This document shows, one piece after another, positions 1 to 64,000 of a DNA stretch of 64,000 nt. Within the stretch, counting starts at the first letter, position 1, and each line of letters opens with the position of its first letter. Position numbers and translations under genes: made by a program. Origin of the DNA: an uncultured Gammaproteobacteria bacterium (GTDB lineage: Bacteria > Pseudomonadota > Gammaproteobacteria > Arenicellales > CAJQKF01); assembly GCA_905478855.1 (NCBI GenBank), contig CAJQKF010000080.1, forward strand, positions 1 to 64,000, read 5' to 3'. The notes under the pieces were generated by a model. It was not told the origin of the DNA. It ran no database searches and saw only the letters and a program-made list of their open reading frames with translations.

Positions 1-70
1 CCATGTCTTCTTCGGATGTAATGCCTTGTGTGGCCTGATCGACCAACGCTGTCAGTTGTTTCTTATTCAT
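1..70 (-). CDS. N-terminus of an unidentified protein, cut by the window edge
   Basis: The minus strand opens with an ATG at 70-68 and reads 23 codons (MNKKQLTALVDQATQG...) without a stop to the left edge. The peptide is polar and probably helical, with no signal peptide. Too little is visible to name a family. It lies 40 bp downstream of the DUF6492-family gene on the same strand, so it may belong to the same polysaccharide operon. A chance reading frame cannot be excluded over so short a stretch. Confidence 0.4.
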   Translation of the reverse strand, partial: MNKKQLTALVDQATQGITSEEDM

Positions 71-110
71 CGTATCTACCTTAACAGTTGAGGTTAAGCA
101 GATACACAGT

Positions 111-872
111 TCAGTTTACAGTCTCTTCTGCACTATCAATAGTGTGGTGCCAGGAACAATGACAAATCTCTTCCTCATCCCGATAGTGATTGGATTCGGT
201 TATTCCTTTTACACTCTCAACGAATACACCGTAAAGAATATACTCTGAAAAATCCAATGTATTACACATTACTTTCTTCCAGTCCTTGCCTGTTGTCTCT
301 TCTATTTTACGATACATAGCAAGTAGCGTAGAACGATTCCAGGTGTTGAGCTGGCTAATATATTCACGATGGATATGGTCGCTGCCACTCAAACCAAACA
401 ACTTCGCAGCACATTGATACCAATTGATATGTCTTTTTTCTTCATAATCAACAGCCTTTCTTTGTCCGGAGTAAAGTCTGGTTTTACCCTCACGCTGAGA
501 TGTGGCAACGTCGTAATTTCTAACAAATAAGACATCAGAATCAATAAACATATAACGATCGGAATGACACCACTCGGCTGTAGATAACTTTACAATCTGC
601 TGTAGTATCCAGCCGCGCACGGGAAACGCAAAACCGTTAAACCACCATTTTTTCGAGAAAGGTATAGGCTTAATCCAGTGGGGAAGAATATCTTCCTTAA
701 TAACCAGCTCACAACCATCACCAATTAAACCACTAAATAGATCTTGGTCCGCGCGATCAACAACGATAAGGTGTTTAGAATACCCGGTAACATAACGCTT
801 GATACTTTCAACAAGCGCACGACAACGATCGTAATCAGGGGCATATGAGGGAGTAATTATTACAGTTTTCAT
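111..872 (-). CDS. DUF6492-family, glycosyltransferase-like protein
   Basis: A 253-residue soluble protein beginning MKTVIITPSYAPDYDRC, an N-terminus typical of a GT-A nucleotide-sugar-binding strand. A DSDVLFVR segment near residue 113 resembles the DxD metal-binding motif of GT-A glycosyltransferases. The whole-protein pattern (HLIVVDRADQDLF early, then the DSD strand) fits the DUF6492 family, found in exopolysaccharide clusters; its biochemical role is not established. It is the distal end of a minus-strand set with a Wzy-like polymerase, GT2 and GT4 genes, which supports a role in surface polysaccharide synthesis. Donor and acceptor cannot be told from sequence. Confidence 0.7.
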   Translation of the reverse strand: MKTVIITPSYAPDYDRCRALVESIKRYVTGYSKHLIVVDRADQDLFSGLIGDGCELVIKEDILPHWIKPIPFSKKWWFNGFAFPVRGWILQQIVKLSTAEWCHSDRYMFIDSDVLFVRNYDVATSQREGKTRLYSGQRKAVDYEEKRHINWYQCAAKLFGLSGSDHIHREYISQLNTWNRSTLLAMYRKIEETTGKDWKKVMCNTLDFSEYILYGVFVESVKGITESNHYRDEEEICHCSWHHTIDSAEETVN

Positions 873-879
873 TTTTTTC

Positions 880-1083
880 CTATTGGCTCAAGCAAATTCT
901 GCCCGTGAGATGTTTTGATATAAAACTTTCTTTTTGATTAAGAATTCGATGGAAAGGTACTAAGCAGCCGAGGTTCTTCATCATCATGCTTAGCAAAAAA
1001 GCGCAAGCAGCACCTATAATCCCAACCAGAGCACCGCCAGCACAGGTTAACAAGACTATAAAGGACAATGAGACGATGGGCAT
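880..1083 (-). CDS. Small hypothetical membrane protein
   Basis: A 67-codon frame starting with ATG at 1083 and ending 7 bp before the DUF6492 gene. Residues about 5-36 are strongly hydrophobic and rich in Gly/Ala (VLLTCAGGALVGIIGAACAF), consistent with one long or two short membrane segments, followed by a basic tail. No family is recognised. Its position in line with the flanking polysaccharide genes is compatible with a real small gene, but length and composition alone are weak evidence and it could be chance. Confidence 0.3.
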   Translation of the reverse strand: MPIVSLSFIVLLTCAGGALVGIIGAACAFLLSMMMKNLGCLVPFHRILNQKESFISKHLTGRICLSQ

Positions 1084-1200
1084 GCTAGTTCCAATTTGAA
1101 TATTTCAAATCATATAAGGATTGAAGGAAAACCCCGCACGCCGTATTAACAAAATAACAGGTACACCTTGAGTTGAACGTTTTTTTAAAATCAGCGTTAG

Positions 1201-2490
1201 TCATGCGACTACACCCAAAATTGAGTCGCTTTTCTCTTCAATCACTTCGGATTCAAGCACCATAGTAAAACGTTTAATACAGGCGCTTAAACCAATAATT
1301 ACGGAGGCCATAGTTAGACCCTGGCCATAAGCTAAACCCGGCCAAAGAATCATGTTAAGAGTCATCAACGTTGTAAATACAACCAATGCCTGAATCAATG
1401 GTAAAGAAACCCCGAAGCACTTTTGTAAACGCCAGTGTGTTCGAACTGAGATAAAAAATAATGAGAAACAAGCACTTACGTAAGTGAGTCCGCCAACCAA
1501 ACCGTACTTGAAAAGAATACCGATGATACCTAAGTCTGACGGAAAAAACTTGGGACCAAATAAGTCTTGATAAGTTTTTGTGTAACCACTCGATTGCCCC
1601 CAGCCTAGCAACCAGTTTTTGCTGAACTCATCAAGTGCTAGCTTGAACGATGCCAGTCGGACTTCAGCACCGTGAGCGCTGACAAAAATATCCATTGCGA
1701 TACCTGTACCAGCTCCAATTAAAAGAATAACCAATGGCGTAGCGACAATTGCTAACCCGGCTTGGGACTGTTTGCGGCATACAATCACATAAAGCAAAAC
1801 CGAAACAAGCAACCCTGCGGCAACCGCTCTCAACATAACCAAACTCCATATATAGCAAGTTATGATAAGTGCTACGATCGCAACGCTCTTGACCACCGTA
1901 GAACCTCTTCCAAAGATAGTAAAAAAACCACTTAAAAAGACAATGATCATGGAGTAAGTTGGAGGTTTTAAACGAAAACCTCGTGACTCATCATATGTTA
2001 CTAAATGATGAGTAAACGCATCTGTGGAAAAGTATGCTGCTTCCAGATCAAGATAAAAATAGAAAAATAGATAACTAACTAACGTTAGAGAAGCGGCAGC
2101 CATGATAGCTCCAACCAATCGGCTAATGCTCATACCTATGATATGTAAGAAAAATATTACAGGGGCTAACAATAACAGCATGAATTCTCTCGACGCAAAA
2201 ATTGACGGAGTAATAGCTACTCCAGCCTTCAAAGAAAATATTGCAGACCAAGTAATCATTACAAACAGACAAAAGCCTGGTGCGCCAACAACCCACTTCC
2301 ACCAATCAAAAGCTTCCATGCGAAATGCACTTAAATATGCCCCCTGAACATAAAGCATTAATGCTAGCGCGATACCGAGTTCTTGCATGCGATTGTGTAA
2401 GAAATACTTACCACCTTGAAGACCTGCAAAGAGAGCAAACACGAGCCCAATCCACAAGACATTTCGATACGTAGCGCCAATCTTTACCAC
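1201..2490 (-). CDS. O-antigen ligase/polymerase-like membrane protein (Wzy/WaaL type)
   Basis: A polytopic inner-membrane protein with about ten or more hydrophobic segments and a large loop in the second half (around FGPKFFPSDLGIIGILFKYGL) typical of the O-antigen ligase/polymerase superfamily, which joins undecaprenyl-linked sugar repeats. WGQSSGYTKTYQDLFG precedes the last helices as in ExoQ/Wzy-like proteins. The frame is open back to an ATG at 2586, but that would overlap the strongly coding end of the GT2 gene by 103 bp. A GTG at 2490 gives a 7-bp overlap and starts just before the first membrane helix, so I prefer it. Polymerase versus ligase cannot be settled here. Confidence 0.75.
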   Translation of the reverse strand: MVKIGATYRNVLWIGLVFALFAGLQGGKYFLHNRMQELGIALALMLYVQGAYLSAFRMEAFDWWKWVVGAPGFCLFVMITWSAIFSLKAGVAITPSIFASREFMLLLLAPVIFFLHIIGMSISRLVGAIMAAASLTLVSYLFFYFYLDLEAAYFSTDAFTHHLVTYDESRGFRLKPPTYSMIIVFLSGFFTIFGRGSTVVKSVAIVALIITCYIWSLVMLRAVAAGLLVSVLLYVIVCRKQSQAGLAIVATPLVILLIGAGTGIAMDIFVSAHGAEVRLASFKLALDEFSKNWLLGWGQSSGYTKTYQDLFGPKFFPSDLGIIGILFKYGLVGGLTYVSACFSLFFISVRTHWRLQKCFGVSLPLIQALVVFTTLMTLNMILWPGLAYGQGLTMASVIIGLSACIKRFTMVLESEVIEEKSDSILGVVA

Positions 2491-3521
2491 ACCCGTTTGC
2501 CCAACAATATTCGAAATATCAGTAGGGCTTTTTGCGGGTGGCCTTGTCGAATACGGTTTATCGACTGCAACAACGTGATCAACCATGCCAGAGGATAGGC
2601 CACGGGATTAAAACGCCAAATTACTTTAAGCTTGTTACGAAAAATGTAAAAGTCGGACAAAAGAGATGATTGTCTCGCCCCACTCGGAGAACCAATGCTA
2701 GCACCCTCTTTGTGATACACCACCGCATCCTCGGCGTAAACGTGTTTGAATTTTTTCTTAGCACGCATGCACCAATCAATTTCCTCGAAATAGAGAAAAT
2801 AGTCTTCTTGCATAAGTCCAACCGTGCGCACAAAATCTAACGGCACCAGCCAAGAACAACCTGTAATGAAGTCTAATTTCAATTCAACACTTCGATGATC
2901 AGAAACCTCGTCTAGCAATAGGTCTCTACCGAAAGTTGTACTGGACAAACCAGTCCACCGATTAAATCGCGCTCCACCAAGTGCCTGAATGGTGTCGGGT
3001 CGGAAATAATGCATTACACGTGATCCACATGTTGCCGGTTCACGTTCTGCGTCAAGACGATTTACCATTTGTTGCAACGAGTCATGCTGACACAATGTGT
3101 CGTTGTTCAGCAACCATACATAGTCGAAACTATTTGAACTTAACGCGTATTTCAATCCAATATTATTGGCTCCTGCAAAACCTAAGTTCTTTTTTACCGG
3201 AATAATGAGTAATTGTTCATTATAGGTATGACCACTCTGAATATTTTCGATCTCACTTTGTTCCACTATAGCCGCTTCCATAGAAGCACTTTTGTGGCTC
3301 TTTGATAATAATTGTATGTTTCGATCCAATAACGTATCGATTTTGCGAGTTTTACTCCAATTGTAAATACTCTCTATCGACCCATCATTCGAATAATTAT
3401 CACACAGCAGAACTTGATAATTTGTGTAAGAAAGTCTAGAAACACCTTCCAAGCATTCAATTGTGTCTTTTGCTCCCTTGTAATTAACTATCACTATCAA
3501 AACACGGGGCTGACTACTCAT
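2484..3521 (-). CDS. GT2-family glycosyltransferase (rhamnosyltransferase-like)
   Basis: A 345-residue GT-A fold enzyme. The N-terminus VLIVIVNYKGAKDTIECL is the classical GT2 opening; LLNNDT is the metal/nucleotide-binding equivalent of DxD; FITGCSWLVPL and YFLYFEEIDWCMRAK (catalytic-base region) match the WbbL/RfbF-like rhamnosyltransferase group. A non-conserved insert of about 35 residues sits at roughly 55-90. The C-terminus ends in an amphipathic and basic stretch without a clear membrane anchor. It overlaps the upstream GT4 gene by 4 bp (ATGA), indicating translational coupling. The sugar specificity is inferred only from family resemblance. Confidence 0.85.
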   Translation of the reverse strand: MSSQPRVLIVIVNYKGAKDTIECLEGVSRLSYTNYQVLLCDNYSNDGSIESIYNWSKTRKIDTLLDRNIQLLSKSHKSASMEAAIVEQSEIENIQSGHTYNEQLLIIPVKKNLGFAGANNIGLKYALSSNSFDYVWLLNNDTLCQHDSLQQMVNRLDAEREPATCGSRVMHYFRPDTIQALGGARFNRWTGLSSTTFGRDLLLDEVSDHRSVELKLDFITGCSWLVPLDFVRTVGLMQEDYFLYFEEIDWCMRAKKKFKHVYAEDAVVYHKEGASIGSPSGARQSSLLSDFYIFRNKLKVIWRFNPVAYPLAWLITLLQSINRIRQGHPQKALLIFRILLGKRVW

Positions 3522-4777
3522 GATGTAACCACTGCAACAGACCTTAATTGAGGGTTATGGACGTTAGGATTTGGAATTAATTTTCCAGTTTCTAATAAAT
3601 CCATTCGTGACTGCATAGAGTCAAAGACGTGTTTCCATGTATATCGATCTCGAATGGTTCGACGCGACTCCCTAGCAAGACGTTCCCACACCAAACGATT
3701 ACTCAGAGTAGTATATATATTATCGACCATCTCGCTGGCGTCTTTGGCAATTGTAAGCTCTTTAAAGTTACTTACCTGCAAACCTTCAACACCTGTTTGA
3801 GTAGTAGCTAAGGGAATACCACGTGCCATCGCGGTTAACACCTTAACTTTAATGCCACTACCAACCAGTAACGGTGCAATCATGACACGACAACTTGTCA
3901 TCCACGGTTCAAGGTCTTTTTGAAACCCCTCAAAAAGTATATTGGCATCACCCGCGGCCACGTCCAATAGACGAGGATCAGGGTTAGCACCAATAATATT
4001 TAGTATCAATGTTGGAAAGCTTTGTTTAAGTTCAGGCCAGACATTTTTAATAAACCATTGCAGACCCTGCACATTAGGCTCCCAACCTAAATGTCCAACA
4101 TATAGTATAGAGAGATCCGTGTTACTCCATGAGAGATCGGGTTTAGTAATATGTGACTCGTCGCCAAGATGTAATGTTGGCGCCATTTTATCTTTATCGA
4201 CACCTATACGCGCCAACATATCGATATCGTTTGGCGCCGCAAACACCAGGTCTGCTCGTTCACAGCAATTACGTTCCCATTTCTTTACCCTGCGAGACTC
4301 GAATAGTGCAGCCCCCCGCTTAATAAGTCCTGAACCCTGCTCCGCAAATCGTTCCCATAATACATAGTAAGCATTATGCTGATGGAGTATTACGGTGCCT
4401 GTAAAATTAGCCGGGACGTACTGCATCATTTCATAGTGATCCACAAATATAGTGTCACAGTGCTCAATTTGATCGCGTACGAGTTCAGCAAACTTTTCAT
4501 CCTGATTTCGCAAAACATTAAGTGGTATGCGTTTTACAATGCTTTTTGCAAAATTCATTACCGTTCTTTTCACATTAATCGGTGATGTGAATAAATTAGT
4601 CAGGTTAATCGCATCAGAAAACGCTTCCACATGATCAATATCATTATCTTTTAGTAAACTACCCACCGAAAGAGAATAATTTTTTGCGAGATACTTGATC
4701 AGATTAAAGCTCTTAATACGTCCACCGCTGTAGGGCGGCCAAGGCATTTCAGGGGTAAGAAAAAGTACTTTTTTCAT
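3518..4777 (-). CDS. GT4-family glycosyltransferase
   Basis: A 419-residue GT-B enzyme. The N-terminal acceptor domain opens with FLTPEMPWPPYSGGRIKSF, a signature of GT4 transferases found in exopolysaccharide loci. The C-terminal domain contains LSILYVGHLGWEPNVQG, the IIGANPDPRL strand, and the donor-binding segment APLLVGSGIKVKVLTAMARG (a variant EX7E region), followed by TQTGVEGL. It is the first gene of the minus-strand polysaccharide set and is coupled to the GT2 gene by an ATGA overlap. It faces the sugar-phosphate transferase gene across a 380-bp divergent region. It probably adds one sugar to the lipid-linked repeat unit on the cytoplasmic face. Confidence 0.85.
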   Translation of the reverse strand: MKKVLFLTPEMPWPPYSGGRIKSFNLIKYLAKNYSLSVGSLLKDNDIDHVEAFSDAINLTNLFTSPINVKRTVMNFAKSIVKRIPLNVLRNQDEKFAELVRDQIEHCDTIFVDHYEMMQYVPANFTGTVILHQHNAYYVLWERFAEQGSGLIKRGAALFESRRVKKWERNCCERADLVFAAPNDIDMLARIGVDKDKMAPTLHLGDESHITKPDLSWSNTDLSILYVGHLGWEPNVQGLQWFIKNVWPELKQSFPTLILNIIGANPDPRLLDVAAGDANILFEGFQKDLEPWMTSCRVMIAPLLVGSGIKVKVLTAMARGIPLATTQTGVEGLQVSNFKELTIAKDASEMVDNIYTTLSNRLVWERLARESRRTIRDRYTWKHVFDSMQSRMDLLETGKLIPNPNVHNPQLRSVAVVTS

Positions 4778-5157
4778 GTTAGCTCCGGTTTAAAGTCTCG
4801 AGAATCTGGATATTTTTTATCTACGTTAGCTAGAATGCAAAATACGTGCCAATCACATAAATTATTGTTATTGTTGACTAAAAATAAAAATATAGTTAAC
4901 TATTTGTTTGTTCTAGGTTTTTCATTTCATTTATGACTCGCAAAATGCAATGAAGTTTGCAATGCAGTTCGTAATCCTCCATATAAGGCTACCACCAAGG
5001 ATCAAGGACAAACTTTATCGCGTAAGACTAGTTCGTAAAGACACAAAAAAAATCAGAAAACTGAAATTTTGGCATGAGAGTTGCATGGTAACTAAGGCGA
5101 ACCGGGTCAAATCCCAATTTGGCGTCCACTTTCACTTAAATTATGGAATTTACGCAT
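4778..5157. promoter_or_regulatory. Divergent intergenic region with an A-tract inverted repeat
   Basis: About 380 bp separate the divergent GT4 and sugar-phosphate transferase genes and must hold both promoters. An imperfect inverted repeat, GTTGACTA at 4873-4880 and TAGTTAAC at 4893-4900 (7 of 8 positions symmetrical), flanks a 12-bp A/T-only spacer. The TTGACT inside the left arm could also serve as a -35 box. No coding sequence with recognisable features is present; the short frames here have no family signature. A role as a regulator-binding site is inference only. Confidence 0.35.
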
Positions 5158-5862
5158 ATGTCCAGTAATACATTTAATCAGCCATTTGCTACACAGGCAA
5201 AAGTTAACTCTACTGATATGTTCACCCGAAAAGTCTGTTTTGACATCCTCTCTGGTCAACTACACCGACTATCAAAACGACTGCTCGATATTATTGTTGC
5301 GTTCACTGCTATGGTGTTGTTACTACCTGTGTTCTTTGGAGCAATTGTTACCATAAAACTTACTTCACCAGGCTCCGTCTTCTTCAAACAAACTCGAGTA
5401 GGTAAGAATGGCAAGCCTTTTCAGCTATGGAAATTTCGTTCGATGTACATCGATGCAGAACAACGTAAGCAGGATCTTATGGCACTTAATGATCTTGAGA
5501 ATAATCTATTGTTCAAGATGAAGAATGATCCAAGAATAACCCCTATAGGCCAGTTCATCAGAAAATACTCAATTGATGAGTTACCTCAACTAATTAATGT
5601 TCTGAAAGGTGAAATGACTTTGGTAGGCCCACGTCCCGCGGTACCGGGAGAAGTTTCTGAATATACAGAATATCAAAGTCAACGGCTGATGGCTGTTCCA
5701 GGAATTACTTGCATCTGGCAGGTAACCGGCCGATCAAACATTCCCTTTGAACAGCAGGTAGAGCTTGATTTACAATACATAAGAAAATCAAGTTTACTTC
5801 TCGATATAAAGCTACTGCTATTTACCATACCCGCTGTTTTAACTGCACGAGGTGCTTATTAA
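5158..5862 (+). CDS. Undecaprenyl-phosphate sugar-1-phosphate transferase (WcaJ/bacterial sugar transferase family)
   Basis: A 234-residue short-form initiating transferase (PF02397) that would load the first sugar-1-phosphate onto undecaprenyl phosphate. One hydrophobic re-entrant segment spans residues about 44-66 and is followed by the catalytic domain: KFRSM near 92-96, then SIDELPQLINVLKGEM and LVGPRPAVPGE, all hallmarks of the family, and WQVTGRSNIPFEQ further on. It lacks the multi-helix N-terminal domain of full WcaJ. ATG 5158 is preceded by GGAA at 5145-5148; an in-frame ATG at 5143 has no ribosome-binding site. It starts the plus-strand arm of the polysaccharide locus. Confidence 0.88.
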   Translation: MSSNTFNQPFATQAKVNSTDMFTRKVCFDILSGQLHRLSKRLLDIIVAFTAMVLLLPVFFGAIVTIKLTSPGSVFFKQTRVGKNGKPFQLWKFRSMYIDAEQRKQDLMALNDLENNLLFKMKNDPRITPIGQFIRKYSIDELPQLINVLKGEMTLVGPRPAVPGEVSEYTEYQSQRLMAVPGITCIWQVTGRSNIPFEQQVELDLQYIRKSSLLLDIKLLLFTIPAVLTARGAY

Positions 5863-6361
5863 AGACAAACAACTGCCTCGGCGATTGATAAATGTAATTC
5901 ATATGCTATTTTCTATTGCATGGCGTTTTAAGCTGACGGTAGGAAGAATTTCAAGGCAAAAACTAAAGGGCTCGCAAATTGTTGTTCTTTACCACTCAAA
6001 GATTTTGTTAATTCAAAACACTTACCGAAGTGGATACTATTTACCTGGTGGTGGTCTCCAACGCCACGAACAGCCACTGGACGCGGCTGTTCGTGAACTA
6101 AAAGAAGAAACGGGTATATCCGTGCTGAAAGCAGAGTTGGAACTAGTCGGTTCATTCAACTACTCAATAGATGGTGCTAACATATGCGACTGGATCTACC
6201 AGACAACACTGAGCAAAAAGACTACTACCCACATCGACCCGTTGGAGATTCGCGAGGCTCAATTTATCGAATTGAATACAGCCCGCAAACTACAATGCCA
6301 ACCGCATGTTCTTAACATAATTAAAGCACTCTGCATTACCCATCTTGTAGGTAATGAGTAA
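5852..6361 (+). CDS. Nudix hydrolase
   Basis: A 169-residue protein with a complete Nudix box: GGLQRHE, then QPLDAAV, then RELKEETGI, matching GX5EX7REUXEEXGU, so the metal-binding residues are intact. The preceding strand, ILLIQNTYRSGYYLPGGG, is typical of the fold. The N-terminal ~30 residues are basic and hydrophobic (INVIHMLFSIAWRFKLTVG), which is odd for a soluble Nudix enzyme and may tether it to the membrane. It starts with GTG at 5852, overlapping the sugar transferase stop by 11 bp, so the two are translationally coupled. A nucleotide-sugar substrate is plausible from context but not shown. Confidence 0.85.
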   Translation: MLIKDKQLPRRLINVIHMLFSIAWRFKLTVGRISRQKLKGSQIVVLYHSKILLIQNTYRSGYYLPGGGLQRHEQPLDAAVRELKEETGISVLKAELELVGSFNYSIDGANICDWIYQTTLSKKTTTHIDPLEIREAQFIELNTARKLQCQPHVLNIIKALCITHLVGNE

Positions 6362-6462
6362 CAAGCAGTTTCGGTAAACTCCCGTGTAGGTTTGCAAATT
6401 CGCAACCACGGCGTCGCATACTGCAACGATTTTTTGTTACCAAGGCAAATCCGACCTATCAA

Positions 6463-7914
6463 CTAACGTGCAATTCCAGAACTACTGTATGTTGTTTTTA
6501 CATGAGTATAAAACTCTTTAGCGTACTGGCCTTGTTCCCGTGGCCCATAAGAACTTTCGCCCCGGCCGCCAAATGGAACATGATAGTCTGTTCCTGCTGT
6601 AGGCAGATTAATCATCACGCAACCGGTCTTAGCATTACGTCTAAAATCATTCGCTCGTGCCAAACTTTGAGTAATAATTCCCGCAGTTAAACCAAAACGC
6701 GTGTCATTAACAGTATTCAATGCCTCGTCGTAGCTGGCTACTTTAATTACGCAAACCATAGGCGCAAATAATTCCTCACGGTTAACGTGCCAATCATTCT
6801 TTGTTCCAGTTACCACGGCTGGAGTCATGAAATAACCTTCAGTAGCGCGTTCTACTCGCTCACCACCACATAACACCTCACCACCCTCATGCTTGGCTAA
6901 CTTGATATTCTCAAAGTTTTGCATAAGCTGTGCTTCGCTAGCAACCGGTCCCATCTGAGTACCCGCTTCAAGGGCGTGACCCACCACCATTTTGTTTGCA
7001 CCGTCAACTAAACGCTCTACTAACTCATCGTGTACGGTTTCATGCACAACCAATCGTGAAGAGGCCGTACATTTCTGGCCTGTTGAACCAAAAGCTCCGC
7101 CCACAGCACATGCTACTGCGATATCCATATCGGCATCATCCATCACCGCAAGTGCATTTTTTGAACCCATTTCCAGTTGAATTTTAGTGAAATTCCCAAC
7201 TGCGGCCTTAGCAATTCCACGGCCCACAGGGACCGAACCGGTAAAACTAACGGCGTTAATTAATGGACTTTCGATTAAAGCTTGGCCTACCGTTGATCCC
7301 GGTCCCATTACCAAACTAAACAAACCTTTGGGTAAATTTTGTTTTTCAATAATACGGGTTAACGCCACCGCTGATGCGGGGACAATATTTGCGGGTTTCC
7401 AGACAACCGCATTACCAAATGCCAATGCTGGGGCAATTTTCCAAACAGCAGTAGCCGTTGGAAAATTCCATGGTGAAATAATTGCTACGGTGCCTACGGG
7501 TTCACGACGTACATCTACTTCAACTCCGGGACGCACAGACTCAGCATTCTCGCCGATCTGTCGCAGTACTTCAGCCGCATAGTAAGTAAAAAACTGACCT
7601 GACCGGTAAATTTCACCTTTACCTTCCGGCTGGGTTTTACCTTCTTCGCGAGCAAGTAAAGTACCTAGCTCCTCACAATTAGCGATCAATTCGTTGCCAA
7701 TGTTCATTAAGGCGGTATAACGAACTTCAAGCCCAGTTTGAGCCCACTGCAATTGCGCAGTTTTTGCCGCTTCCAGCGCTTGATTAAGTTGACCAATATC
7801 CGCTTGTGCGTACATACCGATGGTATCGGATAGGTCAGACGGGTTGATATTCGCTATCTCATGATACCCGGCAACCCATTCGCCAGCGATAAAATTATAG
7901 TTTGCCGTGGTCAT
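6463..7914 (-). CDS. NAD(P)-dependent aldehyde dehydrogenase, ketoglutarate-semialdehyde dehydrogenase-like
   Basis: A 483-residue ALDH-superfamily enzyme with catalytic Cys282 (GQKCTASSR), general-base Glu248 (QLEMGSKNA) and oxyanion Asn150 (ISPWNFP). The GQKCTASSR and EMGSKN forms resemble the alpha-ketoglutaric semialdehyde dehydrogenase group rather than betaine-aldehyde dehydrogenases. The ATG at 7914 is preceded by GAGAG at about 9 nt. It is a single minus-strand gene, convergent with the Nudix gene, and is separated by 262 bp from the divergent flavin reductase gene. Substrate assignment is inference; betaine aldehyde or another small aldehyde is also possible given the osmolyte genes elsewhere. 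Confidence 0.85.
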   Translation of the reverse strand: MTTANYNFIAGEWVAGYHEIANINPSDLSDTIGMYAQADIGQLNQALEAAKTAQLQWAQTGLEVRYTALMNIGNELIANCEELGTLLAREEGKTQPEGKGEIYRSGQFFTYYAAEVLRQIGENAESVRPGVEVDVRREPVGTVAIISPWNFPTATAVWKIAPALAFGNAVVWKPANIVPASAVALTRIIEKQNLPKGLFSLVMGPGSTVGQALIESPLINAVSFTGSVPVGRGIAKAAVGNFTKIQLEMGSKNALAVMDDADMDIAVACAVGGAFGSTGQKCTASSRLVVHETVHDELVERLVDGANKMVVGHALEAGTQMGPVASEAQLMQNFENIKLAKHEGGEVLCGGERVERATEGYFMTPAVVTGTKNDWHVNREELFAPMVCVIKVASYDEALNTVNDTRFGLTAGIITQSLARANDFRRNAKTGCVMINLPTAGTDYHVPFGGRGESSYGPREQGQYAKEFYTHVKTTYSSSGIAR

Positions 7915-8176
7915 AGTAAGCTCTCTTGAATATTATATTGGAACAATGCGGACAATAAGAGCTGTAAACCCTTGAGTCAAACACAGAATGAAAAAAACTC
8001 TAGAAAATAAGAAAAATGGGTGAGTTAGAAGCATAATGAACACAATTTATAATCTATCTAAATTAAGCTCTGTGCTTACTATTCTTGCTGATATCTGTAA
8101 AAAAAAACAACATAACCTGATATAGTATATCCACTTTATTGTCCCGCAGTTAACCTATCAACCCTACAAATAAGTT

Positions 8177-8851
8177 ATGTATTACGACGCTATTAAAAAT
8201 AATCACGGACTTCCTCACGACCCCTTTAAAGCACTGGTTGTACCTAGACCTATAGGTTGGATAACAACAATAAGCAAAAACGGCGAAGTTAATCTTGCGC
8301 CCTACAGCTATTTTAATGCGGTAAGTGACCGTCCACACTATGTGATGTTTTCTTCAATGCATCGTAAAGACAGTTTGAAAAACATCGAAGAGACCGGTGA
8401 ATTCACCTGTTCGATTGCCACATGGAACACACGAGAGGCGATGAACATAACATCTGCGCCTTTGTCCCATGAACGCAGTGAGTATGAGCCATCGGGGCTG
8501 ACTATGGCCAAATCTAATGTAGTAACACCACCCTATGTTTTAGAAGCACCGGCAGCTTTGGAATGCAAACACTGGCAAACCATTCGGCTACCCGATATGA
8601 ACGAGAATGACGATCCAGACCTAGGACGATATGTAGTATTTGGTCAGGTTGTCGGCATACACATAAGCGATGACTGCATCAAAGACGGGCTGGTAGACAC
8701 CGCACTTATGCAGCCCATGGCGCGTTTAGGTTATATGAATTACAGCGTCGTACGTGAAGATAATATGATTGCAATGATCCGTCCACAGTTAGATGATAAC
8801 GGCGATGTGATAAACGAGCAGCCTGCTAAATGGGATGGGGTCTATCGCTAA
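8177..8851 (+). CDS. Flavin reductase-like, FMN-binding split-barrel protein
   Basis: A 224-residue protein of the flavin reductase-like (DIM6/NTAB) family. The N-terminal region VVPRPIGWITTISKNGEVNLAPYSYFN is the characteristic FMN-binding segment, and FTCSIATWNTREAMNITSAP follows as in the family. Length is normal. Members either reduce free flavin for a partner monooxygenase or act as FMN-dependent oxidoreductases. No flavin-dependent monooxygenase is adjacent, so the partner is unknown. It is monocistronic, convergent with the enoyl-CoA hydratase gene 9 bp away. A TATAGT hexamer at 8121-8126 could be a -10 element, but I see no matching -35. Confidence 0.82.
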   Translation: MYYDAIKNNHGLPHDPFKALVVPRPIGWITTISKNGEVNLAPYSYFNAVSDRPHYVMFSSMHRKDSLKNIEETGEFTCSIATWNTREAMNITSAPLSHERSEYEPSGLTMAKSNVVTPPYVLEAPAALECKHWQTIRLPDMNENDDPDLGRYVVFGQVVGIHISDDCIKDGLVDTALMQPMARLGYMNYSVVREDNMIAMIRPQLDDNGDVINEQPAKWDGVYR

Positions 8852-8860
8852 AGACACCGA

Positions 8861-9628
8861 CTAGGGTTGAGATTCTCTTTTTGCGCTGTTTAGCCGACTT
8901 CTATAATCCAATACGCGTGCTTTTAAACCGGGATATCCCGCCGTTTTTACAATAGAGGCGAGATCTTCCGAACGAGTATCTGTGGCCGTAATGCTAAACA
9001 TCTGATTCAGTGCATTTAGAGGCAACGCCTTCGTTCGATCACTTATGCCATCTACTATTTCGGGCCATCGTTCCGTCTCTTCAATTTGATTTATTAATCC
9101 GCATTTCTGCGCATCATCCGCATAAAGCGTTTTCGTATCAATCAATAAGTCGCGCGCAGCATCTGCGCCAATCAAGTTCTTCAAACGACGGGTACCCAGT
9201 GCCAGTTCAAAATTCCAACCAGGCATTTTGATCTTTGTATCCGCTGACGCTATACGTTGCCAACATGCTGCAAAAAGATCCGCGCCCGCCCCCACCACAT
9301 GTCCATGTGCGAACGCTATGACCGGAAACTTTGCATGATAGATGATCTGCAGCAGTGTCTCGATCCGCAAGAACCTCCAAAGCAAGTCACCATCACTCAG
9401 TTCTTCAATATCCGATAAGTCGAAGCCTGCACAAAAATTTTGACCATTTCCACGAATAATACAGAGTCGACAATTCCCTGAATTGTTGAACACGTTGAGT
9501 AACGCCTCGACAAGCTCGGGACTTAAGGCATTTGCGCTGTCTGGCCGATTAAGAGTTACGCTCAACACACCACTATCCTCATTAACGACTAATATTGGCT
9601 CGCTTGAGAGCTGTTGGTTATCTATCAC
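8861..9628 (-). CDS. Enoyl-CoA hydratase/isomerase family protein
   Basis: A 255-residue crotonase-fold protein. GNGQNFCAGFDLSDIEE forms the first oxyanion-hole segment and AFAHGHVVGAGADLFAACW the second, which also carries the crotonase family signature region. The catalytic glutamates of true hydratases are not obvious in the expected positions (GWNFELALG), so isomerase, hydrolase or decarboxylase activity is equally possible. It is the third gene of a minus-strand operon with an SDR and a CaiB-type CoA transferase (6 bp gap to CaiB), suggesting degradation of a CoA-activated acid. A carnitine-like substrate would fit the general theme but is unproven. Confidence 0.82.
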   Translation of the reverse strand: MIDNQQLSSEPILVVNEDSGVLSVTLNRPDSANALSPELVEALLNVFNNSGNCRLCIIRGNGQNFCAGFDLSDIEELSDGDLLWRFLRIETLLQIIYHAKFPVIAFAHGHVVGAGADLFAACWQRIASADTKIKMPGWNFELALGTRRLKNLIGADAARDLLIDTKTLYADDAQKCGLINQIEETERWPEIVDGISDRTKALPLNALNQMFSITATDTRSEDLASIVKTAGYPGLKARVLDYRSRLNSAKRESQP

Positions 9629-9634
9629 TTCGAA

Positions 9635-10789
9635 TTACTCTTCTGTAGTACTGCGTATAACCAACTTTGCCAACACTTCTTGCGTATGTTCGCCGAGCAA
9701 TGGCGGTCGTTGTTCAACCGGCGCTGTCTCACCATTTAATCGCAGAGGTGAGACAAAGGTTTTTGTCTGAAACCCATTAGCAAGCGTAAGATCTTGCACC
9801 CATCCCATATATTCAACCTGTGGGTCTTTCAATGCTGACGAATAACTATTAATCGGGCTGCAAGGTACACCGGCATCCGCAAAGGCTTTTAACCAAAAAT
9901 CAACGGCTTTACTCATGAATATTTCTTCTAGCGTAATCCTCAACTGATTCTGGTTCTGCGCACGTAAGGTCGGATTTATATATCTTTCATCTTCTTTCAA
10001 TTCGGCAAGACCAACAACGTCACAAACGGAATGCCACAATCCGTTGTTGCCGGCGGCCATTCCGAAAAAACCGTCCTGCGCTCGAAACGCCTGATAAGGT
10101 GCATTCCGCGGATGTGCAGATCCAAGTTTCTTTGGATCGTTTCCAGTTCCGAAATACTCACTGGTCTGCAACGCCGCTATAGCAAGAGACGTGCCCAACA
10201 TGGATACATCAATGTTTTGCCCTTCGCCAGTCTTCTCCTTATGCCGCAAGGCCGCACTAATAGCAAAAGCCCCATACAATGCGGTGGTGAAATCACATAA
10301 CGGCACGCCACATTTCACTGGCACACCACCTGGCTCTCCAGTGACACTCATAATGCCGGCCATCGCCTGCATCGTTAAATCAAACCCTCCTTCCCGAGAA
10401 CGTGGACCGGATTGTCCGAATGCGGAAATTGAGCAATAGATTAGTTCAGGCTTTTCACCTACCATAGTCTCATAGTCAATACCGAGTTTAGCTAAAACAC
10501 CGGGACGAAAATTTTCCACAACAACATCACTATCCAGAATAATCGCTCTTGCGGCCTCCAGCCCATGCGCAGTTTTCATATTTAATACAACTGATTTTTT
10601 ATTCCGATTAACCGATGCAAAATTTTCACTATACCCCTCATTAACCGGCGGCCAGGAGCGCATAGCATCCCCCTCTGGTCTTTCAACCTTAACCACTTCC
10701 GCACCCATATCTGCGAGCAACATCGCACAAAAAGGACCCGCGGCTATCTCACAAAATTCAGCAACTTTAACGCCCTGAAGTAATTTCAT
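9635..10789 (-). CDS. CaiB/BaiF family III CoA-transferase
   Basis: A 384-residue family III CoA transferase. The N-terminus shows the family pattern VAEFCEIAAGPFCAMLLADMG with VVKVERPEGDAMR; the nucleotide-binding GYSENFASVNRNKKS follows, and the catalytic aspartate is Asp137 in EGGFDLTMQAMAG. Such enzymes move CoA between carboxylic acids in the cytoplasm by a mixed-anhydride mechanism. Full length for the family, with no damage seen. It sits between SDR and crotonase genes, 34 bp after the SDR and 6 bp before the crotonase, so the three likely form one catabolic operon. The acid it activates cannot be read from sequence. Confidence 0.88.
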   Translation of the reverse strand: MKLLQGVKVAEFCEIAAGPFCAMLLADMGAEVVKVERPEGDAMRSWPPVNEGYSENFASVNRNKKSVVLNMKTAHGLEAARAIILDSDVVVENFRPGVLAKLGIDYETMVGEKPELIYCSISAFGQSGPRSREGGFDLTMQAMAGIMSVTGEPGGVPVKCGVPLCDFTTALYGAFAISAALRHKEKTGEGQNIDVSMLGTSLAIAALQTSEYFGTGNDPKKLGSAHPRNAPYQAFRAQDGFFGMAAGNNGLWHSVCDVVGLAELKEDERYINPTLRAQNQNQLRITLEEIFMSKAVDFWLKAFADAGVPCSPINSYSSALKDPQVEYMGWVQDLTLANGFQTKTFVSPLRLNGETAPVEQRPPLLGEHTQEVLAKLVIRSTTEE

Positions 10790-10823
10790 TATTTTTTTGC
10801 TCTACTTTGTTTCATCCTGATAT

Positions 10824-11576
10824 TTAGCAAGTGTAGTTCATACCCAATCGGCCACCATCAACATAAATAGTTTCACCAGTAATATAGCTGGCTTTACTCG
10901 ATGCTAAAAACGCAACCACATTCGCCACCTCTTCAGCGGTACCGATTCGCTTTAACGGTGTGCGCATCATAACTTTATTCATTGCTTCTGGGTTAGAATT
11001 GACACCCGCTAACATCGCAGTATCAATTGATCCCGGACCAACTGCATTAACGCGTATATTATGCGGCGCCAAAGCCAATGATGCCGACTTAGTCATCTGC
11101 ATAACACCGCCTTTAGATGCACAATAAGCAACAATACTAGGTATTGCTAGCTGTGCATTAATAGATGACATATTGACGATACTTCCTTCTATTTTATTTT
11201 TCACCATCGCTTTGGCGGCACGTTGCAACGCCACAAAAGTACCGGTTAAGTTAACATTTATAACTTTCTGAAACTGTTCAAGTGTGGTTTCGAGAAAGTC
11301 TGCCGGTAGTGCGATTCCCGCATTGTTTATCAGAATATTGGCCACGCCAACTTCTGACTCTACACGATCAAACATAGCGTTAACTTGCTCTGCATTCCCC
11401 ATATCGCAAGTAATCGGTACAGCATCATCACCAAGATTTTCTGCCGCAGTTTGAACACCCGATTCATTAATATCAACAAGAACTATACGAGCACCATCTG
11501 CAGCAAGTGCCTGAGCACAGGCAAACCCGATGCCCTGAGCAGCACCTGTTACTAATGCAATAGGTTTTTCATTCAT
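10824..11576 (-). CDS. Short-chain dehydrogenase/reductase (SDR)
   Basis: A 250-residue classical SDR: TGAAQGIG cofactor loop at residues 10-17, NNAG at 84-87, catalytic Ser138, Tyr151 and Lys155 (YCASK), and a C-terminal YITGETIYVDGG typical of FabG-like members. Asp35 at the end of the second strand (IVLVDI) favours NAD(H) over NADP(H). It is the promoter-proximal gene of the operon with CaiB and a crotonase. It may oxidise a hydroxyacyl intermediate in that pathway; FabG-type reduction is a less likely alternative because no fatty-acid synthesis genes are near. Confidence 0.87.
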   Translation of the reverse strand: MNEKPIALVTGAAQGIGFACAQALAADGARIVLVDINESGVQTAAENLGDDAVPITCDMGNAEQVNAMFDRVESEVGVANILINNAGIALPADFLETTLEQFQKVINVNLTGTFVALQRAAKAMVKNKIEGSIVNMSSINAQLAIPSIVAYCASKGGVMQMTKSASLALAPHNIRVNAVGPGSIDTAMLAGVNSNPEAMNKVMMRTPLKRIGTAEEVANVVAFLASSKASYITGETIYVDGGRLGMNYTC

Positions 11577-11953
11577 TTATATTCTCCAATTGAGCAACCA
11601 AAAAAATTTATGCACACAATAGTACATAACTATGTCGGCCATTTTGATAAAAATTTATTACAAGGTCACCCCAATGTAGACCACTGTTTAATCCGGTAAT
11701 ACGTCTACCACGCAAACGTAAATAAAATTTCAAGTCGAACCTTCTTGCGCTCGGCTCAATTTCATCAACGATAACTCACGCTTCAAAACTATGTTCAGAA
11801 CCGTTAAGTAGAAGCTGGAAAGTTAATTTTCTAAGACAACGTTAATCTGGTCTTGCTGCTCGCACAACCACTGCACCCTATTTAAGAGAACGTGCTGATT
11901 CTAAGGTTTCGAGAGTGTCAACATTAACCAGATCACGTACTCCACTGTATAAA
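11577..11953. other. Gene-free stretch of 377 bp
   Basis: This lies upstream of the SDR operon (which reads away from it) and downstream of the interrupted GGDEF-EAL gene. It must contain the promoter of the SDR/CaiB/crotonase operon, but I see no convincing -35/-10 pair. It has no T-run terminator hairpin that I could support and no recognisable coding remnant apart from a short open frame discussed among the rejected items. Confidence 0.5.
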
Positions 11954-14275
11954 TTATAAAACCAAACTTTCTTGCCATTCATCACCCTTCAAAAACTCAA
12001 AGATCGCATCTAACGCTAATGGTTTTCCAAGTAAGAATCCTTGAATTTCATCACACCCTAATGCCGTTAGCATTTCAAGCTGACTCTTCGTTTCTACGCC
12101 TTCAGCCACTACAGAAAGGCGCAAATTATGTGCCATATTAATCACCGCATTAATAATTTCCAGATCGTCACCTTTTTCTGTTAATCGACTAACAAACAAT
12201 TGATCAATCTTGATACGGTCGATAGGGTACTGTTTCAATGCGACGAGAGATGAATAACCGGTTCCGAAATCATCAATCGCAATTGAAACCCCCAGAGAAG
12301 ATAAACTATTTAGTGCTTCTATACCTCTCTCGGCATTATCCATAATTGCACTTTCCGTAATCTCCAATACAACTGAAGACGCGGGCACCTGATAACGCAC
12401 TATCGCATTTATCAAGGTATCTGCGAAATCAGCCTGATATAATTGCCGAGGCGACAAATTTATGGACATTCGGAATCCATCAAAACCGTTATCAGACAGA
12501 TATCGAAGATCAATACACGCCTTTTCAATTACCCAAGCCCCAATTGATTGAATTTGTCCAGAGTCCTCGGCAATACCAATAAATTGTCCAGGGTTTATGA
12601 CCCCTAACTCTGGATGACGCCATCGTATCAATGCTTCAAAACCTGCAATTTTTCCCGATAAAAGATCCAGTTGAGGCTGGTACTCCAAGAACAGTTCATT
12701 TTCATCCAATGCACTATCCAGCTCTGCTTCAAGCCGGTTTAATGTCGCTTCTTCGTGCACGGTGAAATTATCAAGCAGGTAAACCGCATCCCGACCTCGT
12801 CGCTTCGCTGCAATGCACGCAATATCGGCATAACGAATCAATTCAGATGTTGTCGTCGCATGTTCAGGATAGCAAGCCACGCCAATACTTACTGAAACAA
12901 AAATCATTGGCCCACCTAAATTTACCGGCTCCAGAACTACGTCTCGTATAGAATGCCCAATTCTTTCACCATCGGCCATACTTTCTATAGTCATCATAGC
13001 GATAAACTCGTCTCCACCTTGCCTACAGATCGTGGCTGTTTCGCCAAGCACCGCCACTAGTCTTGCTGCAACTTCCTGTAGTACCGAATCACCAGCACTG
13101 TGACCATATGTATCATTTATTCGTTTGAAATGATCAAGGTCAACATAAAGTACGGCAATACTCGTTGTATCCTTCGACAGCAGTTTTTGATTTACTTCAT
13201 CAAGAAATAGGCGACGTCTTAACAGGCCGGTTAATGAATCGTATTTCGCAAAATATTGTAACTTTTCTTCAGCAGATTTCAAATCAGAAATATTCGTATA
13301 AGTACAAACTAGACCACCTTCCTCAGTCCGGTTCTGTGTCACTCGAAAAGTGGTTCCATAGGACGTTTTCATATCAAAATTTTCAGCAGTTCTATGGAAC
13401 TTCTTTCGTCGTTCCTGTACAGAACTGCCATCATCATTAATACTAATCAATAGCTTAAGACTGTTGACAGCCTGACAAAATGACTCAAAGGTTTGGCCAA
13501 TGACTTGGGATCTGTCCGGAACACCAGACAACACCAAAAAACGGTGGTTACAAAATATTATTTTATCCCCCGCATCATAGACAACGACAGCATCAGTTAA
13601 TACGGACAACGACTCGTCCATTCGAAACCGAGTTAATGCAAGTTCCGTGTCCGATTTTCGCTTTACAATATATAAAATTACTATGGATAAAGTTAATAAA
13701 CAAAACAACCCTATCGTGGTTTGAAGTGCCAAAAACTTATCGGACAAATTTACTGCCGACCCATAAAAGCGTCTGTTAAAACTACGAACAACGGTTTGAT
13801 AGATTCCATGTAATTGAAAATTTAGTTGCTTCGCTAAATCTAAGGTTTGAGTAACTTCAGATTCACGCCCTGTATCCTGATGCAGACTAGATAACAACTT
13901 ATTTAACTTCGCAATAGTCTCTTAGGCATCCAACATCGTTCCATTTTTGAAAGTCGAATGATCTCCATTGATTTTTCTAGTCTCAGCAAGGTTCACGGAT
14001 ATACTTTTTATTAACGATAGGGTTTTTTTTATATCCTCATTACCTAAAAGTTGATTGGAAAGTTCAATAGAGTCAATTATTGCGTGACTAGTAACAACAG
14101 CATCAACAACTAATCGCTCAGTTTTTAGGGCTTCTTGGCTAAAGCTTACTTGACCGAGGGTCTGATCTATTTGAATGCTAAGAACAAATACGGAACCTAA
14201 AACAGTAAGGAGAATAAGAATATCCAGCCATCGCACGGGTTTCGTTTTTAATTCTTTCGTTATAACGTTCGACAC
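11954..14275 (-). pseudogene. GGDEF-EAL signalling protein interrupted by an in-frame TAA
   Basis: Read through one TAA at 13922-13924 (codon 118), this is a 773-residue c-di-GMP protein. A first membrane helix (residues ~17-35), a helical periplasmic region, a second helix (LQTTIGLFCLLTLSIVILYI), a PAS domain, GGDEF (QGGDEFIAM, no RxxD inhibition site) and EAL (FEALIRW, DDFGTGYSSL) follow in order. The frame is unbroken on both sides of the stop, so this is a single nonsense change, in the periplasmic region between the two helices. Translation could restart at TTG 13897, giving a 647-residue protein that keeps helix 2 and all cytoplasmic domains. Functional status is therefore uncertain. 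Confidence 0.8.
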
Positions 14276-14515
14276 AAATTCGTCCTGTTCTTACTAATTT
14301 TACATAAAGCAACGCTATGTAGTGAAACGTTATCAGCGACAAAAATTAGCATGTCTATGGCGCCACTAGGGATTAATCTTGATCAATTCATTGATATGAA
14401 CAACCAAGTGATAAGAATTAAGCCAAACAAAGCGCAATCTCGCCCTAATCATTGGTATATCAATGCATTAATACGCTGAAAGAATAATCACTCACGAAAC
14501 ATGAAGTTATCCGTA

Positions 14516-15922
14516 TTACGATAATTTTAAAAATTTTAAACGTTGCGCTGCAAATAAAGTCATTCTCAATAAAATCATTCCATGACGCCAACGGTTTATA
14601 TTGGTATCACCATAAGTTCGTGCACCATAGCGAATAGGAATATCTTGTATCTTCAGATTCTGTTTGGCCGCACCGAAAATCAGATCGAAGTCACCAAACG
14701 GATCAAACTCACCAAAATAATTTCTGTTAACGGCAATCTGCTCATAATTTTTACGTGTCATCACTTTAGTTCCACATAAGGTGTCTTTAATGTGTTGACC
14801 AAGCAACCATGTAAACGCCTTGCTAAAAAAGTGATTGCCAATAATATTGAAGAAACGCATGGCCTCGTCTTCCATTGGATATACCAGACGCACTCCATTT
14901 GCAAATTCAGCTTGCCCACTGCGTATTACTTCATAGAATTTGGGCAGTTCCTCCGGCGGCATCGTCAAATCTGCATCCAAGATGAACAATATGTCGCCGG
15001 ATGCTTTCGCGAAGGCTTCACGACAGGCACCGCCCTTCCCTTTAGTTGTTTGCTGCATCGCGACGATATTACGCGCGGAATACTTTTCCTGCATTTGTAA
15101 AATCGTGTCCCATGTATTATCAGTCGAGTGGCCTTCAATAAATATTAATTCTGTTCCGGCACCAAGTTCCACCGTGCGTTGAATAGCATTTTCTATATTT
15201 CCCGCTTCATTGCGCGCAGGCACAACAACAGAACACGTAAACTGATGCCCGGAATCCGGTGCCGGCTTGGGTCTTGCCACGACAAACACAGCCAGACTCA
15301 AGTGACGTATTAAAGGCAATGGTGCGACCCAGCGATTAATAAAACTTGCAATAAAGGGAATTTTAATCGGAATCAATATTCTCTCATCAGTTTTTACAAC
15401 TTCCCAACCAGCTAGATCCAACAAGTTTTCCATATCCGACTTTGATAACCAGTTTGGCAGAAGTGTTGGAGCTTTCAATCCTAACCAGATTGCTAGGGTT
15501 AAAATGGGTCTCCACAGATTATTAAAAAAGTTAAGTACGATGCGACTATCCTTATGTGCAAATTTCAATGCACGGGTTAACGTTCTCTGTACGTCCGGTA
15601 GATCATTAACCAAGTCAGACATAAGTAAGTAGTCGAATGATTGTCCCCCAGAAAATGAATCGACGTCCGACTCGATAAATGTAAGTTCAGGATGTCGCTT
15701 AGATGCGATCTCGACCATCGCTGGACTGAAATCGATACCAACACCCAATTCAGGTTGCACAGCCGCAAGCAGATCACCGGTTCCTGAGCCCAGCTCAACA
15801 ACAGATCGATTGGGTGGAACCAGAAATTTATAAAAGTTTCGCAATAACGTATGATAAAAACGACTAGATTCTGATACTCGCAATTGAGCACGTTGATTAT
15901 GAAACTCAAGACGTCTTGCCAT
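14516..15922 (-). CDS. Fused SAM-dependent methyltransferase and GT2 glycosyltransferase
   Basis: A 468-residue two-domain protein. Residues ~1-220 are a class I methyltransferase: VVELGSGTGDLL is the SAM-binding motif I, GIDFSPAMVEIASKRHPE motif II, and SFDYLLMSDLVNDLPD the post-motif. Residues ~230-468 are a dolichol-phosphate-mannose-synthase-like GT2 domain: CSVVVPARNEAGNIENAI, FIEGHSTDNTWD, DILFILDADLTMPPEEL (DAD metal motif). I chose ATG 15922, preceded by AAGG at 6 nt; a TTG at 16003 would add 27 poorly conserved residues. Fusions of this kind are known. It presumably modifies a lipid or surface glycan, but the acceptor is unknown. Monocistronic. Confidence 0.82.
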   Translation of the reverse strand: MARRLEFHNQRAQLRVSESSRFYHTLLRNFYKFLVPPNRSVVELGSGTGDLLAAVQPELGVGIDFSPAMVEIASKRHPELTFIESDVDSFSGGQSFDYLLMSDLVNDLPDVQRTLTRALKFAHKDSRIVLNFFNNLWRPILTLAIWLGLKAPTLLPNWLSKSDMENLLDLAGWEVVKTDERILIPIKIPFIASFINRWVAPLPLIRHLSLAVFVVARPKPAPDSGHQFTCSVVVPARNEAGNIENAIQRTVELGAGTELIFIEGHSTDNTWDTILQMQEKYSARNIVAMQQTTKGKGGACREAFAKASGDILFILDADLTMPPEELPKFYEVIRSGQAEFANGVRLVYPMEDEAMRFFNIIGNHFFSKAFTWLLGQHIKDTLCGTKVMTRKNYEQIAVNRNYFGEFDPFGDFDLIFGAAKQNLKIQDIPIRYGARTYGDTNINRWRHGMILLRMTLFAAQRLKFLKLS

Positions 15923-16123
15923 GAAGAACCTTATCGCCGATGTATAATGAAAATCAGGTTTATCGAAACGACTGATATACGGACATATACATCGTAATTT
16001 CAATAAACCATAGTTGTCTTACAATTTTACTAGGCAATTAGTCGATTTGCACTCGTAAAACCTCAAGTATTTAACCAATAAAGCTAACGAGAATAATGCT
16101 TTTCCATTGTTAGCAATCGGAAA

Positions 16124-17176
16124 TCAAAAAGACTTTGCGGCTCGAACCATATTACGGAGCTTTTCTCGCGCCTTATCTCTGCCCAGTAAACCTAATCCGC
16201 AGTCAGGAGCTACAATAAGTTTTTCCTTTTCGACAACAGTTAAAATTTCTCTAATTCTTTCAGAAATAATTTCAACACTCTCTATCTCGCTTTTCGCGAT
16301 TGCCACTACACCTAAAATCACAGTTGTATCGCGGAACCTTCGTAACAATTCCAAATCGTTATGTCGATGCGCGTCCTCAAGAGAAATCGCATTAATGCTG
16401 GAGGATTCAATCGCATCGGCTATTTCAATGTATGCATTTTTATCCGCCTTGGGATAATTCGGGTTATCCAATTCGTTAGGGTAGCCACAACACATATGGA
16501 CAGTACGCACAACAGATTCAGGGCAATTCCTGAATGCTCTTTCTAGATTTTCGAAACCATAGTCCAGAGCAGCTCCCGGCTTACGAGCAAATAAGGGCTC
16601 GTCAATTTGTATGTATTTGCAACCAGCATCGGCAAGTGCAAGAACTTCCTTATTTAGAGCATCGGCTAAATCCTGGCCCAGTCTAGCCGGATCGTCGTAC
16701 CAGATATTTGCATTAGTATCGCTAATAGTCATTGGTCCTGGAAGCGTAATCTTAACCGGCTTATCAGTAAGCTTTTGCGCGCGATTCCAATCATCCACTA
16801 AGAACAAATCCTGAGCGGATACTTTGCCATTTATGGATGGTAAGTTCGCAGAATACGCACCATTTCTGAGCTCCTTACGGGTTAAGTTAGTAAAATCGAA
16901 TCCATTCAAATGCCGACAATGATAATGAATATAGTTCTCACGGGACACTTCGCCATCTGTTGGGATATCGATTCCTGCGTCAACTTGATCCTGTAAGACC
17001 TCTGCAATTCCCCGCTCAATAATTTGTGCAGCATCACTACCCATGCTCGCCATAGCGCTTTCCCATTGAGCTGTAGGGTCTGCGGAATCCGGACCATCTT
17101 CGATAGTGAACCAGTCGGGCAGCTTCACATATTCTGGTTTTGGATAAGCACCAATACATGTTGTTAATATAGTCAT
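16124..17176 (-). CDS. Cobalamin-independent methionine synthase-like protein (MetE C-terminal type)
   Basis: A 350-residue protein matching only the catalytic C-terminal barrel of MetE. The zinc site is complete: His/Cys in VHMCCGYPN, Glu in SLEDAHRH, Cys in VAPDCGLG. Other matches are QIDEPLFARK and TLPGPMTISD. It lacks the N-terminal half of the ~750-residue MetE, as in core-type methionine synthases that use other methyl donors. Homocysteine or another thiol is the probable acceptor. It is monocistronic and transcribed away from the divergent Cache-GGDEF-EAL gene. With the betaine-homocysteine methyltransferase at 34043 the organism has two potential zinc-dependent homocysteine methylation routes here. 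Confidence 0.83.
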   Translation of the reverse strand: MTILTTCIGAYPKPEYVKLPDWFTIEDGPDSADPTAQWESAMASMGSDAAQIIERGIAEVLQDQVDAGIDIPTDGEVSRENYIHYHCRHLNGFDFTNLTRKELRNGAYSANLPSINGKVSAQDLFLVDDWNRAQKLTDKPVKITLPGPMTISDTNANIWYDDPARLGQDLADALNKEVLALADAGCKYIQIDEPLFARKPGAALDYGFENLERAFRNCPESVVRTVHMCCGYPNELDNPNYPKADKNAYIEIADAIESSSINAISLEDAHRHNDLELLRRFRDTTVILGVVAIAKSEIESVEIISERIREILTVVEKEKLIVAPDCGLGLLGRDKAREKLRNMVRAAKSF

Positions 17177-17483
17177 TTATACTCTCGATTTTCGAAATCC
17201 GGGAAAATTTTCCACCTGATTTTTCGTACCAGATAACCCAAACACAGAATACTATACCCATAGCTGTACTACGACAAACCTAACAAGCAATAACGGCATT
17301 TAGTAGAAAGATGAACTGTCTTGGATTTTCGAATCCATTATTCCATTCAAATTGGATGCAGCGATACTCATCCATTTGCAGATTACACAAACGTGGTGTA
17401 GTGTTGATTAATAAATAAAACATGACTGCAAGTGAGTCGTTATAACGTTAAATCACATCTAACATACCGACAGTGATCGTCAC
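17177..17483. other. Divergent intergenic region, 307 bp
   Basis: It separates the divergent MetE-like and Cache-GGDEF-EAL genes and must carry both promoters. A short dyad GTGA-TCG-TCAC occurs at 17473-17483, immediately ahead of the GTG start at 17484 and possibly occluding it. No SAM-binding leader resembling the one at 33800 is seen here. No gene is apparent. Confidence 0.4.
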
Positions 17484-20201
17484 GTGAATAAATGGGCACC
17501 GGGGAATCAGATTCGACTCAGATTAGTCCTATTTTGTGGATTTTTTCTGGTTTCGCTTATACCTGTCTCTATTATAGATTTTTGGGTACAACGCTATGCC
17601 CTAAATAACGAATACAATGCAGTTCAGGAAAAACATCTACTGGTAGCGCAGAACCTTACAAATGCCCTCTCTCGATATAGTATCGATGTTGCAGCAGCAT
17701 TCTCGGCGCTTGCTGATGATCCAACGATTGCCACCGGCAATCAGATTCAAGACATCCTATCTACTCTGCACTTCAAATCTATACATCGAGTTAATAGAGG
17801 TACAGGTTTATCGATTCAACTATTTGGTATCAACTCAAATCCTCCTGACGTAGACGAAATTCTAGACGGAACACGTACCGAGGATAATTATGATCGGACT
17901 ATCTTCGGTTCACTTATATTTGACAAACAAGAAAAACCAGCAATACCATTATTTCGTCAAATTGCACACAATGAAATTATGGTCGGAGAATTAGACCCAA
18001 AGTATATTATTGAACTCCAACAAGCTATTTCATTTGGAAATCGCGGACACGCAGCTATTGTTGATCATACGGGACAGGTCATTGCCCATCCGAACAAAGA
18101 TTGGCAAATGAACAAAAAAAATATAGGAGTTGTTGCACCTGTCAAGCAAATGATGGCAGGTAAAACGGGTGTCTCAACGTTTTACTCTCCGGCAATGAAA
18201 GCAGATATGATTGCTGGCTACTCTTTTGTACCTGAGACGGGCTGGGGAGCAATGATTCCGCAACCTATCGCAGAACTCGAAGAGCGTGTTAAGGAGTTTC
18301 GTTATATTTCCAATAGCATTATGGCTGTCAGTATTCTACTGGCAGTTATATTTAGTTTTGTTCTGGCACTATGGTTATCCCGCCCGCTCCGCGCGCTTGC
18401 CGATGCAGCCCGTTCCATAACCTCCGGCAATCCTGTCAAACCGGTAACGTCTCTACCCTCATTAACACCGTCCGAAGTTACAGATGTCGCCGACGCATTC
18501 AACGTTATGATCCATACGATATCAATCAAACAGACAGAAATATCCGCAAATACCGCGATTCTTCAGGCCACCATAAACAACATGGCGGAAGGGGTTGTGT
18601 TGATAGATAATCATCGCAATGTTCAGCTACATAATGAAAAATTTCTAAGCCTTCTAAATATTGAGATTTCAACTCTAAACTCTCACGATTTAGTAACAAC
18701 ACTAACTAAAATAGGCCACCCACAAAAGGATATCAGTAATTTATCCGAATTACTCAACTCGCAGTTAAAGAATGAATTTGCACGCACATCAATGACAGAG
18801 TTCTTCACAGTTGATGATCAAACACTTGAATTCAGATGCGGCGTGTTACCAGATAAATGTATAGTTCTGACCTGTATTGATGTTACGGAACGAAAACACG
18901 CAGAACGCAAAGTTCAATATTTAGCAACCCATGACTCATTAACGCATTTACTAAACCGTCATGCTTTTGATGAGAAATTGGATGATCTGATTAAATTTCA
19001 CACCCACAACGTTACTATTCCATTAATTTATCTTGATCTCGATCTGTTTAAAGAAGTAAATGATTCATTAGGACATGGCTTTGGTGATCAACTATTAATC
19101 GAGGTTGCAGTTAGGCTCAGCAGACTTTGTGGAGAGGAAGAGCTCGTTGCCCGTTTTGGCGGAGATGAATTTGCTTTGTTATTGCAACCAAACAGTGATG
19201 CACATTACGCATCGATAATAGCGAGAAAAATTATCGAGGTGCTCGCGCAGCCGTTCACAATTGATAAACACGAGGTATTCATTCAATCTTCACTAGGAAT
19301 TGTCCTATTTCCAGAGCACGGTGATTCACCAAAAGAGCTTCTTAAAAAAGTAGATTTAGCAATGTATGCAGCAAAGTCTACTCGACGTGGCAGTTTTAAG
19401 TTCTATTCGCCCGATATGGAAATAGCGCTAAATTCACGGAAAGAAAATGAATATAAATTGCGTCAAGGCCTCATAAATAAAGAATTTGTTATTCACTATC
19501 AGCCAATTTTGAATACTCAAACGAATATAGTTGTTGGCGCAGAAGCGCTAATTCGTTGGCAAAGGGATAAAAAACTCCTACTACCAGCAGAGTTTATTCC
19601 TTTCGCAGAGAAAATTGGACTCATCGCACCAATAAGTGAGTGGTGCCTGCAAACCGTAATATCCCAAATAAAAGAAGTGCAATCGCGTCAAACTATTGCC
19701 GTTCCAATTTCTGTAAACTTATCCGCAACTCAGTTTAAAAAAGTCGGTTTAAGCGCGTTAGTTTTTAAACTACTTGATGAATACGAAGTCGATCCAGCCC
19801 TTCTGGTTGTAGAGATAACCGAAAATGTTGCAATTGCAAATGAAAAGATCGTTCTTAAAGAACTAACAAGCCTCTCATCAAAGGGCATTCTTATTGCTAT
19901 GGATGATTTTGGTACTGGGTATTCCAGCTTAAGCCATTTAAAGAGTTTTCCTGTGAATTTCGTTAAAATAGACAAGTCATTTACGTGGAGCATCGGCTCT
20001 AATCGTGATGAGACTCTAATTGTAACGGCCATAATTCAGCTATGTGAACACCTTCAACTAACACCCATAGCTGAAGGTGTGGAAACAATTGAGCAACTTG
20101 AATTTCTTAAGCAGGCGGGTTGTTATTATATTCAAGGCTTTTATTTTCATCCGGCTCTACCCTTCGTCGAATATGAATCACTATTAGAAAAAAGAACGTA
20201 G
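17484..20201 (+). CDS. Cache-HAMP-PAS-GGDEF-EAL c-di-GMP signalling protein
   Basis: A 905-residue membrane sensor: helix 1 (~12-32), a large periplasmic double-Cache-like region (~35-270, including GWGAMIPQP), helix 2 (SIMAVSILLAVIFSFVLALW), a HAMP linker, a PAS-like segment, GGDEF (RFGGDEFALLL) and EAL (VGAEALIRW, ITENVAI, MDDFGTGYSSL, AEGVETIEQ). Both enzymatic motifs are intact, so it could make and degrade c-di-GMP; the RxxD product-inhibition site ahead of GGDEF is absent. It starts with GTG. The next gene, on the same strand 91 bp on, encodes an alpha-barrel protein that may act on polysaccharide. Confidence 0.93.
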   Translation: MNKWAPGNQIRLRLVLFCGFFLVSLIPVSIIDFWVQRYALNNEYNAVQEKHLLVAQNLTNALSRYSIDVAAAFSALADDPTIATGNQIQDILSTLHFKSIHRVNRGTGLSIQLFGINSNPPDVDEILDGTRTEDNYDRTIFGSLIFDKQEKPAIPLFRQIAHNEIMVGELDPKYIIELQQAISFGNRGHAAIVDHTGQVIAHPNKDWQMNKKNIGVVAPVKQMMAGKTGVSTFYSPAMKADMIAGYSFVPETGWGAMIPQPIAELEERVKEFRYISNSIMAVSILLAVIFSFVLALWLSRPLRALADAARSITSGNPVKPVTSLPSLTPSEVTDVADAFNVMIHTISIKQTEISANTAILQATINNMAEGVVLIDNHRNVQLHNEKFLSLLNIEISTLNSHDLVTTLTKIGHPQKDISNLSELLNSQLKNEFARTSMTEFFTVDDQTLEFRCGVLPDKCIVLTCIDVTERKHAERKVQYLATHDSLTHLLNRHAFDEKLDDLIKFHTHNVTIPLIYLDLDLFKEVNDSLGHGFGDQLLIEVAVRLSRLCGEEELVARFGGDEFALLLQPNSDAHYASIIARKIIEVLAQPFTIDKHEVFIQSSLGIVLFPEHGDSPKELLKKVDLAMYAAKSTRRGSFKFYSPDMEIALNSRKENEYKLRQGLINKEFVIHYQPILNTQTNIVVGAEALIRWQRDKKLLLPAEFIPFAEKIGLIAPISEWCLQTVISQIKEVQSRQTIAVPISVNLSATQFKKVGLSALVFKLLDEYEVDPALLVVEITENVAIANEKIVLKELTSLSSKGILIAMDDFGTGYSSLSHLKSFPVNFVKIDKSFTWSIGSNRDETLIVTAIIQLCEHLQLTPIAEGVETIEQLEFLKQAGCYYIQGFYFHPALPFVEYESLLEKRT

Positions 20202-20292
20202 TTTGATCAGACTAAGTGAACGATTTCGACAAAAAGATTTTCGGAAATATTATTATCTCAATAATTACGAATAACACCACACCCTTGTTTTT

Positions 20293-21507
20293 ATGCTAGA
20301 CGGATTGAATGCGTTGGAGTCAAAATCGAATAAAGTATTACAGGAAGTTTTGGCCTGGAGTAAAAATCAACAATATCGTGGTTACAATAAACACGACGGT
20401 TTAAACAGCCCCTTGCTTAAGCTTTTCATGGGATGGGCAAAATGGCCTCGTATCATTGCGATCCAAACGGTGATGCGTTTTCCTTTAAACTTACGTCCAT
20501 TATTGCTGGCACCTAAAACCTATAATCCGAAAGGCCTCGCTTTATTTATACAGGCTCTTTTAACTCGCTATGAATCCACAGGAAATTCTGACGATCTTCA
20601 TGAGGCAATTCAACTTCTCAACAATTTAGATAGACTCCGATCTCCAGGAACCTTTTCTGGTGCATGCTGGGGATACCACTATCCTTGGCAGGACCTTGGT
20701 TTTTTCGCCCCAAAAAATACACCAAATGCGGTAGTAACCTGTTTCGTTTGTGAGGCATTTCTGACCGCCTACCGAATCACTAAAAAGAAAGAGTATTTGC
20801 AGATTGTAGAAAGTGCGAGCCAATTTCTGTTAAACGATTTAACCATACTGAAAGATCAACCAGACGAGCTTTGCTTGGGCTATATGCCGATGCCAATGAC
20901 CATGCGTGTAATGGATGTCAGCATCTTGATCGGCAGCGTCCTGTCCGGTCTCATCCATCATGGATCGATAGAAACTCGTAATAACAGTACTACAAAGCGT
21001 TTGGTAACCTACGTCGTTAACCAACAAACTACAGACGGCGCATGGTTCTACACTGATCCACCAAGTGACTCCCACATAACACACGATAATTACCATACGG
21101 GTTTTATTTTGGACGCACTATGGCGTTACATGCACCGGACAGGGGATCACTCATTTCAGGATTCGTACGATAAGGGTTTAGCCTTTTATGCCGAAAAATT
21201 ATTTAACCAAGATGGGTCACCTAGATGGATGCACGACACCGATTTTCCTCACGATATTCATGGAGCAGCGCAAGGCATCCTCACTTTTTCACGCCATTCG
21301 AGCCATGCACCGCTTGTTGAGAAAATACTCAATTGGAGTCTTGAGCACATGTACTCAAGAACTGGACGGTTTAGCTATCAACAAGGTCGATACTTTACAA
21401 AGCGATTTACCTTATTACGCTGGTGTAATGGCTGGATGAGTTACGCTCTCGCAGAGTATGCTAAAAACTCACCGAAACATAATCAACAAATTATTGCCAA
21501 TGATTAA
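20293..21507 (+). CDS. Predicted alpha/alpha-barrel protein, possibly polysaccharide-related
   Basis: A 404-residue soluble protein with repeated helical hairpins containing aromatic and Gly-rich turns (ACWGYHYPWQDLGFF, NQQTTDGAWFYTDPP, HDNYHTGFILDALWRY, RFSYQQGRYFTKRF). The pattern resembles six-hairpin glycosidases, glucuronyl epimerase-like and terpenoid-cyclase-like toroids; similar proteins occur in exopolysaccharide clusters. I do not recognise the exact family and see no signal peptide. It follows the Cache-GGDEF-EAL gene by 91 bp, so co-transcription is possible. Its end overlaps the convergent M48 peptidase gene by 4 bp. Confidence 0.7.
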   Translation: MLDGLNALESKSNKVLQEVLAWSKNQQYRGYNKHDGLNSPLLKLFMGWAKWPRIIAIQTVMRFPLNLRPLLLAPKTYNPKGLALFIQALLTRYESTGNSDDLHEAIQLLNNLDRLRSPGTFSGACWGYHYPWQDLGFFAPKNTPNAVVTCFVCEAFLTAYRITKKKEYLQIVESASQFLLNDLTILKDQPDELCLGYMPMPMTMRVMDVSILIGSVLSGLIHHGSIETRNNSTTKRLVTYVVNQQTTDGAWFYTDPPSDSHITHDNYHTGFILDALWRYMHRTGDHSFQDSYDKGLAFYAEKLFNQDGSPRWMHDTDFPHDIHGAAQGILTFSRHSSHAPLVEKILNWSLEHMYSRTGRFSYQQGRYFTKRFTLLRWCNGWMSYALAEYAKNSPKHNQQIIAND

Positions 21508-22313
21508 AGATCAATTGGATATCGGGGGTGATGTATCCCTGGCTGATAATACCCAATCATCCTCGCCTCCATTGCACGAAGTGTCTGCTGCCGCTTTTGT
21601 GAAGATGGATGTGTACTCAGAAACTGCGGTGGACCGTTTCCACCAACCGAACCCATTTTTTGCCATAGTGTTGCAGCAGCGGAAGGATCATATCCAGCCG
21701 AAGCCGCCAAACGCATGCCGATTTCGTCTGCTTCACGCTCAGCTGTTCGACTATTCGGCAGAGTTACTGCGAGAGTCGCTGCAACAGAAGCGGCTGCAGC
21801 ACTACCAGGCTTATCCGATATAATTGAAATGGCCAAAACACCGAGGCTACCGGCTAAAGCTACAGACATTTTCTCCGCTGTATGATTGGCTAGCGCATGT
21901 GCGATTTCATGGCCGATGACCTGCGCCAACTCATCATTAGTTGGTTGGATTTGATCAATAAGGCCAGTATAAAGCGCCATTTTTCCACCTGCCATACACC
22001 ATGCATTGATGGTTTCAGGAGACTCGATAATTCGAATAGACCACTGCCAATCTGCTGTATCCGGCCGCAATCTAACCGCCTCATGGACCAATCGTTCGGT
22101 TATACGTTTCACCCGACGGTTTAAAGAAGGATTTCGATTTAGCTTGCCTTGTTGTTCCAGCGGTTCCATTACTTGAACATAGGCTAAAGCCGATTCGGAG
22201 ATTGCTTGCTGCTCAGAAACGAGCATCAATTGTCTTCGCCCAGTAGGGCTAGTTACACACGATGCCATCACAACAGAAATAACAACAACAAATAATATTT
22301 TATAAAAGCGCAT
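21504..22313 (-). CDS. M48-family metallopeptidase lipoprotein (LoiP-like)
   Basis: A 269-residue envelope protease. The N-terminus has a lipoprotein signal with lipobox VMASC (Cys19), so it should be anchored in the membrane facing the periplasm. The zinc site is complete: HEIAHALANH, with the third ligand in AEREADEIG. GKMALYTGLIDQIQPTNDEL and FLSTHPSSQKR are family hallmarks. Length fits LoiP/YcaL-like quality-control peptidases, which cut misfolded outer-membrane proteins. It is monocistronic and convergent with the alpha-barrel gene (4-bp overlap). Confidence 0.9.
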   Translation of the reverse strand: MRFYKILFVVVISVVMASCVTSPTGRRQLMLVSEQQAISESALAYVQVMEPLEQQGKLNRNPSLNRRVKRITERLVHEAVRLRPDTADWQWSIRIIESPETINAWCMAGGKMALYTGLIDQIQPTNDELAQVIGHEIAHALANHTAEKMSVALAGSLGVLAISIISDKPGSAAAASVAATLAVTLPNSRTAEREADEIGMRLAASAGYDPSAAATLWQKMGSVGGNGPPQFLSTHPSSQKRQQTLRAMEARMIGYYQPGIHHPRYPIDL

Positions 22314-22476
22314 AGTAATTTTTGGAGAGAATGTGTGTCCAGTCTATCGGCTTTTCTTATTCTCCGTCAAAATGAATTTTACTTACTAACAAATCACATG
22401 AGCGATTCCAGAAACAACCCAGTCACGAAAAAGACGTATCGTCGAATCTACCCCATAGATCGATACTCTCGTAAAG

Positions 22477-23997
22477 TCAGGCCTTTGGAAACCTTGCGCG
22501 CTTCTCCAGTTCATAAATAGGCATCGTGTTTCGAATATACGTTTCCGCAGCGTTTTCCTTAGGCTGGTAATCCCAACTTAAGAGTTGATCACTCATCACA
22601 TTTTTCAAAAACTTACGACGACGCTGACTTTCCATCACTCGTTCAGTTAACGCTTCCCGATCATAGTTTTTCCTAATATCTGCAATCTTTTTAGCCAATT
22701 CCTCTCTGCAATGATCACTATCAGCTAGATTGCGTAACTCCAAGGGATCATTGGCTAAATTGTAATATTGCACTGGATCATTATGGGAATAAATTAATTT
22801 ATGTTCGTTTGAGCGGTTCATAAATACAGGAGTATTGGTTCCTTCAGCAAAATACTCGCCAATAACTTCATCGTGCTCGGTTCCTCCAGACAGATGGGGA
22901 ACAAGGGATCGACCTTCGATCGGTGTGGCAAATTTACCAAATTCTCCATCCCCGGCAATATCAGCGAACGTAGGTAGAATATCGACTAACGATACAGCGG
23001 ACTTCACCCGTCGCGGACTCAACATCTTTGGCGCATGAACAATTAGCGGAACTCGCGCTGAGTTTTCCAGAAAGGACATTTTAAACCACATTCCCCGTTC
23101 ACCTAGCATATCCCCATGATCTGAAGTGAACACAACGATGGTGTTGTCTGCAAAACCCGACTCATCCAGTGCACCCAGTAAAGACTTAACCTTATCATCA
23201 ATGGCAGAAATGGAGCCGTAGTAAGCATGACGGGCGTTTCGAACGGTATCCTCATCCAGTTCTGCATCACTTGCACCATAGCCATAACGAAGCCGAGCAG
23301 ATAACGGATCTTCATTTATTTCCGCAAGGGACACTTTTGGCAAATCTATATCGTCATGTTCGTATAGGTCCCAATGCCCCTTTCTGCAAAGATAGGGATC
23401 GTGCGGCTGAATCATGGAGACAGTCATCATAAAAGGTTGGTCGGTATCATCACGCGCGCGCTCAAACATAAAACGACGCGCCTTGAATACCGCTTCGTCG
23501 TCATAATCCATATACATTGACCGAACGCACGGTCCAGCTTTTGTTACCACTTCCATATTGTGGAACCAATCAAGTCGCTCATCAAAACGATCCCACTCTG
23601 GATGCCAGGTGAAATCTGCAGGGTATACATCTGTGGTTAATCGCTCACCGAATCCGTGCAATTGATCCGGCCCAACAAAATGCATTTTTCCACTTAGACA
23701 GGTGTGATAACCCACAGACTGAAGATAGTGAGCAAAAGTTGGCACTTCCGATGAGAACTCAACGGCGTTATCCCATGCAGCTATTTTTGATGGTAGACGT
23801 CCACTCATCATTACAAACCGCGATGGTGCGCATAAAGGTGAATTTGTGTATGCTGAATCAAACACCACACCCTCATTGGCAAGTCGATCGATTGCTGGGG
23901 TTTTGACTAGCGGATGTCCGTAACTCGACAAAAACTGTGGAGCTAGCTGATCGGCCATGATCAACAAGATATTAGGCTGACGGCTGGTTGCGCTCAT
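22477..23997 (-). CDS. Choline-sulfatase-like sulfatase (copy 1)
   Basis: A 506-residue type I sulfatase. Cys56 in PLCAPSRF is the formylglycine-forming residue of the CxPSR signature; ILLIMADQLAPQFLSSYG carries the metal-binding aspartate, and SDHGDMLGERGMWFK and GKMHFVGPDQLHGFGERL match choline sulfatase (BetC) closely. The C-terminal MSDQLLSWDYQP is also BetC-like. No signal peptide, so cytoplasmic, consistent with hydrolysis of imported choline-O-sulfate to choline and sulfate. It is divergent from the DDAH gene by 206 bp and about half of its motif segments are shared with a second sulfatase at 25080. Related sulfate esters are possible substrates. Confidence 0.88.
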   Translation of the reverse strand: MSATSRQPNILLIMADQLAPQFLSSYGHPLVKTPAIDRLANEGVVFDSAYTNSPLCAPSRFVMMSGRLPSKIAAWDNAVEFSSEVPTFAHYLQSVGYHTCLSGKMHFVGPDQLHGFGERLTTDVYPADFTWHPEWDRFDERLDWFHNMEVVTKAGPCVRSMYMDYDDEAVFKARRFMFERARDDTDQPFMMTVSMIQPHDPYLCRKGHWDLYEHDDIDLPKVSLAEINEDPLSARLRYGYGASDAELDEDTVRNARHAYYGSISAIDDKVKSLLGALDESGFADNTIVVFTSDHGDMLGERGMWFKMSFLENSARVPLIVHAPKMLSPRRVKSAVSLVDILPTFADIAGDGEFGKFATPIEGRSLVPHLSGGTEHDEVIGEYFAEGTNTPVFMNRSNEHKLIYSHNDPVQYYNLANDPLELRNLADSDHCREELAKKIADIRKNYDREALTERVMESQRRRKFLKNVMSDQLLSWDYQPKENAAETYIRNTMPIYELEKRARFPKA

Positions 23998-24203
23998 TTG
24001 CTTCCTCGTTTATTAATAATGGCGGATCGTCAAAACCGGAAAAATATATACAGAGTTTCGCATCAGAACTTAACGCTAAACGGCATTTTTCACAGCATTC
24101 GTATTTATGAATGAAACGATCATTTGGTCAAAACATAAAATATAGTTTATATTGCGAAGCATAAATAAGATATTCCCCAAGCGATACAACACACGGTATA
24201 ACT
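23998..24203. promoter_or_regulatory. Divergent promoter region between sulfatase 1 and DDAH
   Basis: A plus-strand sigma70-like pair is visible: TTGGTC at 24124-24129 and TATATT at 24148-24153, with 18-bp spacing, about 50 bp before the DDAH start. Both boxes match four of six consensus positions. The opposing sulfatase must be expressed from the same region, so joint control of the two arms is likely. No operator could be identified. Confidence 0.35.
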
Positions 24204-24965
24204 ATGTTCAAAAATGCAATTGTTCGAAAGCCTTGTCCCAGCATGGTTAGTGGGTTGCGTGATCAGGATAATGGAGACCCTGATTTTGAACGTGCGGTAA
24301 AACAACACTCAGACTACTGCGATGCTCTACGTCAATGCGGTCTAGAAGTTACTGAACTAGAATCTATGAATCAATTTCCCGATTCCGTGTTCATAGAAGA
24401 TAACGCTGTTTTAACCCGAAAATGTGCCATTGTGGCTCGGCCCGGTGCCGACAGTCGTCGCAACGAAACCGAGGGCCTCGCTGAAATGCTTTCTTGCCTT
24501 TATGAATCAGTCTACGAAATAACGGCTCCAGGAACGCTAGATGGTGGTGATGTAATGATGGTCGGCGATTATTATTATATCGGTCTTTCAGAACGAACTA
24601 ATGCAGAGGGTGCGCGCCAGTTTATCGAATTTTTAAAACAACATGATATGGACGGAGACACCATTCAACTTGAAGCCGGGTTGCACTTAAAATCAAGTGT
24701 ATCCTATCTCGAACACAACCAAATCGTTGTAACCGAACCATTAACCAACCATGCCCTTCTATCTGAATTCAAGAAAATCATTATAGAATCGGAAGAGGCC
24801 TACGCCGCGAATAGCGTATGGATCAATGACAATATTTTAGTTCCCAGCGGATTTCCTCAAAGCGCCTCGGCCATATCAGAATCCGGATTATCAATAGTAG
24901 AGCTCGATACTAGTGAATTTCGAAAACTCGATGGAGGTCTTAGTTGCCTATCATTACGTTTTTAA
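24204..24965 (+). CDS. Dimethylarginine dimethylaminohydrolase-like protein (DDAH)
   Basis: A 253-residue protein of the guanidino-group-modifying superfamily (beta/alpha propeller). Active-site residues are in place: Asp60/Asp66 region FPDSVFIED, LDGGDVM at 112-118, His161 in AGLHLKSSVSYL and nucleophile Cys248 in DGGLSCLSLRF at the C-terminus. Length and C-terminal Cys fit DDAH, which releases dimethylamine or methylamine from methylated arginines to give citrulline. Arginine-deiminase-type enzymes are longer. It lies between two choline-sulfatase-like genes and shares strand with the second, 114 bp downstream. Confidence 0.87.
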   Translation: MFKNAIVRKPCPSMVSGLRDQDNGDPDFERAVKQHSDYCDALRQCGLEVTELESMNQFPDSVFIEDNAVLTRKCAIVARPGADSRRNETEGLAEMLSCLYESVYEITAPGTLDGGDVMMVGDYYYIGLSERTNAEGARQFIEFLKQHDMDGDTIQLEAGLHLKSSVSYLEHNQIVVTEPLTNHALLSEFKKIIIESEEAYAANSVWINDNILVPSGFPQSASAISESGLSIVELDTSEFRKLDGGLSCLSLRF

Positions 24966-25079
24966 GGATATAGTTAACCGAATATCCAAAATTGATATAA
25001 GCCAGCAACCTTCTTAGAAAACATCATTGCGGCTTAACCAAACAAAGCTCTACACCCTCAATAATAATCTGGAGTTTCG

Positions 25080-26612
25080 ATGACAACTGCCCAACCGAAC
25101 ATACTATTTATTCAATGCGATCAGTTAACTGCGCGGTTTTTAGGCGCCTATGGAAACCCGCTTGCAAAAACTCCATTTATTGATCAACTCGGGAAACAGG
25201 GAACCGTATTTGAAAGTGCCTATACAAATTTCCCCTTATGCGCGCCTTCCCGCTTTTCAATGTTATCCGGCATGTTAGCCTCACGCATAGGCGCTTATGA
25301 TAACGGGGCTGAGTTCCCATCAAGTATTCCTACCATGGCTCATTATATGCGCTCCCTAGGGTATCAAACATCATTGATAGGGAAAATGCATTTTGTAGGG
25401 AGTGATCAACTACACGGATTCGAAGAGCGACTCACCACAGATATCTACCCTGCAGATTTCAATTGGACCGGTGATTGGACCGAAGTAACACCCAAATTTT
25501 CCAACGATCCACGCACTTTCTCTCAGGCCGGTGTTTGTGCGCGAAACGTGCAACTCGATTATGATGAAGAAGTAAGTCACCGCGCCTGTCGCAAGCTCTA
25601 TGATTTAGCGCGTAAAGAAGATCCTCGACCGTTTTTTAGTTTGGTGTCATTCACACACCCCCATGATCCATACCAATGCACTCAAGAGTATTGGGATAGA
25701 TATGATCACAGTGAGATTGACATGCCGATAACCGGCAGAATTGCAGATGATGAACTTGATCCCTACAGTATACGCTTACGTAAACTAAGCGGACTTGATC
25801 GGTACGCGGCAACCGATTCGGAAATTAGACGTGCACGCCATGCTTACTATGGTTCGATAAGTTTTCTTGATGATCAAATCGGAAAGTTATTAAGTGTGCT
25901 TAAAACCACTGGTCTAGACACCAATACAGCAATCGTTTTTACCACAGACCATGGTGACAACATGGGCGAACGTGGACTCTGGTACAAAAAGAATTTTTAT
26001 GAAGACTCGTGCCGTGTTCCACTCATAGTAAGTGTTCCCGGAATACCTCCAAGCAGACAATTAACATCTGTTTCTCTAGTCGACTTATTGCCAACACTTG
26101 TTGCGATCACAAAAACTGAAGCCGAAAAAGTTCTAGTCGAAAAATCTGACGGCAAAAACTTGCTACCTTTAATGTCTGGACGAGAAGAACAACGTACAGT
26201 TTTTTCAGAGATTCTTGCAGAAGGAGCCAGCTCTCCATTAATTATGATTCGTAAGGGCAACCTGAAATATATTTATAGTGGATGCGACCCCGAACTTTTA
26301 TATAACCTGCAAGACGATCCATATGAACTCAATAACGTTGCGCAGACACTGGAAAATTCAAGTGTTGTCGAAGCATTTCGCGCCCAAATACATACACGTT
26401 GGGATATAAATAACCTAACCAAAGACATCCTCTTGAGCCAAAAACGACGTCTTTTTCTTCGAGAAACTCTCTCTATAGGCACACGTATTGAATGGGACTA
26501 TGAACCTCACGATCAAGCGGCTGAACGTTGTTTACGAGGGGGAGGCGTGTATAACAATTGGGCATACGATGATGTTCTTGATCTGGACAATACCATAGGA
26601 CTCGATGAATAA
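25080..26612 (+). CDS. Choline-sulfatase-like sulfatase (copy 2)
   Basis: A 510-residue type I sulfatase paralogous to the one at 22477. Cys54 in PLCAPSRF is the formylglycine residue; ILFIQCDQLTARFLGAYG replaces the usual D-Q opening, DHGDNMGERGLWYKK provides the second metal site and GKMHFVGSDQLHGFEERL is BetC-like. The C-terminus (RIEWDYEPHDQAAERC) aligns with the paralogue but is longer. No signal peptide. It overlaps the following GST gene by 8 bp, indicating coupling. Divergence between the two copies suggests different sulfate-ester substrates; that is inference. Confidence 0.87.
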   Translation: MTTAQPNILFIQCDQLTARFLGAYGNPLAKTPFIDQLGKQGTVFESAYTNFPLCAPSRFSMLSGMLASRIGAYDNGAEFPSSIPTMAHYMRSLGYQTSLIGKMHFVGSDQLHGFEERLTTDIYPADFNWTGDWTEVTPKFSNDPRTFSQAGVCARNVQLDYDEEVSHRACRKLYDLARKEDPRPFFSLVSFTHPHDPYQCTQEYWDRYDHSEIDMPITGRIADDELDPYSIRLRKLSGLDRYAATDSEIRRARHAYYGSISFLDDQIGKLLSVLKTTGLDTNTAIVFTTDHGDNMGERGLWYKKNFYEDSCRVPLIVSVPGIPPSRQLTSVSLVDLLPTLVAITKTEAEKVLVEKSDGKNLLPLMSGREEQRTVFSEILAEGASSPLIMIRKGNLKYIYSGCDPELLYNLQDDPYELNNVAQTLENSSVVEAFRAQIHTRWDINNLTKDILLSQKRRLFLRETLSIGTRIEWDYEPHDQAAERCLRGGGVYNNWAYDDVLDLDNTIGLDE

Positions 26613-27243
26613 ACCCCTGTATCCGGTACTATATTCCTTCAGACGTTGCCCTTATGCGATGCGCGCAAGACTCGCTATCGCCAGCGCAGGAATTCGCTGT
26701 GAACTACGCGAAATTATTCTTAAGGATAAGGCCCTCGAATTTTTGAGCGCCTCACCAAAAGGCACCGTTCCCGTGTTGGTGAACCATAATCTGGTCATAG
26801 AAGAAAGTATCGAGATTATGCAATGGGCTCTCAAACAAAATGACCCTGAGCTATGGCTAGACATACCACCTGAAGAAAAATTACTTATTGACCAGGCAGA
26901 TCAAGAATTTAAATCCGCGCTAGATCGATATAAATATTCAAATCGGTTTGATAAAGTTGAGACCAGCACAGAACGTTCTATCTGTTTCTCCTTCCTTGAA
27001 AAACTAGAGGATAAACTACAAAAGCAACATTATTTAGCTGGAAGTGGATTCAAAATAACAGATGCCGCGATTGTGGTCTTCGTACGGCAATTCGCCTTTG
27101 TAGACAAAGACTGGTTCGATCTACAGCCAATTCCTAATGTGCAACGATGGCTCGACAAGTTTTTACATTCCGAGCGTTTTACTACCATGATGGCTAAATA
27201 CCAAAAATGGGTAAGTGATGCCCTGCCCGTGTACTTCCCCTAA
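26605..27243 (+). CDS. Glutathione S-transferase family protein
   Basis: A 212-residue protein: N-terminal thioredoxin-like domain with a YSFRRCPYAMRAR active-site region (Cys-Pro-Tyr-Ala), GTVPVLV cis-proline loop and ESIEIMQWAL for the glutathione gamma-glutamyl contact; a helical C-terminal domain follows. The CPYA motif suggests an omega- or beta-like enzyme able to do thiol transfer, not only conjugation. It overlaps the upstream sulfatase by 8 bp and ends the DDAH/sulfatase/GST plus-strand set. Its substrate is unknown. Confidence 0.87.
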   Translation: MNKPLYPVLYSFRRCPYAMRARLAIASAGIRCELREIILKDKALEFLSASPKGTVPVLVNHNLVIEESIEIMQWALKQNDPELWLDIPPEEKLLIDQADQEFKSALDRYKYSNRFDKVETSTERSICFSFLEKLEDKLQKQHYLAGSGFKITDAAIVVFVRQFAFVDKDWFDLQPIPNVQRWLDKFLHSERFTTMMAKYQKWVSDALPVYFP

Positions 27244-27718
27244 CACTGTCAGCCCCTAAAGAAAATAAATAACGAATTACAAATCTACACAGCCAACAAC
27301 AATTATAACTCTTGGGCATAGTGACGACTATACAACCTAAATGACTGTTAAAAGCGGACTAATTCTCGATTGTCGACATTCATCTGGCAGATCCTGAGCT
27401 TGTGTGGCTCGATAACCCCTAAAACCACAGTTACGCCTTATTCCTCTGCTGATCGTCAATTTGTAGAGACCTACTATCAGGGCTATCTCTGTTTAATCAT
27501 GTTTTTCTTTCAACAACACAGAAGTTTGGTATCTTTCTTCTTGGGTAAGCTGTGTGTAATGGTTCATCGTACGCCTCTTCCTTGGTGATTAGAGAAAACT
27601 TCGAGTCATGTCGCAGCTTATCCTTTTACCAACTTGGTAGAGTTGCACTTACTTATTGAATCCACGTGTTATGTTTACGGTACAATACCTAACTTCGTAA
27701 AACTCGACATCAATCTCA
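27244..27718. promoter_or_regulatory. 475-bp gene-free region with a promoter for the cyclase gene
   Basis: No supported gene lies here; a 72-codon frame at 27370-27588 has no family features and poor composition. Near the right end, TTGAAT at 27656-27661 and TACAAT at 27681-27686 (19-bp spacing) form a plausible sigma70 promoter about 32 bp before the cyclase ATG. No terminator is evident after the GST gene. Confidence 0.4.
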
Positions 27719-29491
27719 ATGCAACGTCGTCTTGCCGCAATTTTAGCCGCTGACATGGTAGGTTATTCACGCTTAATGGGCGTAGATGAGGAAGGCACTC
27801 ATCGAAGACAATCTCTGTTACTGAATGAAACACTGCTACCAATATTTCAAACCCATCAAGGACGTATCGTAAAAACCACCGGCGATGGGGTACTGGCTGA
27901 GTTTTCTGCGGTTACAGATGCGGTTGTCTGTGCATTGGATATTCAGAATGCAGTAACCAACATGGAACAATCTTGACATATAGAACAGCGCATCGAGTAT
28001 CGAATAGGAATTAATCTTGGCGATATCATTATTGATAATGATGATATTTTTGGTGATGGAGTAAATATCGCATCCCGTCTCGAAGGACTCGCCAAACCGG
28101 GCGGGATTTGTATTTCTGACTCGGTAAACTCCAGTATTCGTAGTAAACTAGATATTGAGTTTGAAAATTATGGCGAACAGTACTTAAAGAATATTTCTGA
28201 ACCTATTCGAGTTTGGCACTATCGAAAAGGTTCCGGTGCCAAACAAGCACAAGATTTTAGCTCAACGACAAGACATCCCAAACTTCCACAAAAACCATCC
28301 GTAGCGGTATTGCCGTTCACTAATATGTCTGGAGATACTGAGCAAGAACATTTTGCCGATGGCATGGCAGAGGACATCATTACCGAACTTTCCAGGATGC
28401 CCTGGTTTTACGTAATCGCACGTAATTCGACCTTTACCTATAAGGGCAAGGCCGTCGACGTAAAAACCGTAGGTCGTGAACTGGGTGTAGCGTATGTGCT
28501 TGAAGGCAGTGTGCGACGCGCCGGAAATCGATTGCGCATCACGGCTCAGCTAATAGATGCACTAACTAACAATCATGTTTGGGCGGATCGCTACGACCGC
28601 GAAGTTACTGATTTATTTGATATACAAGATGAAATTACTACCGCTATTACCGGGGCCGTAGCGCCGGAGTTTATCTCCGCCGAAATTCAGAAAGCCAATC
28701 ATAAATCCCCTGACCAATTAGGTGCCTGGGAGACGGTGATGAAAGGTCGGGCGTTACTTTGGAAAATGAATCGCCAGGATAATGAGCAAGCAAAAACATT
28801 ATTTGAACGTGCAATACATATTTCCCCAGGAAAACAATTTGGACTAACTGATTTAAGCCTTGTTTACTGCCAACAACATTTCTATAACTGGGGCGAAACA
28901 GACGAAGATCCGTTTAGTTTGATGGTAACCACAGCACGTTGCGCCGTGGATGCAAACAACGGTGACCCACTAGCATGGACCATATACGCCTGGGCAGTTC
29001 TCTTTTCGAGAGACTGGGATGAAGCATTAATTGCTATAAATCGAGCAATAAAACAAAGTCCGAATTTTGCTCCGGCAATCGGTGTAAAAGCCGCGATTCT
29101 CGCATGCAATGACGAACCGGATCACGCAATTACAGTTGTGCAAGATGCTATTCGACGAAGCCCTTATGATAGCTTTATGCCTTATTGGCTATTGGCAACG
29201 TTCTGGGCATATCACTCCCTTCAAGATTACGAATCGGGATTGAAGTTTTGTAGTGAGGGGCATCGAATTTCACCTAAAAATCCAACTTTCCTACGTCAAT
29301 TAGTTGTATGCCATTACATGCTCGGCAATCAGAGAAGTTGCGATGAAGCAATACGTCAGTATCTATCGGTGGAACCTACAGCAACAGCCTGCGATTCTTA
29401 CCGGATACCCTCAAGAAACAAAGAACAGCTTGAACGTTATGTTCGAATTCTGGAAGACGCCGGCATGCCCTCAGGACGACCCATCAGTTAG
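27719..29491 (+). pseudogene. Class III adenylate/guanylate cyclase with TPR-like C-terminus, interrupted by in-frame TGA
   Basis: Reading through TGA at 27974-27976 (codon 86) gives a 590-residue protein of the common soluble cyclase/TPR type. Catalytic-domain motifs lie on both sides: AAILAADMVGYSRLM (metal Asp12) and KTTGDGVLAEF (Asp56) before the stop; RIGINLGDIII, DGVNIASRLEGLAKPGGICIS after it. Then come SVAVLPFTNMSGD, YVLEGSVRRAGNRLRITAQL and helical repeats. The stop falls in the variable loop between conserved strands, with no frameshift. As read, the cyclase domain is split and inactive unless the stop is suppressed. Sequence error or polymorphism is possible. Confidence 0.85.
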
Positions 29492-29512
29492 TTAAGAATA
29501 ATCTCTTTTCCA

Positions 29513-31018
29513 TTACCCGAGTTTATATTCGCCGCTAATTAAATCGGCTGCCGCCTCTCCAATCATCATTACCGTATTACAAATATTCACACTCACCATG
29601 TCCGGAAAGACCGATGCATCAGCAATACGTAATCCATCGATCCCCTTAACCTTCAGGTCTGGCGTGACAACACTATCCGCATCCTTAGCACGGCCCATCT
29701 TACATGTACCTGCAGGATGATAAACCGTCTCGCAGGTCTCGCGAATATAAGACTCCAAATTCCGGTCAGACATTACTTCTAAACCGGGTGTGATTTCGCG
29801 CTTAAAATAGGGTTTCAACGAGTCTGAATTACCAATTTCTCGGGCAATACGTAACGCTCCCAACATAGTTCGCATATCGTAGTCTTCAGGATCAGAAAAA
29901 TAATTTAAGTTAATTTCCGGGGCAACTCCTATCTGTGGACTTTTCAATTTTACACTTCCTCGACTTCGCGGCCGAGCGACATTTGGTGCGATTTTTACGC
30001 CATGGGCAACATGCTTGAAACTATTTCCGGATACATATTTTTCACGCAAGCGTAAAACAAAATGAAACAATATATCGGGATCCCCACACTGTTGACCTAA
30101 GCGCATTAACAACGTTGATTCACAAGGAGTCAAATTCCAGGCAGGTGACTCTTGGTAGAGTTCAAAAGTTATATTGGCGGCAGCGTGGTCCATTAGGTTG
30201 GCTCCAACACCAGTTAAATCATGAACCACATCAATATCCATGTCGCGTAAATGCTGTGCCGGCCCTATACCTGACAACATGAGAATTTGTGGTGTATTAA
30301 CACTTCCTGCAGATAGAATAGTTTCACCCCTAACCCTAATGCGACCAAGATCCGTGTTAGCCGCGGACACCTTGTTATTGTCCACAACTAGGCTTTGTAC
30401 ATGACAGTTTGTAATCACCTGCAAGTTTTCAGGCAATTGATTTAATGGATGTAAATAACAGACAGAACTAGATTGTCGCAATCGACCCTCAACATTAAGC
30501 GGAAACCATCCCGTCCCGCTGCCCGGGTTTTGGCGAAAGTCTTTTTCCGCAATTCCCATTCGTTTTGCAGCATCGATAAATGCCTGACTTAGATCAGTAC
30601 CTACGGGCGACGATTCAACACGAATTTGCTTATCTAAGCGTTGTAAACAACGTTCCATCCATCGTGCGGACCAATTATCAGCCCCGGCCGTTCTCCATCG
30701 TTCAAGATCCCCGGCAAGTGGCGCAAGGAATGCACAATCGTTATGATTCGCGCAACCACCTAACATTTTCGCACGAGCATAATCAATTGAAAAACCACCA
30801 CCGTATTCTACGGTTTTAGCGACGTAACCCCAGTCGTAATGCTCATCCTGTTGATCAAGACAATCTAAGTACAGCGCTGCCTCATCAGCCTCGTCGTTTC
30901 GACCTGCCTCCAGCAAAATGACTTTTCCTTGAGTTCGCTCGGCAAGTCTTTTAGCAACAATACATCCGGCAGCACCACCACCGATTATCAAATAATCACA
31001 GCTGATTATATCGTTCAA
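29513..31018 (-). CDS. GMC-family FAD-dependent oxidoreductase (choline dehydrogenase-like)
   Basis: A 501-residue flavoprotein. The N-terminus YLIIGGGAAGCIVAKRLAE is the FAD-binding GxGxxG strand; KMLGGCANHNDC is the first GMC signature region; ETILSAGSVNTPQILMLSGI the second; TCETVYHPAGTCKMG holds the catalytic His, and RIADASVFPDMVSVNICNTVMMIGE closes the FAD site. It is cytoplasmic and of choline/alcohol dehydrogenase type, but about 50 residues shorter than typical BetA. The start is TTG at 31018, overlapping the CDF gene stop (TTGA). Choline as substrate fits the sulfatases nearby but is not shown. Confidence 0.85.
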   Translation of the reverse strand: MNDIISCDYLIIGGGAAGCIVAKRLAERTQGKVILLEAGRNDEADEAALYLDCLDQQDEHYDWGYVAKTVEYGGGFSIDYARAKMLGGCANHNDCAFLAPLAGDLERWRTAGADNWSARWMERCLQRLDKQIRVESSPVGTDLSQAFIDAAKRMGIAEKDFRQNPGSGTGWFPLNVEGRLRQSSSVCYLHPLNQLPENLQVITNCHVQSLVVDNNKVSAANTDLGRIRVRGETILSAGSVNTPQILMLSGIGPAQHLRDMDIDVVHDLTGVGANLMDHAAANITFELYQESPAWNLTPCESTLLMRLGQQCGDPDILFHFVLRLREKYVSGNSFKHVAHGVKIAPNVARPRSRGSVKLKSPQIGVAPEINLNYFSDPEDYDMRTMLGALRIAREIGNSDSLKPYFKREITPGLEVMSDRNLESYIRETCETVYHPAGTCKMGRAKDADSVVTPDLKVKGIDGLRIADASVFPDMVSVNICNTVMMIGEAAADLISGEYKLG

Positions 31019-32160
31019 CCATTCAACTCCATAAGTATTGTAGCCCGATGAATTGTTTCGATCTGCTCTATTGAGTTCACCATTTTCGACCGTTGCTCTG
31101 CAGTCAATAACGACATGGAATCCTCAGCAAAAACCAACTCCAATTCAATCTCCCCAGCATGATAATGGATGACCATTCGAATGGGTCTGCAGCTACCAAC
31201 GATTGGCTCTAGGGCCATATACACGTGTGATTCAAGTTCGATACGTAAAGGTAAGTGCGCAGACGGTTTCTCTGCTTCATCATCTTCGCTATCCACATGA
31301 ATTACCGCATCACTGACGTGGGGTAATTGTTTACGTAACGACTTATAAACTTCATCACCAATTCGATGACCCTCAGATACGCTAATTTTAGGCGCAACAT
31401 GAATATGCATATCAGCCAAAACACTGGATCCCATTCTTCGTGTGCGTAAATCATGTACATCAGTGACACCATCCACCTGTTTTGCAACAGACATCATTTG
31501 AATCAACTGATTTTCATTTAGTCCGGTATCAACTAACTCCTGTATTCCCTCATGGCCAATCTCCCACGCAATTTTAACAATTAATGCGGCGACCAGTAGC
31601 GCTCCAACGGTGTCAGCCCAGGGAATACCGGCAATAGAACCTCCTACCGCCAATAAAACCACGAACGAAGAGAATGCATCACTTCGTGAATGCCATGCAT
31701 TCGCCAGTAATAGCTTCGACTGAATCTGCTTAGCCGCTCGTGCGGTATAACGATAGATTCCCTCCTTAGCGAACATCGAGACTGCAGCAACAAATATTGC
31801 CAAAAAACCAGGCGTGGACTGTGATTGAAGATCAAACAATCGCATTACCGAATCATAGGCAATACCTATTGCAACAAGAATCATGAGTGTTGCTAGCACT
31901 ACAGCAGCAAACGTTTGTATACGATCATGACCATAAGGGTGATTATCATCTGCCACGCTCAGCTTATTCCGAGACACCAAGATCACAAGAGCGTCAGTAC
32001 CAAGATCCGAAAGAGAATGAATACCGTCGGCTACCAATGCGTGAGAATTCGCCATGATGCCGGTGATAATCTTCGCAATACCTAAAACACCATCGATTAC
32101 TGCACCAATTAACGTAACTTTACGAATAATTCGGTTTTCTTCAATTTTCTGTGCGCTCAT
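31015..32160 (-). CDS. Cation diffusion facilitator (CDF) transporter
   Basis: A 381-residue inner-membrane metal/proton antiporter with six predicted helices. The metal-site motifs are ADGIHSLSDLGTD (helix 2) and AWHSRSDAFSSF (helix 5), the HxxxD form typical of Fe/Mn/Zn-type CDF such as FieF or MamM. NHPYGHDRIQTFAAV follows helix 2. The cytoplasmic domain includes VDGVTDVHDLRTRRMGSSVLADMHI with His residues; an extra C-terminal extension of about 90 residues is longer than in FieF. It overlaps both neighbours by 4 bp in a three-gene operon with a GT-B protein and a GMC oxidoreductase, an unusual combination. Confidence 0.9.
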   Translation of the reverse strand: MSAQKIEENRIIRKVTLIGAVIDGVLGIAKIITGIMANSHALVADGIHSLSDLGTDALVILVSRNKLSVADDNHPYGHDRIQTFAAVVLATLMILVAIGIAYDSVMRLFDLQSQSTPGFLAIFVAAVSMFAKEGIYRYTARAAKQIQSKLLLANAWHSRSDAFSSFVVLLAVGGSIAGIPWADTVGALLVAALIVKIAWEIGHEGIQELVDTGLNENQLIQMMSVAKQVDGVTDVHDLRTRRMGSSVLADMHIHVAPKISVSEGHRIGDEVYKSLRKQLPHVSDAVIHVDSEDDEAEKPSAHLPLRIELESHVYMALEPIVGSCRPIRMVIHYHAGEIELELVFAEDSMSLLTAEQRSKMVNSIEQIETIHRATILMELNG

Positions 32161-33617
32161 GACGCAACAGGTCCCGGTAAAGTCTCACCAGACGATAAAC
32201 CAAGCATGGCAATAACCTGACGATTGGATGAATCACCATCAAATGGTTCCAGCTCAATTTTCCGTAATCTTTCTCGTCCTTCAATGTACTGATCTTGACC
32301 ACTCAATTGCTCATTAATCATAGTATCTAAAGACTCAAAACTTTCAGCTAATGCAACACCACCACTTTCGACAATAGGCCTGTAATGGTCCAAATCATAC
32401 CAGCGCTTTACACTTTCATTATAAGCTCTGGTCAAATACCCATCGAAGCCGATATTAATAATAGGCTTATCAAACGCCGCAGCATCAATTGTTATAGAGC
32501 CTTGAGTCGCAACAACAATATCAGCATGCAAAATAGAATTAATCATCATTTCTAAGGCGCCCATTTGGGCAGGCATTAATGTCACACAAGAAAACTCTGC
32601 GGCCGTTTGATATCGCGCCGCCCATCGCGGGTCTTGTGGATGTGGACGAATCAATAACTGAACTGAGTTTCCGTATTTTCCAACTAAAATCTGATCAGCA
32701 ATATATTCAACAACACCGGGTTCATGAGCTCCTAACCGTTCAGAATTTCCGGCAAACAGAATGACTTTATGATCAACCGGCACTCCGATACTTTTTAAAA
32801 AATGTTTACGTTCTTGGCGTAAGGAACGGTCGAAATAACTATCCATCTGTGGCCAACCGACCACATCAATAATGTCTTCTTCATAACCATGATAACGAAC
32901 TAATTCTTGTTTCATTATTTGGTTATTAACGATTAGTTTTTTACACCCTGGACAGATCGGACCCTTGGTGGTAGGTCGATCCCAACTGCCAATTACACCC
33001 ACATAGGATATTTTTCGTTTCCTAGCGCACACAGAATAATCACGATAAATCTCGTTTTGAGTATGCCAGAAAACTAACTTCTCAATCTTGATTTCTTCAA
33101 AAAAGTCTTCAATTCTCGGATCCGAAACTTGATGGGTTGAGTAGAAAAATGAATAGCATAAACGATACAGCCTATGGCTATTAGCAAACGGGAAACCAAA
33201 TCTACGACTTACATAATTTCCAGCCAAAATTTCCCGCTGCCGTCGCTTCGCATTCATTTGTCGTTTAAATTTATGCGCATAGAAACCCTGAATATGGTTA
33301 AAGCGATAGGCTATATTTGCGAAACCTAAGCCGCACCACCGGCTCAGTCGAACTGAAATGGCTCGGCTAATTTGCTTAACGAAACTAGATGACTGAGCAC
33401 CTGAAGAGGGCTTATAAATACTACGCCATTCAACATATTCAGGTAAAACTGACTTATCAGCCGGGTTGGAACTCAAAACAAAAATATGAGAATAAACCCC
33501 AGAATCAACCGAGTGTTTTACCAATTCCAACACAGAACTATTGGTAATGGCACGAAACGACATTGAATTTGGAGATAGCAATACAACAGCTCCGCGATTT
33601 GTAGTGTTTGACATCAA
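32157..33617 (-). CDS. GT-B-fold, CDP-glycerol glycerophosphotransferase-like protein
   Basis: A 486-residue soluble protein. The second half has GT-B features: HKVILFAGNSERLGAHEPG, LLIRPHPQDPRW and HADIVVATQGSITIDAAAFDKPIINIGFDG, the donor-binding pattern shared by CDP-glycerol glycerophosphotransferases, surface-carbohydrate proteins and epimerase-like folds. A CPGCKKL pair near the middle might bind metal. No membrane segment. It is the first gene of an operon with CDF and GMC genes, joined by an ATGA overlap. A role in envelope glycan assembly is inferred from the fold; the exact reaction is unknown. Confidence 0.7.
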   Translation of the reverse strand: MMSNTTNRGAVVLLSPNSMSFRAITNSSVLELVKHSVDSGVYSHIFVLSSNPADKSVLPEYVEWRSIYKPSSGAQSSSFVKQISRAISVRLSRWCGLGFANIAYRFNHIQGFYAHKFKRQMNAKRRQREILAGNYVSRRFGFPFANSHRLYRLCYSFFYSTHQVSDPRIEDFFEEIKIEKLVFWHTQNEIYRDYSVCARKRKISYVGVIGSWDRPTTKGPICPGCKKLIVNNQIMKQELVRYHGYEEDIIDVVGWPQMDSYFDRSLRQERKHFLKSIGVPVDHKVILFAGNSERLGAHEPGVVEYIADQILVGKYGNSVQLLIRPHPQDPRWAARYQTAAEFSCVTLMPAQMGALEMMINSILHADIVVATQGSITIDAAAFDKPIINIGFDGYLTRAYNESVKRWYDLDHYRPIVESGGVALAESFESLDTMINEQLSGQDQYIEGRERLRKIELEPFDGDSSNRQVIAMLGLSSGETLPGPVAS

Positions 33618-33755
33618 AATTAATACCGTAAATATTATTTCGCTATTGTAATGGACTTAACCGTACTTAGGTTCTCGCTTGACCAAAATCCAACACTATA
33701 TTTCTCTTATTATCAGTTCAGAAGGCTTATTGTCCGGTTAACTATCAATTTAAAT

Positions 33756-33784
33756 TTGACGAATACCGTTACCAAGATTAGACT
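33756..33784 (+). promoter_or_regulatory. Sigma70 promoter of the riboswitch-BHMT transcript
   Basis: TTGACG at 33756-33761 (five of six consensus bases) and TAGACT at 33779-33784 (four of six), spaced exactly 17 bp. Transcription would begin near 33791, just before the riboswitch aptamer at 33800, which supports the assignment. Confidence 0.6.
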
Positions 33785-33799
33785 GATATTTAGCAGCAG

Positions 33800-33922
33800 C
33801 TCATCGAGACCGGCGGAGGGAAGGGCCCAGTGATGCCGGGGCAACCTGCGAAGTTAACCACTTCGAAAAGGTGCCAACTCCCTCGATAGATCGTATTTTA
33901 CAATGCGCTATCGAGAGATGGG
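33800..33922 (+). ncRNA. SAM-I (S-box) riboswitch
   Basis: All four helices of the SAM-I aptamer can be drawn. P1: CTCATC 33800-33805 with GATGGG 33917-33922. P2 contains GGAGGGA 33815-33821, GGGCCC 33823-33828, TGATGCC 33831-33837 and the hallmark GGCAACC 33840-33846. P3: CGAAGT 33849-33854 with ACTTCG 33860-33865. The conserved GGTGCCAACTCC lies at 33870-33881. P4: CTCGATAG 33882-33889 with CTATCGAG 33908-33915, a perfect 8-bp stem, followed by AGATGGG closing P1. It binds S-adenosylmethionine in this family, and should repress the downstream homocysteine methyltransferase when SAM is plentiful. Confidence 0.88.
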
Positions 33923-33994
33923 GATTTACGCAACATCAACTAAAAACTGATGAAGGGCGTAGTAGCAACTTTGTGATCTAAACTCATAAAGTTC

Positions 33995-34029
33995 CCGATG
34001 ATTTGCTATTTATATAGATTATCATTCGG
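33995..34029 (+). promoter_or_regulatory. Possible ribosome-site-sequestering hairpin downstream of the riboswitch
   Basis: CCGATGAT at 33995-34002 can pair with ATCATTCGG at 34021-34029 (one bulged T), masking part of the GGAG ribosome-binding site at 34028-34031 before ATG 34043. A second hairpin, AACTTT 33967-33972 with AAAGTT 33988-33993, lies just upstream. Neither is followed by a T-run, so control at translation looks more likely than termination. I did not find a clear competing helix with the aptamer, so the mechanism is inference. Confidence 0.35.
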
Positions 34030-34042
34030 AGACCACACCAAC

Positions 34043-35083
34043 ATGTCCAAACTCGAACAACTACTGTCCGCCAAGGGATACTTACTAGCTGACGGCGCAA
34101 CCGGTACAAACCTGTTCGAAATGGGTCTGCAAACCGGTGACTCACCCGAACCCTGGAACACAGATCATCCAGACCGCATAACCCAGTTGCATCAGGGTTT
34201 TATCGATGCTGGTTCAGATATCATTCTGACCAATAGCTTTGGCGGTAATTTTTATCGACTTAAGCTTCACAACTGTGAATCCAAAGTTCAGGAATACAAC
34301 GTTAATGCAGGGAAAATTGCTCGTGCTGCAGCAGATGCAGCAGATCGACCCGTTCTGGTTGCCGGCTCAATGGGCCCCACTGGAGAACTATTTCAACCCA
34401 TGGGCGACCTTACCATGGCAGCAGCAACAGCTGCGTTCACCGAACAGGCACAGGCGTTAGCAAGCGGTGGAGTGGATATGTTATGGGTGGAAACTATGTC
34501 GTCCAAAGAAGAGGTGATTGCGGCGCTTGCAGGGGCCAGCACAACCAACCTGCCTATTGTATGCACATTAAGCTTTGATACTAACGGCAGCACAATGATG
34601 GGGTTATCCCCTTCAGAGTTTGCCGAAATGTCTCGAAGCATAACCGTTCGACCTCATGCCTATGGTGCGAATTGCGGACTTGGACCAGCGGAAACCATTT
34701 GCGGCATTCTTAATCTGTCTAACGCAGCCAAACCCGGTGATGTTCTTGTGGCTAAAGGAAATTGCGGAATTCCGGAATACATCGACGGAGTAATTAGCTA
34801 TGCGGGAGAACCAGAATTAATGGGCCGTTATGCCTGTTTAGCCTATGATTCAGGCGCACGAATTATCGGCGGATGCTGTGGCACAACGTATGAACATGTC
34901 AGGGTTATGCGGCAGGCGTTGGATAAGCATACCTCCATCGGTAGACCAGATACCCAATCAGTAACGTTAGAACTGGGGGAAATTAGCACTGGTGGACGCG
35001 CCTTCCTGGAAGGCAAAATGAACGCAGATACCATTGCTGTTGGTAGAAAAACCGGTAACCGACGGAGACGTCGAACCAGCTAA
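34043..35083 (+). CDS. Betaine-homocysteine S-methyltransferase
   Basis: A 346-residue zinc-dependent homocysteine methyltransferase (Pfam S-methyl_trans). ADGATGTNLFEMGL opens the barrel, LTNSFGGNFYRL and VAGSMGPTGELFQPMG are BHMT-like, and the three zinc cysteines are Cys211 (GANCGLG) and Cys278-Cys279 (IIGGCCGTTYEH). It transfers a methyl group, probably from glycine betaine, to homocysteine to give methionine. I chose ATG 34043 with GGAG at 34028-34031; an upstream ATG at 33998 adds 15 unconserved residues. A SAM-I riboswitch precedes it, which fits methionine production. The tail ends in an unusual Arg-rich stretch (GNRRRRRTS). Confidence 0.88.
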   Translation: MSKLEQLLSAKGYLLADGATGTNLFEMGLQTGDSPEPWNTDHPDRITQLHQGFIDAGSDIILTNSFGGNFYRLKLHNCESKVQEYNVNAGKIARAAADAADRPVLVAGSMGPTGELFQPMGDLTMAAATAAFTEQAQALASGGVDMLWVETMSSKEEVIAALAGASTTNLPIVCTLSFDTNGSTMMGLSPSEFAEMSRSITVRPHAYGANCGLGPAETICGILNLSNAAKPGDVLVAKGNCGIPEYIDGVISYAGEPELMGRYACLAYDSGARIIGGCCGTTYEHVRVMRQALDKHTSIGRPDTQSVTLELGEISTGGRAFLEGKMNADTIAVGRKTGNRRRRRTS

Positions 35084-35123
35084 CACCAGTATTCAACAAC
35101 AAACTCTGATTGAAGATACAAAT

Positions 35124-35903
35124 ATGACACGAGCTCCGATTAGTTTCGACTTTAATAATTCAAGAGTACTTATTACCGGCGCCACATCCGGTATTGGCAA
35201 AGCCGTAGCCCTTGCTTTTGCAAAAGCAGGGGCACAAACAGTTACAACTGGTCGGAGCAGCCAACGTGGGGAACAGTTGTGTAGTGAAATTTCGGAAATT
35301 GGTCAACGAACACGGTTTCTGGAAGGGGATTTGACCAATGCCGAATTCTGCGAAAATCTGGTTGCTAGAGCAGAAAAACACCTTGGGGGTATTGATATTA
35401 TAGTCAACTGCGCTGGTATCATTTTTCATGCCAACGCCGAGCAAACAACCGACGAACAATGGCTAAGCACTATGGCTATTAACGTTAACGCTATTTTTTA
35501 CGTATGCCGCGCAGCGCTAAAGAGAATGAAAAAACAGGGAGGTGTGATTCTTAATATCGCATCAGATGCAGGCTTGTCCGCTAGTTCCGGACTATGCGCT
35601 TACAATACGAGTAAAGGTGCCGTCATACAAATGTCACGCTCCATGGCCAGAGATTACGGAAAACACAATATTCGTGTAATTCCTATTTGCCCGGGTGATG
35701 TAGATACACCAATGCTACGGGACGAATTTGTGCAGAGAAATATTTCTTCCCAAGCCGGGCTTGCAGATTCCGCTCAAGGTGTACCTCTCAATCGCGTTTG
35801 TACGGCCGAAGAAATCGCCTCTTTAGTGCTTTACGCGGCGAGCGATGAGGCCGGATTCATGAGTGGCTTTCCGTTAGTTATCGACGCAGCAAATCGGGCT
35901 TAA
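35124..35903 (+). CDS. Short-chain dehydrogenase/reductase (SDR)
   Basis: A 259-residue classical SDR: TGATSGIG at residues 18-25, NCAG at 95-98 (Cys for the usual Asn), catalytic Ser147, Tyr160 and Lys164 (YNTSK). TTGRSS after strand 2 carries Arg44, favouring NADP(H). I chose ATG 35124, which begins 40 bp after the methyltransferase stop; a longer frame from 35034 would overlap that gene. It should share the riboswitch-controlled transcript. Substrate unknown. Its 3' end overlaps the convergent Nudix gene by 26 bp. Confidence 0.85.
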   Translation: MTRAPISFDFNNSRVLITGATSGIGKAVALAFAKAGAQTVTTGRSSQRGEQLCSEISEIGQRTRFLEGDLTNAEFCENLVARAEKHLGGIDIIVNCAGIIFHANAEQTTDEQWLSTMAINVNAIFYVCRAALKRMKKQGGVILNIASDAGLSASSGLCAYNTSKGAVIQMSRSMARDYGKHNIRVIPICPGDVDTPMLRDEFVQRNISSQAGLADSAQGVPLNRVCTAEEIASLVLYAASDEAGFMSGFPLVIDAANRA

Positions 35904-36363
35904 ATAAAAAGTTCCTGAATACTTGTTTATAGACCGGCACATTGAATACCGGAGTCCGGTCTAACAACCAGCGGGACGATACCCAAGAAAAGCTGCTGAA
36001 TTCCTTCTCTAATAAGCTATTGGCATCTGGTAATGGACCATTATAGAGCAATAAAAACCACTTCTGTCGCTGCCCAACATACATACGACCATCCTTTATC
36101 TGTGGTTTCGGAAATAGATAACAAATCCATTCATCGTACTCACGAACAATTGAAACATCGGATAGTGTAAGCCCTGTTTCTTCCAACAACTCACGCTCCA
36201 AAGCTTCTTCTGGCGTTTCACCAATCGCAATACCACCTTGTGGCATGAGCCACTCGCCTGGATAGTAAAATGCCTCGCCGGCCAAAATTTTGCGTTCCGT
36301 ATTAATGATCACAATTCCGACATTGTTCCGATAATCGTCATCGCCACTAGTTAAATTCGACAT
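35878..36363 (-). CDS. Nudix hydrolase, RppH-like (RNA pyrophosphohydrolase type)
   Basis: A 161-residue Nudix enzyme. DYRNNVGIVIINTERKILAG and GEWLMPQGGIAIGETPEEA are typical of RppH/diadenosine-polyphosphate hydrolases, and the Nudix box GGIAIGETPEEALERELLEE(TGL) is complete. WFLLLYNGPLPDAN and FSSFSWVS follow as in the family. RppH removes pyrophosphate from mRNA 5' ends, or it may hydrolyse dinucleoside polyphosphates. It is monocistronic, convergent with the SDR gene by a 26-bp overlap and divergent from the Lin0512 pair by 149 bp. Confidence 0.83.
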   Translation of the reverse strand: MSNLTSGDDDYRNNVGIVIINTERKILAGEAFYYPGEWLMPQGGIAIGETPEEALERELLEETGLTLSDVSIVREYDEWICYLFPKPQIKDGRMYVGQRQKWFLLLYNGPLPDANSLLEKEFSSFSWVSSRWLLDRTPVFNVPVYKQVFRNFLFKPDLLRR

Positions 36364-36512
36364 TACGCATGCGCTAGTTTAAAAGATAGTTTGAACTGTA
36401 CGCACAAATCAAATCCAAAACCAGTGCACAATAAAGTACTATCGCTACTCGAGCTTAAAACACTATTTTGAGTTCTTCGGATTTAACGTTAAAAATACTT
36501 AGAGTCACAGAC

Positions 36513-36890
36513 ATGACATACAAACGCATGGTAGTTGAAATAGGCATGGGTACTGATCTGCAAGGTGCCGACTACACCAAAGCCGCGATAAGAGCATTAA
36601 AAGACGCCCTATGGCATAACTCATTAACTATAGCACCCGCTCTTGGTTTGCCACGAGAATCTATGATGGTTGAAATTTCCATCGGTGTGGCCAAACCAAA
36701 CCTTGTAGATACAAAGCAAGTGGAAGCAGTTCTACCTTATGGCTCCTCCACCATTGATGTTGTGGAGGGGGGATTGGATATCGTTAGCGATTGCGGCACA
36801 AAAACAACTGTTATCGCGAATGCCGCAGCGGTTGTTTATCTAAATATTGCTGAAGCAAACGGCACCCAAGCAACAAGGGAGACGACTTAA
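36513..36890 (+). CDS. Lin0512-family protein, copy 1
   Basis: A 125-residue protein of the Lin0512 family (TIGR02058/PF09585), whose function is not known. The N-terminus has the family motif region VVEIGMGTDLQGADYTKAAIRALKDAL; the conserved GxGxDxHG appears as GMGTDLQG, with Gln for His. MMVEISIGVAKPN and GSSTIDVVEGGLDI match the rest of the fold. I chose ATG 36513, aligning with its neighbour; an upstream TTG at 36468 is less likely. The stop overlaps the next start (TAATG), so the two paralogues are translationally coupled and could form a hetero-oligomer. Confidence 0.8.
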   Translation: MTYKRMVVEIGMGTDLQGADYTKAAIRALKDALWHNSLTIAPALGLPRESMMVEISIGVAKPNLVDTKQVEAVLPYGSSTIDVVEGGLDIVSDCGTKTTVIANAAAVVYLNIAEANGTQATRETT

Positions 36891-37264
36891 TGACCATCCA
36901 ACGTATTATCCTTGAAATGGGCACTGGTAATGATTTGTACGGTGAAGACTATACAAAAGCCGCCGTAAGAGCCGTACAAGATGCTCTGCACCATAGCTCA
37001 ATAACATTATTTCGTTCTCTCGGCATTGATCGTGATTCGATGATGGTTGAGGTCACCATTGGTGTACAAAAACCAAATCAAGTAAATATTGATGAGGTGG
37101 CAAAACAAATACCCTTTGGCACAGTGATCGTCAATACTACTAAGGGTGGTCTTAATATCAATGATGCAGAGAACGATATCGTAACGGTAATAGCCAGTGC
37201 TGCAGTGGCGGCCCGCCTAGATATACCTAAAGGAAAATATGTTGCGGGCCCACCTACCTCTTAA
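36890..37264 (+). CDS. Lin0512-family protein, copy 2
   Basis: A 124-residue paralogue of the preceding gene; roughly half of the residues match. The motif reads GTGNDLYG, with Tyr in place of the family His, followed by EDYTKAAVRAVQDALHHSS and SMMVEVTIGVQKPNQV. Function unknown. It begins on the last base of the previous stop (TAATG). The redox operon begins 185 bp downstream on the same strand, so co-transcription is possible; the gap contains a 7-bp hairpin (37279-37295) without a T-run. Confidence 0.82.
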   Translation: MTIQRIILEMGTGNDLYGEDYTKAAVRAVQDALHHSSITLFRSLGIDRDSMMVEVTIGVQKPNQVNIDEVAKQIPFGTVIVNTTKGGLNINDAENDIVTVIASAAVAARLDIPKGKYVAGPPTS

Positions 37265-37449
37265 TTCATTCTCTTGCTCGTCAGGACACCTGATGTTGGT
37301 TTCGTTAACGAGAAAACTTCAAAGCAATTTAGCTAACCGATAAACCACTAATCAGGTTCTTGGCAGTCCTTGATATACAATGTAAAAATGTTCTTTAATT
37401 CAGTAATCATGTATCACCTCAATGATCTCGGCAACTCCGGAGATACCCT

Positions 37450-39060
37450 ATGAAACGAACTCCCATAGCAAAATTAGACAACCTTTTTGATCGAAAACCT
37501 GAGTATGCCTTAGTCGGTGAAGTCGACTTAGTAGTTGTGCGTTGGGACGATGATGTATCCGTTTTCTATGGGCGTTGTTTACATCGCGGCGCATTAATGT
37601 CCGATGGTCACGTGCGTGGAAATAATTTAATCTGCGGAGTTCATGATTGGGATTATCGACTGGATACGGGTGTGTCAGAATACGCAAACGAAGAAAAACT
37701 AAAGCGTTTTTCTTGTTGGCTAGAAGATGGAGAAGTCCAAGTAGACGCAGACGAAATCTATCAATGGTCTCAGGATAATCCACAACCCTTTAACCGGAAA
37801 GCCTATCTTGGATTATACGCCGATACCGGTCACGGCACCGCGGAAGAACCGCACAACGGGTTGATCCGTCACTACGCTAAATTTGGACTAAAGAAAACCG
37901 GACATCATGGCCAAGTCGATGCCATGGGCGTTCCGCGTGACGACCTACCAACATGGGATGATATACAAATTATCACCGCCCAACTGCATAAACCACCATT
38001 GCTAGATGACGAACCAGTGGGAACTGAAGTGGTAATAGGTCCTAATGCTAAAAAACCACTAACCCTGAAAATTCCCCTGTTTGTTTCCGATATGAGTTTT
38101 GGAGCACTATCAGAGCCTTCAAAGAGAGCCTTAGCTGCAGGCGCAGAGATGGCTGGAACCGGCATTTGTTCGGGTGAAGGCGGAATGTTGCCGGAAGAAC
38201 AGGAAGAGAACAGCCGATATTTTTACGAATTGGCATCCGCACGTTTTGGCTTCTCGTGGGATAAACTTGACAAGGTGCAGGCGTTTCATTTTAAGGGTGG
38301 CCAGGGCGCGAAAACAGGCACCGGCGGACACCTTCCGGGAGAAAAAGTAAAAGGCAAAATTGCTGAAGTACGTGGATTACAAGAAGGAGAGCCCGCGGTT
38401 TCACCACCTCGTTTTCCAGACTGGACAGACGTGTCTCAAATAAGAGACTTTGCCGATCAAGTTAGAGAACGAACCGGCGGCATACCGATAGGTTATAAAC
38501 TATCTGCACAACATATCGAAAAAGACATAGATGCAGCACTAGATGTTGGTGTTGATTATATTATCCTTGATGGACGAGGCGGCGGAACAGGCGCCGCACC
38601 GATCATATTTCGAGATAATATTTCCGTACCCACAATCCCTGCTTTAGCTCGAGCACGTAAGCATCTTGATCAGCGCGGAAGACAAGATATCAGCCTCGTT
38701 ATTACCGGTGGACTGCGAAAACCTGGGGATTTTGTTAAGGCATTGGCAATGGGAGCTGATGCTATCGCCCTATCCAATTCTGCAATGCAGGCAATTGGCT
38801 GTATTGCAATGCGTGCATGTCATACCAACAACTGTCCGGTTGGTATTGCGAGTCAAAAGCCACATTTAGCATCTCGTATTGTTGTTGAAAAATCAGCAAA
38901 ACAACTTGCAAATTTTTTCACCGCATCGACAGAACTAATGCAGGTAATGGCGCGCGCCTGCGGACACGATCATCTATCCAAACTTTGCGTCAACGATTTG
39001 ACTACATGGAAAAAAGAGATGGCAGATCTATCCGGTGTCAGTTTTGGCGGACCTAAATGA
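37450..39060 (+). CDS. Rieske domain fused to glutamate synthase-like FMN oxidoreductase
   Basis: A 536-residue two-part enzyme. Residues ~1-90 form a Rieske [2Fe-2S] domain with ligands Cys43, His45 (CLHRG), Cys62 and His65 (ICGVHDW). Residues ~140-520 are a GltB-type FMN barrel: SDMSFGALSEPSKRAL, GICSGEGGMLPEE, FKGGQGAKTGTGGHLPG, DGRGGGTGAAP and the Fe-S cysteine cluster CIAMRACHTNNCPVG. It lacks the GltB amidotransferase and C-terminal domains, so it is not a complete glutamate synthase. Electrons probably pass from the Rieske centre to FMN. It leads a five-gene operon and is joined to the next gene by an ATGA overlap. The substrate is unknown. Confidence 0.85.
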   Translation: MKRTPIAKLDNLFDRKPEYALVGEVDLVVVRWDDDVSVFYGRCLHRGALMSDGHVRGNNLICGVHDWDYRLDTGVSEYANEEKLKRFSCWLEDGEVQVDADEIYQWSQDNPQPFNRKAYLGLYADTGHGTAEEPHNGLIRHYAKFGLKKTGHHGQVDAMGVPRDDLPTWDDIQIITAQLHKPPLLDDEPVGTEVVIGPNAKKPLTLKIPLFVSDMSFGALSEPSKRALAAGAEMAGTGICSGEGGMLPEEQEENSRYFYELASARFGFSWDKLDKVQAFHFKGGQGAKTGTGGHLPGEKVKGKIAEVRGLQEGEPAVSPPRFPDWTDVSQIRDFADQVRERTGGIPIGYKLSAQHIEKDIDAALDVGVDYIILDGRGGGTGAAPIIFRDNISVPTIPALARARKHLDQRGRQDISLVITGGLRKPGDFVKALAMGADAIALSNSAMQAIGCIAMRACHTNNCPVGIASQKPHLASRIVVEKSAKQLANFFTASTELMQVMARACGHDHLSKLCVNDLTTWKKEMADLSGVSFGGPK

Positions 39061-39431
39061 TCAGCGCTGAGACCATTATAGACTTCCTTGGAATCTGGGG
39101 AACAATAGGCCTTATCACTGCGGTGATTTTTCTCACCGTGGGTATTGATCGAATTGACGATGACGCTCGTGGCGCCTATGTTTTTCGTATTTTACTAATT
39201 CCCGGCATTATACTGATTTGGCCCATGGTACTGCTCCGTTGGATAACTCTTGAGCTAGGCCGTGACCAACCGCACTCACGCCATCAGCCGCCAAGAGATG
39301 CTCACCTAACAGTATGGGCAGTACTGGCCGTAATGATTATATTAGTTTTCAGCTCGGCAATTTTATTTCGGTCCGAAGTTCCTACAAACTTCATACCAAC
39401 TAAAATTTCATCTAACACGGTCGTAGAATAA
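39057..39431 (+). CDS. Small membrane protein of the redox operon
   Basis: A 124-residue protein with three predicted membrane helices (about 8-28, 42-62 and 87-105) and a short charged loop carrying IDRIDDDARG. HxxxxH-type residues in the loop before helix 3 (HSRHQPPRDAH) could bind metal or haem, but no established motif is present. I do not recognise a family. It overlaps the Rieske-FMN gene by 4 bp and its TAA overlaps the next ATG (TAATG), strong evidence for coordinated translation and probable physical association with its neighbours. Confidence 0.75.
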   Translation: MISAETIIDFLGIWGTIGLITAVIFLTVGIDRIDDDARGAYVFRILLIPGIILIWPMVLLRWITLELGRDQPHSRHQPPRDAHLTVWAVLAVMIILVFSSAILFRSEVPTNFIPTKISSNTVVE

Positions 39432-40522
39432 TGAGTGTTAAATACACACCGGTGCAGTAGAATCGGAACAAGTGGTTCTACGATGGAGTTCTGGCAGTTT
39501 CTGTTTTAGCTTTCTTAGCCTTTTTCCTTTTTCTGACACCCGAACTCCTAAATCACGAGCGACAGGCCGACAAATCAATCCAAAATGCACGAGCATTCGG
39601 GTTGTGTGCATTTTTGATGCTAACGGTTATTCTTTGTATCGGACCATTGGCTAGATTAGATAGACGATTCTTGCCTCTGCTCTACAACAGACGTCATTTT
39701 GGCGTTATGACCGTATTTGTGGCACTTACACACGCAGGTTACATCGTTAACTGGTATTTTAATTTCTCCCATGTGGATAAGTTTCAAGCCGTATTATCTT
39801 CAAATCTAAGTTTTACCCAGCTGATTGGATTTCCGTTTGAAATTTTAGGAATTTTTTCACTTCTAGTTCTATTATTTTTATCAACGACTAGTCACGACTT
39901 TTGGATGAAATTCCTAACCGCACCTGTTTGGAAACGTCTTCACTATCTTATTTACCCGGCGTATGCGGCTCTAGTAGGACATGTTGCACTGGGTATATTG
40001 CAGGACAACCATCAGCCTGCGCTTATGTGGTTCTTTGCTATAAGTTCTGGCACAGTAATATTTCTACATTTACTTGTAGCATTTAAGGAGACTTTCTCTG
40101 GAGACAAAGAAACCGTAATGATGGACGATTGGAATAGGGATGACGGTGATTATTGGGAAGCTATTTGCAAGCCAGAAGAAATTGCAGAAGGCTTTGCCAG
40201 AGTTGCAAAACTGTCAAACGGAGATCGGGTAGCGGTTTTTAAACATCAAGGAAAGCTCTCCGCCATATCAAATGCCTGCGCTCATCAAAATGGACCACTC
40301 GGCGAGGGTAAAATCATCCAATGTCTTGTAACCTGTCCTTGGCACGGGTTTCAATACGACCTTACCAATGGAAGATCACCCGCTCCATTTACAGAAAAAG
40401 TACCTACCTATAACTTAGTTATTACAAACGGCACAGTGCGCGTTAATCCTCAGGCCAATCCCCCTGGCACTTTCGTAGAGCCGCTCGTCGTCAATACTAT
40501 CGATGGACAGGCAACACTATGA
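39431..40522 (+). pseudogene. Ferric reductase-like membrane protein with C-terminal Rieske domain, in-frame TAG at codon 10
   Basis: Reading through TAG 39458-39460 gives 363 residues: helix 1 (GVLAVSVLAFLAFFLFLT), a ferric-reductase-like cytochrome core with candidate haem histidines 89, 101, 171 and 184, and a C-terminal Rieske domain with Cys283, His285 (CAH), Cys302 and His305 (CPWH). The start reads MSVKYTPVQ-stop-NRNKW; in my knowledge of this family the interrupted position is Trp in VQWNR, so TGG to TAG is the likely change. The ATG at 39431 overlaps the upstream stop and the 3' end overlaps the next gene, so this start is well supported. A restart at TTG 39602 would lose helix 1. 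Confidence 0.82.
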
Positions 40523-41277
40523 ATTTACATAAAATACCTTTTTTCGTCGGATATTTAAAACCGCCACGCCAGTTATTCGTTTTCTTGATAATCTGCTCAG
40601 TAGGCTTAATCGTCGGATTTGGGTCGGCCAGTTACTTAACCGGTGCAGCGCAGAATGATCCAGGTGATGGGCGATATCGCTACGACCTTAAACGCCAAAC
40701 ACTTACCGGTTTTTTCGAACTATTGCCGGACCCACTGTTTCATGTCACACAGGGAAGCGCACATATTCCTGTCGGCCATACGTTGATGCTGACCCGTAGC
40801 GGTAAAAGAGGGTTAAATAAGACAAATAGATCACTCGCAGGAAAACTCGTCACCTTAAAGGGCGTTCTCATAAAACGTGGAAGTTTGGATATGCTGCAAG
40901 TAATAGGGCAAATAAAGCCTATAGATAATGCGATTGTTGATATTCCAAAAATTACTATTGAAAACTTGGGTCGTTGGAAAATAGCAGGTGAAATATGTGA
41001 TGGAAAATGTCTTGCTGGTGCTATGCGACCCGGACGAGGTCTCGCTCATAAAGCTTGCGCGAATCTCTGTTTAAGCGGTGGTATACCCGCAGTTTTTGTA
41101 GCCAGTGAAAAAGTTCTAAACGAAGAATATTTCCTGATAACGGGCCCCGATAACACACCGTTACCCGATAAATCCAGCGATTATATCGGCCAGTACATTT
41201 CACTCGAAGGCGACCTGCAACGACGTGGAAGTTTGGTTGTTTTACGAATGGATCCCGAGTCGGTCAAGAAACTATGA
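40519..41277 (+). CDS. Membrane-anchored protein with two CxxxC pairs, family unknown
   Basis: A 252-residue protein with one N-terminal helix (about 19-40) and a soluble remainder, probably facing the periplasm. The notable segment is GEICDGKCLAGAMRPGRG followed by KACANLC: Cys160, Cys164, Cys180 and Cys184, spaced CxxxC-x15-CxxxC, then SGGIPAVF. Two strands, LVTLKGVLIKRGSLDMLQV and ISLEGDLQRRGSLVVLRM, look like an internal beta-repeat, suggesting two similar OB- or barrel-like domains. No named family is recognised. It overlaps the preceding Rieske gene and the next gene by 4 bp each. A metal, cluster or disulfide function is inference. Confidence 0.72.
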   Translation: MNLHKIPFFVGYLKPPRQLFVFLIICSVGLIVGFGSASYLTGAAQNDPGDGRYRYDLKRQTLTGFFELLPDPLFHVTQGSAHIPVGHTLMLTRSGKRGLNKTNRSLAGKLVTLKGVLIKRGSLDMLQVIGQIKPIDNAIVDIPKITIENLGRWKIAGEICDGKCLAGAMRPGRGLAHKACANLCLSGGIPAVFVASEKVLNEEYFLITGPDNTPLPDKSSDYIGQYISLEGDLQRRGSLVVLRMDPESVKKL

Positions 41278-41534
41278 TTTTACGCAAACTAATCGGACTG
41301 TCTGTTATCTCACTTGTAAGCCTTGTGATGTTTTATTTATCACGATTCTGGATATTCAAATGGTGGTCGAGAAAAGGACTATTTGAAATAGATTCAATTA
41401 AACCGAGCGGCGGACTTCTGGGTCATTGGTTAGCCGGTACGCCTTTTCAACCATTTGAATTACTCATCTGGGCCGGTGGAGTTTTTCTTCTATTAACTTT
41501 CTTACAGAAATTATTTCAGAAATTTGATTCCTAA
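41274..41534 (+). CDS. Small membrane protein ending the redox operon
   Basis: An 86-residue protein with two predicted helices (about 5-28 and 58-78) linked by a conserved-looking loop (FEIDSIKPSGGLLGHWLAGTP). No family recognised. ATG 41274 overlaps the previous stop (ATGA). It could be an accessory subunit of the ferric-reductase-like membrane complex. The next gene is 48 bp downstream. Confidence 0.65.
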   Translation: MILRKLIGLSVISLVSLVMFYLSRFWIFKWWSRKGLFEIDSIKPSGGLLGHWLAGTPFQPFELLIWAGGVFLLLTFLQKLFQKFDS

Positions 41535-41582
41535 CAGAAACCTAGTTATGAGTGATAACAAAAACCGAATGGGTGTTTTTAT

Positions 41583-42476
41583 ATGATACAAAAGAAAATT
41601 CAGTGGCCAAATGGTGCTCAATGCGCCTGTGCTATTACATTCGACATGGATGCGGACAGCCTCATTCATATTTCAAAGCCGAAAGACAGCCATCGGCGTC
41701 TATATCCCATATCGATGGGACAATATGGACCGCACTGCGGCATTCCTCGCATTCTGGATACGTATAAAAGACTTGGCTTAAAACAATCTTTTTTCATTCC
41801 CGGATGGTGTATCGATCAATATCCAGAAACAGTAGAAAACATCATTGCAGGCGGTCACGAAATTGGCCATCACGGTTATTTACATGAAGACCCCACTGCA
41901 CATAGTCATGACGAACAAATCGAATGGTTCGACAAAGCTATGGAAACGCATAACCGGATAGTAGGAAAATCTCCCAGAGGATACCGGGCACCGGTTTACA
42001 ATATTACGCAGGGTGTTATTGATTTATTGATCGAAAAAAACTTCAAATATGATAGTTCATTAATGGGGGATGATATCCCGTATGTATTGAATACAGCCAA
42101 TGGTACTTTAATGGAGATACCCGTCCACTGGGGTACGGATGACTGGCCGCCCTTTGCTCATTATGAGGAAATTGGTTATATGATGCCAGTGAAAGCACCG
42201 AGTGTTGGACTTCAAGGGTTCTGGGAAGAATTTGATGCCCAATACGAGGCTGGTGGACTTTGGCATGCGATCTGGCACCCGTTCTTGACCGGACGGCTTG
42301 CTCGTTGGCAACAAGTAGAATGTTGGTTGGAAGATACACTAACAAATAAGAACGTCTGGTTCGCATCGTTGGAGGAAATAACGGCCCATGTAAGGGCCGT
42401 TCAAAAACAAAAACCTGGTGCTATTCGCGAAGATCAACTGCCGTATTATGAAAGCCCACCACGTCAATGGTCTTAA
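41583..42476 (+). CDS. Polysaccharide deacetylase-family protein (PuuE/PgdA-like)
   Basis: A 297-residue NodB-homology enzyme. CAITFDMDADS supplies the metal aspartate region, GGHEIGHHGYLHEDP the HxxxxH-type zinc histidines, and RGYRAPVYNIT the RxxP motif of the family. MEIPVHWGTDDWPPF and GGLWHAIWHPFLTGR resemble the cytoplasmic PuuE (allantoinase-like) and HpPgdA subgroup rather than secreted chitin deacetylases; no signal peptide is present. It follows the redox operon by 48 bp. The ureide-linked reading is supported weakly by the DUF1989 gene converging from the other side. Confidence 0.82.
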   Translation: MIQKKIQWPNGAQCACAITFDMDADSLIHISKPKDSHRRLYPISMGQYGPHCGIPRILDTYKRLGLKQSFFIPGWCIDQYPETVENIIAGGHEIGHHGYLHEDPTAHSHDEQIEWFDKAMETHNRIVGKSPRGYRAPVYNITQGVIDLLIEKNFKYDSSLMGDDIPYVLNTANGTLMEIPVHWGTDDWPPFAHYEEIGYMMPVKAPSVGLQGFWEEFDAQYEAGGLWHAIWHPFLTGRLARWQQVECWLEDTLTNKNVWFASLEEITAHVRAVQKQKPGAIREDQLPYYESPPRQWS

Positions 42477-42492
42477 GTATTTTCAAACAAGG

Positions 42493-43083
42493 CTATACTA
42501 TTTCAAAATGAGCATTGCGTGGTTTGTTGCCACATATCGACGTAATATCCTGTGGGCATGCCGAAAAACAAATAATCAAATCCATTTCGGCACGCATAAC
42601 AATAAAATCACCTTTCTTCGTAGTTGGTAAATTCGGTTTGATTGTTCCATCTTCTTCAACCGGTGTGTTTTGCCATAAGTTGAAGGGGGATGGGGTCTCC
42701 GGTGGCTTGTATCCTTCTGCAACCAAAGCTTCCCAAAGATTATCCGTACAATTACGGTGATAGGTTTTACAACCTAATTTCTCGTACCGATATCGATCAC
42801 ATGCTGCGAGTAACGTATCGTGACAACCCTCAGCGCTATCTTCCATAATTTTCAAAATAGGACGGCGTGTATTGGTAACCATAGTATCGCCAGTTTTAGG
42901 GGTTACCCGCTCAAAAGCAACTCTGCAATGCTCCATGGACATATACTCAGAGATATTTTTAGCATTAAAAGCCCAGCAGTCGACAACCTGAGTACCATGA
43001 GTATTTATCACCCGAATAAGCTGGCGTCGTTTTACAAATGTTGCCTTGCCGTAACGTGCCGGAATTAATTGTTTATCACTCAT
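42493..43083 (-). CDS. DUF1989 / urea carboxylase-associated family protein
   Basis: A 196-residue cytoplasmic protein with the DUF1989 pattern: FVKRRQLIRVINTHGTQVVD, YMSMEHCRVAF, GCHDTLLAACDRYRY, TPSPFNLWQNTPVEEDG and MRAEMDLIICFSACPQDI. Conserved Cys/His residues (GCHD, HRNC, SACPQD) suggest a metal site. Family members are often near urea amidolyase genes or in aminomethyl-transfer contexts, but no urea carboxylase is visible here. It is monocistronic and converges on the deacetylase gene at 17 bp. The exact reaction is unknown. Confidence 0.85.
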   Translation of the reverse strand: MSDKQLIPARYGKATFVKRRQLIRVINTHGTQVVDCWAFNAKNISEYMSMEHCRVAFERVTPKTGDTMVTNTRRPILKIMEDSAEGCHDTLLAACDRYRYEKLGCKTYHRNCTDNLWEALVAEGYKPPETPSPFNLWQNTPVEEDGTIKPNLPTTKKGDFIVMRAEMDLIICFSACPQDITSICGNKPRNAHFEIV

Positions 43084-43314
43084 AATTAGATCTCAAATAA
43101 AGAGTTGTGAAATTAAAACTGTTGACCGGGCTAAGATAGAAACATTTTCGATCATAGAAACTTGTTCATACGAAAAGTGTTAAATTTACCTAGCTACAGC
43201 AAAGAGCTCTTTTTTTACAGAGAAAGATTATAAACTTAAGGTTTATCCTATTCCAATTGCTGACGTATTCATTATGCGTCAGCTGACCAATCAAGACAAC
43301 TTTCAACCAAGCAA

Positions 43315-43920
43315 ATGAATTATCTTCATAACGTATCCGAGTTAAAAAACCGCTACTTCGTAATCCGCCATGGAAATAGTTTAGCGAATCAACAAGCACT
43401 AGTGGTTAGTTCTCCTCAAACAGGCATAGATAATTATGGCCTAACTTCTTTGGGCCAGACACAGGTGGTCAATTCGCTGCAACTAAACACAACATTACCA
43501 GACAACTTTAAAATCATAAGTTCTGATTTTAAACGCGCTAGCGAAACGGCAAAGATTGTTAAACAACATTGTAATTCCCAAAACACAGTCCATTATGACG
43601 TTCGACTCAGAGAGCGTTTTTTTGGGGATTACGATGGCGGGCCCAATACAGCATATGAAAAAATCTGGGCACTAGACGAACAAAACGCGGACCAAGTTGT
43701 TGCTAATGTTGAATCGGCAAATAATGTAACCCGTCGAGCAACCGAGTTAATTGTAGAGTTAGAGCGAAAACATAACAAAAAGTGCTTCCTGTTAGTATCT
43801 CATGGCGATACGCTGCAACTGTTGCAAACAGCGTTTCTCAAAAAATCAGCACAAAACCACAGGTCTGTTAAACACTTGGAAACTGCCGAAATTCGCGAAC
43901 TTATTTTAACTATTATTTGA
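43315..43920 (+). CDS. Histidine phosphatase-family protein
   Basis: A 201-residue phosphoglycerate-mutase-like enzyme. FVIRHGNSLAN holds the phospho-accepting His19 in the RHG motif, SDFKRASETAKIV is the second arginine region, ERFFGDYDGG the acid/base segment, and LLVSHGDTLQLL the second catalytic His. Length is typical of broad small-molecule or phosphosugar phosphatases. Its 3' end overlaps the DksA/TraR-type gene by 8 bp on the opposite strand. Substrate not predictable. Confidence 0.85.
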   Translation: MNYLHNVSELKNRYFVIRHGNSLANQQALVVSSPQTGIDNYGLTSLGQTQVVNSLQLNTTLPDNFKIISSDFKRASETAKIVKQHCNSQNTVHYDVRLRERFFGDYDGGPNTAYEKIWALDEQNADQVVANVESANNVTRRATELIVELERKHNKKCFLLVSHGDTLQLLQTAFLKKSAQNHRSVKHLETAEIRELILTII

Positions 43921-44179
43921 GCTGGCTATCCTTATTACCGCGGCGATTGAACTGTTGTGAGTTAGTTTCCATCTTATCCATTTCAGTCTGGCATGGAATA
44001 CAACGGCGAACTCCTGGAACGGCCTCACGCCTCGCCTGTGGTATTTCAGTTTCACATTCTTCACAATAGAGCAGACTTTCACCTTTAGGTAGACGATTCC
44101 GCACAAGCTTAACCGCATCCTCTACACTCGCATCAATCTGTTCTTGAACAGCACCGTCTCGCGACCAACCACTAGCCAT
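43913..44179 (-). CDS. DksA/TraR C4-type zinc finger protein (YbiI-like)
   Basis: An 88-residue protein matching YbiI closely: MASGWSRDGAVQEQIDAS at the start, C4 zinc finger with Cys39, Cys42, Cys60 and Cys63 (CEEC and CIPC), PQARREAVPGVRRC between them, and the family tail NRRGNKDSQLK. It lacks the coiled coil needed for DksA-type action on RNA polymerase, and the role of YbiI is not established. ATG 44179 has GGAG at 7 nt; an upstream ATG at 44191 is less likely. Convergent 8-bp overlap with the phosphatase gene. Confidence 0.88.
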   Translation of the reverse strand: MASGWSRDGAVQEQIDASVEDAVKLVRNRLPKGESLLYCEECETEIPQARREAVPGVRRCIPCQTEMDKMETNSQQFNRRGNKDSQLK

Positions 44180-44313
44180 TTGAAACTCCAATAATATTCA
44201 TTCAGGACTGGGCTACGCTATCATATTTTGATAACGTTGGTATTTGGGCAGGCATAACGTGAATTCAGATGTACTTTTTTGATCCATCCTAAAATTTCGG
44301 GCAGATACAGAAC

Positions 44314-45045
44314 ATGAATCATACGCAACAACGAATTGAATTAACCGCAGCACTTCGCTGGGCATCCCGACTCGGATGGCAATCCGGCATCTGTAATCAT
44401 TTTAGTCTTGCGGTTGACGAATCAGAAGACGGGCCTGCGGGTATTCTGATCAATCCCCAAGGGTATCAATGGTCTGAATTGACTGCGTCATCCCTCCTTC
44501 TTATGGATCAAGCAGGAAAAATAATCGATGGTGAGGGCAGCGTGGAGCGAACCGCTTTCTTCATTCATTTGGGCATCCACAACGCGGAGCCATTGGCTAA
44601 ATGCGTGCTGCATTCCCATCCTCCGTATACAACAGCAATCATGTGCACAAAGCCCGGTCGACTCGTAAACTGCCATCAAGACAGTCTTATATTCCATAAA
44701 CGTATAGCGTATGACGATAATTTTGGTGGGATTGCAAATAGCGAAAATGAAGGTGGTAGGATCGCTTCTACACTTGCGTCAAAGCCAATCGTTCTAATGG
44801 CGAATCACGGTGTATCAGTTACTGGAAAATCTGTCGCCCATGCGTTGGATGATTTTTACTATCTTGAATCTGCCGCGAAATTTCAGGTACTGGCGCAATC
44901 AACCGGTAATCCGCTTAATATTATTGCTGACGAAGACGCGGACCGTATGGCGTCCGGCTTTGGTACTGATGAAAACCAAATCAAAGGCCATATGGATTCT
45001 ATTTTGCGTATTTTGACCCGTGAAGAACCGGACTTTACGAATTAG
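44314..45045 (+). CDS. Class II aldolase/adducin-family protein
   Basis: A 243-residue protein of the AraD/FucA fold. ALRWASRLGWQSGICNHFSL is the N-terminal pattern; the zinc ligands are in VLHSHPPYTTAIM (HxH) and LMANHGVSVTGKS (third His), and the helix DDFYYLESAAKFQVLAQ follows. Such proteins catalyse aldol cleavage, decarboxylation or epimerisation of sugar phosphates, but many orphan members exist. It is followed 18 bp later by a TauD-like gene on the same strand, forming a two-gene unit. Substrate unknown. Confidence 0.85.
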   Translation: MNHTQQRIELTAALRWASRLGWQSGICNHFSLAVDESEDGPAGILINPQGYQWSELTASSLLLMDQAGKIIDGEGSVERTAFFIHLGIHNAEPLAKCVLHSHPPYTTAIMCTKPGRLVNCHQDSLIFHKRIAYDDNFGGIANSENEGGRIASTLASKPIVLMANHGVSVTGKSVAHALDDFYYLESAAKFQVLAQSTGNPLNIIADEDADRMASGFGTDENQIKGHMDSILRILTREEPDFTN

Positions 45046-45063
45046 CACATTCGAGCCCGTGCA

Positions 45064-46023
45064 TTGAAAATAAGCGGTAGTTTTCCTCAAATCATCGAAC
45101 CGGAACTTTCCGGCGCCCCCGCCTTAATTTGCTCCTGGATAGACAGTAATCGGGATACACTATTTTATATCCTCAATACTTCAGGTGCAATTCTACTTCG
45201 CGGGTTTAGTATTTCAGACAACATAACTTTTCGAAAAGTCTGTACGTCAATTACTCCTGATCTTAGAAACTATATCGGTGGTGACTCGCCTCGTGTAGCC
45301 ATCGACGATCAAATATATACATCTACAGAGTACAACAATGATCTAGAAGTATTACTTCACAACGAATTATCTTACGGCGGTTGGTTTCCGAATTTTGTAA
45401 TGTTCGGCTGTATGCAACCTGCCAATATAGGTGGCGCGACCCATATTGCCGATGGCAGAAAAATTCTAAAAGACTTACCAAAAGATTTGGTCGAAAGATT
45501 TTCCCGAAATGATATTACCTACCTCCAGTATTTACCCGACAAAAATCACACATCAGAATATGGAAAGACGTGGCAAGAAACTTTCGAAACAGATAATGCA
45601 CAACAAGTCAGCGGGCATTTAATCAAATCACAAATCAAATACGAATGGACACCATTTGGACTACGAACACGTGCAACCCGACCGGCTATACAGATTCATC
45701 CCCACACCTTAGAAGTTTGTTGGCACAACCAAGCAGATCAATGGCACCGGGAATTAAGCAGCATTAAAGACTCTGTTTTTAGAGATTCTTCAGACGCATG
45801 TGATAAGACTGCTGGTACAAAAACATTTGGCAGCCATGCATGTTTCGGCAATGGAGAGGAGATTTCAGCAGACGATTTACTAAAAATTCGTCAGGTAAGC
45901 CAAAAGCATGAAGTCCTTTTTAACTGGCAGAAAGGAGATCTGTTAATTCTCGACAATATACTAACTATGCACGGTCGAAAGCCTTATAGCGGAGAGCGTC
46001 GCATAATCGTTGCCATGTCCTGA
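45064..46023 (+). CDS. TauD/TfdA-family 2-oxoglutarate-dependent dioxygenase (SyrP-like)
   Basis: A 319-residue Fe(II)/2OG enzyme. Metal ligands are His99 and Glu101 (LLHNELSYGG; Glu for the more usual Asp) and His303 (LTMHGRKPYSG); Arg312 in GERRIIVAM should hold 2-oxoglutarate. GGATHIADGRKIL and AIQIHPHTLEVCW are typical of the SyrP-like branch. It begins with TTG at 45064, with no better start nearby, 18 bp after the aldolase gene. The substrate may be an amino acid or sulfonate-like compound; not determinable. Confidence 0.85.
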   Translation: MKISGSFPQIIEPELSGAPALICSWIDSNRDTLFYILNTSGAILLRGFSISDNITFRKVCTSITPDLRNYIGGDSPRVAIDDQIYTSTEYNNDLEVLLHNELSYGGWFPNFVMFGCMQPANIGGATHIADGRKILKDLPKDLVERFSRNDITYLQYLPDKNHTSEYGKTWQETFETDNAQQVSGHLIKSQIKYEWTPFGLRTRATRPAIQIHPHTLEVCWHNQADQWHRELSSIKDSVFRDSSDACDKTAGTKTFGSHACFGNGEEISADDLLKIRQVSQKHEVLFNWQKGDLLILDNILTMHGRKPYSGERRIIVAMS

Positions 46024-46121
46024 ACAAAATCGATAACAAAAAATTTAATCGCTCAATGCATTGTAAAACGGCTATTTTTCAGCACTAGGACAATCTATTC
46101 AAGACTTTTACAACTGCAGTA

Positions 46122-46832
46122 TTACACCGCAATTGACAACTCCTGCAACCATATGGGCATAACATCTAGTAACCATCCCTCTATAACTCGCTCCCAATGA
46201 AATAATATGGTTATACCTACAAGCAAAAGCACCGTCCCCATAATAGGTTTGGCATAGGGCATAATTTTCATCAACCCTTGTTTTCGACTGCGCAGTAGTT
46301 CTTGAGAGCCGTAGGAAAGCGACAGAATTATAGTTCCTATACCAAAGCCGAATGCAACCATAACCGCAGTCGCTTCGAACAGCCCGTCTCCGCTTGCCGC
46401 CAAGCCAATAGCACCACCTAAAGTAGGGCCAATACAAGGAGACCATACCCCGCCAAGCAATAATCCGGTGAAAAACTGACCTTTAAAAACCCCATTATTC
46501 TGTTCTAATCTAGTGTTCGCACGGTCGGCAAATGGAGTTGCAATCGTCGAGACCCAATCAGTTGCTCGTGGAACTAATAGAATCAACCCAAATACAATCA
46601 TAATAATTGCCGAGATACGGTTAACGAGAACGTCATCCAATCCTATTAGATGGCCAAACCCACTTACTCCCACACCAATTACCGTGAAAGAAAGAATTAG
46701 ACCAGCCACCAAATAAATAGGTCCAACTCGACTATGTTGTAAACTACTAGCAAGTACGATAGGAAGAAGAGGAAGTACACAAGGATTTAGCAGGGTTAAC
46801 AACCCTGCCACATACGCCCAAAATAAAACCAT
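46122..46832 (-). CDS. Cytochrome c biogenesis/thiol transport protein CcdA-like
   Basis: A 236-residue inner-membrane protein with six predicted helices. NPCVLPLLPIVLAS (first redox Cys) and WSPCIGPTLGGAIGLA (second) are the paired motifs of the CcdA/DsbD transmembrane family, which carries reducing power from cytoplasmic thioredoxin to the periplasm. The neighbouring upstream gene, 37 bp away, encodes an exported thioredoxin-like protein, its probable partner. Together they could support cytochrome c maturation or disulfide repair. Confidence 0.9.
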   Translation of the reverse strand: MVLFWAYVAGLLTLLNPCVLPLLPIVLASSLQHSRVGPIYLVAGLILSFTVIGVGVSGFGHLIGLDDVLVNRISAIIMIVFGLILLVPRATDWVSTIATPFADRANTRLEQNNGVFKGQFFTGLLLGGVWSPCIGPTLGGAIGLAASGDGLFEATAVMVAFGFGIGTIILSLSYGSQELLRSRKQGLMKIMPYAKPIMGTVLLLVGITILFHWERVIEGWLLDVMPIWLQELSIAV

Positions 46833-46869
46833 TAATGAATAATCCTGACTCTACATGTATCGTCAGTCT

Positions 46870-47268
46870 TTACATCACCAGTTTATAGAGAGCTTCAATT
46901 TCGCTCGATCCAGTTTGCGCCACAACCCGTCCTACTTCTTTTCCACCAGTAAACATTACCAGGGTCGAGCGTCTGGGTATCTTCAAACTCTTTGCAAAAT
47001 CCGATCTCCCGTATTTGTCCCAATCCACACGCATTACAGTTACGTTTTTGTATGCCGCGTTTTCACTTTGTAAGGATGCAATTGTTCGTTGTTGTGCGCG
47101 ACATGTTCCACACCAAGAAGCATAGAAATCGACTAATAAAGGCTGACCATTATCAATCGCTGCAGAGTAAGCTGCCGGGGTGTAATCTACATGGTCATCA
47201 GCGGCGAAACTGGCAAAGGGAAAAGTTAACAATAATAAAATCGCAGGTATAATATGACGTCGTATCAT
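46870..47268 (-). CDS. Exported thioredoxin-like protein
   Basis: A 132-residue protein with a Sec signal peptide (IIPAILLLLTFPFASFA, cleavage near residue 22) and a thioredoxin fold: LLVDFYASWCGTCRAQQRT with active-site Cys53 and Cys56, VMRVDWDKYGRSDFAKSLKI and the cis-Pro region RRSTLVMFTGGKEVGR. It acts in the periplasm, likely reduced by the downstream CcdA-like protein, 37 bp away. A role in cytochrome c or cysteine reduction is inferred. Confidence 0.9.
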   Translation of the reverse strand: MIRRHIIPAILLLLTFPFASFAADDHVDYTPAAYSAAIDNGQPLLVDFYASWCGTCRAQQRTIASLQSENAAYKNVTVMRVDWDKYGRSDFAKSLKIPRRSTLVMFTGGKEVGRVVAQTGSSEIEALYKLVM

Positions 47269-47467
47269 TTCTTAAGTTCCGATGAGTTGTGTTGTATGGA
47301 TTGAGTCCACATGAATACTATTATTATTTCCTCTTTCTTAGGCAGTACAATTACCGATAAGTTCCTTTATATTTTCAACCGCCAAGCAATGAAGTCTCTA
47401 GAAATCGTTTAACAATCCTATCCAATAAATCCCGAGTATCGCAACCTACAAACATAGATGTTATGAA

Positions 47468-48577
47468 ATGATGAAGACAAATTATTGGCACTCGACACCT
47501 TCCGGTAAAACACGCAGTCGTGGTTTAGGGCTGGAGTTCAACGGAACACCCGGTATATACAACTCGATTACCGATGTACAAGATGTTGCGGTCGGTTACA
47601 CAACATTAATATCAGGAGACGGAAAGCTTATTACCGGACGCGGCCCAATCCGAACCGGTGTTACCGCCATATTCCCCCGGCATCAGGATATAACGCCTTG
47701 TATGGCTGGCACGTTTAGCTTTAACGGAAATGGAGAGATGTCCGGAACTCTGTGGATAGATGAAGCAGGCGAACTGCAAACCCCGATTACTATCACCAAT
47801 ACTCACTCCTGTGGAGTAACACGAGACGCAACACTGCAATGGATGGCGCAACAAAAAATCGCCAACACTCAGGCATGGGGACTACCCGTATCCGCAGAAA
47901 CATATGATGGAGACCTAAATGATATCAACGGTTTTCATGTTACTGCGCAACACACATTTGACGCACTGAATTCTGCAGCAGGTGGCCCAATAGAAATGGG
48001 TAGTGTGGGTGGTGGTACCGGTATGTGTACCTACGAATTTAAAGCTGGGTCAGCAAGTGCTTCTAGATTAGTTTCTATCGATGGGAAATCGTTCACACTC
48101 GGTGCATTCGTGCAGTCAAATTTTGGTTTGCGGAATGAGCTGATGATTAACGGTGTACCGGTTGGCAAACATCTAACAGATGACGTGTTTCGGTCCAAAG
48201 GCATGGGTTCAATAATTGCTATTATCGCAACGGATGCCCCCCTACTCCCCCATCAACTTAAACGACTGGCTCGACGTGTGCCTATGGGGTTAGCGAAAAC
48301 AGGAACCATTGGACATCATTCATCCGGGGATATATTTCTCGCTTTTTCCACTGCAAACCGCGATGCCTTATCCGGGGAAGAATCGAAAACGAGAACAATT
48401 GAATACCTTCCTGATGCATGCCTGGATAACCTTTTTCTTGCAGTCGCCGAGAGCATTGAAGAAGCTGTTATCGACTCAATGATTGCAAATGAGGATATGA
48501 CTGGTGCAAATAACTTATGCGTAAGGGCATTACCCCACGACCAACTATTGGAAATTATGCGCAAATATCAACGCTAA
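47468..48577 (+). CDS. P1-family (S58/DmpA-like) aminopeptidase
   Basis: A 369-residue Ntn-hydrolase-like aminopeptidase precursor. RGLGLEFNGTPGIYNSITDV and YTTLISGDG open the protein, RGPIRTGVTAIFPR follows, and MGSVGGGTGMCTYEFKAGS leads to the autocleavage region with the probable nucleophile Ser in SASASRLV, where DmpA has a Thr/Ser-rich equivalent. The end, NEDMTGANNLCVRALPHDQL, is family-typical. These enzymes act on D- or beta-amino acid peptides. Monocistronic, cytoplasmic. Confidence 0.88.
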   Translation: MMKTNYWHSTPSGKTRSRGLGLEFNGTPGIYNSITDVQDVAVGYTTLISGDGKLITGRGPIRTGVTAIFPRHQDITPCMAGTFSFNGNGEMSGTLWIDEAGELQTPITITNTHSCGVTRDATLQWMAQQKIANTQAWGLPVSAETYDGDLNDINGFHVTAQHTFDALNSAAGGPIEMGSVGGGTGMCTYEFKAGSASASRLVSIDGKSFTLGAFVQSNFGLRNELMINGVPVGKHLTDDVFRSKGMGSIIAIIATDAPLLPHQLKRLARRVPMGLAKTGTIGHHSSGDIFLAFSTANRDALSGEESKTRTIEYLPDACLDNLFLAVAESIEEAVIDSMIANEDMTGANNLCVRALPHDQLLEIMRKYQR

Positions 48578-48931
48578 CACAGACCATCGTTCCTCCTCTG
48601 TGAACTTCTTATTTGTATATGTTTACACTAGATCTGACTATTCATAAATTAGTATTAGATTTAACCTGAAAATGTGTTCAATTGTACTCACAACGGCCAA
48701 ATGCGTTAGTGCGGTGTGACGAAATTGCTGAAACTGCAGGTTGGGCTGAGCTCGCAATGCACAACACCGTATTCGACAAAAAGTCCTGTTAGCTAGCGGA
48801 GCCAGTGATGCCGATTTCAGTAGCTTCAGTTCTGGAGAAATGAATAGAAATGTTGGCCACAACCGATCTATGGCGACATTTCGCCTCGGTTTACAAATTT
48901 GAAAGTTCACGTCCAAATTTTTACATCTTTC
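48578..48931. other. Gene-free stretch of 354 bp
   Basis: It lies between the 3' ends of the convergent P1 peptidase and 2OG oxygenase genes. The only long frame, on the minus strand, has an unlikely composition and no family match. I see no terminator hairpin with a T-run and no repeats. Confidence 0.4.
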
Positions 48932-49714
48932 CTAGTGCAGCGGTGTGTGCATCTTCTCCCATGAAAAATATTCGTCATCGCTCGCGTTTATAAAAAACAC
49001 AATCGACCAGCGAGCACAGTTTTCAGACACATTTAACCGCCCTTGTTTTCCTACGACATCATGCCACGCCGGTTTAAATTTTCCTACAGACGTTTGATAA
49101 AGCATCCACGCAGGCATGAATAAGGCTTTCCCCTCCCGATGAACAACCTCCTGTAATTTATGATGATCACAACAACCAATTCGTAACCCCGGCGCGCTAT
49201 CGGCAAGAGCCAAAGTACCAAAGCCCTTATCATAATGCCCCGATGCACCCATCTGTTTGTCTCCAGTCGCTGAGTAGCATAAAAACCGCAGTGTACCATC
49301 GCGCAATTTTCCTTGATGAAATACGCGGTTCTTATGCTCAGGTAGAAACTCATCAAAGACAATTAATAATGATTTTTCAATTTCTACATAGAGCGTTGAT
49401 GCCTCATAAAACAGGCGTTCGACTTCCGGAATTTGCCTTATTAGTCTCTGACATTCGGGTTGATTCTCTAAGTCTGGGTGCCAATGAAAAAACTGCTTCG
49501 CGTCCTTATTCACTTCCGAAGTTTTATCTGTATAGCCATCCGCACTAGCCCGTGGCCTAGTAGCAGGAAAGTGCAATTGCCTTTTTATATCATCAGGCAA
49601 GAGTAAAAATTTGAGAAAATTTTCAGCAATTCGATTTAAATCAGCCGTGCTCATTTCAAAATCCACAGCTGAATAGTGCTGTTTCAGCAGATCATTGACA
49701 AAATCTTCAGTCAT
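48932..49714 (-). CDS. 2-oxoglutarate/Fe(II) oxygenase, isopenicillin N synthase-like
   Basis: A 260-residue member of the IPNS-like 2OG-Fe(II) oxygenases. Iron ligands are His160 and Asp162 (GHYDKGFGTLAL) and His218 (FKPAWHDVVG), with Arg235 (ARWSIVFFI) placed to bind the co-substrate. LRFLCYSATG before the first His is typical; the N-terminal half is poorly conserved. It is monocistronic, 104 bp from the acyl-CoA dehydrogenase gene upstream on the same strand. Substrate not predictable. Confidence 0.82.
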   Translation of the reverse strand: MTEDFVNDLLKQHYSAVDFEMSTADLNRIAENFLKFLLLPDDIKRQLHFPATRPRASADGYTDKTSEVNKDAKQFFHWHPDLENQPECQRLIRQIPEVERLFYEASTLYVEIEKSLLIVFDEFLPEHKNRVFHQGKLRDGTLRFLCYSATGDKQMGASGHYDKGFGTLALADSAPGLRIGCCDHHKLQEVVHREGKALFMPAWMLYQTSVGKFKPAWHDVVGKQGRLNVSENCARWSIVFFINASDDEYFSWEKMHTPLH

Positions 49715-49818
49715 AACGATAACAAACTAACCATCGTGGCGTTGCAGCTATCATTTCGCATTTTACATGGATTCGAAATCTTGTAGCGGAAGTTCGCATT
49801 AATTTACAAACTGACTAT

Positions 49819-50976
49819 CTAATACGAGCGTGGCATCCCGAGAACATGCTCGGCAATGTAACTCAATATCAAATTGGTTGATATTGGCGCTACTTGATAC
49901 AGCCGAGCTTCACGAAATTTCCGCTCGATATCGTATTCCTCTGCAAAACCAAACCCGCCATGGGTTTGAACACATGCCTCGGCAGCCACCCAGGATGCAT
50001 CGGCTGCAAGCATTTTTGCCAGATTAGCTTCCTCTCCAGGATTTCCCCCAGCTTCATACAATCTAATTGCTTCCTTCAACATCAATTCCGCAGCACGCAT
50101 TTGAGAATATGCTTTAGCGATTGGAAACTGGACACCCTGATTCTGCCCAATAGGTCGTCCGAAGACAGATCTTTCGGATGCATAGGTAGAAGATTTACTA
50201 ATAAACCATTTAGCGTCACCAATACATTCAGAGGCAATTAATATGCGTTCCGCATTCATACCGGAGAGAATATACCGAAAACCTTTACCCTCCTCACCAA
50301 TAAGGCTTGATTTTGGCACACGCATATTATCAAAGAATACTTCTGTGGTCGCGTGATTCATCATGGTACGAATGGGTCTGATACTAAGACTCTTATCGTC
50401 ACACTCGCGCATATCAACTAACAAAACGGATAAGCCGTCTGTTCGCTTTACAACTTGATCTTTCGGTGTAGTCCGACACAGCAACAGCATCAGATCCGAA
50501 TGTTCAGCACGAGACGTCCATATCTTTTGACCGTTAACGATATACGTATCATCCTCAAGTCGGGCGGCAGTTCGCAGTGCTGTAGTATCAGTACCACTGG
50601 TGGGTTCTGTGACTCCAAAGGCTTGCAGCCGCACGCTACCGTCAGCTATACCCGGCAGATATTGTTGTTTTTGCGCCTCGGAGCCATGTCGTAATACTGT
50701 ACCCATTGTATACATCTGCGCATGACATGCCGCCGCATTACAACCAGACTTATGAATTTCTTCAAGAATCGAAGCACCTGCCGAAATACTCAGACCTGAG
50801 CCACCAAACTCCTCGGGAATTAATGCACCTAAATAACCAGCCTCAGTTAGTGCTGCAACAAACTCTTTTGGATAGGCTTGCTCCCGATCACACTTTCGCC
50901 AATATTCGCCAGGGAAATCGGCACACAAGCGAGCGACACTTTCACGAATTTCAGTATGTTCAACATCATAATTCAT
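49819..50976 (-). CDS. Acyl-CoA dehydrogenase
   Basis: A 385-residue FAD-dependent dehydrogenase. FGVTEPTSGTDTTALRTAA is the FAD/substrate segment, YIVNGQKIWTSRAEHSDLML the second, RSVFGRPIGQNQGVQFPIA the helix linker, and CVQTHGGFGFAEEYDIERKFREARLY the conserved C-terminal region. LQEVGG-type residues seen in short-chain enzymes are absent, so chain-length preference is unclear. It is 14 bp after the aldehyde dehydrogenase gene in a two-gene operon, suggesting oxidation of an aldehyde followed, after activation, by dehydrogenation. Confidence 0.9.
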   Translation of the reverse strand: MNYDVEHTEIRESVARLCADFPGEYWRKCDREQAYPKEFVAALTEAGYLGALIPEEFGGSGLSISAGASILEEIHKSGCNAAACHAQMYTMGTVLRHGSEAQKQQYLPGIADGSVRLQAFGVTEPTSGTDTTALRTAARLEDDTYIVNGQKIWTSRAEHSDLMLLLCRTTPKDQVVKRTDGLSVLLVDMRECDDKSLSIRPIRTMMNHATTEVFFDNMRVPKSSLIGEEGKGFRYILSGMNAERILIASECIGDAKWFISKSSTYASERSVFGRPIGQNQGVQFPIAKAYSQMRAAELMLKEAIRLYEAGGNPGEEANLAKMLAADASWVAAEACVQTHGGFGFAEEYDIERKFREARLYQVAPISTNLILSYIAEHVLGMPRSY

Positions 50977-50990
50977 AGTTTTTTCCTTTG

Positions 50991-52466
50991 TTAACGCATG
51001 ATAAACGGGTTAGAAACACTGGTTTGCTGGGCAATCCAGACCGATTTAACCTGCATATATTCTTTAATCCCTTCGATACCACTTTCACGACCAATACCAC
51101 TCCGTTTATATCCCCCAAATGGCGAGGTATAGCTCACGGCACGATAGGTATTAATCCACAACGTTCCCACTCGAAGCTTTTCCGACATACGAATAGCGCG
51201 TCCAATATCTTGGGTCCACACTCCAGCGGCAAGTCCAAAATCGATATCGTTACCAATGCGAATCGCATCAGCCTCGGTATCAAATGGAATTACACACAGC
51301 AATGGCCCAAATACCTCTTCCTGAGCGATACGCATATTATTACTCACACCAGTAAAGATAGTCGGTTCAACAAACTGTTTACCCCTTGCCCCCGGACCAG
51401 AATAAGGCGAGCCCCCCAAAACACATGTTGCTCCGTCCTGTTTCGCTATTTCAATATAGTCCAACACTTTTTGATATTGTGGTGCAGTGGTCACAGGTCC
51501 AACATGGGTATCCATCGACATCGGGTCACCAATTGTTGCAGAACGTGCCACTTCAACCAGCCGCTCAACAAACGTATCATGAATAGAACGCTGCACTAGC
51601 AAACGGGACCCAGCAATACACGTTTGTCCAGTGGCCGCAAATATTCCTGAGATAGCGCCCATAACAGCCGCTTCGAAATCAGCATCTTCAAAAACGATAT
51701 TCGGAGACTTCCCACCAAGCTCCAATGACACATGTTTGATCTGTCGTGCAGCGGCCTCATACACCTTTTGACCTGAAACATCCGATCCAGTGAATGCAAT
51801 AGCCGCAACAGACGGGTGACTTACAATTGATGCACCAACATCAGCTCCGAAACCGGTAACCACATTGACCACCCCAGCCGGAAAACCAGCCTCTTCAAAT
51901 AGGGGCATAAATTCCAATGTAGACGCGGATGTAAATTCAGATGGTTTTATAACCGCCGTGTTTCCCGCAGCCAATGCCGCAGCCAATTTCCAGGCAAGCA
52001 ATAACAGGGGTGAATTCCAGGGTGTAATCATGCCAACAACACCCAGTGGTTCATAGCGAGTAAAGTTCAATACCCCGGCCTTATCGCTGGGTATAACCGA
52101 TCCCTCAATTTTATCTGCCAAACCGCCATAATAGCGATACCATTCCGCCATATATTTGGTTTGTGCAGACATTTCAGCGATCAGTTTGCCATTATCTCTA
52201 ACTTCTACTTCACCCAATCGAACAGAGTCTCGTTCAATGAGTTCAGCCAATTTGTTTAACAACTTGCCACGCTGAGTCGCGCTTATTTCATTCCATTCTC
52301 CATCAAACGCACTCGATGCAGCAGAAACAGCTAAGTTTACATCGGATTCCGTACCTCGGGCGATCCTGGCCCAAACCTCATCTGTATACGGGTTTTGGGT
52401 ATCAAACCATTCCCCATCGATTGGATTAACCCACTCGCCATTAATGTAGTGCTGATAGTTTTTCAT
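50991..52466 (-). CDS. Aldehyde dehydrogenase family protein
   Basis: A 491-residue ALDH with Asn151 (ITPWNSP), general base Glu249 (SLELGGKSPN), nucleophile Cys283 (GQTCIAGSR) and the terminal FGGYKRSGIGRESG segment of the NAD-dependent group. Similarity is to broad-substrate, betaine-aldehyde- or 5-carboxymethyl-2-hydroxymuconate-like dehydrogenases; I do not see a decisive specificity residue. It precedes the acyl-CoA dehydrogenase by 14 bp and is divergent, at 355 bp, from the HMG-CoA lyase-like gene. It is one candidate for the missing betaine-aldehyde step. Confidence 0.88.
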   Translation of the reverse strand: MKNYQHYINGEWVNPIDGEWFDTQNPYTDEVWARIARGTESDVNLAVSAASSAFDGEWNEISATQRGKLLNKLAELIERDSVRLGEVEVRDNGKLIAEMSAQTKYMAEWYRYYGGLADKIEGSVIPSDKAGVLNFTRYEPLGVVGMITPWNSPLLLLAWKLAAALAAGNTAVIKPSEFTSASTLEFMPLFEEAGFPAGVVNVVTGFGADVGASIVSHPSVAAIAFTGSDVSGQKVYEAAARQIKHVSLELGGKSPNIVFEDADFEAAVMGAISGIFAATGQTCIAGSRLLVQRSIHDTFVERLVEVARSATIGDPMSMDTHVGPVTTAPQYQKVLDYIEIAKQDGATCVLGGSPYSGPGARGKQFVEPTIFTGVSNNMRIAQEEVFGPLLCVIPFDTEADAIRIGNDIDFGLAAGVWTQDIGRAIRMSEKLRVGTLWINTYRAVSYTSPFGGYKRSGIGRESGIEGIKEYMQVKSVWIAQQTSVSNPFIMR

Positions 52467-52821
52467 TCTTAAAGGTCTCGATATTTCAAATATGCTTCAT
52501 CAATCAATACTGGCTAGAACCCAGCAATTGAAGTCAACCGTCCAATCCAAGATATGTAATAGGGGTTGTGATAAACCCGCTCTGGATAGCGGGGAACACT
52601 CGACACAAAATAGCGTCAAATCATTAAATATTGTTCGTGGTTTAACTTACAACAGAACATTAATCCCGTATGACTGTATGCATAATTATGTCACGATATT
52701 TTACATTTCGAAACAAACACAAACAGATTTTCAATCTAAAAATAGTTACTCGATGCAAAGTCCCATTTATACTTGAGTAACAAATTACACAAGTTAAGCT
52801 AGAGTAAAGAGGAATATCATT
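52467..52821. promoter_or_regulatory. Divergent intergenic region, 355 bp
   Basis: It separates the aldehyde dehydrogenase (minus) and lyase (plus) genes. A 6-bp hairpin, CCCGCT 52576-52581 with AGCGGG 52588-52593, stands in the middle and lacks a T-run on either side, so it may be a regulator site rather than a terminator. The plus-strand 94-codon frame here has no recognisable features. Confidence 0.35.
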
Positions 52822-53745
52822 ATGAATAATACCGTGGATGTGCGCGAGGTCGGTTTGCGCGACGGTCTACAACTGGTTAAAACAGTTCTTAGCACGGCAA
52901 CAAAACTCGATTGGATACAACAGCAGGTAAATTGCGGGTTCACCAATATTGAGGTCACATCGTTTTTACCACCAGTCGTCATTCCACAGTTTGCTGATGC
53001 TCCGGATGTTCTTGCCGGCTCCTTAAAAATCCCAAGCTTGCATGCAGCAGTACTGGTACCTAACTTAAAGTGGGGGCTAACTGCGCTTGATCATGGCGCA
53101 CAAAAGATTAATTTCGTTTTATCGGTAAGCGAAGCACACAATAAGGCAAATGTGCGTCGTAGCACAGATCAATCCCTCGCTGAATTCCAGCAACTTGTCA
53201 CGGAACGCAATCATCGTGGTCTTAAAAACAGCGTAGAAATGGCAGTATCCCTAGCCACCACGTTTGGCTGTAGTTTGCAGGGCGTAGTTGAAGAGAGGCA
53301 AGTATTGAATGTGGCCGAACAAGTTCTCACAAATGGCATCGAAGAAATTAACATGGCGGATACGGTCGGCTATGGCAATCCGATTCAGGTTAAACGCATC
53401 TTTAGGGATATATTATCTATAGCTGGGGATACACCAGTTGCTGCCCATTTTCACGATACCCGCGGCATGGGTCTGGCCAATGTTGTAGCGGCAGTAGAAG
53501 CCGGTGTACGAAGATTTGACGCGTCGCTCGGTGGTCTTGGCGGGTGTCCATTTGCGAAAGGTGCATCTGGCAACATAGCAACCGAAGATTGTGTCTACTT
53601 ACTCGAGAACCTGGGTCTGGCAACCAGCATTAATATTGACACTCTGCTAGCTACACGAAAATGCTTAGATGGTTGGCTACCCAATGAACCACTGGAAGGC
53701 AAATTATTAAAGGCCGGGCAAGCACGTACGTTCAGCAAAGTTTAA
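52822..53745 (+). CDS. Hydroxymethylglutaryl-CoA lyase-like protein
   Basis: A 307-residue TIM-barrel lyase. VDVREVGLRDGLQLVKTVL holds the metal Asp and catalytic Arg; EVTSFLPPVVIPQFADA, MADTVGYGNP and HFHDTRGMGLANVVAA (metal His pair) follow, and GLGGCPFAKGASGNIATED carries the catalytic Cys. These match HMG-CoA lyases, which split HMG-CoA to acetyl-CoA and acetoacetate; citramalyl-CoA-type substrates are an alternative. Monocistronic; convergent with aconitase X at 4 bp. Leucine degradation genes usually next to it (IVD, MCC) are not visible. Confidence 0.9.
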   Translation: MNNTVDVREVGLRDGLQLVKTVLSTATKLDWIQQQVNCGFTNIEVTSFLPPVVIPQFADAPDVLAGSLKIPSLHAAVLVPNLKWGLTALDHGAQKINFVLSVSEAHNKANVRRSTDQSLAEFQQLVTERNHRGLKNSVEMAVSLATTFGCSLQGVVEERQVLNVAEQVLTNGIEEINMADTVGYGNPIQVKRIFRDILSIAGDTPVAAHFHDTRGMGLANVVAAVEAGVRRFDASLGGLGGCPFAKGASGNIATEDCVYLLENLGLATSINIDTLLATRKCLDGWLPNEPLEGKLLKAGQARTFSKV

Positions 53746-53749
53746 TTCA

Positions 53750-54169
53750 TCATTGACCGCACAAACGACCGTCTGCATAAATTTGCATACATGACCACGC
53801 AGATACAACCTCATATTGATCAGTGTCTACAACTGCCACGGGTAAAACAATATCGTAAAGTTTTGCCGCAACCATGGTTCCAATAACTAACGCAACATCG
53901 TTGAACGGTACAACAAAACCCAAAGGCCCTGAGCCGCGTCTAATGCTTTCAGCTATCCCGGCAGGCCCGCCACCGGAACCCCTGCTGCCTGGCATAATTA
54001 CGATCTTACCGGTAAGACATAGCCCACTTTGTGGGTGATGTTTATCAATTATCGTGCCATGAATAGGGTCAAATCCTCCCCAAAAACTTAATGGATCTGT
54101 CAGCACAGTAATTTGGCCATCACAGATTCCGGGATTAATTAAGTTTGATTCAACCACAGTAGTATCCAT
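53750..54169 (-). CDS. Aconitase X small subunit (swivel domain, DUF126)
   Basis: A 139-residue protein matching the aconitase X swivel domain: ISDG-type region VLTDPLSFWGGFDPIHGTII, LTGKIVIMPGSRGSGGGPAGI and GPLGFVVPFNDVALVIGTMVA. Ser/Gly-rich PGSRGS is a family mark. I chose ATG 54169, one base after the large-subunit stop; the longer frame from 54226 would overlap that gene. Together with the large subunit it forms a heteromeric AcnX. Bacterial AcnX proteins include cis-3-hydroxy-L-proline dehydratases; the substrate here is not known. Confidence 0.88.
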   Translation of the reverse strand: MDTTVVESNLINPGICDGQITVLTDPLSFWGGFDPIHGTIIDKHHPQSGLCLTGKIVIMPGSRGSGGGPAGIAESIRRGSGPLGFVVPFNDVALVIGTMVAAKLYDIVLPVAVVDTDQYEVVSAWSCMQIYADGRLCGQ

Positions 54170-54170
54170 A

Positions 54171-55469
54171 TTAAAGCCCCCACATGTCGTTCGACCATAA
54201 AATAGGGTCACGCACCACGTAACCACTTACTGCCGACTCAATACACTCGTCTAGAGAACCGAAGGCCACCTCAACCGGAAGCATACCCGGCGCATAATAG
54301 GCCCACTTAGCAGAATTAGTCATTACCCTGCCCTGTGCCGCCCGAACAGCCGGAGAGAAATACGTGCAGGTATCTTCTAGGATTGACACACCGCTTTGCA
54401 CCAGACTTTCATACCAACCACGCTCTCGCACTAGGTTGGCAACAAAACGACTGGTAGAAATATAAAAAGTCATATCAGAACGAATTTTTCTTCCATTAAA
54501 AATTTTTACTGCCCGTTCAAATTCACTAATCGAGAAATGTGGCGTACCTACCGCTACCATCGATAGCTCTCCTTCAATAACGGGAGACAATAAGTTACGC
54601 GCATCAATTAACATTTGTGGTGAGACCTTAATATATAACTGTGGCTCAACGCCGCCTGTAGCTTGAGCAAGGCTATTTGCTTCCGGGGTAACACCAACAG
54701 CATGATACATGGTGATTCCCCCTGAAGAAGCACCGGCAGCGGCTAATGCTTTAAGACTATCCCCCGGAGTTCCTGACGGCAGCCCACAGACAACTGGCAC
54801 CCTATTGGCAGCATGTTGCCCCATGACAATTCCAAGCACATGGCAAAACAACTCGGTCTGACGCATTTGTAGAGGAATTTCAGAAACATCAAACACTATT
54901 GACGCTCGTCGACCTTCATCGGTGTGCAGTCCCGCAAGGGGTGCTCTTCCTGTCAGCCCAGCGCAAACATCTAAAAAGTCACTATATTTGTTCGTTCGAG
55001 CACCAACAGCAGAATTATAATACGATACTGCGTTGGACTCTCCAACAACAATATTATCGCCAAACTGAGGCCCGTTTGGTAATTGATAGGGAGCGCAGGT
55101 CCACACGGGATTACTGCCAAGATCTACATATAAACGAGCTAGCTCACGGGCTTCACGAAGTGCTAAAACATTTGCATCACCCCGAGTTTCCTGTTCTGGT
55201 TTTAAACTAACAGGAATGGTATTTGTCCATGCAGGAATTTTAAATCGAGCATTTCGATCCAGAAAAAATTGAGCAAAATCCAGATGTGCCCGACCATAGT
55301 AATGGCAGGCATCAATATGAACAAAGCTAACATCAATAAGCTGTGCAGCACCCATTACTCCAGCAGCACGAACGACTACCTGCATAGCAAACTGCAGGGC
55401 TTCGCCATCAGCGCCGTTAAGCATTGCGTTATCAGAATCAGTTAAGTGTAGGTGATGCGAAAATTTCAT
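54171..55469 (-). CDS. Aconitase X large subunit (catalytic, DUF521)
   Basis: A 432-residue catalytic subunit. LTDSDNAMLNGADGEALQFAMQ is the N-terminal pattern; CAPYQLPNGPQFGDNIVVGES, ITMYHAVGVTPEANSLAQA and FYISTSRFVANLVRERG are AcnX-like. Fe-S ligands should include Cys in WTCAPY, LEDTCTYFSP and others. TCAPYQ and GGITMYH support a dehydratase of the 3-hydroxyproline or related type. It precedes the swivel subunit by one base, so the two are co-translated. No proline racemase or transporter is adjacent, leaving the pathway open. Confidence 0.9.
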   Translation of the reverse strand: MKFSHHLHLTDSDNAMLNGADGEALQFAMQVVVRAAGVMGAAQLIDVSFVHIDACHYYGRAHLDFAQFFLDRNARFKIPAWTNTIPVSLKPEQETRGDANVLALREARELARLYVDLGSNPVWTCAPYQLPNGPQFGDNIVVGESNAVSYYNSAVGARTNKYSDFLDVCAGLTGRAPLAGLHTDEGRRASIVFDVSEIPLQMRQTELFCHVLGIVMGQHAANRVPVVCGLPSGTPGDSLKALAAAGASSGGITMYHAVGVTPEANSLAQATGGVEPQLYIKVSPQMLIDARNLLSPVIEGELSMVAVGTPHFSISEFERAVKIFNGRKIRSDMTFYISTSRFVANLVRERGWYESLVQSGVSILEDTCTYFSPAVRAAQGRVMTNSAKWAYYAPGMLPVEVAFGSLDECIESAVSGYVVRDPILWSNDMWGL

Positions 55470-55616
55470 AATATTTATTACTTAGAGTTTAACAACTCTG
55501 CATGCTATATGCTAGGAAAACGGTTCATTTTCAAAACCCATCTTCTAAAAATCTATCTAATTTTCTAGCAGAATAGTATGCTTGATCCATTTATATTTGT
55601 CGTCGGGAAGCACAGC

Positions 55617-56300
55617 ATGTATCAATTATATTATTGGCCTGGTTTACCCGGTTGCGGTGAATTTATTCGCCTAGTTCTGGAACATGCTAAGGTCGCTTAT
55701 GAGGATATCGGGCTACGCCAGGGATTTGAACCAATTGTGGCAATGAAGCAGACTATCGCAGGATTCGCTCCGCCATATTTTGTTCATGGTGAAACCACGT
55801 TGGCGCAAATGCCTGCTATTTGTATGTATCTTGGCCAACGACACGGGCTATGCCCTGCAGACCACGGGGACTCGACGCGGGTTCTCCAGCTACTGTTAAC
55901 TATTTCCGATACGTTATCAGAGATTCATGACCTCCACCATCCGCTAAGTATCGCGAAAACATATGAGCAGCAAAAAGACGCAGCCCTGCAGTGTGCACAG
56001 GAGTTTCACCAAAACCGTTTACAGCAATGGATAACTTTTTATTCCAAATTATTAATCGAACAGAATTGGCTGGTTAGAAATAATTTATCTGTGGCAGATT
56101 TAGCACTCTTTCAGCTCGTTAGCGGTATCGAATATGCGTTTCCTACGGCATTTATAAAGCTAATTAGTCCAGAGTTATTGCAGCATCAAGCGCATACCAG
56201 GAGACTACAACCCCTTAAAAACTATCTAAACAGTAGTCGCCGACAACCTTTCAACGAAACGGGGATATTTCGCCACTATAAGGAATTGGATCTCGCCTAG
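55617..56300 (+). CDS. Glutathione S-transferase family protein
   Basis: A 227-residue GST. MYQLYYWPGLPGCGEFIRLVLE gives the catalytic Tyr region of sigma/mu-like enzymes, AQMPAICMYLGQRHG is the glutathione Gln-Met-Pro and Ser-like loop (MP plus AI), and LSVADLALFQLV the C-domain N-capping motif. ATG 55617 aligns with the family start; an upstream ATG at 55578 adds 13 residues. It is 116 to 147 bp from the divergent aconitase X gene and precedes the GGDEF-EAL gene by 51 bp. Substrate unknown. Confidence 0.83.
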   Translation: MYQLYYWPGLPGCGEFIRLVLEHAKVAYEDIGLRQGFEPIVAMKQTIAGFAPPYFVHGETTLAQMPAICMYLGQRHGLCPADHGDSTRVLQLLLTISDTLSEIHDLHHPLSIAKTYEQQKDAALQCAQEFHQNRLQQWITFYSKLLIEQNWLVRNNLSVADLALFQLVSGIEYAFPTAFIKLISPELLQHQAHTRRLQPLKNYLNSSRRQPFNETGIFRHYKELDLA

Positions 56301-56351
56301 GATTACGATAAAACTCGAAAATCCAAAGGTTCATTTCTTCTTGCGAAAAAT

Positions 56352-58622
56352 ATGGCACAGACGGCAAGGCAATGCCACTATAGATGTTTATCTAAAAAGT
56401 TATCAGCAGTAAACTGTGGTAGAACACTTAAAGTCCTTAACCCAATCAGCACAATCAAAATCAAACCATACCTACTCATGCCTCTACAGAATGACACTCG
56501 AAAACACGGAGTAAAATTTGAATCGGATATCAAACATCCAATAGACCAACTGCTGATTAATGCCCTGGATGTTCTTCCTGACGGTTTCGTAATATTGAAC
56601 GAAAAGCAACAGCTAGTCTTCTGTAATCAGCGCTATCTTGAAATTTGTGCACCAATAAGTCAAACATGGAAAAATGGAACAACCCTTTCCAAAATTGTCC
56701 AAGATACTGCACGCCATTGCATTGGCATAAACACGGACGATGAAATACAAACCTGGGTTGAGCAACGACTAGCATCATGGGGAAAATCAGATAGTTGGGT
56801 AGAACAGCCGTTTCAAAACGGACACTGGATTCGCATTGGCGAAACCATTCTCACCAACGGCTGGAGTGCCGGAATACGCACCGATATAACAGCACTAAAA
56901 AACGCCGAAACTAAACAAAGAGAAAGTGAAGAGCGCTTTCGAGATTTTGCCGAATCGGGTGCGGACTGGTTTTGGGAGCTAAACGAAAACCTTCAGTTTC
57001 ACTACGCGTCTGATCGACTTAAAGAAATTACTGGCATCTCTGTTAAATTACTTATTGGTATAAATATACGAAAAACCAGTTTATTTAAAGACTCCCTCAA
57101 ACAACAGGACGTGATTACACTACTGGAGCACATTAATTCGGGTGTAGATTTTAGAAACCTTATTTGTAAACTAACTATCGATGGGAATAATTTACGTGTA
57201 TTACAACTGAGTGGAAAAGTACTATTTGACTTACATGGAAATTTTTTAGGTTACCGGGGTGCCGCTCGCGATATCACCAACGCGCATCTATTGTCCGAAC
57301 AACTCAAGTACGATGCTATTCACGATGATTTAACCGGACTGATCAATCGTAAGGAATTTCTGCAACAACTGGGAGTAGCTTTAGAACAAAGTGATCGCTA
57401 CCAACAAAATCATGTCTTGTGTTTCTTAGATCTAGATCACTTTAAACTAATTAACGACACCTGCGGCCATGCGATTGGCGATGATTTTCTTAAACAAATT
57501 TCAAATACGATTCAAACTCTGACACGCACTCAGGATACAGCATCAAGACTCGGTGGTGATGAGTTTGGTCTCTTACTACGCAACTGCGAGTTAGATGAAG
57601 CAATGCATATCGCCGAGTCCATGCGGAAAGTAATAGAGGCACTTACATTCTCATGGGAGAATTATACCCATACGGTCAGTGCATGCATCGGCATGGTAAT
57701 ACTCAACACTTCTATCACCAGCCCAACCCAAGCACTACAGTCCGCTGATTTAGCATGCTACAGCGCCAAGAACAGAGGCCGTAATCGAGTTTGCCTATAT
57801 AGACAAGACGACATCGACGTTACAAAACGTCGAACCGATGTTGAATGGATAACACGCATACAAGATGCTTTTGACAATTCCGAATTTCAGTTATTTTATC
57901 AACCAATTTTACCTCTCGGCATTAACTCAGTCCAAACTTATAACGGCACTGACACTCAACATGTAAGTCACTACGAATTACTGCTAAGAATGCAGGACGA
58001 ATCCGGGAAAATAACCACACCGAGTGAGTTTCTTGGTGCGGTAGAACATTTCGGTCTTAGCCAACGTCTCGATCAATGGGTATTGGAAACCACACTGACC
58101 TGGTTACAAGAGAACCCTACTCATCGGGACAACTTAGAGCTTTGCATCATCAATATCTCTGGAACATCCTTAAGCGACGAACGCTTTCTTAACTTTGTCA
58201 CAGTTAAGCTTGAAGACAACCCTATATGTGCGGCTAAACTATGCATCAAGATTACTGAAAGTGCTGCCATTCGGAACCTTGACGCAACGGCTCAATTTAT
58301 TAAAACACTAAAACCTAAAGGCTGCTGTTTCGCGTTAGATGATTTCGGTAAGGGGTTCATATCTTTTTCCTATTTAAAATCGTTACCGGTCGACATCTTA
58401 AAAATAGATGGTGGATTTATCCGCGGCATTTTGAACAGTGACATTGATAAAGCCGTTGTGGCCTCAGTAGTTAGTATAGCCAAAACACTGGATATACAAA
58501 CAGCAGCTGAATTTGTAGAGAACACCGGAGTGACCAAGCTGTTAAAGGAAATGAATATCGACTACGCGCAAGGATTTTCAATAGGGAAACCAAGGCCTCT
58601 TGCTTTAATGTATCCTAAATAG
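56352..58622 (+). CDS. PAS-PAS-GGDEF-EAL c-di-GMP signalling protein
   Basis: A 756-residue soluble protein without membrane helices: PAS 1 (~75-180, NALDVLPDGFVILNEKQQLV), PAS 2 (~195-310, SGADWFWELNENLQFHY), GGDEF (RLGGDEFGLLL, with RTQD five residues upstream forming the product-inhibition I-site), and EAL. The EAL signature reads ELLLRM, keeping the catalytic Glu but with Leu for Ala; DDFGKGFISFSYL, KITESAAI and EFVENTG are near-consensus. It may act as an I-site-regulated cyclase with a weak or altered phosphodiesterase. The N-terminus before residue ~45 is poorly conserved and an internal ATG (MPLQNDTRKHG) could be the true start. Confidence 0.88.
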   Translation: MAQTARQCHYRCLSKKLSAVNCGRTLKVLNPISTIKIKPYLLMPLQNDTRKHGVKFESDIKHPIDQLLINALDVLPDGFVILNEKQQLVFCNQRYLEICAPISQTWKNGTTLSKIVQDTARHCIGINTDDEIQTWVEQRLASWGKSDSWVEQPFQNGHWIRIGETILTNGWSAGIRTDITALKNAETKQRESEERFRDFAESGADWFWELNENLQFHYASDRLKEITGISVKLLIGINIRKTSLFKDSLKQQDVITLLEHINSGVDFRNLICKLTIDGNNLRVLQLSGKVLFDLHGNFLGYRGAARDITNAHLLSEQLKYDAIHDDLTGLINRKEFLQQLGVALEQSDRYQQNHVLCFLDLDHFKLINDTCGHAIGDDFLKQISNTIQTLTRTQDTASRLGGDEFGLLLRNCELDEAMHIAESMRKVIEALTFSWENYTHTVSACIGMVILNTSITSPTQALQSADLACYSAKNRGRNRVCLYRQDDIDVTKRRTDVEWITRIQDAFDNSEFQLFYQPILPLGINSVQTYNGTDTQHVSHYELLLRMQDESGKITTPSEFLGAVEHFGLSQRLDQWVLETTLTWLQENPTHRDNLELCIINISGTSLSDERFLNFVTVKLEDNPICAAKLCIKITESAAIRNLDATAQFIKTLKPKGCCFALDDFGKGFISFSYLKSLPVDILKIDGGFIRGILNSDIDKAVVASVVSIAKTLDIQTAAEFVENTGVTKLLKEMNIDYAQGFSIGKPRPLALMYPK

Positions 58623-58625
58623 TAA

Positions 58626-60050
58626 TCAGTCTTTGTTATCGAGAGACAAGTGGTTTTCAATTCCCTTAATCGCATCTTCACTTCTATGGTTGACATATAA
58701 AACTGTCGTTTCCCTAGCAGCACAAATTTTTTCAATCAGAGCTAACACCAACTGACGATTCAAATCATCAAGCCCCAAGCAGGGCTCATCAAGAATTAAC
58801 AGCGAAGGATGCTTAATCATAGCCCTTGCAATAAGAATTAAACGCTGATCGCCAAATGATAGTTGTGTGAACGGTTGTTCCGCACGGCTTTCCATTCCCA
58901 ATAACGTAAGCCAGTTAATAGCGGTTTGCTTCTGCTCATCGCTGTATTTCTGGTAGATACCGATACTATCGTAAAACCCCGATATTAGTGCATTTCGAAC
59001 GTTGACACTAACCTTGTATTCCCATTGCAATGCACTGGATACATAACCGAGATGTTGCTTTATATCCCAAATACTTTCGCCGTTTCCGCGTTGCATGCCA
59101 AATACGAAAATATCATTTACGTAACACTGTGGATGATCACCGGTAATTAAATTAAGCAGACACGTTTTACCAGAACCGTTGGGACCGGTAATTTGCCAAT
59201 GCTCACCGGGGGAAATAGTCCAATTCAGGTCCGAAAAAATTACCTTTTCCCCATAGGCAACTCTACCATTTCGAATTTGCACCAACGGCTGCTGTGGATT
59301 CAGATCATCTAGTCTGGAAATCGCTCCTCGACCAGGAATACTCAGGTCCGTGGTTTTTAGGTGTAATAGCTGTTCGACATTTGAGAGTAGCTGGCTATCC
59401 GTTCGATCAACACGATGTACCAATCGACCGTTATCCATATAACCGAGATGCGTAATAAAGGCCGGTACTTCGTCAATTCTGTTCAATACTAATATCATCT
59501 GTATTGACGTGGAAATTTCCAGCAAAAGATCGTTCAGATACCCATGAGATGCAACATCCAACCCCTCAAACGGCTCATCTAAAATAAGCAGCTGCGGCGC
59601 ACTACACAAGGCCCGAATCAACATCATCTTTCGCGATTCACCAGACGACAACTTACGAAAACTTTGTTGTAATAAATCGTCAAAACTAAAAGCGGTTATG
59701 AGCCGGTCACGCAATTCTAAATCTTCACAAACCTCATTAATGATTTCGCTCACGGGAGTACCCTCTGAAATCACATCAAGCAAATCGATATCATCTTTCT
59801 TACGTTCAGCTTCTATTAACGCCGCTTGCGCCTCGAATGAAGCGACCGCGATACGATTTGGTAAACCCTCAACAGATCCGGATAACACATCGCCATCGCC
59901 GATTAATGTACCAGCCAACGCCGATTTTCCGGAACCATTTGGACCTACAATTACCCAGTGCTGATTATCCTCAACAGACCAATCAATATCTTTAAGTGAA
60001 AAGTGTCCATCAAAATCAACACACAGTTTATCTAATTTAAAATTTGTCAT
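58626..60050 (-). CDS. modF: Double ABC ATPase, ModF-like
   Basis: A 474-residue tandem ABC protein with no membrane domain. Domain 1: GPNGSGKSALAGTLIG (Walker A), RKLSSGESRKMMLIRALCS (signature), LLILDEPFEGLDVASHGYL (Walker B). Domain 2: GPNGSGKTCLLNLITGDHPQ, FTQLSFGDQRLILIARAM, LLILDEPCLGLDDLNRQL. The HPQCYVNDIFVFG and GESIWDIKQHLGYVSSALQ segments match ModF of enterobacteria closely. ModF is linked to molybdate uptake, but its exact role is not established, and no modABC lies here. Monocistronic; convergent with the GGDEF-EAL gene. Confidence 0.87.
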   Translation of the reverse strand: MTNFKLDKLCVDFDGHFSLKDIDWSVEDNQHWVIVGPNGSGKSALAGTLIGDGDVLSGSVEGLPNRIAVASFEAQAALIEAERKKDDIDLLDVISEGTPVSEIINEVCEDLELRDRLITAFSFDDLLQQSFRKLSSGESRKMMLIRALCSAPQLLILDEPFEGLDVASHGYLNDLLLEISTSIQMILVLNRIDEVPAFITHLGYMDNGRLVHRVDRTDSQLLSNVEQLLHLKTTDLSIPGRGAISRLDDLNPQQPLVQIRNGRVAYGEKVIFSDLNWTISPGEHWQITGPNGSGKTCLLNLITGDHPQCYVNDIFVFGMQRGNGESIWDIKQHLGYVSSALQWEYKVSVNVRNALISGFYDSIGIYQKYSDEQKQTAINWLTLLGMESRAEQPFTQLSFGDQRLILIARAMIKHPSLLILDEPCLGLDDLNRQLVLALIEKICAARETTVLYVNHRSEDAIKGIENHLSLDNKD

Positions 60051-60121
60051 AGCGCATGAACGAGCTGTTCTGAAAGCGCGGCATTATGGACGAATTGGGA
60101 AAAATTCTCACCCCCAAAGCA

Positions 60122-61060
60122 TTACTGACCATTAAGTACCCGTTCTGGCTTTAATTGATTGGGATAACTTTCTAAAGAACATTTCCAGAATGCTTGCAGT
60201 AACGGATCCTTAAGTTGTTCTTGCAATGCACACAGACCTAGCGCGAACGGAGGTAATTCATTTAGCCACGGCAATACCCGAACAGTCTCCTGTTTTGGGC
60301 TATGCTGAATCACCAATTCGGGAACCACGGCGAGACCAAACCCGAGACTTACCATCGATACAACCGCTTCATGACCGGCAACCTGAGCATAGATATTTGG
60401 TTGCCCATCGTTATCAGAAAAGTATTTCAAGAGACGTTTTCTAGCTAACCCGCGCTCGGCTAATATCATCGGTGTTTTTGACCAATTCGGCTCATGTTTT
60501 TCGGCTACACATTTCTCAATCATGTCGGAAAATGCTCCGGGTGTAGTCGGGCCAATAAGGCGCAACGGTGTACCAAGCAAAGGCAAGAAAGTTAACTTGG
60601 AGGGTAATTGGTCCGGTCGGGCAATAATGGCGCAGTCTTCGTCACCAGAAAGCACCCGCTCGATGCCGTCGGCCTGATCTCCTGTACGCAGTTTGACATC
60701 TAAGCCAGGTGAGCTTTCTCGTAGCTTAGGCAATATCTGAGTGAGAATACTGTAACTTGCAGTAACTGAACCAAAGACACTGAGTTCACCACTAATTTGG
60801 GTCTGAGTCTCGCGCAACAGACTCTGCATTTGCTGCCAATCATATATCGCCTTGCGCGCATACGTTAGAAACACCTCACCGGCCGATGTCAGCCGTACAT
60901 GACGATTATTACGATCCACCAGCAACTGACCCACACTATCTTCCAATCTTTGCAGCTGGCGACTAACGGCCGATGGGCTTAAATTGCAGCGAAGCGCTGT
61001 GTGCCCAAAATGAAGACTTTCTGATAAAAAAACAAATAGTTGTAGACTTTTAATATCCAA
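60122..61060 (-). CDS. ilvY: LysR-family regulator IlvY
   Basis: A 312-residue LysR-type activator. The N-terminal helix-turn-helix reads [41 protein letters not shown] is the recognition helix, and the periplasmic-binding-like effector domain follows. The divergent position against ilvC is the classical IlvY arrangement; IlvY activates ilvC in response to acetolactate or acetohydroxybutyrate. It starts with TTG at 61060, preceded by AGGTG at about 7 nt. Autoregulation from the shared 117-bp region is expected. Confidence 0.9.
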
Positions 61061-61177
61061 AAGAACACCTTTGATGCAAGAAACGCAACACAGTGTATCG
61101 AATATATCATTTTACGCAACAAGCAGATTGTTTTATTATCTCGCGCCCTATACAAACAGCCACTCGGAGTGAATACC
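61061..61177. promoter_or_regulatory. ilvY-ilvC control region with in-phase direct repeats
   Basis: Two copies of ACGCAACA, at 61083-61090 and 61114-61121, are 31 bp apart (three helical turns) and could be tandem IlvY sites. TATACA at 61149-61154 is a possible -10 for ilvC; GATTGT at 61126-61131 (17-bp spacing) is a weak -35, as expected of an activated promoter. GGAG at 61166-61169 is the ribosome-binding site that decides the ilvC start. The operator reading is inference. Confidence 0.5.
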
Positions 61178-62656
61178 ATGGGCCAAAATTATTTCAACAC
61201 ACTGCCCTTAAGGCTTCAGCTTGAAGAACTTGCTAAATGCCGTTTTATGGAAGCCGAAGAGTTTTCCGACGGCGTGGATTATATTCGCGGCAAGAAGATC
61301 GTTATTATCGGCTGCGGCGCCCAAGGATTAAATCAAGGTTTAAACCTTCGCGACTCAGGTCTTGATGTGAGCTACACACTACGTGCAGAAGCGATTGCCG
61401 AAAAACGCCAGTCGTTTAAAAACGCTTCGGAAAATGGCTTTACCGTAGGAACTTACGAAGAGCTCATACCGACCGCCGACATCGTTATGAACCTCACGCC
61501 AGACAAACAACACACTGCTGTTGTTACTGCAGTTATGCCTCTTATGAAAGCCGGCTCTACACTTGATTATGCCCACGGCTTCAACCTTGTTGAAGAAGGA
61601 ATGCAGGTTAATAAGGAAATCACCGTTGTAATGATGTGCCCTAAATGTCCTGGGTCTGAAGTACGCGCAGAATACGTTCGTGGATTCGGTGTACCAACAC
61701 TAATCGCTGTGCATCGTGAAAACGACCCTAATGGCGACGGTTTGAAAATTGCCAAAGCATTGGCCGTTGGAACGGGTGGACATCGCGCAGGTGTTCTTGA
61801 GTCCTCTCCAATTGCCGAAGTTAAATCCGATTTAATGGGTGAGCAAACCATTTTATGTGGTGTTTTACAAACCGGTTCAATTCTTTGCTTCGATAAAATG
61901 GTAGAAGAAGGCGTTGATGCTGCTTATGCTGCCAAATTAGTTCAGTTCGGTTGGGAAACGGTTACCGAAGCGCTAAAACATGGCGGTGTAACCAACATGA
62001 TGGATCGATTAAGCAATCCAGCAAAAATTAAGGCTTTTGAACTTTCCGAAGAGCTGAAAGATTTGCTCCGTCCATTATTTCAAAAACATCAGGACGACAT
62101 CATGTCCGGTCACTTCTCCACCACAATGATGGAAGATTGGGCTAACGACGACGTTAACCTACTGAAGTGGCGTGCCGCTACCGGTGAAACGGATTTTGAA
62201 AAACAAGAAATTACAACTGCTGAAATTTCAGAGCAGGAATATTTCGACAACGGCATTCTCATGGTGGCGTTCGTTCGCGCAGGTGTTGAACTTGCGTACG
62301 AGACCATGGTTGAAGCAGGAATTATTGAAGAGTCTGCTTACTACGAGTCACTTCACGAGACACCGCTTATTGCTAACCTGATCGCACGCAAAAAGCTTTA
62401 TGAAATGAATGTAGTTATTTCCGACACCGCTGAATACGGTTGTTACCTTTTTGATCACAGTGCACGTCCATTTCTTGCCGAGCACTTTATGCCTAGCATC
62501 AAAACAGATGTTATCGGACGCGGTTTAGATGTCAGTGACCTCGGCGTAGACAACAAAACACTTGTTGATATCAACGCTAATATTCGCTACCACTCGGTGG
62601 AGATCGTTGGTAGTGAACTACGTGGTTATATGACCGGCATGAAATCAATCGTCTGA
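61178..62656 (+). CDS. ilvC: Ketol-acid reductoisomerase, class II (IlvC)
   Basis: A 492-residue long-form enzyme, the length of E. coli Ilv[21 protein letters not shown] opens the protein; [20 protein letters not shown] is the NADPH-binding loop; [30 protein letters not shown] and [20 protein letters not shown] are catalytic-domain marks. It converts acetolactate and acetohydroxybutyrate to dihydroxy acids in valine, leucine and isoleucine synthesis, needing Mg2+ and NADPH. ATG 61178 is chosen over GTG 61169 because GGAG lies 8 nt before it. Divergent from ilvY; a terminator follows. Confidence 0.97.
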
Positions 62657-62672
62657 TTGATTTCGAATAGAT

Positions 62673-62709
62673 TAACGGGTTATAAACACACATAGCCCGT
62701 TAGCTTTTT
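62673..62709 (+). terminator. Rho-independent terminator of ilvC
   Basis: TAACGGGTTAT at 62673-62683 pairs with ATAGCCCGTTA at 62692-62702 (11 pairs, one G-U) across an 8-nt loop, and five T follow at 62705-62709. It lies 17 bp after the ilvC stop. Confidence 0.85.
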
Positions 62710-62736
62710 CCGACTAGCCTATCTGAATAAGTAATT

Positions 62737-63384
62737 ATGTATCTTCTCTATGGTGGTGGTGTTACACGCTCTGCGGCAGATGAATCAGTACTGCGTGAGA
62801 TACAAATACCATTCAAATTAGTAAGCATCGACATTCATCAAGATGAACATAGTACTGACGAATTCAAAAAGCTGAACCCGAGTGGACTGGTGCCGGCAAT
62901 GGTATCACCAGAAGGAGAAGTTTTAACAGAAATGGTGGCCATTGCGATCTACCTTTGTGAACGTCACCCGCAGAACAAACTCGTACCCGATATCAATAGT
63001 CCACTGCGAGGCAAATTCCTGAACCGATTATTCTTTATCAGCAATCAGCTGGATAATCGAGCGAAGACACTTTTTTACCCGCATAGATGGTCTATAGACA
63101 CTAACGATGCCGAGCGAATAAGTCAGAAGGCGGTTAAGGATCTAGAGGCAAGCTGGGCTATCTATGAAAACTGGCTACAAAACGAAGGGCCCTATGCCCT
63201 TGGCGAAACATTCAGTCTGTTGGACATATTAATGAGTCTTTGGGTCGCGTATGGCTTGGATAATCCAGAAGACATTAACCGTCAATTCCCAGCAGTTAAC
63301 GATTGTTATCAACTTGTTTGCAAAAGACCTCTCGCCGGACCTCCCTTGCTGCATATACGCGAACTAGTAGAAGCCGGTTTTTAA
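62737..63384 (+). CDS. Glutathione S-transferase family protein
   Basis: A 215-residue GST. MYLLYGGGVTRSAADESVLRE is the thioredoxin-domain start, with Thr/Arg-Ser in place of a catalytic Cys; KKLNPSGLVPAMVSPEGEVLTEM contains the cis-Pro and glutathione-contact residues, and LGETFSLLDILMSLWVAYG is the C-domain motif. It starts 28 bp after the ilvC terminator and ends directly against the stop of the DsbA/FrnE gene on the other strand. Substrate unknown. Confidence 0.87.
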   Translation: MYLLYGGGVTRSAADESVLREIQIPFKLVSIDIHQDEHSTDEFKKLNPSGLVPAMVSPEGEVLTEMVAIAIYLCERHPQNKLVPDINSPLRGKFLNRLFFISNQLDNRAKTLFYPHRWSIDTNDAERISQKAVKDLEASWAIYENWLQNEGPYALGETFSLLDILMSLWVAYGLDNPEDINRQFPAVNDCYQLVCKRPLAGPPLLHIRELVEAGF

Positions 63385-64000
63385 TTAATCGCTATTAGCA
63401 GACTCGGCTACTATGTCCTGCAATATAGCAGTGTAATTCTCAACACCCTGGGCGCCGGTGACTAGGTACTTCTGGTTAAACACCATCGCAGGCACACCTT
63501 GAACACCACGAGACATCCATAGTTGTTCTTCGGCTCGAACATCGGCAGAACATTGTTGATCGTTGAGGACCTGCCGAGCTTAATCTCTATCCAGACCCGC
63601 TTTTACCGCCATATCGAGCAATACATTCACGTCGCTAATATCTTTACCATCGGTAAAATAAGCCGAGAACAACGCCATCTTCAACTCATGCTGATGCCCC
63701 TTTTCGCGACACCAGTGCAGTAACTGATGCGCCTTAAAGGTATTCACAATTCGCATATCATCGCTAAATCTAAACAAGAACCCGAGATCGACACCGATCT
63801 TCATCAAATTATCCCGCGCGGCTCGGCTTGCCTCTACGGTAGTGTCATATTTAGTAGCAATATGCTCACGTAAATTCTCCCCTTCAACAACCATTTCCGG
63901 GTTAAGTTCAAATGCATGCCATTCTATCTGCGCATCAATTCCAGTCTTTTCGAGAGCGTGTTCCAGCTGCTTATACCCAACAATACACCATGGGCAAACT
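63385..64000 (-). pseudogene. DsbA-family oxidoreductase (FrnE-like), interrupted by in-frame TAA and cut by the window edge
   Basis: The frame runs from the right edge, starting VCPWCIVGYKQLEHAL (CxxC with CPWC), through helical insert segments (DLGFLFRFSDDMRIVNTFKAHQLLHW is family-typical), to TAA at 63580-63582, and then continues 65 codons in the same frame to TAA at 63385-63387 with QGVPAMVFNQKYLVTGAQ, the expected cis-Pro strand of the fold. The stop interrupts LDRD-stop-ARQVLND, where Glu would be usual, so GAA to TAA is a likely single change. Without readthrough the protein loses the cis-Pro and last strands and should be inactive. The N-terminal residues lie beyond the edge. Confidence 0.85.

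Follow-up and report, generated by a model that had tools for sequence, protein, structure and literature searches.

The leader and its gene

The window, by which is meant the whole 64,000-nucleotide stretch analysed here, comes from an uncultured gammaproteobacterium and carries on its + strand, at 34043..35083, a gene for a betaine-homocysteine S-methyltransferase (BHMT) of 346 aa. The protein scores 446.6 bits against NCBIfam NF005718 (curated cut-off 338) and 204.8 bits against Pfam S-methyl_trans (PF02574), and is predicted to use betaine as methyl donor. After a gap of 40 nt it is followed by a short-chain dehydrogenase gene (PF00106; 35124..35903, + strand) which, to judge from the spacing, probably shares its transcript. 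Further downstream, two adjoining Lin0512-family genes (36519-37264, + strand) are followed by a Rieske and glutamate-synthase-like fusion protein (37450-39060).

Upstream of the BHMT gene lies a SAM-I riboswitch aptamer (33798..33924, + strand), the sole Rfam match returned by cmscan over the whole 64-kb window. The match to the SAM-I covariance model (RF00162) is significant, with 75.9 bits (gathering score 44.4) and an E-value of 5e-16, and is full length, covering model positions 1-108. The isolated aptamer RNA folds with -50.6 kcal/mol (z -3.46; 0 of 200 shuffles equally stable) into helices P1-P4 arranged as in the SAM-I family, namely a four-way junction with the conserved core, where P1 pairs 33800-33805 with 33917-33922, P2 pairs 33810-33815 with 33834-33839, P3 starts from 33840-33847 paired with 33869-33875, and P4 pairs 33882-33889 with 33908-33915. 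The fold of the leader from 33790 to 34060 has a z of -4.80, and in an alignment with 31 metB leaders the covariation score of the aptamer helices was reached by none of 500 shuffles. The first-pass annotation of this DNA, made from the letters alone, had described a complete P1-P4 SAM-I aptamer with the BHMT start about 120 bp downstream; both points are borne out, the distance from the aptamer end at 33924 to the ATG at 34043 being 118 nt. A leader RNA of this kind would be expected to bind SAM.

A sigma-70-type promoter, TTGACG-N17-TAGACT, with nine of twelve consensus matches, is found at 33756..33784 (+ strand). Taken alone it is not clearly above chance, as 1 kb of sequence holds four promoter-like pairs against 2.1 +/- 1.4 in shuffles. 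It is nevertheless very probably real, because like hexamers, a TTGACN/TANACT-type pair, precede the aptamer in all 31 homologous metB leaders (30 end in -ACT, one reads TAGTAT). The hexamers of these leaders make 9 of 12 matches each, against a mean of 5.9 in shuffled upstream sequences, and are separated by spacers of 17-18; the promoter-to-aptamer distance is 4-7 nt in the metB leaders and 13 nt in the window. The promoter with 17-bp spacing that had been proposed just upstream of the aptamer holds up on sequence grounds.

Between aptamer and start codon extends a platform of three hairpins, all on the + strand. The first, P5 (33926..33962; UUACGC/GCGUAG with an inner hairpin CAUCA/UGAUG), matches the columns of the metB leaders one by one, and in the 32-leader alignment both sides have changed at the four pairs tested (4/4). 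P6 (33967..33993; AACUUUGUGA/UCAUAAAGUU, inverted repeat I8, 90% complementary) stands where the metB leaders have their GC-rich P6, the stem itself having been replaced. A putative switch segment, UCCCGAUGAUUUGCU (33993..34007), is complementary to the aptamer 5' end at 33795-33809 and also, via CCGAUGAU, to a stretch overlapping the ribosome site. In constrained folds this second complementarity appears as hairpin P7 (CCGAUGAU/AUCAUUCGG, 33995..34029), by which the beginning of the ribosome site is paired in the fold that resembles the SAM-bound state. The Shine-Dalgarno region CGGAGACC (34027..34034) contains GGAGAC, a motif that is invariant in the 32 aligned leaders and by which these leaders had been chosen.

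As regards the metabolic setting, a MetH activation domain was not found in the genome to which the window belongs (4.08 Mb, 94% complete, so that absence is not proof), and its six PF02574 proteins are the BHMT and five others, none of them a full MetH. For these reasons BHMT is plausibly the main methionine synthase, which would make SAM feedback on it sensible; the earlier proposal that high SAM lowers BHMT agrees with the sequence evidence. The only PF01717 (MetE-like) protein found in the genome is encoded on the same contig at 16124-17176 (- strand); this 350-aa protein, similar to the C-terminal part of MetE, falls short of the cut-offs set for methionine synthase by its models and is possibly a short methionine synthase. 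A separate locus, L200 (G000:C49), encodes at 1444-3195 a 583-aa protein in which a homocysteine S-methyltransferase-like domain is fused to a methyltransferase domain of the PRK14968 type.

SAM-I in Gammaproteobacteria and the metB leaders

The aptamer before BHMT is the single SAM-I of its genome. The class was absent from all 59 other relatives searched, and in the order as a whole it occurs in one of 109 genomes, the one considered here. A class-wide sample gave SAM-I in 10 of 369 genomes (own included), while the order of genome G225 has it in 138 of 246 and the family f29 in 129 of 150 (128 of them above the cut-off). SAM-I is thus at home in some lineages of Gammaproteobacteria but a stranger in the order of the window. 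In the G225 order it precedes metB (2/2 tested, L106 and L109) or metX (2/2 tested, L002 and L008), and a SAM-I switch of the Xanthomonas met operon is already described in the available text of PMC7270179. For about 200 proteobacterial genomes, the portion available of another paper gives only SAH, SAM-alpha and SAM-SAH as the Rfam riboswitches at methionine genes (PMC4239095). The first-pass annotation had regarded a SAM-I element before BHMT in a gammaproteobacterium as noteworthy. As far as the target is concerned this is right, but SAM-I itself is unsurprising in view of the two high frequencies (138/246 and 129/150) and of Xanthomonas. What is unusual is the BHMT target instead of metB or metX, the isolation of the element in its order (1/109) and the presence of SAM-II-like elements at the BHMT of relatives. 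In another gammaproteobacterium, a SAM-I of 64.2 bits at L010 (G292:C80; 1501-1603, - strand) precedes an ORF of some 156 aa which, by eye, is unlike a methionine gene.

Among 60 relatives 38 possess BHMT itself, as do 39 of 246 genomes in the order of G225. When 95 BHMT-type loci were searched with a model derived from ten SAM-I aptamers of Gammaproteobacteria, strong matches (54.8-109.2 bits) were given by the window, four Clostridium loci and one Fusobacterium locus. In the Clostridium and Fusobacterium loci the aptamer lies directly before the gene in L102-L104 and about 1-1.8 kb upstream in L092 and L089. Among the 67 proteobacterial loci the window is the only SAM-I carrier. Weak matches of 11-18 bits (6 of the 12 matches; also L223) were not scored as SAM-I, and these counts refer to loci rather than independent genomes (73 different among 85 tree rows, some cut short upstream). 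In 15 further f29 loci no SAM-I was found before BHMT, the best score being 11.1 bits. In the accessible portions of the open full-text papers that bring SAM riboswitches and BHMT together, no description was found of SAM-I before BHMT in a proteobacterium.

The relationship of the leader to the metB leaders was traced through the platform. Its 121 nt, from the aptamer end through the start codon (33925-34045), were aligned with 75 other gammaproteobacterial SAM-I leader rows (L156 repeats L004). The best global alignments, with L172 (z 6.8) and L004 (z 6.6), were equalled by 0 of 200 shuffles; once the ribosome site was masked, the values were 5.1 and 4.6, respectively, with 0 of 500 shuffles as good. 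The mean masked z was 1.78 in 32 GGAGAC-type leaders vs 0.37 in 52 others. The final alignment comprises the window and 31 GGAGAC-type metB leaders, all from one family, f172, with which the window is collinear from the promoter through the ribosome site. The window platform was missed when the 64 kb were searched by nhmmer with a profile HMM built on the metB platforms, and the platform homology is based on global alignment with shuffle controls, multiple alignment and the promoter. By sequence comparison the whole leader, consisting of promoter, aptamer, P5-P7 and CGGAGACC, is homologous to the metB leaders of one family in another order. In leaders such as L004 and L172 the promoter, the aptamer, P5-P7 and a GGAGACC ribosome site align with the window end to end; unlike the window, the f172 leaders stand before a gene for cystathionine gamma-synthase (2/2 tested, L106 and L109), have a stronger predicted switching and possess a second alternative pairing. 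A control unit seems to have moved onto a new gene, BHMT, before which it would most likely have arrived by horizontal transfer or by rearrangement.

Proposed control of the ribosome site

In the proposed mechanism, the promoter at 33756-33784 would drive transcription of the leader. Once SAM is bound, P1 would be closed and the platform would fold as P5, P6 and P7; P7 would then pair the start of the Shine-Dalgarno sequence CGGAG, beside which CCGAUGAU pairs, and BHMT translation would be off. In the absence of SAM, the 5' strand of the aptamer (AGCAGCUCAUCGAGA) would quit P1 and pair with UCCCGAUGAUUUGCU, including its CGAUGA, and this exchange helix would break P7, so that the ribosome site would be freed and translation could begin. 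It is highly probable, in our judgement, that the SAM-I riboswitch shuts off BHMT translation when SAM is plentiful; both the direction of switching and the translational level of control are what we infer.

The complementarity between the aptamer 5' strand and the platform is conserved. Its arms in the window, at 33795-33809 and 33993-34007, form the longest inverted repeat within 33600-34060 (15 nt, 80% complementary). From the 32 leaders RNAalifold returned the exchange helix UCAUCG.GA/UC.CGAUGA, between the aptamer 5' end and the platform, and not P1. Counted over the cells of the alignment, pairing reaches 99.6% in this helix and 97.9% in P1; both are mostly invariant, and the exchange helix shows no covariation in these leaders because it is nearly invariant there. 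Of 66 leaders in which the 5' strand of P1 reads TCATCG, 48 have the exact complement CGATGA further downstream (4.5 expected from shuffles); where it reads CCATCG, CGATGG occurs in 5 of 7 (0.5 expected) and CGATGA in 0 of 7, and in leaders with rarer P1 hexamers the exact complement is found in 0 of 15. These counts cover 88 recognised leaders of 99 (11 fall outside the pattern) and concern related, not independent, leaders.

Constrained folds were computed for 30 metB rows, 29 of them distinct (L156 repeats L004); L165 and L172 stand outside this set and the window was folded apart. With P1 forced, GGAG was 0-14% unpaired in the 29 distinct leaders; with the exchange helix forced, its unpaired fraction rose in every metB row, by 52 points on average and by only 1 point in L183. 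In the window the computed accessibility of the ribosome site rises modestly, from 0.38 to 0.60, when the sequence is folded up to the AUG, and the shift nearly disappears (0.34 to 0.37) once the fold takes in 17 nt of the coding region. Moreover, with no ligand present the window leader prefers the SAM-bound-like state by about 3.4 kcal/mol, and the second alternative pairing of the metB leaders (aptamer UCCUGC with GCAGGG) has been lost. As modelled, the window switch looks weaker than the metB switches.

The small change of accessibility computed for the window would also suit a functional aptamer that acts mainly on transcription, either in a Rho-dependent manner or via P5/P6, with the ribosome site not hidden, and the platform hairpins of Xanthomonas are weakly effective in transcriptional fusions according to the text available (PMC7270179). 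This explanation is nonetheless unlikely, given that no intrinsic terminator, nor any hairpin with a U-run, was found on the + strand between 33400 and 34400 and that the conserved complementarity ties the aptamer 5' strand to a part of the platform that adjoins the Shine-Dalgarno sequence. Somewhat less probable again is that the leader is a decaying relic, still SAM-I by score, which lost its switching after the move to BHMT: computed switching weaker than in the metB leaders, the missing second pairing and occurrence in one genome only would fit such a decay, but the aptamer is full length, the stems of P5 and P6 have been replaced in both arms rather than broken, and promoter and ribosome site have been retained. 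SAM-dependent repression of BHMT translation is the preferred reading, and the riboswitch class, promoter, target gene and direction of control put forward at first are all supported at the level of sequence.

Origin of the leader and candidate SAM-responsive RNAs at other BHMT genes

A contaminating or chimeric contig, which would make the SAM-I/BHMT pairing unreal in this lineage, is very improbable: the assembly is in 170 contigs, SAM-I is otherwise missing in the order and the BHMT groups with L048 and not with three own-family copies, but all eight 8-kb pieces of the window correlate in tetranucleotides at 0.89-0.94 with 15 loci on further contigs of the same genome (GC 0.432 vs 0.442) and at -0.19 to 0.04 with the metB-leader family; leader and gene taken by themselves, 1.5 kb in length, are too short for a verdict on composition (0.60 vs 0.12). 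The window BHMT is nearest to L048, with 67% identity and a tree support of 100/99, and is 55-57% identical to the own-family copies. L048 is a GC-rich MAG without riboswitch, and upstream of its BHMT nothing like the cassette was found. As the backbone of the tree is unresolved, a transfer of the BHMT gene itself is not claimed.

Many other BHMT genes are preceded by an element of a different, SAM-II-like kind. Where L055 had given a weak match, not scored as SAM-I, the Rfam scan showed upstream of BHMT, at 4832-4907, a SAM-II (RF00521) match of 29.6 bits, under the cut-off of 36. The element has the pattern GCGCCGAUUUGA...UUGC.GGCGC...GCUAAAG, followed in many loci, by eye, by a hairpin and a U-run. 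A model of 25 sequences detected it ahead of the BHMT gene at 40 of the 81 other proteobacterial loci, made up of 11 of 29 relatives in the order, 29 of 37 GenBank loci and 0 of 15 f29 loci, a count that includes most of the model-building sequences and their near-copies. At E up to 0.01, RF00521 itself matched in 4 of 8 scanned BHMT loci, with 29.5-34.8 bits. Because the scores stay under the cut-off, these elements are named SAM-II-like only; their P1 is invariant, for which reason covariation is uninformative. A further one lies in the genome of the window, before metZ in L207 (G000:C89; 2747-2823, - strand; 34.3 bits, E 2.9e-6 in 351 bases), the O-succinylhomoserine sulfhydrylase being identified by NF006003. 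The 25-sequence model detected no SAM-II-like element in the window or in three own-family BHMT loci. SAM-II in Gammaproteobacteria has already been mentioned in print (PMC2704228, in the part available). Downstream of BHMT, at a similar distance in four MAGs, the Rfam scan gave group I intron-like matches of 38.9-43.7 bits, under the cut-off of 50 (L060 9450-9646; L055 9449-9659; L045 9402-9609; L071 4791-4987; all on the - strand).

It appears that the genome of the window places SAM-II on the formation of homocysteine and SAM-I on the formation of methionine, while many relatives have SAM-II on BHMT. A tentative reading, which we hold to be a little less than an even chance, is that the metB cassette of promoter, riboswitch and ribosome site moved across orders onto BHMT, replacing or standing in for a SAM-II-like switch. 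SAM-I replacing SAM-II at this gene is put forward as a possibility only, because the own family carries neither at BHMT. If true, one riboswitch class would have given way, at a single gene, to an unrelated class that binds the same ligand, the SAM-II-like class still being present on metZ. Apart from this, the leader is an instance in which the re-use of a control cassette in bacteria can be followed to its new gene, and in which the leaders of donor type, the promoter and the ribosome site can all be recognised. Two unrelated classes of SAM-sensing RNA appear to precede the same gene in related bacteria, and a set of gammaproteobacterial SAM-II-like elements just beneath the Rfam cut-off is named.

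The SAM-I class, bhmT under SAM-II or SAM-V (PMC5069961, PMC2704228) and the SAM-I of Xanthomonas (PMC7270179) are known from the available parts of these papers; the move of a whole leader to another gene and the differing riboswitch class at one gene are new. The window can be viewed, on the evidence of its sequence, as a SAM-I member whose target is new for proteobacteria and whose origin is unusually clear. In Candidatus Pelagibacter, SAM-II and SAM-V stand before bhmT, and a SAM-responsive RNA represses BHMT with the same metabolic logic as proposed for the window; unlike the window, these switches belong to unrelated aptamer classes and to an alphaproteobacterium (text available of PMC5069961 and PMC2704228). 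Together with SAM-I here and the SAM-II-like elements of the order, the available account of Pelagibacter (PMC5069961) suggests that betaine-dependent methionine synthesis has repeatedly come under SAM feedback. The Clostridium loci L102-L104 also have SAM-I directly upstream of a BHMT relative, a homocysteine S-methyltransferase-type gene, but the protein is only 28% identical and the phylum is a different one. The SAM-IXcc riboswitch of Xanthomonas campestris, as far as its available description goes (PMC7270179), is like the window a gammaproteobacterial SAM-I before a methionine gene with three hairpins after the aptamer. It acts mainly on translation through sequestration of the Shine-Dalgarno sequence and the AUG, as the window would in the proposed model; uncharged initiator tRNA is a second ligand, bound at its anti-Shine-Dalgarno sequence (Tang et al., 2020). 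Unlike the window, it controls metA/metB/hom and not BHMT.
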